A DNA stretch of 46,369 nucleotides from Pseudonocardiales bacterium (GTDB lineage Bacteria > Actinomycetota > Actinomycetes > Mycobacteriales > Jatrophihabitantaceae), in the NCBI GenBank assembly GCA_030840295.1, contig JAVEET010000039.1, positions 1-46,369 on the forward strand, in the 5' to 3' direction. The translations under genes and the position numbers were made by a program. This document shows positions 1-46,369 of this stretch, one piece after another. The notes beneath the pieces were generated by a model. That model saw nothing but the letters and a program-made list of their open reading frames with translations. It did not search any database and was not told where the DNA came from. Within the stretch, counting starts at the first letter, position 1, and each line of letters starts with the position of its first letter.

Positions 1-98
1 CCAACCCGATCACAAGGGTTTCCTCGCCGGTTCCGCGCCCTGCCCGGGTATCAGGCCTCCACGCCATGGCGGCCACCACCGTGGTGCTAAGAGCCGTG

Positions 99-482
99 TC
101 AGCTCGAGGAAGTACGCAGCTCGACGAAACTGACGGAGTTACCGTCCGGATCGGTGATCACAGCCTTGCGACCCGCGTCGCCGATGACCTCGACCGGCCC
201 GCTGGTGATCCCTCGGGCACTGATGTCGGTCAGTGCCCGGTCCAGGTCGGAGACGCAGAGCGTCACGAGGCAAGCTCCGGCGCGTTGCTCATCTCCGATG
301 ACGTAGAGCCACGCCGCATCCGCAAAACGCCACATCACCTCGTCGTTCGTGACGACGACATCTGCGGGGCGACCGAACAGCTTGCTGTACCAAGCCCGAG
401 CCGCCTCGAAGTCTCTGACCCGGATCCCGGCGAAGAGGATGTCGATGTCTGTCATTTCGGGTTGCGGCGCGACAGGACTCAC
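99..482 (-). CDS. small VOC (glyoxalase/bleomycin-resistance fold) protein
   Basis: A single-domain VOC protein of about 127 residues. The N-terminal beta-alpha motif RVRDFEAARAWYSKLFGR and the C-terminal strand ITDPDGNSVSFVEL mark the two halves of one VOC module. The first metal-ligand position, usually His in a HVxLxVxD motif, is Phe here (FAGIRVRD), while the C-terminal Glu of FVEL is kept, so metal-dependent glyoxalase I activity is doubtful; a binding or isomerase role is equally possible. The GTG start at 482 leaves 11 bases to the upstream sigma-factor gene, so the two are probably cotranscribed. The internal ATG at 455 is an alternative start; neither has a clear ribosome binding site. 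The substrate is unknown. Confidence 0.8.
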   Translation of the reverse strand: MSPVAPQPEMTDIDILFAGIRVRDFEAARAWYSKLFGRPADVVVTNDEVMWRFADAAWLYVIGDEQRAGACLVTLCVSDLDRALTDISARGITSGPVEVIGDAGRKAVITDPDGNSVSFVELRTSSS

Positions 483-493
483 GTCGTTGCGGG

Positions 494-1474
494 CTAGTCG
501 GCGGGACGAGGCGGCAGGTCGAACAGCGGGAACAGGGTCTCGGTTGAGAGGAAGAAGGTGAACTCGCCGATCCTGCCGTCATTGACTTCCAGTACTTGGA
601 GCGCCCAGGGCTGGTAACCACCGGCGCCGTCGGGTTTGTACTGTCCGAAGGCAGGCGAGCCGTTGGCCGCCACGGTCGGAATCAGGCGGGAGCCGCGACA
701 GCCGATGCCGGGTCCGTACCACCAGGTGAGGATGTCGTCGCGGCCCGACAGCCACAGGTCGAACGGTGGCATCGACTGGGTCGCATCCTGGTGGATCAGT
801 GCGGTCAGGGCGTCGATATCGTAGGTTTCGAATGCCCGCACGTAACGCCTGAGTAGCTCCCGATCGGACGCCACCAGCGGCGCTGGTGCACTCGAGGAGT
901 TTGCATTGGTCCCTTCGAGCGTGGCTCTCGCCCGCTGGAGCGCGCTGTTCACGGATGCGACCGTGGTCTCGAGCAGTTCGGCGACCTCGCTTGCTTTCCA
1001 TTGCAGAACCTCGCACAGGATCAGTGCGGCGCGCTGACGCGGTGGGAGGTGCTGCAGGGCTGCCACGAAGGCCAGCCGCACGGAGTCGCGGGTAACAGCG
1101 ACCTCGCTCGGATCGTTTTGGGCGAGGACCAAGCGGTCGGGTACCGGCTCGAGCCAGGTCGTTTCCGGCAGCGTGTTCAGGTTCTCAGCGACCGGCTCGC
1201 GTGCCGGTCCGAGGTCCATCGGACGGGCGCGCCGCTCGACACTTCTGAGCATGTCCAGGCAGACATTGGTCGCGATTCGGTACAGCCAGGAACGAAGTGA
1301 CGCACGGCCCTCGAACCCCTCGAAGCCCCGCCAAGCACGGATGAAGATTTCTTGCACCGCATCTTCGGAGTCGAAGGGAGACGCGAGCATGCGGTAGCAG
1401 TACCCGCGCAGCTCGAGACGATGTTCCTCAAGGCGGTCTTCGAGTTCATCGCGCGTGACGGTGGGGGTGCTCAC
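494..1474 (-). CDS. ECF RNA polymerase sigma factor with C-terminal SnoaL-like domain (SigG/SigX5 type)
   Basis: A sigma-70 family ECF factor of 326 residues. Region 2 lies at about residues 15-85 (DSEDAVQEIFIRAWRG is the region 2.2 helix) and region 4 at about 135-195 (LPPRQRAALILCEVLQW, then the helix-turn-helix ASEVAELLETTVASVNSALQ). Residues from about 205 form an NTF2/SnoaL-like domain, as in the SigG/SigJ-type factors that have no separate anti-sigma protein and use the tail for control. That mode of regulation is family knowledge, not seen here. The GTG at 1474 starts directly before the conserved N-terminus. The VOC gene follows 11 bases downstream and is a likely operon partner and target. 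Confidence 0.9.
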   Translation of the reverse strand: MSTPTVTRDELEDRLEEHRLELRGYCYRMLASPFDSEDAVQEIFIRAWRGFEGFEGRASLRSWLYRIATNVCLDMLRSVERRARPMDLGPAREPVAENLNTLPETTWLEPVPDRLVLAQNDPSEVAVTRDSVRLAFVAALQHLPPRQRAALILCEVLQWKASEVAELLETTVASVNSALQRARATLEGTNANSSSAPAPLVASDRELLRRYVRAFETYDIDALTALIHQDATQSMPPFDLWLSGRDDILTWWYGPGIGCRGSRLIPTVAANGSPAFGQYKPDGAGGYQPWALQVLEVNDGRIGEFTFFLSTETLFPLFDLPPRPAD

Positions 1475-1667
1475 CGCTTCATGCTAGGGGCCGGGCCATG
1501 GCGGTGGGAACAGCGACGCCCATCGGCGGCAGCAGCGGCCGATGATCCGGTTCCTCGGGCCATGCCATCACGCGGCCCCGAGCTTTGTTGCCGAAGACCG
1601 ATGAGTTCTGGGCGGGAGGCGCGTCATAGATAGTGACATCGTTTCAGCCTCGCTGTAGGAGCCCACC

Positions 1668-2465
1668 ATGCCAGTTCGAAAGTCCGCCCCGATCGGTGCC
1701 CCCTGTTGGGTGGATCTGATGACCTCTGACACTCAGCTGAGCCGGGAGTTCTACGGCGAGCTGTTCGGCTGGGTCGCTGAAGTACCCGCCGAACAGTTCG
1801 GCGGGTACTTCAACTTCACCAAAGACGGCGTCCGGATCGCCGGCTGCATGGGCAGCCAGCCGGGCGCGGGTGTGCCCGACATCTGGTCGGTGTATCTGGC
1901 CAGCGACGACGCCGGCAAGACCCTCGAGTCTGCCGTCGCCAACGGGGGCCAGATCCACGTCGAGGCAATGCCGGTCGCCGACCTCGGCACCATGGCCGTG
2001 ATCGGTGACCCCGCCGGAGCGACGGTCGGGGTGTGGCAGCCCGGCTCGCATCAGGGCTTCGGCCTCACCGGCGAGGCGGGTACCCCGAGCTGGTTCGAGC
2101 TGCATACCCGCGACTACCCGGCGGCGGTCGCGTTCTATCGCGACGTGTTCCGCTGGAACACCAACGTCGTCAGCGACACGCCTGAGCTCCGCTACACCAC
2201 GCTCGCCGACGGCGCCCAATGGCTAGCCGGAATCATGGATGCCGCGGACTTCCTGCCCGAGGCGGTCCCCGCGCACTGGTCGGTCTACTTCGGCGTCGAC
2301 GACGCCGACGCCGCGCTGGCCAGGATCAGTGAACTCGGCGGCTCGATCCTGCGTGCTGCCGAGGACACCCCTTACGGCCGCCTCGCGACCGCCGCTGACC
2401 CGAGCGGCGCCCAGTTCAAACTCGTCGCACCCAACGAGGCAATGCCGGCCCGCCAGTCGACCTGA
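1668..2465 (+). CDS. two-domain VOC (glyoxalase-like) protein, CFP30B-like
   Basis: A 265-residue protein with two tandem VOC modules, at about residues 9-120 and 137-255. Matching module starts are seen in PCWVDLMTSDTQLSREFYG and PSWFELHTRDYPAAVAFYR, each followed by FGW or FRW, which indicates internal duplication. The layout matches the actinobacterial double-glyoxalase family that includes the mycobacterial 27-30 kDa antigen CFP30B, whose substrate is not established. A ribosome binding site TAGGAG lies 7 bases before the ATG. The stop codon falls inside the first unit of a 16-bp tandem repeat. The gene diverges from the ECF sigma gene across 193 bases, so both may share that regulatory region. 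Confidence 0.88.
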   Translation: MPVRKSAPIGAPCWVDLMTSDTQLSREFYGELFGWVAEVPAEQFGGYFNFTKDGVRIAGCMGSQPGAGVPDIWSVYLASDDAGKTLESAVANGGQIHVEAMPVADLGTMAVIGDPAGATVGVWQPGSHQGFGLTGEAGTPSWFELHTRDYPAAVAFYRDVFRWNTNVVSDTPELRYTTLADGAQWLAGIMDAADFLPEAVPAHWSVYFGVDDADAALARISELGGSILRAAEDTPYGRLATAADPSGAQFKLVAPNEAMPARQST

Positions 2466-2531
2466 ACAGCCGGGGACCTGAACAGCCGGGGACCTGACCA
2501 GCAGGCGACCTGAACAGCCGGGGACCTGACC
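2459..2531. repeat. 16-bp tandem repeat, about 4.5 copies
   Basis: Unit GACCTGAACAGCCGGG at 2459, 2475 and 2507, with a variant unit GACCTGACCAGCAGGC at 2491 and a partial unit ending at 2531. The first unit contains the stop codon of the two-domain VOC gene. Because the unit is not a multiple of three, copy-number change would not extend the protein simply. It lies between the VOC gene and the MMPL gene and may vary between strains. Confidence 0.9.
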
Positions 2532-2683
2532 GTTCGCCGGTGGGTTGTCAGAGTGCTCACCTATCCTGCCGCTGACGTCGAAAGAGCGAGACGGGGGTTG
2601 GCGGCGGGGATTTCATGCGGGAGCGTTCTTGTCACGGTTCGTCACGGATGAGCAACGATCATCACGACCTAAGGGGAGCGACC

Positions 2684-4837
2684 ATGGGACGGTTGGCCGA
2701 ATTTGTCTTACGACACCGTAGATGGGTCATCGCGTTTTGGGGATTGGTATTTGTTGCTGGTGTGGCGCTGTCAGGCAAGACCACGAGCCGGCTCACCGTC
2801 GACTTTTCGCTGCCCGGCCAGCCTGGCACCAAGACCGCGCATCAGATCAAGGACGTGCTCGGCAACGGCGGTGACACGAACCCCTACTTGGTCTCCGTAA
2901 CGCTGCCCGCTTCCCAACAGGTCACCGGCAACGAAGCAGCAATCGCCGGGGTCTTCACCGCCGTCGAGCATGCCGTGCCGAATGTTCGTGTCCTCGACGA
3001 GGCCAACACCGGCGACAAGGCATTTCGTACCCGCGACGACCGGAGCGCGTACGCGATCGTATTCTACCGGTTCGACCCCTCGCCGACGGCCAAGTTGCAG
3101 ACCGACGCGCTGCGCGCCGCTGCGACCGCCGCCGCCCCACCAGGATCCACGATCGGCGTTACCGGCGAGGACGCCCTTGCCGTGGGCGACTCGAGTGGCG
3201 GTCCCGGAGTGCTGGGTGAGACGCTGCTCGGTGCCTTGGGTGCGCTGATCGTACTGGCGTTCGTGTTCGCTTCCTTCCTGGCGTTTCTTCCGCTGGTGGT
3301 CGCCGCGGTCTCGATCCTGGCGACCTTCCTGATGCTGCTGCCGATCACCTATCTCACCAATGTCTCGTTCATCGTCGAGTTCCTCATCGCCTTGATCGGC
3401 CTCGGCGTTGCCATCGACTACTCGCTGTTGCTGGTAACCCGATGGCGGGAGGAACGCGACCACGGCCGCGACAACCACGACGCGGTGGTAGTTGCGATGC
3501 AAACTGCGGGCAAAGCCGTGGTGTTCAGTGGTGTCACGGTGGCGATCGGGTTGATCGCGCTAGTGGTGCTCCCGGTGCCCTTCATGCGCAGCATGGGCTA
3601 CGGCGGCGCGCTGATACCCCTTGCCAGCGTGCTGAGCACACTGACGTTGACGCCGGCAATCCTCGGTGGCATCGGTCCGCGGGTGGACTGGCCGAAGCTT
3701 CGACATGAAAACCGTGCCAGCCGCTTCTGGAGCCGGTGGGCCGCACTGGTGGTCCGTCAACGTTGGGTGGCCGCCGGCGGCGCGCTGATCGCGCTGTTCG
3801 CACTCGTCGGCGTGTTCCTCGGCATCAGGATCGGCCTGGCCTCGTCGAGTTCGCTGGCCAAGAGCGGACCAGCGTACGAGGCGTTGCAGACGCTGGAGAA
3901 GGGCGGCGTCTCCACGGGGACACTGACCCCGATGGAGGTGTTGGTCAGTTCGGGCCAGGCCCGCAACACCGCGGATCAGATAGCCAAGGTCCAGGGCGTC
4001 AACCACGTGTTCATCTCTACCGATTCAAGCAGCAACCGAAATGGCCAGACTGCGTTGGTTGTGGTTCCGGCCACCGAGACCGTGAACTCACAAAGCATCG
4101 CGGTGGTCAAACGCGTGAAGTCCACGGTCGAGGCGCTGCCCGGCGTCGTCGGCGTCGCCGGGGTGGGCGCGGCACAGATCGACTTCCTGCATGCGGTCTA
4201 TGGCAATTTCCCACTCATGCTGCTCATCATCGCAGTCCTGACGTACATCCTGCTGGTGCGGGCATTCCGGTCGCTGCTGCTGCCGCTCAAGGCGGTGCTG
4301 CTCAACCTGATCTCGCTCGCGGCCACGCTCGGGCTGATGGTGCTGTTCTGGCAGGACGGCCACGGCTCCAACGCGATCTTCGGCATCGCGGGCACCGGCG
4401 CGGTGACCTTCTGGATCCCGTTGATGGTCTTCGCGTTCCTGTTCGGCCTGTCGATGGACTACGAGGTGTTCATCCTGTCGCGAATACGCGAGGAGTACGA
4501 CGCGGGGCGGTCCACCAACGCGGCGGTCATCGAAGGCGTCGGACGCACCGGTCGGCTGGTGACCAGTGCAGCACTGATTCTGTTCCTCGCCTTCGCGGCG
4601 CTGGCCTCCGGGCCCGGCACTGATCTCAAGACCCTGGCCACCGGCCTCGGATTCGGCATCCTGCTCGACGCCACCATTGTCCGGGCGCTGCTGGTGCCCT
4701 CGCTGGTCTCGTTGTTCGGCTCGTGGAACTGGAAGCTGCCCGCAAGCAGCGCCAAGATCCTGCGCGTCGAGCCGTCCTACCCACACCCCGAACAGGACGA
4801 ACCGTCAGAACCGGTGGCTGCCGGCGCGCCGGCCTAG
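2684..4837 (+). CDS. MMPL/RND-family membrane transporter
   Basis: A 717-residue inner-membrane transporter of the MMPL (HAE2 RND) family, which moves lipids or hydrophobic compounds using proton motive force. One TM at residues 16-36 is followed by an extracytoplasmic domain, a block of about five TMs, a second loop domain and a second TM block, which is a full pseudo-duplicated RND layout. Both halves carry the conserved Asp-Tyr pair in a TM helix (GVAIDYSLLLVTRWREE and FGLSMDYEVFILSRIREE), the proton-relay site of the family. At about 720 residues it is a short YdfJ-like member rather than a large mycobacterial MmpL. The ATG at 2684 was chosen because AAGGGGAG lies 5-7 bases upstream; in-frame starts back to 2615 lack a site. 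Its TAG shares a CTAG with the convergent enolase gene. The substrate is unknown. Confidence 0.92.
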   Translation: MGRLAEFVLRHRRWVIAFWGLVFVAGVALSGKTTSRLTVDFSLPGQPGTKTAHQIKDVLGNGGDTNPYLVSVTLPASQQVTGNEAAIAGVFTAVEHAVPNVRVLDEANTGDKAFRTRDDRSAYAIVFYRFDPSPTAKLQTDALRAAATAAAPPGSTIGVTGEDALAVGDSSGGPGVLGETLLGALGALIVLAFVFASFLAFLPLVVAAVSILATFLMLLPITYLTNVSFIVEFLIALIGLGVAIDYSLLLVTRWREERDHGRDNHDAVVVAMQTAGKAVVFSGVTVAIGLIALVVLPVPFMRSMGYGGALIPLASVLSTLTLTPAILGGIGPRVDWPKLRHENRASRFWSRWAALVVRQRWVAAGGALIALFALVGVFLGIRIGLASSSSLAKSGPAYEALQTLEKGGVSTGTLTPMEVLVSSGQARNTADQIAKVQGVNHVFISTDSSSNRNGQTALVVVPATETVNSQSIAVVKRVKSTVEALPGVVGVAGVGAAQIDFLHAVYGNFPLMLLIIAVLTYILLVRAFRSLLLPLKAVLLNLISLAATLGLMVLFWQDGHGSNAIFGIAGTGAVTFWIPLMVFAFLFGLSMDYEVFILSRIREEYDAGRSTNAAVIEGVGRTGRLVTSAALILFLAFAALASGPGTDLKTLATGLGFGILLDATIVRALLVPSLVSLFGSWNWKLPASSAKILRVEPSYPHPEQDEPSEPVAAGAPA

Positions 4838-5988
4838 TCGATGCGGTAGCGGTTGACGTAGTCCCAGTCGAGCGTCCAGCCCAGGCCTGGTTCGTCGCTC
4901 AGCGTGAGGTAGCCGTCGCGGAGATCTCGCGGGGTCGCGATCAGGTTCCACCAGAACGGATCACGGTCGGGATGGAAGCACTCGGCGTAGGTCCCGTGCG
5001 GTTGGCTGGCGATCAGATGCGCCGACACCTGCGGCTCCTCGTGGTGAGCCATCTCGACGTCGTAGGTCGATGCCACAGCCGCCGCTCGCCGCCAGGCGGT
5101 GGGCCCACCCGACCACGACGCATCAAAGTTGCACACGTCGATCGCGCCGATCTCCATGAGATCTCGACAGCCGGCCGGTGACATCTCACCCTGCCCGGCG
5201 CACACCGCAACGCTGCCGCGGTAACGAACATCCCGCATACCCCGACGGTCGTTCTGCCAACGCACCGGCTCCTCGAACCACCGCACATCCAGGTCGCCGA
5301 CCCGACGGCTCAGGTCGATCGCCTCGGGCACGGTGTATCCCTGGTTGGCGTCGATCGCGATGACGAAGTCGTCCCCGGCCGCGGCCCGTGCAGCCGCAAC
5401 GCGGCGGGCGTCCTCGGCCGGGGATGCCCCGCCCACCTTGAACTTCATCCCGGCCAGGCCGAGGTCCTTGTAGGCCGCGATCTCGTCGGCGATGGTGCCC
5501 AACGGCTCGCCGTAATAGCCGCCGATCGCGATCATCGGGACGCGACGCCGGGCACCTCCCCAGAGCTTCCACAACGGCAGACCGACGGCCTTACCGATCG
5601 CGTCCCAGATCGCAGTGTCGACGCCGGCCAGCGCGATCAACCCCAGGCGCCGGTCGCGGAGGATGTCGAACGTGCTGCGGTATCCCGCGGCCCAGCAGTT
5701 CTCGACTTCTAAGGCGTCCCGCCCGAGCAACGCCGGCGCGATCTCGTTGGCCGTGATGGCCCGCAGCTCGTCGAGGTGCTTGTCCTCGTCGCCGACATAC
5801 GCCTCGCCGATCACGCCTTCAGCCGTGTGGATCCTGGTGATCACCGTCGCTCGGTGCGTCATGCCGTAGTAGCTGCCGCGGAACTCGCGTACCAGCGGAG
5901 CGAGCATCCCGACCGTCTCGATTCGGGTGATCGTCAGCGTTCCGAGGCCCGTGCCGACCACACCCGGCGCGAGGTCTGCGGTGGTCAT
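4834..5988 (-). CDS. enolase-superfamily dehydratase/racemase (mandelate racemase type)
   Basis: A 384-residue member of the mandelate racemase/muconate lactonizing group, which abstracts a proton alpha to a carboxylate with Mg2+. The capping domain covers about residues 15-140 and the barrel follows. Catalytic KxK is seen in GMKFKVGG, metal ligands in IDANQGY (Asp), WFEEPV (Glu) and GQGEMSP (Glu), the Asp of NFDASWSGG is next, and the late catalytic His is in MAHHEEPQVSAHL. This set fits mandelate-racemase-type acid-sugar dehydratases more than muconate cycloisomerases. It is the last gene of the minus-strand catabolic array and its start overlaps the aldehyde dehydrogenase stop (TGATG), implying coupled translation. 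The substrate is probably a hydroxy acid or sugar acid, which is an inference. Confidence 0.88.
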   Translation of the reverse strand: MTTADLAPGVVGTGLGTLTITRIETVGMLAPLVREFRGSYYGMTHRATVITRIHTAEGVIGEAYVGDEDKHLDELRAITANEIAPALLGRDALEVENCWAAGYRSTFDILRDRRLGLIALAGVDTAIWDAIGKAVGLPLWKLWGGARRRVPMIAIGGYYGEPLGTIADEIAAYKDLGLAGMKFKVGGASPAEDARRVAAARAAAGDDFVIAIDANQGYTVPEAIDLSRRVGDLDVRWFEEPVRWQNDRRGMRDVRYRGSVAVCAGQGEMSPAGCRDLMEIGAIDVCNFDASWSGGPTAWRRAAAVASTYDVEMAHHEEPQVSAHLIASQPHGTYAECFHPDRDPFWWNLIATPRDLRDGYLTLSDEPGLGWTLDWDYVNRYRID

Positions 5989-7496
5989 CAGTTCAACTTG
6001 AACGGGTCGCGGGTGTTGCCGATCAGGTCTACCCAGATGGCCTTGGTGTCGGTGTACTCACGAACGGCATCGACTCCGCTCTCGCGTCCCCAGCCGCTGT
6101 AGCCGCTGCCGCCGAACGGGACGTTGGGCGCGACCATACGGTACGCGTTCACCCAGACGTTGCCGGCCCGCAGCTGGTGCGCGACGCGATGAGCCCGGCG
6201 GACATCGTTCGTCCAGACGCCTGCACCGAGGCCGAAGCGCGTCGAGTTCGCGATCCGGATCGCGTCCTCCTCGGTCGAGAAGGTGAGCACCGACAGAACC
6301 GGGCCGAAGATCTCGTCCTGCGCGATCTCCATGTCCCAGCGGACATCGGTGACGATGGTGGGCCGGTAGAACAGGCCGCCGAGCGCTGCGTCGGTCGTGC
6401 CGCCGCAGGCGATCGACGCGCCGTCGCGCACCGCGCGTTCGACGAACCCGGTCACCGTGTTCAGCTGCGCCGGATTGGCCAGCGGGCCCATCTCGCTCGC
6501 GACGTCCAGCGGGTCGCCCAGCTTGATGGTTTCGGCGCGCGCGACGAGACGCTCGATCAGCGCATCGCGGACGTCCTCGTGCACCACCAGGCGCGAGCCG
6601 GCCACGCACGTCTGCCCGGAGGCCGCGAAGATGCCGGCGATCACGCCGTTCACTGCCGCGTCGATATCGGCGTCGCCGAACACGACCTGCGCCGACTTGC
6701 CGCCGAGTTCCAGCGTTGTCCGCGCGAGGTGCGCGGCGGCTCCCTGGGCCACCTTGATGCCGACGTTGGGCGAACCGGTGAACGCGACCTGACGCACACC
6801 GGGGTGGCCGACCAGCGCCGCGCCCAGCTCGGCGCTCTGCCCGGTGACCACGTTGAAGACTCCCGCCGGAAGCCCCGCCTCCGCCACCCGCTTCGCAAGC
6901 TCGAGCGCGGTCACCGGCGTGTACTCCGACGGCTTCACAACGAGCGTGCACCCAGCCGCGAGCAGCGGTGCGAACTTCCACATCAGCAGCGACAGCGGCG
7001 AGTTCCACGGCACGATCGCGCCGACGACGCCGATCGGCTCGTGCCGCGTGTAGATCAGGAAGTCCGGGTTCTGGGCCGGGATGACCTCACCCTGCAGCTT
7101 GTCGGCGATGCCCGCGAAGTAGCGCAGCCACTCCGGCAACGCCTTGGCCTGCCCGGACGTCTCGCGGATCAGCTTGCCATTGTCGGTGCTCTCGAGCACG
7201 GACAACTCCTCGGCGTCGCGCTCAAGGATGTCGGCCAACCGGCGCATGTAACGGGCTCGGTCAAAGCCGGTGCACCGGCCCCACTCCCCCTCCATTGCTG
7301 CCGTTGCGGCCTTGACGGCAAGGTCGACGTCGGCAGCACCCGCCTCCGGGACGCTCGCCCAGGCCCGGCCGGTGAAGGGGTTGAGGGTCTCGAACCGGCG
7401 GCCGTCCGCGGCGTCGAGCCACTGGTCGCCGATCCGCATCTGGTACGTACGCACTGTCTCCGCCTTCTCCGTTGGTTCCACTCGGGTGCTCGTCAC
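5988..7496 (-). CDS. NAD(P)-dependent aldehyde dehydrogenase
   Basis: An aldehyde dehydrogenase superfamily enzyme of 502 residues that oxidises an aldehyde to its acid. The catalytic Cys is in GQTCVAGSRL, the general base Glu in LELGGKSAQVVF, and the cofactor motifs are PWNSPLSLLMWK and FTGSPNVGIKVAQ. The closing motifs are PFGGSGYSGWGRE and REYTDTKAIWVD. The start chosen is the GTG at 7496: AAGGGGG lies about 8 bases upstream and the GTG overlaps the E1beta stop in a GTGA. Longer versions reaching 7634 would run into the E1beta gene. The acetoin-dehydrogenase-like complex upstream would release an aldehyde, so this enzyme is its natural follow-on, which is an inference from gene order. Confidence 0.92.
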   Translation of the reverse strand: MTSTRVEPTEKAETVRTYQMRIGDQWLDAADGRRFETLNPFTGRAWASVPEAGAADVDLAVKAATAAMEGEWGRCTGFDRARYMRRLADILERDAEELSVLESTDNGKLIRETSGQAKALPEWLRYFAGIADKLQGEVIPAQNPDFLIYTRHEPIGVVGAIVPWNSPLSLLMWKFAPLLAAGCTLVVKPSEYTPVTALELAKRVAEAGLPAGVFNVVTGQSAELGAALVGHPGVRQVAFTGSPNVGIKVAQGAAAHLARTTLELGGKSAQVVFGDADIDAAVNGVIAGIFAASGQTCVAGSRLVVHEDVRDALIERLVARAETIKLGDPLDVASEMGPLANPAQLNTVTGFVERAVRDGASIACGGTTDAALGGLFYRPTIVTDVRWDMEIAQDEIFGPVLSVLTFSTEEDAIRIANSTRFGLGAGVWTNDVRRAHRVAHQLRAGNVWVNAYRMVAPNVPFGGSGYSGWGRESGVDAVREYTDTKAIWVDLIGNTRDPFKLN

Positions 7497-8470
7497 AGGG
7501 ACACCCCCTTGCGGACGTCCTGCACGATCCGGTCCACTGACGGCAGCACCGCGTCCTCCAGGCTGTCGGCCGAAGGTAGCGGGATGTGCGGAGTGGTGAT
7601 GCGGCGGATCGGCATGTCCAGGTCCCAGAAGCACTCGTCCGCGGCGATGGAGGCGATCTCAGCCCCCCAGCCCAGCAGCCGCGGGTTCTCCTCGACGGTG
7701 AAAAGCCGACCCGTCCGGGAGATGGAGGTGAGCAGGGTCTGGGTGTCGAGTGGGACGAGCGAACGGACGTCGATCACCTCGACGTCGATGCCCTCGCGGG
7801 CGAGTTCCTCCGCGGCACCGAGAGCCCGGCCCACCATGAGTCCGAGAGCAAGCACGGTCGCGTCCTTGCCGGGACGGCGGATCGCGGCCTTGCCGAGTTC
7901 ATCGACGATCTCGCCGTCGGGCACCTCGCCCTTGCTGGCGTACAGACCCTTGTGCTCGAAGAACAGCACCGGGTCGTCGCTGCGCACCGCGGCCGCCATG
8001 AGGCCCACGACGTCGAGCGGCGTGGACGGTGTGACCACCTTGAGTCCTGGCACGGCCATCGCCCAGTTCTCGATCGACTGGGAGTGCTGTGCACCCATCC
8101 GCAGGCTGCCGCCGTTGCCCGATTTGATCACGAGCGGCATTTTCACCTGACCGTTGGTCATATACCGCATCTTCGCGATCTCGTTGACGACGATGTCCCA
8201 GCAGACGGCGAAGAAATCGGAGAACATGATCTCGGCGATGGGGCGCAGGCCGGTCATGGCGGCGCCCATCGCCGCGCCCAGGATCGCCTGTTCCGAGATC
8301 GGGGTGTCGACGACGCGCGTGCGGCCGAACTGCTCGAAGAGCCCGGCCGTCGTCTTGAACACGCCGCCCGCACCGCCGATGTCCTCGCCGATGAGCATTA
8401 CCCGCTCATCGCGGGCCATCTCCTGGGCGATGCCGCGCGACACGGCCTCGCGGTAGCTCAGTTGCGCCAT
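7493..8470 (-). CDS. TPP-dependent 2-oxoacid/acetoin dehydrogenase, E1 beta subunit
   Basis: The beta subunit of an E1 component, 325 residues, containing the transketolase pyrimidine-binding half (MAQLSYREAVSRGIAQEM, then GEDIGGAGG and TPISEQAILGAAMGAA) and the C-terminal transketolase domain (VIDVRSLVPLDTQTLL). The stretches DPVLFFEHKGLYASKGEVP and RRITTPHIPLP resemble acetoin dehydrogenase AcoB more than pyruvate or branched-chain E1beta. The ATG at 8470 begins the conserved N-terminus; a longer frame upstream lies inside E1alpha. The gene overlaps E1alpha by 13 bases and the ALDH start by 4, so E1alpha, E1beta and ALDH are translationally coupled. It pairs with E1alpha and uses the E2 encoded nearby. 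Confidence 0.92.
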   Translation of the reverse strand: MAQLSYREAVSRGIAQEMARDERVMLIGEDIGGAGGVFKTTAGLFEQFGRTRVVDTPISEQAILGAAMGAAMTGLRPIAEIMFSDFFAVCWDIVVNEIAKMRYMTNGQVKMPLVIKSGNGGSLRMGAQHSQSIENWAMAVPGLKVVTPSTPLDVVGLMAAAVRSDDPVLFFEHKGLYASKGEVPDGEIVDELGKAAIRRPGKDATVLALGLMVGRALGAAEELAREGIDVEVIDVRSLVPLDTQTLLTSISRTGRLFTVEENPRLLGWGAEIASIAADECFWDLDMPIRRITTPHIPLPSADSLEDAVLPSVDRIVQDVRKGVSL

Positions 8471-9522
8471 TGGGAACCTCCATCCGCCCACACGTCGGTG
8501 AAGGCACTCTCGACATCGGGCAACCGCCCGTTCTTCGCTTCCTCGGTGGCCTCGTCGACGGCCCGCGCCACGTCCGCCCGGATGCCGTCCAACTCGCTCT
8601 CGGCGACTCCGAGCCGGATGAGACGAGCCCGGTGGACCGTCAGCGGGTCGTAGGCCATCCACGCTTCGACCTCGCCGGCCGGGCGGTACTTGCCCGGGTC
8701 AGCGCGCGAGTGGCCGCCGTGGCGATAGGTAACGGCCTCGATCAGCGAAGGTCCGCCGCCGGACCGCGCCAGTTCGAGCGCGTCGCCCGCGGTCCGGTAG
8801 ACGACGTCCACATCGTTTCCGTCGATCTTGATCGCGGGGAGCCCGTAGGCTGCCGCCCGATCCGCCGCGGGCGACGGGACGGCAGTGATGTCTGCGATCG
8901 AGGTGTACTCCATGTAGAGGTTGTTCTCGCACACGAACACCACCGGCAGCGAATACACGGCCGCGTAGTTCAACGCCTCGTGGAAAGCGCCGATGTTCGT
9001 TGTCCCGTCACCGAAAAAGCAAACCGTAACCTGACCGCTTCGGCGTACCTGAGCCGACCACGCGGCGCCGTTGGCGACGCACAGGTGGGCTCCGATGATC
9101 GCGTAGCTGCCGAGCACGCCGTGCTCCACGGAGGTCAGGTGCATCGACCCGCCCTTGCCGCCCATCAGGCCGTTCGCGCGCCCCAGCAGTTCCGCCAACA
9201 CGGGCGCCATTCCGACGCCGCGCGATAGCGTGTGCGCGTGCCCGCGATAGGTGGCGAAGGTGTAGTCGTCCTTGCGCATCGCCGCACCGAAGCCGGCACT
9301 GATCGCCTCCATGCCGAGCGATAGGTGGCTGGTGCCCTTCACGAGCTGCTGCATGAACAGGTCGTAGGCCCGCTTCTCGAACTGACGCAGTTCTTCCAGC
9401 CGGCGGTAGAGGTCCAGCCGCACGGCAGGCGCGACGTCGAGACCGTCCTGCGCCGCTGAGGCATCGGGCGGGAGAACCATCGGGTGGGCGCCGTACTCGT
9501 GCTCGGCTCGGGTAGCGCTCAC
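8458..9522 (-). CDS. TPP-dependent 2-oxoacid/acetoin dehydrogenase, E1 alpha subunit
   Basis: The alpha subunit of E1, 354 residues. The thiamin diphosphate/Mg2+ motif GDGTTNIGAFHEALNYAAV runs through to CENNLYMEYTS. GTSHLSLGMEAISAGFGAA and YRGHAHTLSRGV are the usual E1alpha substrate-channel segments, and YRHGGHSRADPGKYR is the phosphorylation-loop equivalent. The family decarboxylates a 2-oxo acid, or cleaves acetoin in the Aco branch, and passes the acyl group to lipoyl-E2. The GTG at 9522 overlaps the M24 gene stop (GTGA) with a GGGGGAGG run just before it; the internal Met at residue 15 (MVLPPDAS) is an alternative start. Confidence 0.92.
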   Translation of the reverse strand: MSATRAEHEYGAHPMVLPPDASAAQDGLDVAPAVRLDLYRRLEELRQFEKRAYDLFMQQLVKGTSHLSLGMEAISAGFGAAMRKDDYTFATYRGHAHTLSRGVGMAPVLAELLGRANGLMGGKGGSMHLTSVEHGVLGSYAIIGAHLCVANGAAWSAQVRRSGQVTVCFFGDGTTNIGAFHEALNYAAVYSLPVVFVCENNLYMEYTSIADITAVPSPAADRAAAYGLPAIKIDGNDVDVVYRTAGDALELARSGGGPSLIEAVTYRHGGHSRADPGKYRPAGEVEAWMAYDPLTVHRARLIRLGVAESELDGIRADVARAVDEATEEAKNGRLPDVESAFTDVWADGGSQWRN

Positions 9523-10880
9523 GCCTCCCCCCGTCCCTTCGGGGTGTTCAGGTGTGACTGGGACTCGCGGACGCCCGGCAACGGGCCGCCGGTCGCGTAG
9601 TACCGCTGACCGGCGATGAGCAGGTCCTCGGCCGGGAAGCGCGTGATGACCTCGCAGCCGTCGGCAGTCACAACGAGTTCCTCCTCGATGCGGGCCGCTG
9701 ACCAGCCGTCCTTGGCCGGCCAGTACGTCTCGAGCGCGAAGACGTTGCCCTCCTGCAGCACCTCGGGGTGATCCAGGGAGGTGAGCCGGCTGAAGATCGG
9801 CTTCTCCCAGACGTTGATGCCGACGCCGTGCCCGTACTGCAGGGCGAACGCGGCCTCTTCGTTCTCGAAGCCGAACTCCTGTGCCTTGGGCCAGAGGGAG
9901 ACGATGTCAGCGGTCGTGGCGCCGGGCTTCACCGCCGCGAGCGATACGTCCATGATCTCGCGCGCCCGGACGTAGGCGTCCCGCAAGGCCGGGGACGCGC
10001 TTCCCACCGCGAAGGTGCGGTAGTAGCAGGTCTGGTAGCCCATGTAGGTGTGGACGATGTCGAAGTACGCGGGGTCGCCGGGGCGCATCATGCGGTCCGA
10101 ATACAGGTGTGGATGCGGGTTGCACCGCTCGCCAGAGATCGCGTTGATGCCCGACACGAACTCCGAACCGTTGTCGTAGAGCAGCTTCGACACCAAGCCG
10201 ACGACCTCATTCTCCCGCATACCGGGCCGCAGTGCGCTGTAGAGCTCCTCGTAGGCCATATCGGCGAGGCCGCAGGCGTGAGTCAGCAGCGAGATCTCAT
10301 CTTTCGTCTTCACCCGCCGGGCTTCGAGGAATACCTGCTGGCCGTCGCGGACGTCGATGCCCGCCCCTGTCAACGCGCGGTGCACCGGCAACTCGATGAA
10401 GTCCACGCCCAGCGGCTCGTTCTCCATCCCGTGCTTGCGCAGCTCCTCGATCACCTTGCCGGCCACGCTCTCCGCGCGTCCGGCGTCCGGATGCAGAGCA
10501 CCACGCAGGGTCGAGATACCCGGGCGCGAGCGGGAGGTCCCCGGCACGGGCGTGCGGATGCCGGTCGTCTCGTCGACCACCTCGTCACTCAGCCAGGGGT
10601 TGTACAGCTGGTGATGCTTGGCCGCGGAACCGAAGTCCCAGATGATGGGTTCGGCGCCGCGGATCAGCAAAGCGAAGCGCACCAGCTTGTCGATGCCCCA
10701 GGTGCCGATGTGGGTGGCCGTCATGTACCGGATGTTGTAGAAGTCGAACGCCAGCAAAGCTCCGAACTCCGATGCGTCCAGGTAGGACTTCAACCGGGCC
10801 AGCCGCTCGCGGCGCAGTCGGTCCATGTCGATCCGAGCTTCCCAGTCGACGTTGCTGCTGCCGAAAGTCGCGATTCCCAC
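9519..10880 (-). CDS. M24 pita-bread-fold protein (aminopeptidase P/creatinase/DddP-like) with altered metal site
   Basis: A 453-residue M24-fold protein with a creatinase-type N-terminal domain (residues 20-190; ALLAFDFYNIRYMTATH) and a catalytic domain (195-420). Overall it resembles the creatinase/DddP branch. From memory of the DMSP lyase DddP, the ligand Asp-x-Asp pair aligns with D274-I-V276 and the next Asp with C285 (segment TCYYRTF), so two of the usual acidic ligands are missing. His351 (YGHGVGINVWEKP), Glu384 and Glu399 (RIEEELVV) remain, as does the HPH at about 255. Creatinase shows that M24 enzymes without metal can hydrolyse C-N bonds, so a non-metal hydrolase or lyase role fits. 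The GTG start at 10880 has AAGGAG 7 bases upstream. It sits between E2 and E1alpha, an unusual place. Confidence 0.8.
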   Translation of the reverse strand: MGIATFGSSNVDWEARIDMDRLRRERLARLKSYLDASEFGALLAFDFYNIRYMTATHIGTWGIDKLVRFALLIRGAEPIIWDFGSAAKHHQLYNPWLSDEVVDETTGIRTPVPGTSRSRPGISTLRGALHPDAGRAESVAGKVIEELRKHGMENEPLGVDFIELPVHRALTGAGIDVRDGQQVFLEARRVKTKDEISLLTHACGLADMAYEELYSALRPGMRENEVVGLVSKLLYDNGSEFVSGINAISGERCNPHPHLYSDRMMRPGDPAYFDIVHTYMGYQTCYYRTFAVGSASPALRDAYVRAREIMDVSLAAVKPGATTADIVSLWPKAQEFGFENEEAAFALQYGHGVGINVWEKPIFSRLTSLDHPEVLQEGNVFALETYWPAKDGWSAARIEEELVVTADGCEVITRFPAEDLLIAGQRYYATGGPLPGVRESQSHLNTPKGRGEA

Positions 10881-10901
10881 TTCATATCTCCTTTGATGCG
10901 G

Positions 10902-12251
10902 TCACAGTTCGGTGTTCCAGTCCCGGTGTTCGAGGACATGCTTGATGGCGGCGAGGAATCGGGCCGCGTACGCCCCGTCCATCGCCCGGTGGTCCCAGCT
11001 CAGCGCCAGGTTGCCGATGTTGTGCACGGCGAGCACTTCGCCGTCGTCGGTGCGGATGGGTACTACCCGGCGCACGATCGCGTCGGTGGACAGGATCGCG
11101 ACCTGGGGCTGAACGATGATCGGCATCGTCAGCACCGAGCCCGCCGCGCCGTTGTTGGTGACGGTGAACGTGCCGGATGCGGATTCGTCCGCGGTGAGCG
11201 TGCCGCTGCGGGCGCGTTCGGCCAAGGTGCTGATATCGCGGGCAACGGCGGCCATCCGCCGGTCGTGAGCCCGCTTGATCACCGGGACGACAAGGCCACG
11301 TTCACCGAGGTCGACGGCAAGCCCGAGATCGACCGACGGGTGATGCACGATCGCCTCGCCGATCACGGACGCGTTCAGCGCGGGGTATTCGCGCAACGTG
11401 TCGATGACCGCGCGACAGATGAACGGCAGGTACGTGAGCGAGAAACCGTTCTCGTCCTTCCACCGCGCCCTGATCGGGTCCCGGACGCGGTCGACGTTGG
11501 TGTAGTCGACCTCAACGACGCTCAGCACGTGGGCGCTCGTACGCAATGACGCGAGCGTGCGCTCAGCGGTGATGCGGCGGCCGCGCGACATCGGGATCGC
11601 ACCGGCCGGCGCCGCCTCGCTGGTCCTCGGTGCCGCCGCTGGCTCGGCCGGCTGAGCCGGCTCGGCGGGCTCAGCCGGCTCAGCCGGTCCTGCGTATTCG
11701 GGCACCGCATGCCGGGCCGAACGGGCGGCTTCGAGATGGCTGTCGACGTCGTGTCCGGTGATCCGGCCGTCGGTTCCGGTGCCATGGATCCGGGCGATGG
11801 CGGCGGAGTCGATCCCGTGGTCGGTGATCAGCCTGCGGACCCGGGGCGACAGCAGGGCGCGGCCAGTACGCGGTCCGGCCTGGCGGATCTCGGGCCGGTG
11901 TCTCGCCGGCACGCTTAGCTCCTCCGATGACCGGACGGCAGTCGACGGCGCCGGCGCTGCCGCTTGAGCCGGCGGCGACACACTCACCGCCACCGGCAGG
12001 TCGCTCGTCACGTCGGTGGAGATTCCGGCGATGACGGTCCCGACCGGAACCGTCTCACCCTCGGCTGTCAACGGCCCAGCGAGGATGCCGTCGGCGGGCG
12101 AGACGATCTCGGTGTCGACCTTGTCCGTGGAGACCTCGAGGACAGCCTCACCCGTAGTCAAGGTGTCACCGATCGCCTTCAGCCAGACGCTGATCGTCCC
12201 TTCGGAGACGGTCTCGCCCAGCTGCGGCATCGTGATGTCGATCCGGCCCAT
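10902..12251 (-). CDS. dihydrolipoamide acyltransferase (E2) of a 2-oxoacid/acetoin dehydrogenase complex
   Basis: A 449-residue E2 component. One lipoyl domain (residues 1-76) carries the lipoylated Lys44 in STDKVDTEI. A peripheral-subunit-binding domain (about 140-185; LLSPRVRRLITDHGID and GRITGHDVDSHL) follows, then a linker of Ala-Glu-Pro repeats (about 205-225) and a trimeric acyltransferase core ending with the active-site motif DHRAMDGAYAARFL. The start is the ATG at 12251, which overlaps the amidohydrolase stop (TGATG); an upstream extension to 12287 lies in that gene. It would accept the acyl group from E1 and make acyl-CoA. No E3 is encoded beside it; the complex would need a shared lipoamide dehydrogenase. 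Confidence 0.93.
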   Translation of the reverse strand: MGRIDITMPQLGETVSEGTISVWLKAIGDTLTTGEAVLEVSTDKVDTEIVSPADGILAGPLTAEGETVPVGTVIAGISTDVTSDLPVAVSVSPPAQAAAPAPSTAVRSSEELSVPARHRPEIRQAGPRTGRALLSPRVRRLITDHGIDSAAIARIHGTGTDGRITGHDVDSHLEAARSARHAVPEYAGPAEPAEPAEPAQPAEPAAAPRTSEAAPAGAIPMSRGRRITAERTLASLRTSAHVLSVVEVDYTNVDRVRDPIRARWKDENGFSLTYLPFICRAVIDTLREYPALNASVIGEAIVHHPSVDLGLAVDLGERGLVVPVIKRAHDRRMAAVARDISTLAERARSGTLTADESASGTFTVTNNGAAGSVLTMPIIVQPQVAILSTDAIVRRVVPIRTDDGEVLAVHNIGNLALSWDHRAMDGAYAARFLAAIKHVLEHRDWNTEL

Positions 12252-13648
12252 CAGAGCTCCGAGGTGATCAGTGGTGCCGGCTGCCAACTTCCGCCGATGC
12301 AGGCGTCGGCCAGCGCCTCGGTCCGGCAGGCTCGCTCGAACAGCCCATCGCGATGTTCGGAGGCCAGCCGCACGGCCCGCTTGGCGAGGTCGCCGTGCAG
12401 GACGCCGTTGCGCTTCATGACCTTGCCGTCGACGAGGACGGTGTCAACGAGTCCGGGATGAGCGGCGTAGACGATCTGCCCGATCGGGTTGTTCAGCGGG
12501 GCGAGGGCAAGCGAGTCGCCACGCAGCATCAGCAGGTCGGCCTGTTTGCCCGGGGTGAGCGAGCCGACTTTGCTGCCGAGGCCGCAGACCCGCGCTCCAT
12601 CGACCGTCGCGAAGGACAGGACGTCGCGCGAGCTCAACGACACCGACGCGCGGTCGCTGGCGCCGGGCACCTGCCCGTCGATGGCACGCTGGGTGGCCAG
12701 GGTGAGGCGCATGGTGCCGAACAGGTTGCCGCCGTTGGACACACAGGTATCGATCGAGAGGCCTGGGCGGATGCCGATCGCCATCAGCCGACCGGTCGCC
12801 GGCCAGCCGTGGCCCATCTGCATCTCGATGTCGGGTGCGATGCTGGCCGTGCCACCGGAGTCGGCGATGAACTGCAGTTCGTCGTCTCCGACCGTGTTCA
12901 GGTGCACATAGGTGATATCGGGGCCGAGCAGGCCCCGGTCCTTCATCCGCTCGATCGGGCGGCTACGGCCCCATTCACCATCGCCGGCGTGCAGCGTGAC
13001 GGCCAGGCCCAGCTCGCGGGCCAAGGCCAGGTCGCCCTCGGTGACGTCGAGGGTGGCGAACTGCGGACCACGCAACGCCATCGCCATCGTCACGAGTTGA
13101 TCGTCGGAGCCGAAATACTGCTGGCGCACCCGCCGGACGTCCTGGTCGTGCGGGACGACGCTGGGCACCTGGTACATGTCGGCGCCACCGCCGTGCGCGA
13201 ACACCGCGCGCAACCCTGAGTCGAACAATGCGGCGACCGCCGCGTCACTGTGCGCCGGGGTATTCACGTTGTGCGACCAGTCGAGCAACGTGGTGATACC
13301 GCTGTCCAACGCCTCGACCGCACCGACGAAGTTGCCGGCGTACGTATCGGCTGGCGTGAAGAAGCCACTGAGGCCGAGATGCAGCCCCGTCATGTACTGC
13401 CCCAGCGTCCAGTCGGCTGCGATGCCGCGTAGGAAGGCCTGCCAGGTGTGTCGATGGGTGTCGACGAGCCCCGGCATGATCACCGCACCGGTACCGTCGA
13501 TGATCTCGGCGTCGATGTCGCCGAGGTCGGGCCCGACCGCTGCTATCTTGTCGCCGGACACGAGGACATCGGCGCGGTCGAAGTCACCGAGCGCATCGTC
13601 CATCGTGATGACCGTGCCGTTCTTGATCAACAGTCTGCGTGCCTGCAT
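12251..13648 (-). CDS. amidohydrolase, TRZ/ATZ (cytosine/guanine deaminase-like) family, copy 1
   Basis: A metal-dependent amidohydrolase of 465 residues. After a small beta-sandwich N-terminus the barrel opens with the HxH ligand motif in PGLVDTHRHTWQAFLRGI. Further ligands are the His of VTLHAGDGEW, the His of TYVHLNTVGDDE and the Asp of LSIDTCVSNGGN, so the metal site looks complete. The family removes amino or amine groups from heterocycles and related amidines. It is clearly paralogous to the product at 21840-23210 (shared HRH, AADWTL.QY and DWSH motifs). The ATG at 13648 has AAGGGG about 8 bases upstream. It lies between the zinc ADH gene, 33 bases away, and E2. The substrate is unknown. 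Confidence 0.9.
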   Translation of the reverse strand: MQARRLLIKNGTVITMDDALGDFDRADVLVSGDKIAAVGPDLGDIDAEIIDGTGAVIMPGLVDTHRHTWQAFLRGIAADWTLGQYMTGLHLGLSGFFTPADTYAGNFVGAVEALDSGITTLLDWSHNVNTPAHSDAAVAALFDSGLRAVFAHGGGADMYQVPSVVPHDQDVRRVRQQYFGSDDQLVTMAMALRGPQFATLDVTEGDLALARELGLAVTLHAGDGEWGRSRPIERMKDRGLLGPDITYVHLNTVGDDELQFIADSGGTASIAPDIEMQMGHGWPATGRLMAIGIRPGLSIDTCVSNGGNLFGTMRLTLATQRAIDGQVPGASDRASVSLSSRDVLSFATVDGARVCGLGSKVGSLTPGKQADLLMLRGDSLALAPLNNPIGQIVYAAHPGLVDTVLVDGKVMKRNGVLHGDLAKRAVRLASEHRDGLFERACRTEALADACIGGSWQPAPLITSEL

Positions 13649-13681
13649 CGGCTCGGCCCCTTATCGTGAGTGTTCGGTGGA

Positions 13682-14731
13682 CTACGGCTGGGACGTGCGT
13701 CGCACGTCGACTATGGACTTGCCCTTGATCGCACCCATGGTCATCGGCCTCAGCGCGTCCGCGACGATGCGGTCGATCGGCACCGTCTGTGCCACTATCT
13801 CTCTCGCAAGTGGGTGGCGGGTGAGCAGGTCGACGGCTTTGGGCAGATCGCGACGGCAGACGTGGGCGCTCGACGTGACCACATCGATCTCGGACACGAC
13901 CGCCTGGCGGGAGTCGAACTCGACCGGCCGGCTCGGCAGCCCGACCCCGACGATCCGACCACCGCGGGCGACGGAGGCCATCGCCAGGCGCAGGCCCGCC
14001 GTTGACCCCGACGTCTCGAAGACCGTCGGAACACCGGTGAACGGCGTAGCCGGCTGGTCCGCTTCGATGACCTCGACCGTGGACGCGCCGAGCCGAACAG
14101 CGGTATCGAGTCGCTCGGGGTCGAGATCGACCACCGTGACCTTCGCGCCGAGGTCGGCCGCGCAGGCGACGAGCAAGGCGCCGATCCCACCAGCACCGAT
14201 CACGAGAATGTCCGAACCCGGCTCGATGCCCGACCGGTCGACCGCGTGCATGGCGATTGCGACCGGTTGGGCCAGCACAGCGTTCGCGTCGTCGCAGCCA
14301 TCGGGCACCGCCACGCACATCGCCGCCGGGACAGTGATCTGCTCGGCCATCCCGCCGTGGGTGCTGAGGCCGTAGGTGAAGTAGCGCTCGCACAAGTTCG
14401 TCCGGCCCGCCGCGCAGGCCGGGCAGTGCCCGCACCACTGGCCGGCCCCGGCGACGACGCGTTGCCCCACCGACAGTCCCGCGTCGGCGCCGGCCGCCAC
14501 GACCGTGCCCATGAATTCGTGCCCGATCACGGTCGGCCCGACGTGACCGGAGCTCGGGTGAGCGACCGTCAATGGCGTCATCGGGCCGCCGTGCGCCCAC
14601 TCGTGCGCGTCGGTTCCGCAGACCCCGCACAGGTGGACGGCGATCGTCACCTCGTGTGCGGTTGGGGCTGCGGGCCCCGGGACGTCCTCGTCGCGAAGGT
14701 CTTGCGGACCGTGCAGAACGACAGCGCGCAT
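13682..14731 (-). CDS. zinc-dependent medium-chain dehydrogenase, 2,3-butanediol/threonine dehydrogenase-like
   Basis: A medium-chain alcohol dehydrogenase of 349 residues. Catalytic zinc ligands are in CGVCGTDAHEW and IGHEFMG; the structural zinc is held by four Cys in WCGHCPACAAGRTNLC. The Rossmann motif is VIGAGGIGALLV, followed by VVDLD, whose Asp favours NAD+. The insertion AHPSSGHVGPTVIGHEF between the first ligand pair is typical of (R,R)-butanediol dehydrogenases, which oxidise a vicinal diol to an acyloin. The ATG at 14731 overlaps the previous gene's stop (TGATG); the frame upstream of it is inside that gene. With an acetoin-dehydrogenase-like complex in the same array, an acyloin product is attractive but inferred. 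Confidence 0.9.
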   Translation of the reverse strand: MRAVVLHGPQDLRDEDVPGPAAPTAHEVTIAVHLCGVCGTDAHEWAHGGPMTPLTVAHPSSGHVGPTVIGHEFMGTVVAAGADAGLSVGQRVVAGAGQWCGHCPACAAGRTNLCERYFTYGLSTHGGMAEQITVPAAMCVAVPDGCDDANAVLAQPVAIAMHAVDRSGIEPGSDILVIGAGGIGALLVACAADLGAKVTVVDLDPERLDTAVRLGASTVEVIEADQPATPFTGVPTVFETSGSTAGLRLAMASVARGGRIVGVGLPSRPVEFDSRQAVVSEIDVVTSSAHVCRRDLPKAVDLLTRHPLAREIVAQTVPIDRIVADALRPMTMGAIKGKSIVDVRRTSQP

Positions 14732-15639
14732 CACGGCCCCGCCTCGACGCGGTCCGCGAGTTCGCCGTCGGCGGCAGCAACCATGACCTCGGCTGCCTCT
14801 CGATCGCCGCGGCCGTCGGCGCACACCTTGTCCAGGAGTTCGCGCGCGTAGCGTCCGGCCACGGCCGTCCCTTCGCTGCGGGCCACCGCATACGTGACGT
14901 CCTTGAACAGCTGGGCGGCGCTGGCCCAGACCTCGGCGGGCGGGTCGAGCGCGAACGGAGCCCGGTACTTCAGCATCGGGGACGCGATCACGCTGTCCAG
15001 CATCACCCGCGACGCGGCCCGCCGGTCGATGCCGAACTGCTCGGCGAGGGCCAGGCCCTCACCCCAGGCGACCGCCTGGATGGCGACCTGCAGGTTGATC
15101 GCGAGCTTGAGTACGAGCGCGCTGCCGTTGCGGATGTCGACGTGCTGCACCGACCGGCCCAGGATGTCGAGCACGGGACGTGCGCGCTCCAGCGCGGACG
15201 TGGGACCGCCCACCATGATCATGACCTGACCCGACTCGGCGGCGTCCAGGCTGCCCGACACCGGGGTGTCGAGCATGAGGGCACCACGTGCGGTCACGGC
15301 TCGCGCGATGTCTGCGCTGACCTCGGGCTCGACGGTGCTCGCGTCGGCGACGACCTGGTCGGCCGACAGGCCCGCGACGAAGCCGTCCGGGCCGAGGGCG
15401 ACGGCTTGCAACGCCGGACTGTCCCAGACCATGCAGATCAGGACGTCGCAGTTCTCCGCTACTGCCCGCGGCGTCAGAACGACGTGGGCGCCGCAAGCAC
15501 GAAGTCCTTCGAGCTTGGCCGGGGTGCGGTTGTAGACCGTCACTTCGTGGCCGGTGTCGAGCAGCCGCTGGGCGAAGCGCGAACCCATCGCGCCGGTGCC
15601 GATCACGCCGACCTTGAGCAGTTGTGATGCGTTAGCCAT
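14731..15639 (-). CDS. NAD(P)-dependent beta-hydroxyacid dehydrogenase (3-hydroxyisobutyrate dehydrogenase family)
   Basis: A 302-residue member of the 3-hydroxyisobutyrate/tartronate-semialdehyde reductase family. The Rossmann motif VGVIGTGAMGSRFAQRLL lies at residues 9-26, the substrate-binding motif LDTPVSGSLDAAESGQVMIM near 120-140, and the catalytic Lys in ALVLKLAINLQVA, with the all-alpha C-terminal domain after it. VYNRT after strand 2 suggests NADP rather than NAD, since Asn-Arg replaces the Asp-type end. The ATG at 15639 has GGGAGG 6 bases upstream, and the gene overlaps the lyase gene by 8 bases. It would oxidise a beta-hydroxy acid or reduce a semialdehyde in the pathway. Confidence 0.9.
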   Translation of the reverse strand: MANASQLLKVGVIGTGAMGSRFAQRLLDTGHEVTVYNRTPAKLEGLRACGAHVVLTPRAVAENCDVLICMVWDSPALQAVALGPDGFVAGLSADQVVADASTVEPEVSADIARAVTARGALMLDTPVSGSLDAAESGQVMIMVGGPTSALERARPVLDILGRSVQHVDIRNGSALVLKLAINLQVAIQAVAWGEGLALAEQFGIDRRAASRVMLDSVIASPMLKYRAPFALDPPAEVWASAAQLFKDVTYAVARSEGTAVAGRYARELLDKVCADGRGDREAAEVMVAAADGELADRVEAGP

Positions 15640-17020
15640 GGGTGGCCTCCCCGGCCTCTCGGGCCTTGCTCCGGCCCAGCACCTGGTCGACCAACGCCTG
15701 ACAGGAACCGAGGTAGGACTCGGGGACCAGCAACGTTTCGAGCTCCTCCCGGCTGACGCGTGCTCTGATCGACTCGTCGTCCAACAGAGTGTCGCGCAGG
15801 GTGCGGCCGGATTCCCAAGCTTTCATCGCGGCGGTGTAGACGACTTCGTGCGCCTCGGACTTGCCGAGCGTGCCTGCCAGATGCATCATCGCCGCTTCGG
15901 ACAGCATCAGGTCACCGAGCTGGTGCAGGTTCCGCTTGATCGCCTCGGGATGGACGATCAGGCCGTCGAGCAGCTGGGTGGTTCGCTCGATCAGGCCGGC
16001 CGCGAGGATGAACGTCTCGGGCACCACGGACCATTCGACGCCCCACATGCTCATGTCGCGCTCGTGTTCCTGCAGCATCGCCGCGAGCATGTCGGCCGGG
16101 GCATGCCGGTTCAGGATGGCGTTGGAGATCACGAACTCGGCGAACATCGGGTTGCGCTTGTGTGGCATCGTGCTGCTGCCGACCTTGCCGAGCAGGAACG
16201 GCTCCTCGAGCTCGGCGACCTCGGTGCGTTGCAGAACCCGGATCTCGTTGGCGATCTTGCCGCAGGTGGCCGAGACCATCGCGAGGACGCAGATCAGTTC
16301 GGTGAGGTTGTCCCGCGCGGTGTGCCAGGCGATATCCGGCGTGCCGAGGTCGAGGCGGTCCATCATGCGGCGGATCAGCTCCGGGCCGTGCGGGCCGAAG
16401 GACGCCATCGAGCCGACCGCCCCGCCGAGCTGACCGACGAGCACCCGCGGTCGAACCGCCTGGACCCGCTCGAGGTGACGCTCGGCCTCCGCCAGCAGGA
16501 CGGCGAACTTGAAGCCCAGCGTGATCGGCAAGGCATGCTGCGCATGGGTACGCCCGACCATCGGCAGGTCTCGGTACTGCTCGGCCAGCCCGTACAGCGT
16601 GCCGATGAGCTGGCGCAAGCTGTGCTCGGTCAGATCGAGCGCGCGGCGGCACTGCAGCACGAGCCCGGTGTCGATGATGTCCTGGGTCGTGGCGCCGTAG
16701 TGCACCCAGGCGCCGGCCTCACCGCTGTTCTCCGCGAGCACCCGGATTACCGGGACCAGAGGGTGCGCCGTGCGCTCGACCTCGAGGGCGATGGCGTCGA
16801 AGTCCCAGTCGTCAGAGACCGCCGCCGCCCGGATCGCGCGAGCCGCGTCAACCGGGACGATGCCCAGGTCCGCCTGCGCCTCGGCCAGGGCGACCTCGGC
16901 ATCGAGCCAGGCCTGCACCGTCGCGCGATCGGTGAAGACGTTGCGTACCTCGGGCGAGGCGAACAGCGAGCCGAGCACGCGTGAATCAATGAGGTGCGCA
17001 GGGGCAACTTCGGGGGCCAT
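15632..17020 (-). CDS. fumarase/aspartase-superfamily lyase (adenylosuccinate lyase / carboxymuconate cycloisomerase-like)
   Basis: A 462-residue, mainly helical lyase of the superfamily that makes or breaks C-N or C-O bonds with a fumarate-like product. The three conserved regions are visible: HYGATTQDIIDTGLVLQC, RTHAQHALPITLGFKFA and the signature GSSTMPHKRNPM with its flexible catalytic loop Ser. Sequence style is closer to adenylosuccinate lyase and PcaB than to fumarase. The array has no purine synthesis genes or protocatechuate genes, so the reaction is probably a beta-elimination on another dicarboxylate adduct, which is an inference. The ATG at 17020 (or the adjacent GTG at 17023) has GGAGGAG about 6 bases upstream. 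Confidence 0.9.
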   Translation of the reverse strand: MAPEVAPAHLIDSRVLGSLFASPEVRNVFTDRATVQAWLDAEVALAEAQADLGIVPVDAARAIRAAAVSDDWDFDAIALEVERTAHPLVPVIRVLAENSGEAGAWVHYGATTQDIIDTGLVLQCRRALDLTEHSLRQLIGTLYGLAEQYRDLPMVGRTHAQHALPITLGFKFAVLLAEAERHLERVQAVRPRVLVGQLGGAVGSMASFGPHGPELIRRMMDRLDLGTPDIAWHTARDNLTELICVLAMVSATCGKIANEIRVLQRTEVAELEEPFLLGKVGSSTMPHKRNPMFAEFVISNAILNRHAPADMLAAMLQEHERDMSMWGVEWSVVPETFILAAGLIERTTQLLDGLIVHPEAIKRNLHQLGDLMLSEAAMMHLAGTLGKSEAHEVVYTAAMKAWESGRTLRDTLLDDESIRARVSREELETLLVPESYLGSCQALVDQVLGRSKAREAGEATHG

Positions 17021-17064
17021 CACACGCTCCTCCGTCCGAACCTCATCTGTCGTGGCACCTCTCC

Positions 17065-17081
17065 TGCGGCCACCGGCCGCA
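17065..17081 (-). other. intercistronic hairpin between transporter and enzyme genes
   Basis: A perfect 7-bp stem (TGCGGCC and GGCCGCA) with a 3-base loop, 12 bases past the permease stop and 45 bases before the lyase start. No U-run follows on the minus strand, so it is more likely an mRNA processing or stability element than a terminator. Confidence 0.45.
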
Positions 17082-17093
17082 TCGTTTGGCTTG

Positions 17094-18107
17094 TCATATG
17101 CGGTCCCGCACGCTGCGGTCGCGCCCGTACAGGACAGTCACGCAGACGATTACGGCACCGAGAACGGCTTGCTGAGCGGCTGAGCTGAGCGACTGCCCTA
17201 CCAGGAGCGTGGTGAGCTCGACGAGCGTCAACGACCCGAGCACCGAGCGAATCACTCCCCCGCGTCCCCCGAGCAAGGAGGTGCCGCCGATGACGACGGC
17301 GGCGATGCTTTGGAACAGGTACGGATCGCCGACCGTGAACAGCCCGGCGCCGGTGAACCCGGTGAGCAGGAACCCGGCCAGTCCGGCGAGAGCCCCGCTC
17401 AGCCCGAAACAGACTGCTGAGATCGCGCGTTCGCTGACCAGCATCAGTTCGGCGGCCGGCCGGTTCGCACCGAGCATGAAGATCTGACGCCCGGGCCTGC
17501 TACGGCGAATGAACACCTGCGCAACGACGGCCAGCGCAAGCCACAGCACGACGACGGGGGCGACCGGGAGCGGACCGGTGCTCGACGCCGCCGACGTGAA
17601 CTGCGTCAACCAGGTAGGTGCTTTTCCGCTCAGGGTCGCGTTCGTCCAGATCAGGATCGCTCCGCCGACCACCGAGCCAGTTGCCAAGGTGACGACCAGG
17701 GGCGGCAGGTGCCACGCGCTGGTGACGAGCCCGTTCACGGCACCGACGAGCAGCCCGACCAGCAGGAGGATCGCGATGACCTCGACGGAGTTCATGCCTT
17801 CGCCGCTCAACCGGGCGCCGATCACGTTGCCGGCCCCGATCAGCGCCGGGACGGACAGGTCGATCCCGCCGATGAGCACCACGAACGTCTGACCGAGCGC
17901 CGCGATGCCGAGGAACGAGGCGATCACCAGCATCGCCTTCACCGAGTAGGGCTCGGCAAAGCCCGGGACGGCCGCTGCGCCGACAAGGAATACCAGAATG
18001 ACGCTGACGACCTGGATCGGTCCGCTGGTGAGTGCGCCGAGCACGCGAGGCGAGAACTCGATCAGGTTCCGAACCCGAGGTGGGATCACGGCTGTGTTGA
18101 CAGACAT
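17094..18107 (-). CDS. sugar-type ABC transporter permease (RbsC family), second permease
   Basis: A 337-residue inner-membrane permease of the ribose/xylose (CUT2) type with about 8-10 hydrophobic helices. Family motifs are VVLIGGIDLSVPALIGAGNVIGA at the N-terminal third and AVVIGGTSLLGGRGGVIRSVLG in the C-terminal third, followed by VELTTLLVGQSLSS. Its start overlaps the stop of the upstream permease (TGATG). It would form a heterodimeric channel with that protein, powered by the ATPase at 19098-20708. Confidence 0.92.
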   Translation of the reverse strand: MSVNTAVIPPRVRNLIEFSPRVLGALTSGPIQVVSVILVFLVGAAAVPGFAEPYSVKAMLVIASFLGIAALGQTFVVLIGGIDLSVPALIGAGNVIGARLSGEGMNSVEVIAILLLVGLLVGAVNGLVTSAWHLPPLVVTLATGSVVGGAILIWTNATLSGKAPTWLTQFTSAASSTGPLPVAPVVVLWLALAVVAQVFIRRSRPGRQIFMLGANRPAAELMLVSERAISAVCFGLSGALAGLAGFLLTGFTGAGLFTVGDPYLFQSIAAVVIGGTSLLGGRGGVIRSVLGSLTLVELTTLLVGQSLSSAAQQAVLGAVIVCVTVLYGRDRSVRDRI

Positions 18108-19096
18108 CAGGCGAGCCCTACTTTCGCTCGGGAGGTCAGTCGGCTGGCGAGCGTGGCGTTGGCGCAGACCGCGGCGAGCAGCACGGCGCCGTAGACGACC
18201 TGGATCCAGAGCGAGGACACCTTGAGGCTCGACAACATGGTCTGGATGAGGAACAGCGAACCGGCGCCCAGCATCGGGCCGACCATGGTTCCCCGGCCGC
18301 CGACCAAGGGATTGCCGCCGAGGGCCACTGCCGCGACGGCCGCGAGCGTGTACTGCTTGCCTACGCTCGGGTCGCCGGAGCCGATGAGCACGCTGAGCCC
18401 GATGCCGGCCAGTGCGGCAATGACGCCGCCGCTGGCGTACGCCAGGCAGAGCACCCGAGACACCCGCACACCGGAGGTGAACGCCGCGCGGTCATCGCTG
18501 CCGGTCGCCAAGATCGTCCCGACCGCACCGCGGTAGTGCAGCGCCCGCCAGAGGACGAGTGCCCCCAGCACGAGCAGGAGCGAGCGCGGCAGGTACCCGC
18601 CGAGCCACGCCCCGGACAGGTACGTCACCCAGTTCGGGACGACTCCGACCGGTTGAGGCATGACGACGAGGGCAAGCCCACTGAGAACGAGGTAGGAGCC
18701 GAGCGTGACGACCACCGGCTGCAGCCGTCCATAGGCGATGGCGATCCCGTTGATCAGGCCGGTGGCCGCCCCGATGGCCAGCAACAGGGGCAGCGAAAGC
18801 CACACGCTGCCGAGGCTGTGCGGCACGAGTACGCCAACCAGCACCACGTTGACAAAGCCGAGCAGCGGCCCGACGGACAGGTCGATGCCACCCCGACCGG
18901 ACATGACGGCCGGCACGCTGGCCATGGCAACCAGCACTGACGGCACGAGCAGGTTGATCGTGTTGGGCAGCTGGTGGCCGCTGAGCATCGTCGGTGACAG
19001 CACGAGGTTCACGGCGAGCAGGAGGACCACGAGGGCCAGGACCACGGTGAGCGGTGACCGGCGCACGGTCGCGACCGCGTGTGTGAGGTCGGGCAT
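18107..19096 (-). CDS. sugar-type ABC transporter permease (RbsC family), first permease
   Basis: A 329-residue polytopic permease of the CUT2 type. PAVMSGRGGIDLSVGPLLGF is the counterpart of the family's GGIDLSVG motif, and AVALGGNPLVGGRGTMVGP is the conserved cytoplasmic loop near the C-terminus that contacts the ATPase. About eight TM helices are visible, beginning at RSPLTVVLALVVLLLAVNLV. The ATG at 19096 is one base after the ATPase stop codon; the open frame continues upstream inside the ATPase gene and should not be taken as coding. Having two distinct permeases points to a heterodimer rather than the RbsC homodimer. Confidence 0.92.
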   Translation of the reverse strand: MPDLTHAVATVRRSPLTVVLALVVLLLAVNLVLSPTMLSGHQLPNTINLLVPSVLVAMASVPAVMSGRGGIDLSVGPLLGFVNVVLVGVLVPHSLGSVWLSLPLLLAIGAATGLINGIAIAYGRLQPVVVTLGSYLVLSGLALVVMPQPVGVVPNWVTYLSGAWLGGYLPRSLLLVLGALVLWRALHYRGAVGTILATGSDDRAAFTSGVRVSRVLCLAYASGGVIAALAGIGLSVLIGSGDPSVGKQYTLAAVAAVALGGNPLVGGRGTMVGPMLGAGSLFLIQTMLSSLKVSSLWIQVVYGAVLLAAVCANATLASRLTSRAKVGLA

Positions 19097-19097
19097 G

Positions 19098-20708
19098 TCA
19101 GTTGCCTCCCGCAGCGATTGCCGGCGTGCCGAAATAGGCCGAGACGAGGGATTCGGGGGTGACGTCGTCGCCGGCCAGCTCTGCCGACAGCGAACCGTCG
19201 TGGAACACCAGCACCCGGTCCATGAGGTGGACGAGCTCGTCGACCTCACTGGAGAGCATGACGACGGCGGCACCGGCGTCGGCCAGTCCGCGGAATACCT
19301 CGTACAGCTCGTGCTTCGTCTTGAGATCGACGCCTCGGGTGGGGTCGTTGAGCAGGATGACGCGGGGTTCGGCGGCCAGCCAGCGAGCGATGATGACCTT
19401 CTGCTGGTTGCCACCGCTGAGGCGTCCGATGGAGTCCTGGCGACCCGGCGTGAAGTTGACCGTGCGAGCGTCGCGCTGGAATCGCGATTTCGTTCGGCGC
19501 GGGCGGAGCACGCCGGCAACGCTGTCGCGTCCGAGCGTTGGCATGCTGTAGTTGTCGATGATCGGTAGCACGTCCGCCATGCCCTCGACCTTGCGGTCGC
19601 GCGGCACGTAGACGACTCCCCTGGCGACGCCGCCGCGGTAGGTCGTGACGGGGGCCGGGTCGTCGTCGGCGTGTCCCTTGGCGCCGGCGACGTAGACCTC
19701 TCCCGAATGCGGGGTCTGCAGTCCGGCGAGGCAGCGGATCAGCTCGTCTTGGCCGTGGCCCTCGAGCCCGGCGAGGCCGACGATCTCGCCGCGGCAGACC
19801 GTGGCGGCGAACGGCCGTGTGCTCGGTCGCAGCGTGACGGCGTCAAGGCGGATCGCCGCAGGTCCTCGCGTTGCGGTTCCTGTGCGCCGGGCGCCGGCCT
19901 CGACGTCGCGGCCGGAGATGAGACGGATCAGGTCGCGGGCATCGGCCTCACCGCGGCGGCGGATACCGACGACCTGACCGGTGCGCATAGCGACGAATTG
20001 GTCCGCGATGGCCATGACCTCGTCCATGCGATGTGAGATGAACAGGCAGCCCATGCCGTCCACAGCGCGCCGGCGTACCTCATCGAAGAGGCGGTCGCGC
20101 AGCTCGACGTCCAGCGTGGAGGTCGATTCATCGAGGATGAGCAGTTTCGGGTTGCGCAGCATGGCACGGACGACGACGCAGATCTGCTGTTGCATCAAAG
20201 TCAGCTCGCCTAGCGGACGGTCGAGGTCTACGTCGTGACCGGCCAGCCGGCGCCAGGCCTCGGTCGCGAGCTGCCGGCGGCGGGCGACCGCCGGACGCGA
20301 CAGCACCGGCGAGCCGTGGCCGAGCCAGAGGTTGTCGAGTAACGAGCGGTCGCGGGCGGCGAGGATCTCCTGGAACACGGTGACGATGCCCGCTGCCAGC
20401 GCCGCACGAGGCGAGCGCAGCCGCACGGCCGTGCCATCTACGAGGATCGTGCCCTGATCCGGGCTCAGCACACCCGAAAGCACCTTGACCAACGTGCTCT
20501 TGCCCGAACCGTTCTCGCCGAGGAGGGCGACGACCTCGCCCGGCGCGACGCTCAGGCTGCCGTCGACCAGCGCCCGAGTGGCGCCGAACCGCTTGCTCAG
20601 CCCTCGGGCCTCGACGATCGCCTTGGACGTCAAGGACGCCAACGCCGTTCTGGCGACGCCGGGTTCGACTGCCCCAATGGCGGCGTCCTGCATTTCGCTG
20701 TTGGTCAC
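19098..20708 (-). CDS. sugar-type ABC transporter ATP-binding protein with two nucleotide-binding domains (RbsA/MglA type)
   Basis: A 536-residue cytoplasmic ATPase with two ABC domains. The first has Walker A GENGSGKSTLVKV, a Q-loop near FQEILAARDR and Walker B LLILDESTSTLD. The second has a degenerate Walker A region (GLEGHGQDELIRC), the signature RLSGGNQQKVIIARWLA and Walker B VILLNDPTRGVDLKTK, the usual asymmetric pattern of the family. The first-domain signature is changed to LTLMQQQICVVVRAM, as often in RbsA. The GTG at 20708 was chosen because AGGAG lies 8 bases upstream; the longer frame to 20864 has no such site and crosses two operator copies. It energises the two permeases downstream. 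Confidence 0.92.
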   Translation of the reverse strand: MTNSEMQDAAIGAVEPGVARTALASLTSKAIVEARGLSKRFGATRALVDGSLSVAPGEVVALLGENGSGKSTLVKVLSGVLSPDQGTILVDGTAVRLRSPRAALAAGIVTVFQEILAARDRSLLDNLWLGHGSPVLSRPAVARRRQLATEAWRRLAGHDVDLDRPLGELTLMQQQICVVVRAMLRNPKLLILDESTSTLDVELRDRLFDEVRRRAVDGMGCLFISHRMDEVMAIADQFVAMRTGQVVGIRRRGEADARDLIRLISGRDVEAGARRTGTATRGPAAIRLDAVTLRPSTRPFAATVCRGEIVGLAGLEGHGQDELIRCLAGLQTPHSGEVYVAGAKGHADDDPAPVTTYRGGVARGVVYVPRDRKVEGMADVLPIIDNYSMPTLGRDSVAGVLRPRRTKSRFQRDARTVNFTPGRQDSIGRLSGGNQQKVIIARWLAAEPRVILLNDPTRGVDLKTKHELYEVFRGLADAGAAVVMLSSEVDELVHLMDRVLVFHDGSLSAELAGDDVTPESLVSAYFGTPAIAAGGN

Positions 20709-20730
20709 AGGTGCGCTCCTCTCGGGCCGC

Positions 20731-20751
20731 GGATTCCCAGTACTGGAATCC
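20731..20751. repeat. imperfect inverted repeat upstream of the transporter ATPase
   Basis: The 20-bp palindrome built on GGATTCCAGTACTGGAATCC with one extra C inserted near the left arm. It overlaps the promoter-proximal LacI-type operator at 20744-20757. It could be a second regulator site or a leader hairpin; there is no further support. Confidence 0.4.
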
Positions 20752-20757
20752 TTTCCA
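20744..20757 (+). promoter_or_regulatory. LacI-family operator, copy A
   Basis: TGGAATCCTTTCCA, 12 of 14 positions of the idealised palindrome TGGAAACGTTTCCA. It lies 36 bases upstream of the GTG start of the ABC ATPase gene and exactly 100 bp from copy B. Reading it as a target of the LacI-family protein at 24706 is an inference from the four matching copies. Confidence 0.6.
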
Positions 20758-20843
20758 TTATTTGGCACTGTACCTCGCTGTAGCTCGGAACGGAAGAGGC
20801 GATTCCCGTTGTGTGCATTCGTGTAACACCCAAGCATCGGTAC

Positions 20844-20857
20844 TGGCATCGTTTCCA
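20844..20857 (+). promoter_or_regulatory. LacI-family operator, copy B
   Basis: TGGCATCGTTTCCA, 12 of 14 to TGGAAACGTTTCCA, with the central CG that LacI-family proteins kink. It lies 136 bases upstream of the ABC ATPase start and 100 bp from copy A, so repression by looping or by two sites at an internal promoter is possible. I could not place the -35 and -10 boxes of that promoter with confidence. Confidence 0.65.
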
Positions 20858-20870
20858 CCGCCAACTCGAT

Positions 20871-20984
20871 TCAGCCGCGATCAACTCGGCGAGGCGAGAA
20901 CCTGCCGTGTACGCCGGGCAATGCTTCGAGGTAGGCCGCCTCGACCCAGCGGTCGACCAGTGCGTCCAGATCAGCAATGCTCAT
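20871..20984 (-). CDS. possible small protein coupled to the SDR gene
   Basis: A 37-codon frame whose ATG overlaps the SDR stop in an ATGA, the same junction type used by real genes in this array. It begins MSIADLDALVDRWVEAAYLE, which could form an amphipathic helix, and ends after an Arg-rich stretch. A different reading frame continues with a similar helical character (AELIAAESSW), so it may be the frameshifted start of a longer lost gene. I recognise no family. It could also be chance. Confidence 0.3.
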   Translation of the reverse strand: MSIADLDALVDRWVEAAYLEALPGVHGRFSPRRVDRG

Positions 20985-21790
20985 GAGGCGACAAAGTTCG
21001 CCAGGCCGCCATCCACCGCCAGCAGCTGTCCGGTCACGTAGGACGCTCGGTCCGAAGCCAGGAAGACGATGACGTCGGCGACCTCCTCCGGCACGGCCCA
21101 CCGGCCGAGGCGCACCTTCAGACGGTCCTGGAAGTCGTGCATGAACTCGTCACCCGACATGCCCAGCGGTTCGCCCAGCCGACGGGCGTTCTCCTCCCAG
21201 GCCTCGGTGCGGATCAACCCGGGCGACACAGCGTTGACGTTGACGCGAGCCGACGCCAACTCCTGAGACAGGTAGCTGGTCATCGCTCCGATAGCGGCGT
21301 TGGCCATGCCGCTCGCGGCGGAGTTGGGCAGCAGGGATCGGCCGGAAACGCCGGAGATGTTGACGATGCGGGCCGTGCCGTCCTGCGGCAGGTGCGGCGC
21401 GACCGCCCGGGCAACGCGGAGCATTCCCATCGTCTTGGTGTCGAACGTCGTCATCCATTTCGTGTCGGCTGAGCCGAGGATCGGGGCACCCTGCAGGATC
21501 GGCCCGGCGTTGTTGACCAACACATGAATCGGCCGGCTTCGACCGGCGGTCACCTCCTCGACCGCCGCATCGATCGACTCCTGGTCCGTGACGTCCAGTC
21601 GCACTCCGGACACCCGGTCCGGGCCGCTGGACTCGGCGAGTTTCGCCACGGCCGCGTCGATATCGTCGCGATGACGAGCAGCAATTACCACGCGGGCGCC
21701 CTCGCCGAGCATCCGTTCGGCAACGGCGAGGCCGATGCCTCGTGAGCCGCCGGTGATGACGACGGTGCGGTCTTCCAGACCGGTCAGCAT
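20981..21790 (-). CDS. short-chain dehydrogenase/reductase fold protein lacking the YxxxK motif
   Basis: A 269-residue Rossmann-fold SDR. Cofactor motifs are intact: TGGSRGIGLAVAERML (residues 13-28), LDVTD and VLVNNAG, with the PG motif in NAVSPGLIRTEAW. The catalytic Tyr and Lys are not present: where YxxxK should be, residues 160-164 read S-G-M-A-N, within SAASGMANAAIGAM. The upstream Ser region NISGVSG is kept. It should bind NAD(P) but cannot use the classical mechanism, so it may be a divergent oxidoreductase, an isomerase-like enzyme or a binding protein. The ATG at 21790 fits the fold start; the frame above it lacks homology to the fold. It sits between an amidohydrolase and the transporter genes. 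Confidence 0.85.
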   Translation of the reverse strand: MLTGLEDRTVVITGGSRGIGLAVAERMLGEGARVVIAARHRDDIDAAVAKLAESSGPDRVSGVRLDVTDQESIDAAVEEVTAGRSRPIHVLVNNAGPILQGAPILGSADTKWMTTFDTKTMGMLRVARAVAPHLPQDGTARIVNISGVSGRSLLPNSAASGMANAAIGAMTSYLSQELASARVNVNAVSPGLIRTEAWEENARRLGEPLGMSGDEFMHDFQDRLKVRLGRWAVPEEVADVIVFLASDRASYVTGQLLAVDGGLANFVAS

Positions 21791-21839
21791 GAGAGAACGT
21801 CCTCTGAAGATAGTCGGTTGATCAGCATGTCGGGTCGGG

Positions 21840-23210
21840 TCACCACGACCCCGAAGGCTGCCACGTGCCGCCCAGGGATGCGCCGGCGGTGTGGCTGACC
21901 AGGTAGTCGCGCGAGGACTCGGCAAGCTGGCGGACCCGCTTGGTGTCGGCCCCGGTGAGCACACCGTCGCGCTTCACTATGTGTCCGGCAACAAGGATTG
22001 TGTCGATGTTGGAGGTGTTTGCAGCCAGCGCTACCGAGGCGACCGGGTTGTTGACCGGGAACATGTTCAACCGGTCGATGCGGATCAGCAACAGGTCCGC
22101 GTCCTTGCCCGGGGCGATCGAGCCGGTGCGGTGCTCGAGGTTGAGTGCGCGCGCGCCTTCGATCGTCGCGAACTCCAAGACGTCGCGAGCCGTGATCGAG
22201 AGCGTCTCGGGCTTGCCGCCAGAGCGGATCACGGCGTCGTTATCCAGCGCTCGCTGCATCGCCAGCGTTGCTCGCATCGCGGTGAACATGTCACCGCCGA
22301 TGCCGGTACAGACGTCGATCGACAGCGAGGGGCGTACCCCGGCCGCGACGAGGCGCCCGGTGGGCGGGTACCCGTGGCCCATGTGCATCTCGACCTCGGT
22401 GGCGACGGATGCCGTGCCACCGGAGTCGGCGATCATGGCCAGTTCGTCGTCGTGCAGGCGGCTGCAATGCACGTAGGTGGTGTCGGGGCCGAGGATGCCG
22501 CGCTCGGCCAACTGCGCGACCGGGCGGTCTGCAAATCCCGCGACCCCGATGTGGACGCTGATCGGCAGGCCGAGTTCGCGGGCGGTGGCCCAGTCGTCGA
22601 CCGACCGGTCCACAGTGCCGAAGTCGGGTCCCCGCAACGCGGCGGCCAGCGTGATGCGTCCGTTGCCCGGCAGCGTCGAGCCACTCAGCCGCCGCAGGTC
22701 GGACCAGTCCGCGTGGCTGTCGCCGTCGAACCAGATCGGTGCGCCGTTGCCGTAGGCGTACGTCGCGCGCATGCCCGACTCGTCCAGCGCTGCTATGGCG
22801 GCGTCGGAGTGCTCCGGCGTCATGATCGCGCAGTGCGACCAGTCGAGGATGGTCGTGATCCCGTGGTCGAGCGCCTCGAGTGCCCCGAGCAGGTTTCCGG
22901 CGTAGACGTCCTCCGGGCGGTAGACCGGGGCCAGCCCGCCGAGGACACCGACCAGGTACTGAGACAACGTCCAGTCCGCCGCGATGTTGCGCATGGCCGT
23001 CTGCCAGAGATGGCGGTGGCTGTCGATGAAGCCTGGCACGACGATGCGGTCGGTGCCGTCCAGCACCTCGGCGTCTGGGACGGACAGATCCGGCGCGACA
23101 TCAGTGATCACGCCGTCGGAGATGAGTACGTCGCAGTCAGCGACATCACCGATCGACGGATCCATGCTCAGCACCCACGCGGCACGTTTGATGAGGGTCT
23201 TGCTCGACAT
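21840..23210 (-). CDS. amidohydrolase, TRZ/ATZ (cytosine/guanine deaminase-like) family, copy 2
   Basis: A 456-residue metal-dependent amidohydrolase, paralogous to the one at 12251-13648. Metal ligands are visible as HxH in PGFIDSHRHLWQTAMRNI, His in ISVHIGVAGF, His in TYVHCSRLHDDE and Asp in LSIDVCTGIGGDMF. Shared motifs with copy 1 include AADWTLSQY, LDWSH, DSGGTAS and MGHGYPPTGRL, but the regions after the second ligand differ, so the two may act on different intermediates. The ATG at 23210 has AAAGGG about 7 bases upstream. It follows the binding-protein gene after a strong hairpin and precedes the SDR by 49 bases. Confidence 0.9.
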   Translation of the reverse strand: MSSKTLIKRAAWVLSMDPSIGDVADCDVLISDGVITDVAPDLSVPDAEVLDGTDRIVVPGFIDSHRHLWQTAMRNIAADWTLSQYLVGVLGGLAPVYRPEDVYAGNLLGALEALDHGITTILDWSHCAIMTPEHSDAAIAALDESGMRATYAYGNGAPIWFDGDSHADWSDLRRLSGSTLPGNGRITLAAALRGPDFGTVDRSVDDWATARELGLPISVHIGVAGFADRPVAQLAERGILGPDTTYVHCSRLHDDELAMIADSGGTASVATEVEMHMGHGYPPTGRLVAAGVRPSLSIDVCTGIGGDMFTAMRATLAMQRALDNDAVIRSGGKPETLSITARDVLEFATIEGARALNLEHRTGSIAPGKDADLLLIRIDRLNMFPVNNPVASVALAANTSNIDTILVAGHIVKRDGVLTGADTKRVRQLAESSRDYLVSHTAGASLGGTWQPSGSW

Positions 23211-23235
23211 CGGTTTCCCTTCGATGAGATGGAGT

Positions 23236-23272
23236 CCGCCGGCCGGCCCGGGAGGTCAGGGCCGGCCGGCGG
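23236..23272 (-). other. strong intercistronic hairpin after the binding-protein gene
   Basis: A perfect 14-bp GC-only stem (CCGCCGGCCGGCCC pairing with GGGCCGGCCGGCGG) around a 9-base loop, 6 bases past the binding-protein stop codon. No U-run follows on the minus strand. In ABC operons such elements protect the upstream mRNA end so that the binding protein is made in excess (as known for malE-malF); partial termination is the alternative. Confidence 0.65.
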
Positions 23273-23278
23273 CAGCGC

Positions 23279-24556
23279 TTAGGGCAGTGCGGGCAGGTCT
23301 TTCGGTGTCGTGAAGAACGAGCCGAGCTGCGACGATGGCAGGAACGAGACGTTCGGCGGAGCCGGCGCCTGGTCAGCCGACGATGCGGTCCAATCGCTCT
23401 GTACCCAGCCGTTCAGCGCAGCCGCGCCGGTGACCTGCGGCGGATTGGCGACGATGGCGTCGAACTTCGGGCCCTGACCCTGCAGGGTGGCGATCGCGAC
23501 CCGCAGCGCCGCATCGATCGTCTGTTCCGGCGGGATCGTGGAGGCGACGTACTTGTCGGAGAGCTTGTCCTTCAACGCGACCAGGGAGCCCTTGTCGGGG
23601 TTTGCGTCCCCGATAGGCATGAGCTGGTGGCCGGTCTGCTGGACCGCCTGCATGATGGCACTGGTCATGCCACCGCTGTTGACCACGGCCGCCAGCGGTG
23701 CCGGGTGGGTGGACAGGTACTGCAGGGTGACCGTCTTGGCCGTGGCCTCGCTCCACTGGCCCTCGACAGCGCCGGTGACCTTGATGTCGGGGCAGAGCTT
23801 GAATGCCGCGGCGTAGCCGTCGCTCAGTGCCGCGCTGGCCGGAGCGCCGTTGATGCCGTTCACGACCAGCACGTTGCCCTTGCCGTTGATCATCTTGCCG
23901 ATACCGGCCGCGACGAGCTCGCCGGTGAGCAGATAGTTGCCGTCGACATTGATCGCGTAGGGCGAGGTGACGTGCGAGGCGACCGTGATGAACGGAATGC
24001 CGGCGTCGTAAGCCTGCTTGATGACCCCGTTGAAGGCCGTCGGCGAGTTAGGGATCGCGATGATCGCGCTGACGTGCTGGTTGATCATGCTGCTGATCTG
24101 CTGGATCTGCAGGTTGTTGTCGAGGTTGGAGTTCGTCGCCGTCAGACCGGTGGTGAGCCCTGCACCCTTGTAGGTGTCGACGTCCTTCTTCAGCCGGGAC
24201 AAGGCGTTGGCCCGCCAGGAGTTGGCGGAGAACGAGTCGCTGTAGCCGATCGTGTATGGACCGGGCTTGGGCTTGAACGTCGCGTACAGCGACTTGTTGA
24301 CCGCTGTGAAGTAGCCGTTGTAACCGGCCTTCACGTCGGCAGGCAGGCTCGAAAGATCTGCAGTGCCACCTGGTGCGGTGTCGGCGACCGTACCGCAGGC
24401 CGACGAACCGCCGGCCGCACCGGTACCGCCCGCGCTGGTACCGCCCGCCTGCGTGCTCGTCGACGACCCGCTCGAACACGCTGCGAGTACCACGCCCGTC
24501 GTCGCGACCGCGACGAGCACGGTGGCCCGTCCGGACCACCAACCCAGTCCACCCAT
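23279..24556 (-). CDS. sugar-type ABC transporter substrate-binding lipoprotein
   Basis: A 425-residue periplasmic-binding-protein type 1 lipoprotein, placed outside the membrane. The signal peptide and lipobox are visible at residues 1-27 (VATTGVVLAACSS, Cys lipidated), followed by a Gly/Ser/Thr-rich tether to about residue 70. The ligand domain begins near YTIGYSDSFSANSWRANAL and includes the alternating half-domain motifs INQHVSAIIAIPNSP, GIPFITVASHV and GNVLVVNGI, as in ribose and other CUT2 binding proteins. The ATG at 24556 has AGGGGG 8 bases upstream and starts a proper signal peptide. It is first in the array, directly under an operator, and defines the imported ligand, which cannot be deduced from sequence alone. 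Confidence 0.92.
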   Translation of the reverse strand: MGGLGWWSGRATVLVAVATTGVVLAACSSGSSTSTQAGGTSAGGTGAAGGSSACGTVADTAPGGTADLSSLPADVKAGYNGYFTAVNKSLYATFKPKPGPYTIGYSDSFSANSWRANALSRLKKDVDTYKGAGLTTGLTATNSNLDNNLQIQQISSMINQHVSAIIAIPNSPTAFNGVIKQAYDAGIPFITVASHVTSPYAINVDGNYLLTGELVAAGIGKMINGKGNVLVVNGINGAPASAALSDGYAAAFKLCPDIKVTGAVEGQWSEATAKTVTLQYLSTHPAPLAAVVNSGGMTSAIMQAVQQTGHQLMPIGDANPDKGSLVALKDKLSDKYVASTIPPEQTIDAALRVAIATLQGQGPKFDAIVANPPQVTGAAALNGWVQSDWTASSADQAPAPPNVSFLPSSQLGSFFTTPKDLPALP

Positions 24557-24578
24557 TGCCACAACCCCCTCTTGGTTT

Positions 24579-24592
24579 TGGTAAGGTTTCCA
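24579..24592 (+). promoter_or_regulatory. LacI-family operator, copy C
   Basis: TGGTAAGGTTTCCA, 12 of 14 to TGGAAACGTTTCCA. It lies just downstream of the predicted start point of the binding-protein promoter and 23 bases before its start codon, a classical position for repression by blocking transcription. Confidence 0.7.
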
Positions 24593-24602
24593 ACTGGCCG
24601 CA

Positions 24603-24632
24603 AGTGTGGGCACCGTCTTGTAGCGATGTCAA
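24603..24632 (-). promoter_or_regulatory. promoter of the catabolic array (binding-protein gene)
   Basis: On the minus strand an exact TTGACA -35 box (24632-24627) is followed after 18 bases by CACACT (24608-24603), a weak -10. The start point would fall near 24596, directly before operator copy C. The -35 match is strong and the -10 is poor, so the assignment is moderate. Confidence 0.5.
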
Positions 24633-24668
24633 GACTTCCAACCGAAATAATGCCGAAATAATCTAATG

Positions 24669-24698
24669 CTGACAGCGGGCACACGGATGGCGTAACGT
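24669..24698 (+). promoter_or_regulatory. promoter of the LacI-family regulator, probably leaderless
   Basis: CTGACA (24669-24674), 18 bases, then TAACGT (24693-24698), which fits the actinobacterial TAnnnT -10. Transcription would begin about 7 bases later, at or next to the ATG at 24706, and no ribosome binding site is present. The -10 lies inside operator copy D, implying autorepression. Confidence 0.55.
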
Positions 24699-24703
24699 TT
24701 CCA
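24690..24703 (+). promoter_or_regulatory. LacI-family operator, copy D
   Basis: GCGTAACGTTTCCA, 11 of 14 to TGGAAACGTTTCCA, with a perfect central CG and right half. It overlaps the predicted -10 of the regulator's own promoter and ends 2 bases before its ATG. Confidence 0.6.
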
Positions 24704-24705
24704 TA

Positions 24706-25734
24706 ATGACGACGCTCAAGGACGTCGCCGAGCACACCGGACTGGGTCTCGGCACGGTGTCACGCGCGCTCTCCGGGCACCCCAACGTGCGGCCCGAGAC
24801 GCGTCGACGGGTCGAGGCGGCGGCCCGCAAACTGGGCTACCAGTCCAACGGCCTGGCACGCGCGCTACGCAGCAATCGCAGCAACTCGATCGGGCTGATC
24901 ATCCCAGACCTCGAGAACGAGTTCTACACGACCGCCGCGTCCGTCGTGCAGGGTCTGCTTGCCGCCGAAGGGTTTCGCCTTATCGTCTCGTGCAGCAACA
25001 ACTCCCCCGAGGTCGACATCGAACTTCTCGGCACCCTCATCGAGAACCGCGTCGACGGCATTGTCCACGTTCCCTGCACGCCGGACGGTTCGGACCTCGT
25101 TCGCACCGCCAACCCGGGAGTCCCCATCGTGGAGTACGCGCGACGGTCGTCGGCCCGCGGTGTCGACAGCGTCATCGGTGACGACGAGCGAGGCAGTGCC
25201 GAGATCGTGCAGCATCTCGTCGACCTCGGCCACCGCAACATCGCCGTCATCGCAGGCCCCAGCGGTCTGAGCACAACCACCGACCGCGTCAGCGGATTCG
25301 AGCAGGCGTGCCGCAAAAACCGGCTGCCCAAGCGCGGCTGCCCCGTCCTGTACGGGCCCTCCTACGACGCGCAATGGGGCGAGGTTGCCACCAATCAGAT
25401 CATCGACGACCACCCGGATGTCACGGCGATCTTCGCCTCCAGCTCACGCGGAGCCCTTGGTGCACTCAAGGCGTTGCGTAAACGGAGTCTGTCGGTGCCC
25501 AAGGACATCTCGCTCGTCGGCTTCCTCAACCCGGCGTGGCTCGACGTGTCCGAGCCGCCACTCACAACCTACGAACTGCCGCTCAACGACATGGGCGATA
25601 TGACGGCGCGGCTGCTTCTCGATCGGATCCGGCGACCGCGGACCGAGCAGGCCGCCGAGCCGCAGGTGCTCCGCTTCGATGGCCGGATGATCCTCCGCGA
25701 GTCCACAGCGCCACCGCGGACGCACTCCCTGTAA
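24706..25734 (+). CDS. LacI-family transcriptional regulator of the catabolic array
   Basis: A 342-residue LacI/GalR repressor. The DNA-binding head is at residues 1-60 (TLKDVAEHTGLGLGTVSRAL is the helix-turn-helix; the hinge is near NGLARALRSNRSNSIGLI), followed by a type 1 periplasmic-binding-protein-like effector domain (GLIIPDLENEFYTTAA, VDGIVHVPCTP, HRNIAVIAGPSG, DVTAIFASS). It diverges from the binding-protein gene across 149 bases that contain two operator copies. It most likely represses both itself and the array until a pathway compound binds; that is inference from layout and family. The start is the ATG that opens the conserved head; no Shine-Dalgarno sequence is seen. Confidence 0.92.
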   Translation: MTTLKDVAEHTGLGLGTVSRALSGHPNVRPETRRRVEAAARKLGYQSNGLARALRSNRSNSIGLIIPDLENEFYTTAASVVQGLLAAEGFRLIVSCSNNSPEVDIELLGTLIENRVDGIVHVPCTPDGSDLVRTANPGVPIVEYARRSSARGVDSVIGDDERGSAEIVQHLVDLGHRNIAVIAGPSGLSTTTDRVSGFEQACRKNRLPKRGCPVLYGPSYDAQWGEVATNQIIDDHPDVTAIFASSSRGALGALKALRKRSLSVPKDISLVGFLNPAWLDVSEPPLTTYELPLNDMGDMTARLLLDRIRRPRTEQAAEPQVLRFDGRMILRESTAPPRTHSL

Positions 25735-25761
25735 CTGCTGCATGAGCTGCGCTGTCGGCGC

Positions 25762-25813
25762 CACAGCCGGGTCGTAGCCGTCACAGCTGGGTAGTAACGG
25801 AGCCACAGCTGGC
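25762..25813 (+). promoter_or_regulatory. three direct repeats upstream of the response-regulator fusion gene
   Basis: CACAGCCGGGT at 25762, CACAGCTGGGT at 25782 and CACAGCTGGC at 25804, spaced 20 and 22 bases, about two helical turns. Direct repeats at this kind of spacing are usual targets of OmpR-type response regulators, so these may be autoregulatory sites for the gene starting at 25886. The repeat is seen; its function is inferred. Confidence 0.45.
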
Positions 25814-25885
25814 AGCGGCCAAATCCCTAGCTAGTCCCAATCGTTTCGCGAGTTTCGGTTCAGCTCCGTCCGGTGGGATGAATCC

Positions 25886-27964
25886 ATGCAGGACGACACG
25901 AACCCGACGTCCGTCGTAACCAGTCCGACCCCTAAGCAACCGAACGGTGAGCGGGTGCTGGTCGTCCACGACGAGACCTACATCATCGAATTGCTGCAGA
26001 GCTGGCTCAGCTTCCTGGGTTTCGATGTGCGCACGGCGACGACCGGCACCGAGGCCCTCATCCTCGCCGCCGAATTCCGCCCGCACCTGCTCGTGCTGGA
26101 CGTGATGCTGCCCGACATCGACGGCTTCGAGCTGTGCCGGCAGATCCGGCAGGGCGGCGACCGCACCGGCGTCGTTTCCCTCACTGCCCGCAACGGCAGA
26201 GCGGACACCATCGCCGGGCTCACCGTGGGCGGGGACGACTACATCACGAAGCCGTTCGGCCTCGATGAGGTCCTCACCCGAATGCGAGCCGTGCTGCGTC
26301 GTAGCACTCCCACCCCCGACGTAGCCGATCCGGTCGAGAACGGGCTGTTCCGGTTCGTCGATCTCGAACTGGATGAGCTTCGCCACGAGGTCCGACCTGC
26401 GAACGCCCCGGTCGACCTGTCGGCGACCGAGTCCGCCGTGTTGCGCTACCTGATGAGCAATGCCGGGCAGGTCGTCTCGAAGCGCCAGATCGTGTCGTAC
26501 GTCCGTGACCACGGCTTCGGCGGCGATCCCCGCATCGTCGAGAGCTACACCTCGACCTTGCGCAAGAAGGTCGACCACGTCCATCCACCCCTGATCCACA
26601 CCCTTCGGGGCGTCGGCTACAGCCTGCGCCTGGACGCAAGGGCAAACCCGGAAGGTAATTCGATGACAGACATCATTCGCCGTCTCAGAGGCCGACCTCG
26701 CCTCTTGGTGGCCATAGCCGTAGTCGCCGTGTTGGCCATCGGAATCGGCAGCTACGCGGCGACCCGCGGTGGCGGCGCGGCCGCGGCCGCCACGCCGACG
26801 ACGGTGCAGACCGTAGCGACCGGAACGATCAAGCAGAGCGTCTCGGCCACCGGCACGCTGGCACCGACGCAGCAACAGAACCTCACGTTCCCGGTCAGTG
26901 GCCAGGTCACCGCGGTGGATGTCGCTGTCGGCGACCAGGTCAAGTCCGGTCAGGTCCTGGCGACGATCGACGCGTCCTCACTCGCGGTCAACGTGGCCCA
27001 GGCCAAGGCGAGCGTCGCGACCGCGCAGGCCAAGGTCGACGCCGACGCCACCAACTCAGCCACCTCGACCCAGACCTCGGCCGACCAGGCCGCGCTCACC
27101 GCCGCCAACAACCAGCTGACATCGGCGCAGAGCCAGGAGGCCAGCGCCACCATGACCTCGCCGATCGCCGGCGTCGTCGCGACCGTGAACCTTGTCAAGG
27201 GACAGACCGTATCCGGCACTGCTAGCTCTGGCTCTTCCGGGACCTCCGGCACGTCCGGCACCGGCACGTCCGGTGGTGGCGGCGGCGCCACGTCCGGGAC
27301 CTCCGGTACGTCCAGCACCAGCACCACCACGACCGCGCAGATCCTGGTCATCAGCACCAACTCATGGATCGTCAACGCCACCGTCGACGCCACTTCAGTC
27401 GGATTGATCTCCAAGGGCGACCAGGCGCAGCTCACGGTGACCGGCTCGACCGGGACGGTCTACGGCACGATCAGCTCGATCGGGCTGGTCTCGACGTCCA
27501 CATCCACTACGGCGAGCTACCCCGTCGTCGTGGCGGTCACCGGCTCGCCCACCGGCTTGCACGACGGCGCCGGCGTGACGGCCTCACTGCTGTACAAGCA
27601 GCTCAACAACGTCGTCGTAGTCCCCTCCACCGCGCTGCACCGCAACTCCAGCGGGGGCGAGTACGTCGAGCAGGTCACGAACGGTAAGACCGTCCAAACC
27701 ACCGTGAAGGTCGGCGTCGCGTCCGGCGGGCAGACCCAGATCACGTCCGGCCTGAAGGCGGGTGACCAGATCGTCGTCCCGGTTCTTCCGGCGAACTCCC
27801 GGCGTCCCGGAACGACCGGCACTACCACCACGGGTGGCGCGGGCGGCGGCTTCGGCGGCGGCGCGGGCGGCGGCTTCGGCGGCGGCGCAGGCGGCGGCTT
27901 CGGCGGCGGCGGCGCAGGCGGCGGCTTCGGCGGCGGCGGCGCAGGAGGTGGCACCGGTGGCTGA
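25886..27964 (+). CDS. fusion of an OmpR-type response regulator with a membrane-fusion (efflux adaptor) protein
   Basis: One uninterrupted frame of 692 codons with two functions. Residues 22-140 are a receiver domain: phosphoacceptor Asp72 (LVLDVMLPDIDGFE), Thr100 and Lys122 (DDYITKPFG) are present, but the first residue of the acidic pair is His28 (VVHDE). Residues 160-250 are a winged-helix OmpR DNA-binding domain (TLRKKVDHVHPPLIHTLRGV). Residues 273-290 form a TM segment (RPRLLVAIAVVAVLAIGIG) and residues 310-640 an HlyD/MacA-type adaptor with a biotinyl-lipoyl-like segment (VSGQVTAVDVAVGDQVKSGQ), a Gly/Ser/Thr insert and a Gly-rich tail. Met260 (26663) has its own ribosome binding site, so a separate 433-residue adaptor could also be made. 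The topology allows a cytoplasmic DNA-binding head and an external adaptor. Confidence 0.85.
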   Translation: MQDDTNPTSVVTSPTPKQPNGERVLVVHDETYIIELLQSWLSFLGFDVRTATTGTEALILAAEFRPHLLVLDVMLPDIDGFELCRQIRQGGDRTGVVSLTARNGRADTIAGLTVGGDDYITKPFGLDEVLTRMRAVLRRSTPTPDVADPVENGLFRFVDLELDELRHEVRPANAPVDLSATESAVLRYLMSNAGQVVSKRQIVSYVRDHGFGGDPRIVESYTSTLRKKVDHVHPPLIHTLRGVGYSLRLDARANPEGNSMTDIIRRLRGRPRLLVAIAVVAVLAIGIGSYAATRGGGAAAAATPTTVQTVATGTIKQSVSATGTLAPTQQQNLTFPVSGQVTAVDVAVGDQVKSGQVLATIDASSLAVNVAQAKASVATAQAKVDADATNSATSTQTSADQAALTAANNQLTSAQSQEASATMTSPIAGVVATVNLVKGQTVSGTASSGSSGTSGTSGTGTSGGGGGATSGTSGTSSTSTTTTAQILVISTNSWIVNATVDATSVGLISKGDQAQLTVTGSTGTVYGTISSIGLVSTSTSTTASYPVVVAVTGSPTGLHDGAGVTASLLYKQLNNVVVVPSTALHRNSSGGEYVEQVTNGKTVQTTVKVGVASGGQTQITSGLKAGDQIVVPVLPANSRRPGTTGTTTTGGAGGGFGGGAGGGFGGGAGGGFGGGGAGGGFGGGGAGGGTGG
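26650..26665 (+). promoter_or_regulatory. internal ribosome binding site and start codon for the adaptor part
   Basis: GGAAGG at 26650-26655, 7 bases, then ATG at 26663, in frame with the response-regulator reading frame. The following codons give a normal adaptor N-terminus (short basic stretch, then TM segment). It suggests that two genes became one after loss of the regulator's stop codon, and that internal initiation may still occur. Confidence 0.65.
27833..27961 (+). repeat. Gly-rich coding repeat, unit GGGAGGGF
   Basis: Five tandem 21-27-bp units at the end of the fusion gene, encoding variants of GGGAGGGF. The last unit contains the AGGAGG ribosome binding site of the ABC ATPase gene, so expansion or contraction here could affect both genes. 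Confidence 0.85.
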
Positions 27965-28709
27965 CGCACCCACGCTCGCGCGCCACCCGAGTTCCAACAC
28001 GGATCCGGCCGCTGGCCAGCCGGTCATCGAACTGGAAGCTGTCCGCAAGGTCTACCGCACCGGGACGATCGAGTTCGAGGCTGTCCGTAACGTATCTCTG
28101 GTCATCCATCCCGGTGAATACGTCGCCATCATGGGACCGTCCGGCTCAGGCAAGTCGACGTTGATGAACATCCTCGGTTGCCTGGACGTAGCGACCTCAG
28201 GCCGCTACCTCCTCGCCGGCGAGGACGTCAGCGACATGGACGAGGATCAGCTGGCCGACGTCCGCAACCGGCACATCGGGTTCGTGTTCCAGCAATTCAA
28301 CCTACTGCCGTCGCTCAGCGCCTTGCGCAACGTCGAGCTACCGCTCGCCTTCGCAGCGGTGCCCCGCGAGGAACGACGTCGCCGCGGCCGTCTGGCGCTG
28401 GAGCGGGTAGGGCTGGGTGACCGACTCACCCACCGGCCAAATGAGATGTCCGGTGGACAACAGCAACGCGTCGCGGTGGCCCGGGCGCTGGTAAGCGATC
28501 CGGCTCTGGTGCTCGCCGACGAGCCGACCGGCAATCTCGACTCCTCCGCCACCGAGGACGTACTTGAGCTTTTCGGCGAACTGCACGCGCAAGGACGGAC
28601 GGTCGTTTTGATCACCCACGAGGCCGAAGTGGCCGAACGCGCGCAGCGCGTGATCCACATCCGAGACGGCGCAGTCGCGTCCGACGGCTTGACTGGAGGC
28701 ACCCGATGA
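27957..28709 (+). CDS. MacB/LolD-type ABC transporter ATP-binding protein
   Basis: A 250-residue ATPase. Walker A is GPSGSGKSTLMNILG, the Q-loop FVFQQFNLLPSLSALRN, the signature EMSGGQQQRVAVARAL, and Walker B with D-loop ALVLADEPTGNLDSSA, followed by the switch His in VVLITHEAEVAER. The motif pattern is that of the MacB/LolD (ABC3) group, which powers lipid, peptide or drug export with a FtsX-type permease. The GTG at 27957 has AGGAGG 8 bases upstream and overlaps the fusion gene's stop by 8 bases; longer frames lie within the Gly-rich repeat. It is coupled to the permease by an ATGA. Confidence 0.93.
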   Translation: MADAPTLARHPSSNTDPAAGQPVIELEAVRKVYRTGTIEFEAVRNVSLVIHPGEYVAIMGPSGSGKSTLMNILGCLDVATSGRYLLAGEDVSDMDEDQLADVRNRHIGFVFQQFNLLPSLSALRNVELPLAFAAVPREERRRRGRLALERVGLGDRLTHRPNEMSGGQQQRVAVARALVSDPALVLADEPTGNLDSSATEDVLELFGELHAQGRTVVLITHEAEVAERAQRVIHIRDGAVASDGLTGGTR

Positions 28710-29938
28710 CGTGGTCCGACATTCTGGCCAACAGCTGGGACGCAATCCGCAGCCACAAGATGCGCTCGGCGTTGACGTCGCTCGGCATCCTGATCGGTAT
28801 CGCGGCCGTCGTCCTCACCGTGGGGCTGGGCCAAGGCGCGCAACAGAAGGTGTCCAACCAGCTCAACGCGCTCGGCGGCAACCTGCTCATTGTCTCGCCA
28901 GGCAGTTCCACGACCGGCGGCGTACGCGGTGGTTTCGGCTCCGCGTCCACCCTCACGATGGCCGACGCCACCGCACTGTCCTCGCCCGTCGCCGCCCCCA
29001 ATATCGGCGGCGTCGCGCCCATCCTGCAAGCCACGTCCAAGGAACTGGACAACGGCTCGACGAACTGGACGACGACGGTAGTGGGGACGACTTCCTCGTG
29101 GCTCTCGGTGCGCGGACGAACGTTGGCGTCAGGTCGATTCATCTCCGACGCCGATCAGGCCTCGGCCGCAGCCGTGACCGTCCTGGCATCGAGTACGGCC
29201 AGCCAGCTGTTCGGGCCGGTCAATCCGGTCGGGCAGTACGTGACGATCAGCGGGACGCCTTACCAGGTGATCGGCGTGCTGGCCTCGGCCGGATCGGACT
29301 CGACGACCAACCTCGACGACCAGGCGATCATGCCGTTCAGCACGGTATCTCAACGGATCGTCGGCGGAACCAACCGGACGTCGGTGCAGACGATTTACGT
29401 CAAGGCTGCCTCGGCCAGCCAGCTGGCTGGGGCGTACCAGGAGACCCAGACGATCCTGCAGAACCGTCATGCGACGAGTTCATCCTCGACAACGGACTTC
29501 TCGATCACCACGCAACAGTCGGTGCTTTCGACGACGTCCTCGGTCGACAGCACGCTGACCACGCTGTTGATGGGAGCGGCCGCGCTGGCTCTGCTCGTCG
29601 GCGGCATCGGGGTCATGAACATCATGCTGGTGTCGGTCAAGGAACGCACCCGCGAGATCGGGCTCCGCAAAGCACTCGGCGGCACGCCTACCACCATCCG
29701 ACGGCAGTTCTTGTCGGAGGCGTCGATGCTAGGGCTCACCGGCGGCTTGCTCGGTGTCGCCGGGGGCGTCGGTGGAGCGCTGATCCTGCCGCACTTCATT
29801 TCCAATCCCATCACCATCTCGGTGCCGTGGGTGCTGATCTCGATAGCCGTGGCGATCGTCATCGGCGTCGGCTTCGGGGTGTACCCGGCCGTGCGGGCCG
29901 CTCGGTTGTCACCGATCGACGCGCTGCGTAGCGAATGA
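28706..29938 (+). CDS. MacB/FtsX-type ABC transporter permease
   Basis: A 410-residue permease with the MacB layout: one TM helix near residues 20-42 (RSALTSLGILIGIAAVVLTV), a large extracytoplasmic MacB-PCD domain (about 50-285), then three TM helices in the C-terminal FtsX domain. The segment IGVMNIMLVSVKERTREIGLRKALG is the conserved cytoplasmic coupling region and VYPAVRAARLSPIDALRSE the typical C-terminus. The ATG at 28706 overlaps the ATPase stop and has GGAGG 7 bases upstream. It would act with the ATPase and one or both adaptors in export; the cargo is unknown. Confidence 0.93.
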   Translation: MTWSDILANSWDAIRSHKMRSALTSLGILIGIAAVVLTVGLGQGAQQKVSNQLNALGGNLLIVSPGSSTTGGVRGGFGSASTLTMADATALSSPVAAPNIGGVAPILQATSKELDNGSTNWTTTVVGTTSSWLSVRGRTLASGRFISDADQASAAAVTVLASSTASQLFGPVNPVGQYVTISGTPYQVIGVLASAGSDSTTNLDDQAIMPFSTVSQRIVGGTNRTSVQTIYVKAASASQLAGAYQETQTILQNRHATSSSSTTDFSITTQQSVLSTTSSVDSTLTTLLMGAAALALLVGGIGVMNIMLVSVKERTREIGLRKALGGTPTTIRRQFLSEASMLGLTGGLLGVAGGVGGALILPHFISNPITISVPWVLISIAVAIVIGVGFGVYPAVRAARLSPIDALRSE

Positions 29939-29978
29939 CCAACCACATTTTCAATCACAACACGAAGGACAATCTCTG

Positions 29979-30815
29979 ATGCTCCAATTCACTACCACCC
30001 GTTCCCGATCCGCGCTGCTGGCGACCGGTCTGGCGCTCGCCGTGGTAACGCTCGCCGCCTGCGGGGGCGGCTCGTCGAGCAGCAGTACGACCCCACCGAG
30101 CTCGGCCGCCGCGGCAAGCGGCGCCGCGGCTGGCGGGACTGCGGGAGGCGGGACCGCGGGAGGCGGGGCGAATGCGCCTGCGGCCTCCGGTCTCATCGCC
30201 AACGTCGCCGCTTCGACCATGCAGGTCCAAAGCCAGCAGAGCGGCCAGATCGCGGTGTCGTGGAGTTCGACGACGTCGTTCACCGACACGGTGTCGACCA
30301 CGGTAAGTGCCATCAAGGCGGGTGACTGCGTGTTCGCCACCGGCCCGAGCGGTAGCTCCGCGTCCGCGACGACGTTCACCGCGGCGACCCTCAGCGTGAC
30401 CCCACCCGTGAACGGGTCCTGCGGTGCGGCCGGCCGCGGCGGTGGGGGCGGCGCCTCAGGGCAGCCGCGATCCGGATTCCCGAGTGGCGGCGCCCGTCCG
30501 TCCGGTGGTGCCGGCGGTGGCGCCGGGGCGGCGGTGGCCAACGGGTCGGTGACGTCGGTGTCTGGATCGACGATCGTGATCGCCTCACAAGCTGGTGGCT
30601 CCAGCCCGACGAGCCGTACCGTCACGGTGGGTGGCAGCACGACGCTCACGACGGTCGCAAAAGCAACCTCGAGCGCGGTGAAGGTTGGCAAGTGCGCGAC
30701 GGCGCAAGGCACTGCTGACTCCACCGGCACCGTAGCGGCCACGACCGTTCGGATCACCGACCCGGTCAACGGGCAGTGCGGCGGCCGCTTCGGGGCAGGA
30801 GCAACCGGTGCCTGA
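29979..30815 (+). CDS. secreted lipoprotein with a duplicated DUF5666-like domain
   Basis: A 278-residue lipoprotein. The signal peptide ends in the lipobox VVTLAACGG (lipidated Cys at about residue 28), followed by a low-complexity Ser/Ala/Gly tether. Two copies of a beta-rich module follow, at about residues 70-145 and 185-270. The second reads VANGSVTSVSGSTIVIASQA, and both end with a Cys pair (KAGDC to VNGSC, and KVGKC to VNGQC), suggesting one disulfide in each. The pattern resembles DUF5666 domains; no function is established for them. A Gly/Pro-rich linker joins the modules. GAAGGA lies 9 bases before the ATG. It is placed between permease and second adaptor and is probably part of the export machinery. 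Confidence 0.8.
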   Translation: MLQFTTTRSRSALLATGLALAVVTLAACGGGSSSSSTTPPSSAAAASGAAAGGTAGGGTAGGGANAPAASGLIANVAASTMQVQSQQSGQIAVSWSSTTSFTDTVSTTVSAIKAGDCVFATGPSGSSASATTFTAATLSVTPPVNGSCGAAGRGGGGGASGQPRSGFPSGGARPSGGAGGGAGAAVANGSVTSVSGSTIVIASQAGGSSPTSRTVTVGGSTTLTTVAKATSSAVKVGKCATAQGTADSTGTVAATTVRITDPVNGQCGGRFGAGATGA

Positions 30816-32790
30816 GATCGCGAAGTCACCTTCCGAACTCCGTCGGGCCAAGCGCGTACGTACCCGCCGCCGCCGCATCGTGGCCGTGGCGACTGGCGTA
30901 GCGGTCGTGGGCGGCGGCACGGCGGCCATCGCCGCGAATGCCGATACCGGCTCATCCCTCCAGTTGGCCACCGTGGAACTCGGCAGCATCACTCAGACCG
31001 TCGAGTCGTCGGGCACGGTTAGCGCCGCGACGAAAGAGACGGCCCAGTTCTCCGTCTCCGGCACGGTGAAGTCGGTGGCAGTAGCCGTGGGCGACAAGGT
31101 GAGCGCCGGGCAGGCCCTCGCCACCTTGAACACCACCGCCCTGCAGACGACCGTGGACTCCGTAGCAGCTTCGTTGGCCGCCGCTCAACAGAAGCTCTCC
31201 GCTGACGCCAGTGGACAGGTTTCGAGCGGAAGCACGGGAACAGGGAGCGCGACTGCGGGGACCGCAAGCGCGACTACGGGGACCGCGAGCGCAACCTTGG
31301 CCGGTGTCGTGGTGAGCACGCCCGTCGATAACGGCGCGACTTCCTCGGCGAACCTTGCCACGACAGCGGCGACGACAGCGGTGACGGCGGCGGTGACGAC
31401 GGGGTCGACGACGGGGTCGACGACGGCAGTGACCAAAGCCCAGGCTGCGGTCATCGCCGCGCAGAAACAGGTCGACACCGGCCAGACCCAACTCGACGCG
31501 GTCCAGAAGACCGTGGACGCCAGTATCACCGAGAACACGAAACTGAGAGACGCGCAGGTCACCGCCTGCGGGACGAGCGCAGGCTCGACGAGCACCACCT
31601 CCGGACCGACCTCGACCGAGTGCTCCACGGCGTCGGCGGACTATGCGGCCTTCGCCGACACGCTCGCGACGGATACCGCCGCCGTCGACACCAAGCTTGC
31701 CGCGCAGGACGGCTATCTGAGGACGCTCGACACGGCGATCGCGACGCTGGACCAAGCGATCACTCAGCTCGGTTCGTCATCGGGCGGGTCCGGTGGTACC
31801 GGCGGGTCCGGTAGTACCGGCGGATCAGGTAGTACCGGCGGATCAGGTAGTACAGGCGGATCAGGTAGTACAGGCGCGTCCGGTAGCGCGGGCGGCTCAG
31901 GTAGCACCGGCGGCTCAGGTAGCGCGGGCGGCGCAGGTGGCGCCGGCGCGACCTCGGGCGCTGCGGCCGGCGGTTCAGGCACGGGATCCGGCAGCGCAAG
32001 TGCCGGCGCCGGCGGCGCAGCCGCGGGCGGGGCCACCTCGGGCAGCGGTGCGTCCGGGGGGGCAAGCGCGAGCGCTCAGCCGGCCAGTGCCGCCCAGCTG
32101 GCAGCCGATCAGGCGTCCATCGATTCGCTGACCGCTCAGCTCAGTGCGGCGAAGCAGAATCTCGCCGCGGCCACGTTGACGAGTCCGTTCTCGGGTACCG
32201 TCGCGGCGATCGGGTACACCCCAGGCGCCTCGTCGAGCGGAGCCTCGATCACGATCGTCGGCTCCGGCATCGAGGGTGTCCAGACCTCGGTGCCACTGGG
32301 CCAGATCGACAGCGTGAAGGTCGGTCAACGAGTAACGGTGGCCGCGGACGGCCAGCCGACGTCGCTGCACGGAACGGTCCAGTCCATCGGACTGTTGAGC
32401 ACGACGTCGGGGTCGAAGACGACCTTCCCGGTGACAGTCCGCTTGGACGCCAACAGCCCCTCGCTCCACGACGGGTCCGGGGCCGACGTCACCATCACGA
32501 CTGGAACGGCGACAGACGTGACCGCAGTGCCGACGTCCGCGATCCACACCGGCGCCGTCGGTACCTACACCGTGGTCGTCGCCAACGGCTCGAAGCAGAG
32601 CACAGTCAGAGTCACAATCGGTATGGCGGGGGCCAACCTCACGCAGATCAAGTCCGGGTTGCAGGCGGGGCAGAAGGTGGTCGTGGCTGACCTGTCCCAG
32701 CCCTTGCCGGGCAGCGCGAGCAGCACCACCACGACGACCGGCCGACCGGGGGGCGGCGCGGCGGGCGGCGGCGCGCGGCCGGGCGGGTGA
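30808..32790 (+). CDS. second membrane-fusion (efflux adaptor) protein with extended Gly/Ser repeats
   Basis: A 660-residue adaptor of the HlyD/MacA family. A basic N-terminus (RRAKRVRTRRRRI) precedes a TM segment (residues 23-42), then a lipoyl-like half (VSGTVKSVAVAVGDKVSAGQ), a long Thr/Ala-rich helical hairpin region (about 105-450), and the second lipoyl half (LTSPFSGTVAAIGYTPG) with beta-barrel domains to the end. The hairpin contains nine 18-bp coding repeats. It is much longer than usual adaptors (about 400 residues). The GTG at 30808 overlaps the lipoprotein stop by 8 bases with GGAG 8 bases upstream. The operon thus carries two adaptors for one ATPase/permease pair. Confidence 0.88.
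   Translation: MPEIAKSPSELRRAKRVRTRRRRIVAVATGVAVVGGGTAAIAANADTGSSLQLATVELGSITQTVESSGTVSAATKETAQFSVSGTVKSVAVAVGDKVSAGQALATLNTTALQTTVDSVAASLAAAQQKLSADASGQVSSGSTGTGSATAGTASATTGTASATLAGVVVSTPVDNGATSSANLATTAATTAVTAAVTTGSTTGSTTAVTKAQAAVIAAQKQVDTGQTQLDAVQKTVDASITENTKLRDAQVTACGTSAGSTSTTSGPTSTECSTASADYAAFADTLATDTAAVDTKLAAQDGYLRTLDTAIATLDQAITQLGSSSGGSGGTGGSGSTGGSGSTGGSGSTGGSGSTGASGSAGGSGSTGGSGSAGGAGGAGATSGAAAGGSGTGSGSASAGAGGAAAGGATSGSGASGGASASAQPASAAQLAADQASIDSLTAQLSAAKQNLAAATLTSPFSGTVAAIGYTPGASSSGASITIVGSGIEGVQTSVPLGQIDSVKVGQRVTVAADGQPTSLHGTVQSIGLLSTTSGSKTTFPVTVRLDANSPSLHDGSGADVTITTGTATDVTAVPTSAIHTGAVGTYTVVVANGSKQSTVRVTIGMAGANLTQIKSGLQAGQKVVVADLSQPLPGSASSTTTTTGRPGGGAAGGGARPGG
31783..31944 (+). repeat. 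nine tandem 18-bp coding repeats (Gly-Ser-Gly-Ser-Thr-Gly type)
   Basis: Units of 18 bases beginning at 31783, of the form GGCGGRTCMGGTAGTACM, encoding repeats of about GGSGST. Units 4 and 5 are identical and the last four are more diverged, a sign of recent expansion at one end. The repeats lie inside the helical-hairpin part of the second adaptor and would form a flexible linker. Confidence 0.9.
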
Positions 32791-33012
32791 CCGGACAGCG
32801 ATCGTTTACGTCAGGTGCTGGCCAACCTGACCGACCAACGCCATCGTGCAAACCCCACCAGGCAATCCTGTCGACGTGACGCTGAGGACAACCCCGACCA
32901 CGGCGCGACTCGAGGTGCACGACCGACGTGCCGAGGTCCGGGTATGGCAGCCGACGATGTCGCGCGGATCTTTGAACGCTGCTACCGCACCGACAGCAGT
33001 CGATCTCGCTGA
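32791..33012 (+). pseudogene. relic of a sensor histidine kinase ATPase domain, frameshifted and truncated
   Basis: It begins at the first codon after the second adaptor's stop. Frame 1 gives DSDRLRQVLANLTD, a typical histidine kinase N-box approach. After one extra C near 32835, frame 2 continues NAIVQTPPGNPVDVTLRTT and then ARLEVHDR. After a second shift near 32925-32940, frame 1 returns with GPGMAADDVARIFERCYRTD, the G1 and F-box region, and ends at a TGA after SSRSR. The G2 box, the dimerisation domain and the sensor part are missing. The order of motifs matches an HATPase domain, so this is a broken gene, probably the lost partner of the response regulator now fused at 25886. It does not look translatable as a kinase. 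Confidence 0.8.
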
Positions 33013-33068
33013 GCGAGGACGACCTTGACAGGATTCAACCGTCCGGACGACCGAATCTTGCCACTGCG

Positions 33069-33998
33069 CTACCTAAGTAAAGAGCCAGCGGCCGACAACC
33101 GGTCGATCTCGGCCGGTGTCAGCGTCAGCGTGGCGGCAGGCAGGATCTGCTCGAGTTGCTCGATGGTGCGAGCGCTGGCAATCGGGGCGACGACCCGCGG
33201 GCGGGCGAGCAGCCAGGCGAGCGCGGCGGCGGCCACCGTGGTGTTGTGGGCCGCAGCGATCTCATCAAGTGCCTCGAGCACCGCCGCGCCACCCTGGTCG
33301 AGATACGCCCGCGCGCCCTCGGCACGCTGGGACTCGACGACCTCGCTGCCCGCCCGGTACTTGCCGGTCAAGAAGCCCTTGGCCAGCGCATAGTAGGGCA
33401 GCACGGCGAGATCCCAGGCCTCGGCGACGGGCAGCAGCGTGCGCTCGAAGTCCCTCTCGACGAGGTTGTAGTGCGGCTGCAGGACAGTGAACTCGGCGAG
33501 CCCGTGATTACGCTGGAAATCGAGGGCGGCCGTGAGCCGCTCCGGCGTGTAGTTGGAGGCGCCGAGGTGGCGCACGGTGCCCGCTTGGACGAGCGCGTCG
33601 AAGGCGAGCAGCGATTCCTCAAGCGGCGTCTCTTCATCGTCGAAGTGCGCGTAATAGAGGTCGATGCGGTCGGTCTGCAGTCGCTCGAGGGAGTCCAGCG
33701 CCTCGCGCTTGATTGTTTCCGCGCGCAGATTGCGGACCGGTCCGCGGCCGCCGCCGACCTTCGTGGCCACGACGATCTGCTCGCGGTTGCCCCGGTCGGC
33801 TATCCAGCGCCCGATGACCGTCTCGGAGCGGCCGTGCTCGAGCAGGTAGGAGTTCGCGGTGTCGATGAAGTTGCCGCCCGCGCCGGCGTACGCGTCAAGC
33901 ACGGCGCGGGACTGAGGCTCGTCGGCGGTCCAGCCGAACACGTTGCCACCGAGGCAGATGGGAAAGACGTCGAGGTCAGTACGTCCGAGAGGGGCCAT
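33069..33998 (-). CDS. aldo/keto reductase
   Basis: A 309-residue NADPH-dependent aldo/keto reductase with a TIM-barrel fold. The catalytic tetrad is visible: Asp and Tyr in FIDTANSYLLEHGRSE, Lys in IVVATKVGGG and His in LYYAHFDDE. The C-terminal NADPH-binding segment is VVAPIASARTIEQLEQIL. It looks like the AKR11/YajO-type general oxidoreductases that reduce small aldehydes and ketones; the true substrate is unknown. The start is the ATG at 33998, which opens MAPLGRTDLDVFPICLGGN, the usual first strand. It is convergent with the adaptor operon and stands alone. Confidence 0.92.
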   Translation of the reverse strand: MAPLGRTDLDVFPICLGGNVFGWTADEPQSRAVLDAYAGAGGNFIDTANSYLLEHGRSETVIGRWIADRGNREQIVVATKVGGGRGPVRNLRAETIKREALDSLERLQTDRIDLYYAHFDDEETPLEESLLAFDALVQAGTVRHLGASNYTPERLTAALDFQRNHGLAEFTVLQPHYNLVERDFERTLLPVAEAWDLAVLPYYALAKGFLTGKYRAGSEVVESQRAEGARAYLDQGGAAVLEALDEIAAAHNTTVAAAALAWLLARPRVVAPIASARTIEQLEQILPAATLTLTPAEIDRLSAAGSLLR

Positions 33999-34103
33999 GT
34001 CAGCTCACGCTAGCCATTGTCGGCTGCCACCGCGTCCCGGCTAACGGGCGGTCGGGGTGCCAGGTAGCTGGAAGATAGTCGGGCTCTCACCGTGCCGCGC
34101 TCG

Positions 34104-35519
34104 TTAACGGGCCGGCACCGTGGGCTCGTTTCTCAGCAAGAAGGTGAGCCCCTCAGCTGCACTCGGATGCGCGTAGATCGCACCCCGCAGTGCCGTGTAC
34201 GGGACGCGGCCGATCATCGCGGTCTGCACGGCGGCCATCAGTTCGCTGGCCTCCGCTCCGAACACAGTGAACCCGAGAATCTCATCGCTGTCCGCGGCGA
34301 TCAGCATTTTCATGAACCCGCGAGGCTCGGACAGTGTCCTGGTCCGTAGCACCGCAGCCATCGGCATGGTGAGCACGCGGTAGGCGATGCCCCGGCGCCT
34401 GGCCTCGGACTCGTTGTAGCCGACCCGTGCCAGCTCGGGATCGGTGTACATGCAGTACGGCACGAGGCGGTCCGTGGTTGTGCTGGTGCCTCCGGTCAGG
34501 TTGTCATGAACGACGCGGAAATCGTCGAAGGCGACGTGGGTGAATTGGGGGCTGCCGGCACACTCGCCCATTGCCCACACCTCGGCCGCCGTGGTGGCAA
34601 GGCGCTCGTCAACCGCAATGTAACCCGTCTCGGTGAGCTCCACGCCGGCCTGCTCCAGCCCGATCCCGCTGGTGTTCGGTGTGCGACCGACGCCGACTAG
34701 CAAGTCCGTCCCTTCGACAACCGATTCGCCCTGTGGTCCGTCCGTGACGATGTGCACTTCGCTGCCGGACTCTCCTTCGACGCTGCGGACCCGTGTTCGG
34801 AGGTGAACGATGATCCCCTCGTCGCGGAAGAGTTCGAGTAACGCTTCCCCGACGTCGGGGTCTTCGCGGCCGGCCAGTTGCGGTCCCTGCTCGATGACGG
34901 TTACCCGCGCGCCGAAGCGACGCATGGCCTGCGCCAATTCCAGCCCGACGTGGCCGCCGCCGAGGACGATCAAGTGCTCTGGCAAGCGGTCGAGGTCCAA
35001 CAGCTCGACGTGGGACATCGGCCGAGCGGCAACGAGGCCGGGCACGTCCGGCACGGTCGCGTGCGTGCCCAGATTCAGGAAAACCCTGTCGCCGCGGATT
35101 CTGCGCCGACCTCCGTCAGCCAACTGGACATCGACCGTTCTATCGCCGACGAAGTGTGCCTCCCCCATGATCAGTTCAGCGCCGCTGGCCCGGTATCGGT
35201 CGAGGTGAAGCTGCCGCAGGCTCTCGACCATCGCTCGCTTCCGGGCCTGTACGCCGTTCATGCTGGTCACAGCCGACTCGAGTTCGACCCCGAATTCGGC
35301 CGCCCGCATCGTGAAGGACCGGACCTTCGCGGAGTGGATGATGTTCTTGCTCGGCAGGCAGGCGATATTCGGACATGACCCGCCGATCAGTTTGCGCTCA
35401 ATCACAGCTGTGCGACGACCCGAACCTGCCATCGTCCAGGCGAGGTATTTGCCTGCCTCACCGCTGCCGATGATGAGAATCTCGTAGTTGTCGGTGGCGG
35501 AGGTATCGGTAGTGGACAT
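34104..35519 (-). CDS. FAD-dependent pyridine nucleotide-disulfide oxidoreductase (mercuric reductase/lipoamide dehydrogenase-like)
   Basis: A 471-residue class I disulfide oxidoreductase. The FAD motif is ILIIGSGEAGKYLAW, the redox-active disulfide CxxxxC lies in GGSCPNIACLPSKN, the NAD(P) motif is IVLGGGHVGLELAQAM, and the second FAD motif is VWAMGECAGSPQF. The C-terminal dimer interface carries the catalytic HPxxxE (IYAHPSAAEGL). There is no heavy-metal-binding N-terminal domain. It could be a lipoamide dehydrogenase-like or a general disulfide reductase; it is too far from the E1/E2 genes (over 20 kb) to be assigned as their E3. The ATG at 35519 has AGGAG about 8 bases upstream. Confidence 0.9.
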   Translation of the reverse strand: MSTTDTSATDNYEILIIGSGEAGKYLAWTMAGSGRRTAVIERKLIGGSCPNIACLPSKNIIHSAKVRSFTMRAAEFGVELESAVTSMNGVQARKRAMVESLRQLHLDRYRASGAELIMGEAHFVGDRTVDVQLADGGRRRIRGDRVFLNLGTHATVPDVPGLVAARPMSHVELLDLDRLPEHLIVLGGGHVGLELAQAMRRFGARVTVIEQGPQLAGREDPDVGEALLELFRDEGIIVHLRTRVRSVEGESGSEVHIVTDGPQGESVVEGTDLLVGVGRTPNTSGIGLEQAGVELTETGYIAVDERLATTAAEVWAMGECAGSPQFTHVAFDDFRVVHDNLTGGTSTTTDRLVPYCMYTDPELARVGYNESEARRRGIAYRVLTMPMAAVLRTRTLSEPRGFMKMLIAADSDEILGFTVFGAEASELMAAVQTAMIGRVPYTALRGAIYAHPSAAEGLTFLLRNEPTVPAR

Positions 35520-36062
35520 CAACTCGGCTCCTGCGAAGGCGTGACGCGGCACCACTCGGGTGATCGTGATATCTCGGTGGTTGTCCACGCTAACTCGACC
35601 GGGCGACCGGATGCCGCCCTGCTAGCAGGGATAGGCGCCTACCCGCCAGCGCCTGTCACGGCGGCCGTTTCGCGACTGGTCCCTTTTCGGAACGGAGCCG
35701 CACGACGGCGCCCCGTCCAGCAGCGAGGTGCACCAGCGACACCTCGGTGCCGCGCACACGGGGCCCTCGGTACTGGTGGCCGGCGTTTCGAGTTCGGCAG
35801 CCCTGCCGTCGTCGCACCGTATGGTGGATTGAGTGACGAGCGGGGCAGCCCGGCCGGCGTGGCGGCACTTCGTGCCGTTCTCGGCGGTTGAGGGCGACTG
35901 GGAAGTCCTGATCCGGCCCGACGGTTCAGAACGCCACCAGGAATGCCCGCTCCGGAGCCATAAAGACCGAGCTTGAGAGTTTCCCGAAGGTGGGCAGTCG
36001 AAAGTCGTGCACCGTAACGCGGACACTGCCGTCGAGGGGAGAGCCGGAATCGGGCTGCGACC
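35520..36062. other. intergenic stretch of about 540 bases with no convincing gene
   Basis: It lies between the oxidoreductase and the GAF histidine kinase, which diverge. The only candidate I find is a 47-codon plus-strand frame at 35833-35976 with a GTG start (VTSGAARPAWRHFVPFSAV), which I do not recognise. Other open frames here are long only because of GC bias. The region should contain both promoters, but I could not place clear -35 and -10 boxes. Confidence 0.4.
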
Positions 36063-38264
36063 GTGAGGGGATGGCGAGCGCTGTTGAGCGGTGAGGAGCT
36101 GCGCGTGCTGGCCGAAGAACAGGCCGCGTTGCGCCGGGTCGCCACGCTGGTGGCACGTGGGTTGCCGCCGGAGCAGGTGTTCGCCGCGGTCACCGAGGAA
36201 GCCGGGCGGCTGCTTGGCGTCGAGTTCGCGACCTTGGGCCGCTACGAGTCCGATGACACCATGACCGTCGTTGTCCACTGGAGCAGGACCGGCGACTTCG
36301 CCCCTCCTGTTGGCAGCAGGCTGATCCTTGGGGGCACCAACGTCAGCACGCTCGTCTTCCGGACCGGCCGTGCGGCACGGATCGAGAGCTATGCCGATGC
36401 CTCTGGGCCGCTCGGTGTCGCAGCCCACGAGGATGGGGTCGGCTCAGGTGTCGGGACACCGGTCATCGTCGCTGGGCGCCTGTGGGGGGTGATGGCCGCC
36501 TACTCACCCCTGGGCCGGTCGATGCCGGCGGACGCCGAGGCCCGCCTGGCCAACTTCACCGAGCTGGTGGCAACAGCAATCGCGAACGCGGACAGTCGCG
36601 CCGAACTCGCCCGGCTGGCCGAGGAACAGGTGGCGTTGCGCCGCGTCGCGACGCTGGTAGCCCGTGGGACGCCGCCAGAGCAGGTGTTCGCCGCGGTCAC
36701 CGAGGAGGCCGGGCGACTGCTAGGGACGGGCCTGGCCGTGATGTCCCGTTACGACAGCGATGACACGGTGACTATCTTGGCTAGCTGGGCCGCTAACGGC
36801 GAGCACCCATTGGTACGGGGTCCATGGCCACTCGAAGAGGGCGAACTGGCATCAAGGATCTTCAGGACGGGTCGACCCGTCCGGACAGACGACTACGCCG
36901 GCGTTCCCGGGCGTATCGCGGCGTTCATTCGAGAAGAGCTCGGGATTCGCTCAGCGGTCGGCAACCCGATCGTCGTGGAGGGGCGGCTGTGGGGCGCTCT
37001 GATCGTCCACTCGAAGCAGACCGACCCGCCGTTCCCCCCGGACGCTGAATCGCGTCTCGCCGGCTTCACGGAGCTGGTCGCCACGGCGCTCGCGAACGCC
37101 GAGAGCCGCGGCAAGCTGGCCCGGCTGGCCGAGGAGCAGGCGGCGTTACGGCGGGTCGCGACGTTGGTGGCGCACGGGGTGCCGCCGGAGGAGGTGTTCG
37201 CAGCGGTTGTCGAGGAGGTCGCGGGCCTGCTTCGAGTCGAGTTCGCGGCCATGAGCCGATTCGAGTCGGACGGCACGATGACCACCGTCGCGACCTCGAA
37301 TCAAATAGGCGAGCGCTTCCCCGTTGGCGGTCGGTGGCCCCTCGAGGGGAAGAACGTCAGCACGATCGTCGCGCAGAGCGGCCGTCCGGCCCGGATGGAC
37401 AGCTACGCCGATGCTTCCGGACCACTCGGTAGCGCCGTCCGCAGTTGGGGCTTCGGCTCATCGATCGGGACGCCGGTCATCGTCGAGGGGCGTCTTTGGG
37501 GCATGATGGCCAGCTACTCACCGCTGGGCAAGCCGCTGCCGCCGGCGGACACCGAGGCGCGCCTGGCCAACTTCACCGAGCTGGTGGCGACGGCGATCGC
37601 GAACGCAGAGAGCCAGGCCGAGCTGATGGCCTCGCGCGCACGGATCGTCGCCGCCGCGGATGAGACGCGGCGGCGGATCGAGCGCGATCTGCACGACGGC
37701 ATCCAGCAGCGGCTCGTTTCGCTCGGATTGGAGCTGCGCACGGCACAGTCGGGGGTGCCTTTGCAGCTCGACGAGCTCGCAGGCGCGTTGTCGCATGCTG
37801 CTGACGGGCTGGCGAGCGTGTTCGACGAACTGCGGGAGATCTCCCACGGCATTCACCCCGCGATCCTGTCCAAGGGCGGCCTGGCGCCGGCGCTCAACGC
37901 GCTGCGCCGCCGTTCGGCCGTACCGGTCGAGCTGGACCTGCACGCCGAGCGGCGGCTGCCAGAGCCAATCGAAGTCGCGGCGTACTACGTGGTGTCAGAA
38001 GCGTTGACAAACGCCGCCAAGCACTCGCAAGCATCGGTCGTGAACGTCGAACTCGACGCCCGCGACACGGTCTTGCGGTTGACGATCCGCGACGACGGGA
38101 TCGGCGGCGCTGACCCCCGCCAGGGGTCCGGACTGCTCGGGCTCAGGGACCGAATCGAAGCGCTCGGCGGCACGCTCCACGTCACCAGCCCTGCTGGCAC
38201 CGGCACCACGCTGCTCATCGAGATCCCGGTCGAAGGCGCTGTGCAGCGTGGTAGGCGGCAGTAA
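36063..38264 (+). CDS. orphan sensor histidine kinase with three tandem GAF domains
   Basis: A 733-residue cytoplasmic kinase without TM segments. Three GAF repeats start at residues 17, 186 and 356, each opening with LAEEQxALRRVATLVA and closing with FTELVATAxANA. A HisKA_3 domain follows with phosphoacceptor His544 in RRRIERDLHDGIQQRL. The HATPase has the N-box SEALTNAAKHS (about 647) and G-box DDGIGGADPRQGSGLLGLRD. It is of the NarL-partner (DevS/NreB) type. No response regulator gene is adjacent. The GTG at 36063 is the outermost start; the GTG at 36105 has GAGGAG 6 bases upstream and is the better supported start (719 residues). The GAF ligand is unknown. Confidence 0.9.
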   Translation: MRGWRALLSGEELRVLAEEQAALRRVATLVARGLPPEQVFAAVTEEAGRLLGVEFATLGRYESDDTMTVVVHWSRTGDFAPPVGSRLILGGTNVSTLVFRTGRAARIESYADASGPLGVAAHEDGVGSGVGTPVIVAGRLWGVMAAYSPLGRSMPADAEARLANFTELVATAIANADSRAELARLAEEQVALRRVATLVARGTPPEQVFAAVTEEAGRLLGTGLAVMSRYDSDDTVTILASWAANGEHPLVRGPWPLEEGELASRIFRTGRPVRTDDYAGVPGRIAAFIREELGIRSAVGNPIVVEGRLWGALIVHSKQTDPPFPPDAESRLAGFTELVATALANAESRGKLARLAEEQAALRRVATLVAHGVPPEEVFAAVVEEVAGLLRVEFAAMSRFESDGTMTTVATSNQIGERFPVGGRWPLEGKNVSTIVAQSGRPARMDSYADASGPLGSAVRSWGFGSSIGTPVIVEGRLWGMMASYSPLGKPLPPADTEARLANFTELVATAIANAESQAELMASRARIVAAADETRRRIERDLHDGIQQRLVSLGLELRTAQSGVPLQLDELAGALSHAADGLASVFDELREISHGIHPAILSKGGLAPALNALRRRSAVPVELDLHAERRLPEPIEVAAYYVVSEALTNAAKHSQASVVNVELDARDTVLRLTIRDDGIGGADPRQGSGLLGLRDRIEALGGTLHVTSPAGTGTTLLIEIPVEGAVQRGRRQ
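36111..37637 (+). repeat. triplicated GAF-coding segment, period 507-510 bp
   Basis: Repeat starts at 36111, 36618 and 37128. Nucleotide similarity is strongest at unit borders (the LAEEQ and FTELVATA segments). Repeats 1 and 3 share GTNVS/GKNVS and SYADASGPLG and are closer to each other than to repeat 2, which suggests that duplication did not occur in simple serial order. Confidence 0.85.
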
Positions 38265-38330
38265 TCAGCGGATGTTCGATAAGCTCTCGCTGTCTGTTTC
38301 GGTGCAGATAGGACTTTTGGGAGGTCATGG

Positions 38331-39377
38331 GTGGCGTCGAGAACGCAACGCCTGTCGGCGGCCCGAGTCCGACCATTTGTGGCTGTTGAAGCTCGCAGCG
38401 ACTTCCGCGGTCGCGTCCTGGTTCTCGGAGGCGGTTTCCTAGGTGCTCATGTCGTAGGGCAATTGGTACAGCGCGGTCTGCGGGTCGATGTGGTGACCCG
38501 GTCGGAGCCTCCTCCCGAGTTGAGTTCACGGTTGACTGGAGCGTCGGTGGTCCTCGGGGACGCGAATTCGATGAGTACCTTGGCTGGCACGATCGCTGAG
38601 GTGGACCACGTGGTCTACGCAGTCGGCTCGTCCTCGCCGTCTGAGTCCGACCTCGACCCGGCAAGCGATATCGAGATTGTGCTGCCGCCCGTCGTGAGGC
38701 TTCTGGAACTGCTTCGGCTGCGGCCGAGTGTCGGCCTGACGTTCCTGTCCTCGGGCGGGGCGGTCTACGGCAACACGCTGGAGAAATTGACCAGCGAACG
38801 CGATCGGCCAGAACCCATCAGTTCGTACGGAATATTGAAACTAACCGCCGAGAAGTACATCACCATGTACTCGGCACTGTACGGCGTGCCCGTGCGGATC
38901 TTGCGGATCGCCAATGCTTACGGCCCCGGACAGCCCTGGGTCAAGGGCCAGGGCGTCATCGCCCGGCTTATGCGTTGCGCGCTAACCGGCGATGCGTTTC
39001 AGGTATTCGGCGACGGGTCGAACGTACGCGACTACATCTACATCGAGGACATTGCCTCGATCACGGCGGATCTCATCGAGGGTTCTGACCTCAACCCGGT
39101 GGTAAACGTCGGTTCCGGACAAGGCCACTCGATTAACGAACTGGTCGCGCTCGTCGAGCAAGTCACTCATCGACGGATCGAGGTGCAACGGCGCGAACAG
39201 CGCTACTTCGATGTCCGATCCATTGTTCTCGATGTCAGCCTGCTCAGCTCGTGCATCCGTTACCGACCCACGTCTCTTGAAACTGGACTGCGGCAGACGT
39301 GGCAGGTGCTCCGCGCAACCGAGATCTCTGACCTCCCAACTGTGTCGCTTCCGCACAGTCCAGGTGCAGGCTGGTGA
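38331..39377 (+). CDS. NAD-dependent epimerase/dehydratase (UDP-glucose 4-epimerase-like)
   Basis: A 348-residue extended-SDR sugar-nucleotide enzyme. The cofactor motif is VLVLGGGFLGAHVVGQL, the catalytic Ser lies near FLSSGGAVYG, and Tyr and Lys are in SSYGILKLTAEKY, a complete YxxxK. RILRIANAYGPGQ and the segment NVRDYIYIEDIA are typical of GalE/WbpP-type epimerases. The GTG at 38331 has GGGAGG about 6 bases upstream; the first 25 residues before the Rossmann strand are an extra N-terminal extension. Its stop overlaps the next gene's start (GTGA), so it supplies a sugar nucleotide for the glycosyltransferase cluster. Confidence 0.9.
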   Translation: MASRTQRLSAARVRPFVAVEARSDFRGRVLVLGGGFLGAHVVGQLVQRGLRVDVVTRSEPPPELSSRLTGASVVLGDANSMSTLAGTIAEVDHVVYAVGSSSPSESDLDPASDIEIVLPPVVRLLELLRLRPSVGLTFLSSGGAVYGNTLEKLTSERDRPEPISSYGILKLTAEKYITMYSALYGVPVRILRIANAYGPGQPWVKGQGVIARLMRCALTGDAFQVFGDGSNVRDYIYIEDIASITADLIEGSDLNPVVNVGSGQGHSINELVALVEQVTHRRIEVQRREQRYFDVRSIVLDVSLLSSCIRYRPTSLETGLRQTWQVLRATEISDLPTVSLPHSPGAGW

Positions 39378-41431
39378 GGCGTTTCGTCGAAACACTTCGG
39401 ACCACGATGTCCGAAGTGCTGAGTCTGATCGGCGTCCCCGCGAGAACCTCGGTCCTCGGGCATTGGGACAGTCTCGACCCTGACGGTGCTCAGGTCGGTG
39501 GCGACATCCGGCTGTCCGGTTGGGCGCTGACCAACGGACCCACCGCGCCGACCGTCACGATCTTTCGAGACGGGCTGCGGGTTCGACGGGTTCAAGCCGT
39601 GACACAACGCGCCGATCTGGAGTCGCTGTACGGCCGGAACCTCACCGGAGGCGGCTGGGAGTGTGTTCTGCAAACAAGCCACGCAGACATCGGCAGTCAG
39701 TTGCACGCAACCGTCACGGACGGCACCGGAGCGGCGTCGCTGGGCCACCGGCTGCTCCAGGCCCCAACGCGTTTCACCCTTGCCGGCAACGATTCGGCCA
39801 TTACCGGGTCTCTGGAGGAACCGCTGAAGGATCAAGTAGCGCTCGCCGGCGGCGTCCTGACGGTTGAGGGGTGGGTGCTGTTCGGTGACCGTCCCGCCGA
39901 CGTCATCGAACTAACCCTGGGCGACCGATACCCGATCCGGATCCGACGGGCAAAGCTACGCTCGGACGTCGCCAACGGGCTTGGGGTGGCGCACCCGAGC
40001 GCGGTCGCATGTGGGTTCAGCGATCTGGTGTCGATCCCCGCCGACTGGGCCGGCCGTACGGTGAATCTGCAGATCACGGCGACGGGTCCGAGCGGGCGGA
40101 CCTGGACCACACCTCAACAATCGATTGTCATAGCACCTCGGCCCGAACCGGCCGAGGTGCTGGACCGGCTCGGGCCCCTGATTGCCCGCTCAAAAACCCG
40201 CGTGACCCAGACAACGTCCGGAAGTGGTTCCGATCGGCTACGGGTTTGTGTCTTCACGCATTCGCTCAACCTCGGAGGTGGGGAGCTCTACTTGCAGGAG
40301 TTGCTGGTGAGAATGGCTCGCAACCACGACGTCGATCTGATGGTAGTCAGCCCGATCGACGGCCCGTTGAAGCGAGATCTGCGGGCCGCGGGCATCGAGG
40401 TCCACATCACCAATCATTACGCCGTGGACGCCGCGCACTACCTTGGACGCATCAGCGAGCTCGGGATGATCGCGCTGGCTTTCGGGGCCGACGCTGTCGT
40501 GGTGAATACCCTCGGAGCGTTCGCTGCCGTGGATGGCGCTCTCGAGGCTGGACTTCCGGTGTTCTGGGCTATCCATGAGTCATTCGATTTTGAACTGTTC
40601 ACGTTCCTGAACTGGGGCGCCGGCGGCCTGCACCCGGGTGTCCGCGAACGGTGGATAGCCTGCTTGGAGCAGGCCCAAACCATCTTCGAAGCCGACGCGA
40701 CGCGGGCGATGTTCGCTGACATGGTGCCCGGACTGCAGGGGCGGTGCGTTCGGTACGGCATCGACCTTGAGGAAATTCAACTGTATCGAAAGCAGCACGA
40801 TCGCGCCGACCTGCGCCGCGCCCTCGACATCTCTCCTGGGCAGCGGGTGCTGCTGTGTATGGGTATCTTCCAGGAACGGAAGTCTCAGCTGGCGCTGGTG
40901 GTCGCCTTTGCCGAGGTCGCCGAGACGTTTCCGGACGTGTTGCTGGTCCTTGTCGGCTATCACGGATCAAATTACGCGCTCAGTGTGGAGACCACCGTGC
41001 GCGCGCTCGGGTTGTCGGATCGGATGCGGATCTTGCCAGTGGTCCGCGACACGCATGCGTGGTATCACGCCGCGGACATTCTGGTCAGTTCATCGGACAC
41101 CGAATCGCTGCCCCGGTCGATGATGGAGGCACACGCTTTCGGGCTTCCGGTACTTGCCGCCGACGTCTTCGGCATGCCGGAGATTATTCGAGACGGCGAG
41201 AACGGATGGCTGTTCAGTCCCCGAAGCGGCCTGTCGTTGGTCGCGACCTTGCGACGCATCCTCGGTCTCAGCACGGAAGCACTCGCCGCCGTCGCTGCCC
41301 AATGCGTCGAGGACTCGGTGCGGTACGACGGGTCTGGGTATGCGGCCGAATACGTGAGGCTAATCAATGATGCGCGCGCCGGACAGCCGGGGCGGCATGA
41401 GCGTAAGGATGTCCAGCATGCCGAGCTCTGA
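39374..41431 (+). CDS. GT4-family glycosyltransferase with two N-terminal beta modules
   Basis: A 685-residue protein. Residues 35-275 hold two related beta-rich modules, recognised by GDIRLSGWALTNG and GVLTVEGWVLFGD, followed by R.DV/LES-type strands; such modules occur ahead of glycosyltransferases in surface-glycan clusters. Residues about 290-670 are a GT-B glycosyltransferase: CVFTHSLNLGGGELYLQELL at the start, VLLCMGIFQERKSQLAL at the domain junction, and the donor-site motif ESLPRSMMEAHAFGLPVLAA (the EX7E pattern) with GMPEIIRDGENGWLF. It transfers a sugar from a nucleotide donor to an unknown acceptor. The GTG start overlaps the epimerase stop. Confidence 0.9.
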   Translation: MRRFVETLRTTMSEVLSLIGVPARTSVLGHWDSLDPDGAQVGGDIRLSGWALTNGPTAPTVTIFRDGLRVRRVQAVTQRADLESLYGRNLTGGGWECVLQTSHADIGSQLHATVTDGTGAASLGHRLLQAPTRFTLAGNDSAITGSLEEPLKDQVALAGGVLTVEGWVLFGDRPADVIELTLGDRYPIRIRRAKLRSDVANGLGVAHPSAVACGFSDLVSIPADWAGRTVNLQITATGPSGRTWTTPQQSIVIAPRPEPAEVLDRLGPLIARSKTRVTQTTSGSGSDRLRVCVFTHSLNLGGGELYLQELLVRMARNHDVDLMVVSPIDGPLKRDLRAAGIEVHITNHYAVDAAHYLGRISELGMIALAFGADAVVVNTLGAFAAVDGALEAGLPVFWAIHESFDFELFTFLNWGAGGLHPGVRERWIACLEQAQTIFEADATRAMFADMVPGLQGRCVRYGIDLEEIQLYRKQHDRADLRRALDISPGQRVLLCMGIFQERKSQLALVVAFAEVAETFPDVLLVLVGYHGSNYALSVETTVRALGLSDRMRILPVVRDTHAWYHAADILVSSSDTESLPRSMMEAHAFGLPVLAADVFGMPEIIRDGENGWLFSPRSGLSLVATLRRILGLSTEALAAVAAQCVEDSVRYDGSGYAAEYVRLINDARAGQPGRHERKDVQHAEL

Positions 41432-42689
41432 TCACGAAATGCTGCTCGAAGCCACCGGGGAGCGATTCATCCCGGAGCTGATGGGTGGAGAACTCATCGA
41501 GGCCGAGCACGAGGCCCGCTACCGGCTGGCTCTGCCACACGTGAAAGGAAAACGCGTTCTCGACGCCGGCTGTGGAGTGGGCTGGGGCAGCGCACTGATG
41601 GTGCAGGCGGGCGCAAGCAACGTGGTCGGAATAGACCTATCGGAGGACGCCATCGCCGACTGCCGAAAACGGGTTCCGGATGCCGAATTCCGGGTCGGCG
41701 ACCTGCAGAATCTCCCGGTCTCGGACGCGGAGTTCGACGTAGTTGTCTGCTTTGAAGCCCTGGAACATACCGCGGACACTGCGCTCACCCTGGACGAATT
41801 GGCCCGCGCGCTGACCCCCGATGGCCTGCTGTTCGTCTCATCTCCCAACCCGCGGGTCTACCCTGCCGGGAATCCGTTTCACCTACACGAAATGGTCCCA
41901 GAAGAGCTTGCCGAGGCCGTGTCAGACCGCTTCCGGCAGGTGCAGATTTTTCGCCAGCATCTGCAGCTTTCCTCATTGATCGCAGCTGAAGACGCGCACG
42001 GCGGCAACGATTTGCACCTCGCGAGCCATCTCGTCCAACCGCTGGCGCCAGGGCACGACGCATATTCGGTAGCGGTTGCGAGCAATGCGCCGCTACCCAC
42101 GATCGCTCCGATCCAATGCCTGGCGCCCTCCGAGCAACTAGACAACCTCGGCGCGCTGGCCGCGGCCCTGACCGAGGAGCGCGAAACGCTGCACGCCGAT
42201 CACGCCCGGATCACCGCTGAACGGGTCCAGCTCATGCAGGCGATCGAGTCCAGCGAGCGGGAACGCGTAACGCTGGCCACGCTGGCCACCGACGCCCAGG
42301 AACGCCTCAAAACAGCCGGCGAAGACTTGGGCTCGGTGATGAGGGAACGAGACAGCGCCGTAGCGCAGACCGAATCCGCGCTCGAGCAGTTGCAGCAGAC
42401 TCAATCCACGCTGCGAAACGCCCAAAGCCAAGGCCAGCATGCCGCCGCCGACCGTGATCGTTTCGCCCGGAACCTCGTCGATCTCGAACAGGAACTCGCG
42501 CGCCGAAACTCGCCCACAGGCGGGGCTGAAGCCGTGACGAAGGAGCTGCGGCAGCGCCTCGACGAACTCAGCGCGCATGCCTTGCACCTGGAAGCGGAAC
42601 TGGAGGCGACACGCCACACGCTCAGCTGGCGGATCACGGTACCGCTTCGCCGCCTACGCCTAGCGCAGCGCGCCCGCTCGGCGCGCTGA
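41397..42689 (+). CDS. SAM-dependent methyltransferase with a C-terminal coiled coil
   Basis: About 430 residues. A class I methyltransferase domain comes first: SAM motif VLDAGCGVGWGSALMV, acidic loop VVGIDLSEDAIADCR, then GDLQNLPVSDAEFDVVVCFE and the late strand SPNPRVYPAGNPFHLHEM. From about residue 250 to 410 the protein is a heptad-rich coiled coil full of Glu/Gln/Ala, ending with SWRITVPLRRLRL, a tail motif common in actinobacterial and proteobacterial glycan-cluster proteins. The start is uncertain between the ATGs at 41397 and 41418; both overlap the preceding gene. It may methylate a glycan end and use the coiled coil to measure chain length, by analogy with the O-antigen protein WbdD; that is an inference. 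Confidence 0.87.
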   Translation: MSVRMSSMPSSDHEMLLEATGERFIPELMGGELIEAEHEARYRLALPHVKGKRVLDAGCGVGWGSALMVQAGASNVVGIDLSEDAIADCRKRVPDAEFRVGDLQNLPVSDAEFDVVVCFEALEHTADTALTLDELARALTPDGLLFVSSPNPRVYPAGNPFHLHEMVPEELAEAVSDRFRQVQIFRQHLQLSSLIAAEDAHGGNDLHLASHLVQPLAPGHDAYSVAVASNAPLPTIAPIQCLAPSEQLDNLGALAAALTEERETLHADHARITAERVQLMQAIESSERERVTLATLATDAQERLKTAGEDLGSVMRERDSAVAQTESALEQLQQTQSTLRNAQSQGQHAAADRDRFARNLVDLEQELARRNSPTGGAEAVTKELRQRLDELSAHALHLEAELEATRHTLSWRITVPLRRLRLAQRARSAR

Positions 42690-42707
42690 CTCGGGTCGGC
42701 CACCGTC

Positions 42708-44504
42708 ATGCACGGACCCACGGAGCTGCGCATAGGCTTCGTGTCAGCGCCTGGTTCGAGTGCGTTTATGGGCGAGCTGCTTGCCGCAGCTGCCTCCGCG
42801 GTTGCCGCCCAGGGCGTATCCGTCGCCGAACATGACGGGTATCTGTCCGAAATCGCCGACACCTGCACGCACTTCGTGATCGTGCCGCATGAGTATTTCG
42901 CTGTATCGCCGCCGGAACCTCCCTCGTTGTACGCGCGCACCGTCGGCTTCGGTGTTGAACATCCGGGTACAACGACGTTCGAGTCATCAACGATTGCCGC
43001 GGCGAAGCTTGGCGGCCAGGTCGAGATCAGTGAACAGGCCGTGGCCGAACTGCGCTCTCGCTCGCGCTCGGTCACTCACTTTCAGTTGGGTTACAACCAG
43101 GCGTGGGACTGCTGGGGCGGTTTGCCCGTCGAGCGCGACATCGACGTCGTCTATCTCGGAACGGCCGATCGGCGTCGCTGCGGCTTGCTCGCAAGTTATG
43201 CCGAGGATCTGGCAGGCTTGCGCACCGAGTTGCTGCTCCCGCCACACGAGCCGATGGTCACAGATCGGCCGGACTTCCTGCGCGGTGAGGCGAAATGGAC
43301 TTTACTGGCTCGCAGCAAGGTCATTCTCAATCTGCACCGCGAGGAAAAGACCGCCTTCGAATGGGTCCGGGGGCTTGAGGCGATGATCAATGGATGCGTC
43401 GTGGTGACCGAGCCCAGCACAGACTTCGGGCCCCTGGTTCCGGGCGAGCATCTGCTCGTTGCGCCGGCCGAGCGCCTTGCGACGCTCGCGCGTGCCGTCA
43501 TAAATGCGGAGGATCAACGTGCCGGTATCGCCGAGCGTGCTTACAACCTCGTCGTGACTAGCCTCAGCATGGCGGCGTCGGCACGCCGCCTTGTCGAGCT
43601 GGCGCGGACCTTGCCGACTTCGGGGCCGTCCTCAAGGTCGGAAGTCGCTCGCGCGCGCCGAGCCGCGACGGCCCCACCGCCGATGGCAGTGTGGATCCCG
43701 ACCTCGGGCGCGATGCCGGTCGCTGGTCCTCGCACCGAGGCCCGCCTAGGACGGCAACTCGCCTTGTTGCGCACGCTCGCCGACCAGAAGATGCCTGAAC
43801 GGCACGGTCACCTCGCGTCGGTTCCTGCCCAAGTCGATGTCCTTTGCGTTGATGCACCATCGGACGGTTCGATGGGTGTCACCCGTCGCAGCATTGCCGA
43901 CGCAGCAGCCGAGGGCGATGGTGTCTCGATCGGGTTGCGGGTCGCCAGCGTCAGCGCCGCCGGTGAGCCGCTGTCCGCAATCGAAGCCGACTACTTAACG
44001 CACCTGCGCACCAACCTCCCGCTCGGTCGAGGACGTCTGCGCAACCTACTGATGTCCGACAGCGACGCAGAGTTCGTGTTCGTGCTCGATGCCGGTGACT
44101 GCCTTCTATCCGGGGCCTTGGCTCGCCTTCTCGCTCGGATGGCCCTCGAGCCGGATCTCGACGTTGTGTACTGCATGGCCACCCACGGTTCGCAGGAGTT
44201 GGAGAACGCGCTGATCCCCGAGGTGCGTCGGCTGCGCGAGCGGCCGTATCTCACCCGCGGTTACCTGGCTCGACGACGCTGGCTGCAGGCCCTTGGTGGA
44301 TTTTCCGAGAACCCGTATCTCGAGGATTACCTTGACCACGACTTCTGGCTACGCACCATGCTTCAGGGCGGTCGGGTGGCGCTCGAGCGAGGAATCGGCA
44401 TTCGCCTGCACCGTCGGCACCAGCTGCCGACTGTCACCGACTTCGACGCGGTCTCGGTGCGGCGTGCGATCGATGAAATCGGTATGTCAAATCATTCGTT
44501 GTGA
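42708..44504 (+). CDS. two-domain glycosyltransferase (CgeB-like plus GT-A-like)
   Basis: A 598-residue fusion. The first half (about 1-305) resembles CgeB-type glycosyltransferases: IDVVYLGTADRRRCGLLASY, LARSKVILNLHREEKTAFEW, EAMINGCVVVTEPSTDFGPL and a GEHLLV element. A Pro/Ala/Arg-rich linker (about 305-345) joins a second half with GT-A character: EFVFVLDAGDCLLSGALARL, in which LDAGD stands in the DxD position, and a late acceptor region YLEDYLDHDFWLRTML followed by a His-rich LHRRHQLP. It probably transfers two sugars or recognises an acceptor with one half. The 3' end overlaps the convergent methyltransferase gene by 13 bases. Confidence 0.82.
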   Translation: MHGPTELRIGFVSAPGSSAFMGELLAAAASAVAAQGVSVAEHDGYLSEIADTCTHFVIVPHEYFAVSPPEPPSLYARTVGFGVEHPGTTTFESSTIAAAKLGGQVEISEQAVAELRSRSRSVTHFQLGYNQAWDCWGGLPVERDIDVVYLGTADRRRCGLLASYAEDLAGLRTELLLPPHEPMVTDRPDFLRGEAKWTLLARSKVILNLHREEKTAFEWVRGLEAMINGCVVVTEPSTDFGPLVPGEHLLVAPAERLATLARAVINAEDQRAGIAERAYNLVVTSLSMAASARRLVELARTLPTSGPSSRSEVARARRAATAPPPMAVWIPTSGAMPVAGPRTEARLGRQLALLRTLADQKMPERHGHLASVPAQVDVLCVDAPSDGSMGVTRRSIADAAAEGDGVSIGLRVASVSAAGEPLSAIEADYLTHLRTNLPLGRGRLRNLLMSDSDAEFVFVLDAGDCLLSGALARLLARMALEPDLDVVYCMATHGSQELENALIPEVRRLRERPYLTRGYLARRRWLQALGGFSENPYLEDYLDHDFWLRTMLQGGRVALERGIGIRLHRRHQLPTVTDFDAVSVRRAIDEIGMSNHSL

Positions 44505-45262
44505 GAGACCTTCTCGCTCTCCGGCTTGCGCAGCACACACAGCGACTGTCCGAACTGGTAGGTCGATGGCAGTTCGTTGACGTCGAGCAGCTGGGACGGC
44601 AGGCCTGAGCGCTGAAGGTCAGCAGAACCGTCGATGAAGCTCACGTCACCGAACCCGGCCTTGGTCCCGAATCGGGTGAGCACGTCCTGGGTCGTGAACT
44701 TGAGAATGTCCCCATGGCCCTGGCGGTGATGGCTGGCATGGGTGAAAAAGGAGGCCTGGTGTACGGGCAGGTTGAAGTCCATGAAGGAGAAGATCGCCAC
44801 CGCTCCCGGGCGCAGGACGCGATGCGCCTCCTGGATGCATTCGAACACCTCCTCGTCCATCAGGTGCGTGATGAGCGAGAAGCCGACGACCACGTCGGCC
44901 CACCCATCGGACTCAGGGATTCGGCACTCGACGGAGATCTCGAACCGGAACCGCGGGTCATTCGCCGCCGTCGCGACGGCCTGGTCGAGGATCTCCGGGA
45001 TGATGTCAAGCCCGAGGTAGCGGCCGATGGGCTCGGGCATTAGGTGCTGCGTCAACCGACCGATGCCGCAGCCCACGTCCACGATCGCGACGTCCTGCAA
45101 CACCGAGAACGCTCTGATCAGCTCGAGCTCCTTGTGGCCCACCTCGACCGGGTCGCCCGAGCCCACGTAGGTACGGCCGACCTCCTCGGGCGGAAGAGAT
45201 TTCGAGAGGTGGTCGTACTTCGCGCGGTGACCAGCGACGTTATCCGAGAGAGCGGCCGACAC
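44492..45262 (-). CDS. SAM-dependent methyltransferase
   Basis: A 256-residue class I methyltransferase. The SAM-binding motif is VAIVDVGCGIGRLTQHL, motif II is RYLGLDIIPEILDQA, and WADVVVGFSLITHLMDEE with AHRVLRPGAVAIFSFMDF are the later strands. The acceptor is unknown; the position opposite a glycosyltransferase operon suggests a sugar or lipid-sugar target. The GTG at 45262 has AAAGGA 6 bases upstream. It is convergent with and overlaps the two-domain glycosyltransferase at the 3' ends. Confidence 0.9.
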   Translation of the reverse strand: MSAALSDNVAGHRAKYDHLSKSLPPEEVGRTYVGSGDPVEVGHKELELIRAFSVLQDVAIVDVGCGIGRLTQHLMPEPIGRYLGLDIIPEILDQAVATAANDPRFRFEISVECRIPESDGWADVVVGFSLITHLMDEEVFECIQEAHRVLRPGAVAIFSFMDFNLPVHQASFFTHASHHRQGHGDILKFTTQDVLTRFGTKAGFGDVSFIDGSADLQRSGLPSQLLDVNELPSTYQFGQSLCVLRKPESEKVSHNE

Positions 45263-45725
45263 TGCAATCCTTTCGCGGACGGAACAGACTTGACGGGCTT
45301 ACTTTAGCGGCCCACTCACATCGGACGGCGGGTGTGACGTCCTGATTTATTGAGACCGGCTCTGCCGTCCCGGCAGGCTCAGGGCGGTCTTCACGCGTCT
45401 GCGTCGGAGGTTCAAGAGGTGCGGACAAGTCGGGGGCTGGCAGAAGCTGATCGGTGCGTTCAGGTCAGACGATGCCGCAGAATCGGCATGCCGCAGTGCC
45501 CTGGACTTAGGCGCATACTCTGGCCCCTGGCGAAGCCGCCGTGAACACGTCCGACCTGGTGAAGATCTACTCCCGTTGTGCCAAATACCAGCCGGCACGT
45601 GCCGTTCCAACGATCGGGTTCGATCGATCGATCGATCGACCTGAACCTGCCGGGGGTGCCAGGCCAGAGCAGTTCACGCAGACGAATTCAATTTCGTGTT
45701 CTGGCTGCCACCCATCGAACCACCG
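45263..45725. other. intergenic stretch of about 460 bases
   Basis: I see no convincing gene. It holds a 6-bp hairpin at 45362-45376 (CTGCCG, TCC, CGGCAG) without a U-run, and a (TCGA)5 tract at 45620-45639. Short open frames exist on both strands, but none has a ribosome binding site together with a family pattern. The minus-strand methyltransferase promoter should lie near 45263-45330. Confidence 0.45.
45620..45639. repeat. simple repeat (TCGA)5, fully self-complementary
   Basis: Five copies of TCGA, a perfect 20-bp palindrome and microsatellite in the gap before the MarR gene's 3' end. It could slip in copy number or extrude as a hairpin. No function is implied. Confidence 0.85.
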
Positions 45726-46190
45726 CTAATCGAGCAGGGCTTGGGCGCAGCTCACCCCGGTGCCGATGGCCGCCAGTTGAAGGAGGTCGTAGAGCGTTTC
45801 GCGCTGACTGGCATCGAGCGCGCCGAGCACCTCTTGCTCGACCTCCGCCAACGCAGACTCGGCCTTTGCGAGCTGCTCCGCGCCGGCCTCGGTGAGCTCG
45901 ACCAGGTGGCGTCGCCGGTCCTCGGGCGAGCGCCGCCGTTCGATCAGCTTGTCGGCTTCCAGCTCGTTGAGCAGCCCGACGATGTTCGTCCCGTCCATGG
46001 CGAGGGTGGTGGCAAGCGCCTGCTGAGTGCTACCGCCGCGAACCCGCAGCACCGTCAGCGCAACCAGGTGACGCGGCCGCAGACCCAGCGGCGCCAGCAC
46101 CGCCTCGGTACGAAGCCGCATCCTGCGCGCGAGGAAATCAAGCAGCGCACCCGAACGGTGCGTCGGTTGGGTGACCACAGGCAGAGCCAT
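45726..46190 (-). CDS. MarR-family transcriptional regulator
   Basis: A 154-residue winged-helix repressor. Dimer helices flank the DNA-binding domain: ALTVLRVRGGSTQQALA, then the recognition helix TNIVGLLNELEADKLIERR and the wing SPEDRRRHLVELTEAG. The ATG at 46190 begins MALPVVTQPTHRSGALL; the frame reaching 46253 runs into the divergent promoter. It diverges from an azoreductase gene with an inverted repeat between them, a common pairing in which the regulator is released by quinones, thiol oxidants or phenolics and lets the reductase be made. That control is inferred from layout. Only one Cys (GVSCAQ) is seen, near the C-terminus. Confidence 0.92.
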   Translation of the reverse strand: MALPVVTQPTHRSGALLDFLARRMRLRTEAVLAPLGLRPRHLVALTVLRVRGGSTQQALATTLAMDGTNIVGLLNELEADKLIERRRSPEDRRRHLVELTEAGAEQLAKAESALAEVEQEVLGALDASQRETLYDLLQLAAIGTGVSCAQALLD

Positions 46191-46225
46191 GCAAACGAGT
46201 GTACCCACCGCAGCGGTCGGCGTGC

Positions 46226-46253
46226 TATAAATGGTTTGTGTTCGACAAGCCAT
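46226..46253 (+). promoter_or_regulatory. azoreductase promoter and MarR-type operator
   Basis: TATAAA at 46226-46231 is a good -10 box. Immediately after it lies an inverted repeat, ATGGTTTGT (46231-46239), 5 bases, then ACAAGCCAT (46245-46253), with 8 of 9 arm positions matching. It would cover the start point. MarR-family dimers usually bind such palindromes, so it is the likely operator for the divergent regulator. Confidence 0.55.
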
Positions 46254-46271
46254 CTATGAAGGGCAACTGAA

Positions 46272-46369
46272 ATGCGGCACCTACTGCACATCGACTCCAG
46301 CGTCCAGGGTGAGCGTTCCGTCAGCCGCAAACTGACCGCCCGCGCACGGGACGCCTGGCGTGCCGCGCA
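46272..46369 (+). CDS. FMN-dependent NADH-azoreductase (AzoR family), N-terminal part only
   Basis: Partial gene cut by the window edge, 32 codons seen. The N-terminus reads MRHLLHIDSSVQGERSVSRK, the flavodoxin-fold first strand and FMN phosphate loop (HIDSS...SVS) typical of AzoR-type quinone/azo reductases. GAAGGG lies 9 bases before the ATG. It is divergent from a MarR gene. The assignment rests on the short N-terminus and the neighbour. Confidence 0.75.
   Translation, partial: MRHLLHIDSSVQGERSVSRKLTARARDAWRAA

Follow-up and report, generated by a model that had tools for sequence, protein, structure and literature searches.

Remains of a sensor histidine kinase behind a predicted MacB-type efflux operon, with erosion of the partner response regulator, in a Pseudonocardiales bacterium

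The window analyzed here is a whole contig of 46,369 nucleotides (C244) from a Pseudonocardiales genome of 4.65 Mb (G000; 375 contigs, 98.5% complete), and its positions 32,793–33,078 on the forward strand are a histidine-kinase pseudogene. We read this remnant, with a probability of about 0.93, as the non-functional leftover of a sensor histidine kinase that controlled the predicted MacB-type efflux operon in front of it, and whose partner, the response regulator that opens this operon, is decaying. The evidence comes from comparison with the kinase genes of related genomes, from the pairing of kinase and regulator in more distant relatives, and from relative rates of change in the regulator and the transporter genes.

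The operon on the forward strand begins with a response regulator that has REC and Trans_reg_C domains and has lost its own stop codon (25,886–26,662), fused in frame to a first adaptor of the HlyD type (26,663–27,964). An ABC transporter ATPase follows (27,960–28,709, the start being approximate), then a MacB-type permease with MacB_PCD and FtsX domains (28,706–29,938), a protein rich in Gly and Ala that has no Pfam match at E values up to 0.001 and occurs in the operon of relatives too (29,979–30,815), and a second HlyD-type adaptor (30,808–32,790), whose stop codon forms the left edge of the kinase deletion. Behind the kinase remnant, on the opposite strand, lies an aldo/keto reductase (33,069–33,998; PF00248), which is also the neighbor in the close relative G005. 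Domain content, i.e. the PF00005 ATPase, the PF12704/PF02687 permease and HlyD_3 in both adaptors, makes the operon a predicted MacB-type efflux system. Both adaptors contain long in-frame repeats rich in Gly and Ser or in Gly and Phe (about 31,770–32,060 and 27,800–27,960), and Gly-rich tails similar to the repeats of both occur in relatives; such stretches may be a cause of nearby contig breaks. There is also a paralogous efflux operon (permease 58%) in G000 (locus L133 on C158) and in G005 (L132 on C360), which is without the kinase-regulator pair, and L133 has a different regulator (33%) upstream on the opposite strand.

The initial annotation had described a kinase relic at 32,791–33,012 in which the ATPase-domain motifs appear in order but in alternating frames, and the translations agree with it, with DRLRQVLANLTD and GPGMAADDVARIFERCYRTD sharing one frame and NAIVQTPPGNPV lying in another. 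The conserved boxes of HATPase_c are named N, G1, F and G2. The profile check that had been suggested, with PF02518, gave matches in the translated frames. A single frame over 32,791–33,014 scored 20.4 bits (E 7.5e-4), under the cut-off of 26.4, and the three segments, concatenated with an X at each break, scored 38.5 bits (E 1.7e-9), over the cut-off, across positions 2–67 of the 111 in the profile. Since the choice of frames inflates the joined score, a separate control profile was made from 42 stretches from kinase loci, chosen by similarity to the joined peptide, together with 2000 dinucleotide shuffles of the region, each taken in six frames. With this profile the two frames of the real region scored 37.2 and 14.3 bits and the highest-scoring shuffle 5.9 (0 of 2000 reached the real score); elsewhere in the window only the kinase gene at 36,063–38,261 exceeded 10 bits. 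That gene encodes a sensor kinase in which three GAF domains in tandem precede HisKA_3 and HATPase_c. The HATPase_c fragment of the pseudogene, from N box to F box in three frame segments, occupies 32,793–33,009 and is 89% identical in DNA to the G005 kinase over 217 columns. The location first assigned to the relic was correct and its extent needs to be enlarged slightly: in the alignment to G005, kinase-derived DNA runs from 32,793 to about 33,078.

Relatives came from genus and family searches of 9 and 24 genomes respectively, the own genome counted in. Comparison of the locus, likewise proposed at the outset, yielded a full-length kinase gene in G005, at exactly the site of the remnant, and an intact one past adaptor 2 in G020. 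G005 is the nearer of the two, with a permease 99.5% identical in protein, and its kinase gene is flanked by the same adaptor 2 and the same aldo/keto reductase. Its frame is itself broken, a point absent from the initial annotation: HAMP ends one open reading frame, and HisKA with a complete HATPase_c is found in the next. The break is an 8-bp tandem duplication (positions 1563–1578 of L131, on G005 contig C343) inside HAMP of an otherwise full-length frame, and is either a second, independent lesion of the same gene in the sister lineage or an assembly error. The G020 kinase, downstream of adaptor 2, is one intact frame of 486 aa with HAMP, HisKA and HATPase_c; it is 87% identical to that of G005 in the C-terminal part, and dN/dS between the two in the HKN stretch of the kinase is 0.194. 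The G020 operon is split between contig C330, from the regulator to the first part of adaptor 2, and contig C137, from the last part of adaptor 2 to the kinase, and the split adaptor gene suggests that the two are linked. An extra open reading frame of about 258 residues with no Pfam match lies between adaptor 2 and the kinase in G020 (about 1400–2173 of L212, on C137) and is absent in G005. An intact kinase past adaptor 2 was seen in G020 only, the nearest relative being frame-broken. Among the 40 of 177 candidates scored in the assembled own genome no second copy of the kinase DNA was found, and, the remnant itself aside, none came closer to the G005 kinase DNA than 71% over 176 bp, so that an origin of the remnant as a duplicate of another kinase in this genome was rejected. 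The best own kinase, from 30 loci compared out of 39 PF02518 matches, reached 40% against the remnant.

Alignment to these relatives resolves the lesions. Two bases past the stop codon of adaptor 2 (32,791–32,793), 1128 bp of the G005 gene are absent, in agreement with the earlier proposal that the relic begins right behind that stop because the rest of the gene had been deleted. This 5′ deletion took out the start codon, the membrane segments, HAMP, and HisKA with the phospho-acceptor His, HisKA being present in both G005 and G020. Relative to both genomes a 1-bp insertion (within 32,829–32,834) produces the first frame change and an 8-bp insertion (32,923–32,930, its placement ambiguous by a few bases) the second, and together +1 and +8 restore the frame, as expected of the two compensating frameshifts described before. 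A second deletion, seen against G005 and previously overlooked, removed 121 bp at 33,009/33,010 and with them the G2 box; beyond it the C-terminal tail of the kinase (33,010–33,078) reaches the equivalent of the stop codon and runs into the end of the aldo/keto reductase gene. What is left has N, G1 and F regions readable over two frames, and in place of a single open reading frame with a start codon it has three frame segments. More complete orthologues at the locus in G005 and G020, together with disabling lesions here, are what identifies it as a pseudogene.

Substitutions have accumulated as well. In the 69 comparable codons the remnant has Pro for Leu, Gln for His and Cys for Phe at positions where G005 and G020 share the residue. 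Its dN/dS to G005 is 0.254 (69 codons), which is above four operon stretches (permease 0.01 and ABC gene 0.089, i.e. a transporter under constraint, the end of adaptor 2 0.104 and the Gly/Ala-rich protein 0.129), close to the 0.27 of the aldo/keto reductase, and well short of 1; this is suggestive, being compatible with a young pseudogene, and is not decisive. Synonymous divergence from G005 was 0.16–0.31 in five of the six stretches compared. The initial annotation had called the change recent, and this holds in the relative sense that the deletion postdates the split from G005, but the data permit no absolute date. The sixth stretch, the aldo/keto reductase at 33,069–33,998, had a dS of 0.10, less than half that of the operon genes (0.23–0.31), which could reflect recombination or a different local rate.

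In G012 (L188) and G015 (L193) the orthologous kinase is positioned directly ahead of the orthologous regulator, and adaptor 1, the ABC gene and the permease follow. Identities are about 60% for the C-terminal part of the kinase, about 50% for its N-terminal part and 60% for the regulator. Since kinase and regulator orthologues are adjacent in both genomes, the two are partners, and by orthology and gene position the upstream response regulator of the window is the partner of the lost kinase. This bears out the earlier suggestion that kinase loss left the fused regulator an orphan, the kinase gene being deleted past adaptor 2. The same kinase-regulator order occurs in G010 on a short contig, and in G008 the closest same-genus regulator outside the own genome (50%) adjoins one of the closest same-genus kinases (55%). 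The G020 regulator (77–79% identity) comes first in its operon, and its contig has no kinase in front of it. In G000, G005 and G020 the kinase is positioned past adaptor 2, and it would have been relocated to this site. Among the other operon relatives, L133, L187 and L190 have nearby regulators of low similarity only (33–37%), and no regulator was recognized in the stretches examined of L132, L134, L135, L189, L191 and L192, some of which are cut off by a contig end; for L178 and L179 the sequence is too short to judge. The G005 regulator falls in an assembly gap, flanked by one contig that ends in a LacI gene and another that ends in the ABC gene. Similarity to the regulator and similarity to the remnant were weakly rank-correlated over 80 loci (rho 0.22, p 0.14; 48 of the 80 with a kinase match near the regulator), and the weakness of this correlation is why it was left out of the pairing evidence.

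The regulator is eroding and changes at an unusually high rate, a pattern that had escaped the initial annotation. In a relative-rate test of G000 against G020, at sites where the outgroups G012 and G015 agree, the regulator had 16 changes private to G000 and 2 private to G020 (p 0.0013). With single outgroups the counts were 22:6 and 20:5, and with the distant outgroup G008 the excess shrank to 14:8. The same test gave 7:12 for adaptor 1, 4:11 for the ABC gene and 8:4 for the permease, none a significant excess, and with other outgroups 3:11 for the ABC gene and 5:5 for the permease; with G015 as sole outgroup the permease leaned in the same direction as the regulator (16:7, p 0.09). By Fisher's test the regulator differed from the three transporter genes pooled (p 6.5e-4) and not significantly from the permease alone (p 0.18). 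Six columns invariant in nine other regulators were changed in G000 and none in G020, these being F to S, W to R, Y to H and D to G in the DNA-binding domain and F to S and A to T in the receiver. The first residue of the acidic pocket is His in G000 and Asp or Glu in the other regulators. The frame is uninterrupted, the phospho-acceptor Asp and the Thr and Lys are kept, and both Pfam domains match. We infer from these comparisons that the regulator is losing constraint, and with it probably function, after loss of the kinase, and that the transporter is retained.

The fusion to adaptor 1 was an event separate from kinase loss, which had not been recognized initially. Regulator stop and adaptor start overlap as ATGA in G020 and G015, and the genes are apart in G012; in the window one extra base just ahead of the adaptor ATG, at a junction spanning 26,650–26,662, puts the regulator in frame with adaptor 1, so that the fusion results from a separate 1-bp insertion in the stop/start overlap. 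This 1-bp difference could be a consensus error. The fused open reading frame extends over 25,886–27,964 (692 aa). The four closest regulators from 397 order-level genomes differ in the length of their open frame, with 709 codons in the window compared with 284 in G020, 263 in G015 and 271 in G012, and in a contig search with the fused protein relatives match mainly over the regulator part. Long open frames were also present in some more distant regulator matches from the 397 genomes.

It is conceivable that the fused product is a new working regulator, in which a winged helix anchored in the membrane through the adaptor senses substrate without a kinase, presumably in the manner of ToxR or CadC, and that this made the kinase dispensable. 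The fused frame is indeed open over its whole length, and Pfam still recognizes the receiver and the DNA-binding domain, but invariant residues have been altered in both of these domains, the rate excess sits in the regulator part rather than in adaptor 1, and adaptor 1 has retained its own ATG at 26,663 and the GGAAGG preceding it. Moreover a single base separates the fusion from what is seen in G020 and G015. We consider such a regulator unlikely, and place equally little weight on the related idea that kinase loss was tolerated because the fused regulator had become kinase-independent and membrane-bound, with the transport subunit itself as the sensor.

An assembly or sequencing error at this point of the contig, hiding an intact kinase in the organism, is very unlikely. 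The assembly is fragmented (375 contigs), and the single-base indels at the regulator/adaptor junction and in the remnant could be consensus errors, but deletions of 1128 and 121 bp and an insertion of 8 bp are no base-call errors, the contig is continuous with gene order as in G005 on both sides, the remnant also carries substitutions where G005 and G020 agree, and no stray piece of the kinase turned up elsewhere in the assembly among the 40 of 177 candidates scored. Nor does the remnant seem to serve on its own. A stop-free frame of 73 residues spans it and the two indels cancel in frame, which might point to a small ATP-binding protein made, for example, by frameshifting translation; we regard this as extremely improbable given that the start codon of the kinase is deleted, the central segment lies in another frame, the G2 box has been lost, and residues that G005 and G020 retain have been exchanged. 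Programmed frameshifting or a small functional ATPase was rejected as a candidate with the original start, HisKA and G2 box all missing.

The preferred reading remains a kinase destroyed and a partner regulator in decay. Since diverging from the G005 lineage, the kinase gene has lost 1128 bp in its 5′ part, together with 121 bp close to the 3′ end, and has gained the 1-bp and 8-bp insertions. In the alignment the membrane segments, the G2 box and the phospho-acceptor histidine are all absent, so that no protein derived from the remnant can phosphorylate the regulator. The partner regulator at the head of the operon is probably unphosphorylated now, its constraint appears to be fading, and the separate 1-bp insertion joined it to adaptor 1. 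The transporter genes appear constrained, and the pump is probably still produced, either constitutively or through some other control.

The closest comparison is with the system in G020, G012 and G015, in which a kinase with HAMP, HisKA and HATPase_c and an OmpR-type regulator belong to a MacB-type ABC efflux operon, with kinase, regulator and efflux genes orthologous to those of the window; in contrast, the window keeps only the middle of HATPase_c and the C-terminal tail, out of frame. Events of this type, i.e. loss of two-component genes, are already known, and the present one is well resolved. Two-component pseudogenes are described for Francisella, some with partners left as orphans (PMC6584805), for Brucella ovis, where 4 of 47 two-component genes have frameshifts (PMC10592609), and for myxobacteria, in which small indels and frameshifts produced two-component pseudogenes and loss was lineage-specific (PMC4603909). 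As in the window, the genes in these cases were pseudogenized by a frameshift or small indel; the window differs in having lesions resolved against a close relative, a measured erosion of the orphan regulator and a fusion of this regulator to a transporter subunit. Among Gram-positive MacB-type systems, one review covers YknXYZ, which has an adaptor, and BceAB, which has a co-evolving two-component system (PMC5985334). Their likeness to the window would lie in a MacB-type ABC transporter that is accompanied by an adaptor in the one case and by a co-evolving two-component system in the other; the operon of the window is different in having two adaptors and a lost kinase. No publication title on this locus was found among the literature matches listed, which is weak evidence of absence.

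The locus provides a snapshot of a two-component system vanishing from an operon that is itself retained, with the kinase destroyed, the regulator eroding and fused by one base, and the transporter genes constrained. In the sister species G005 the kinase frame is likewise broken, and in the further relative G020 the gene is intact. Finally, some caution is due in annotation, where a “regulator-adaptor fusion protein” at this locus is probably a product of decay and not a new architecture.
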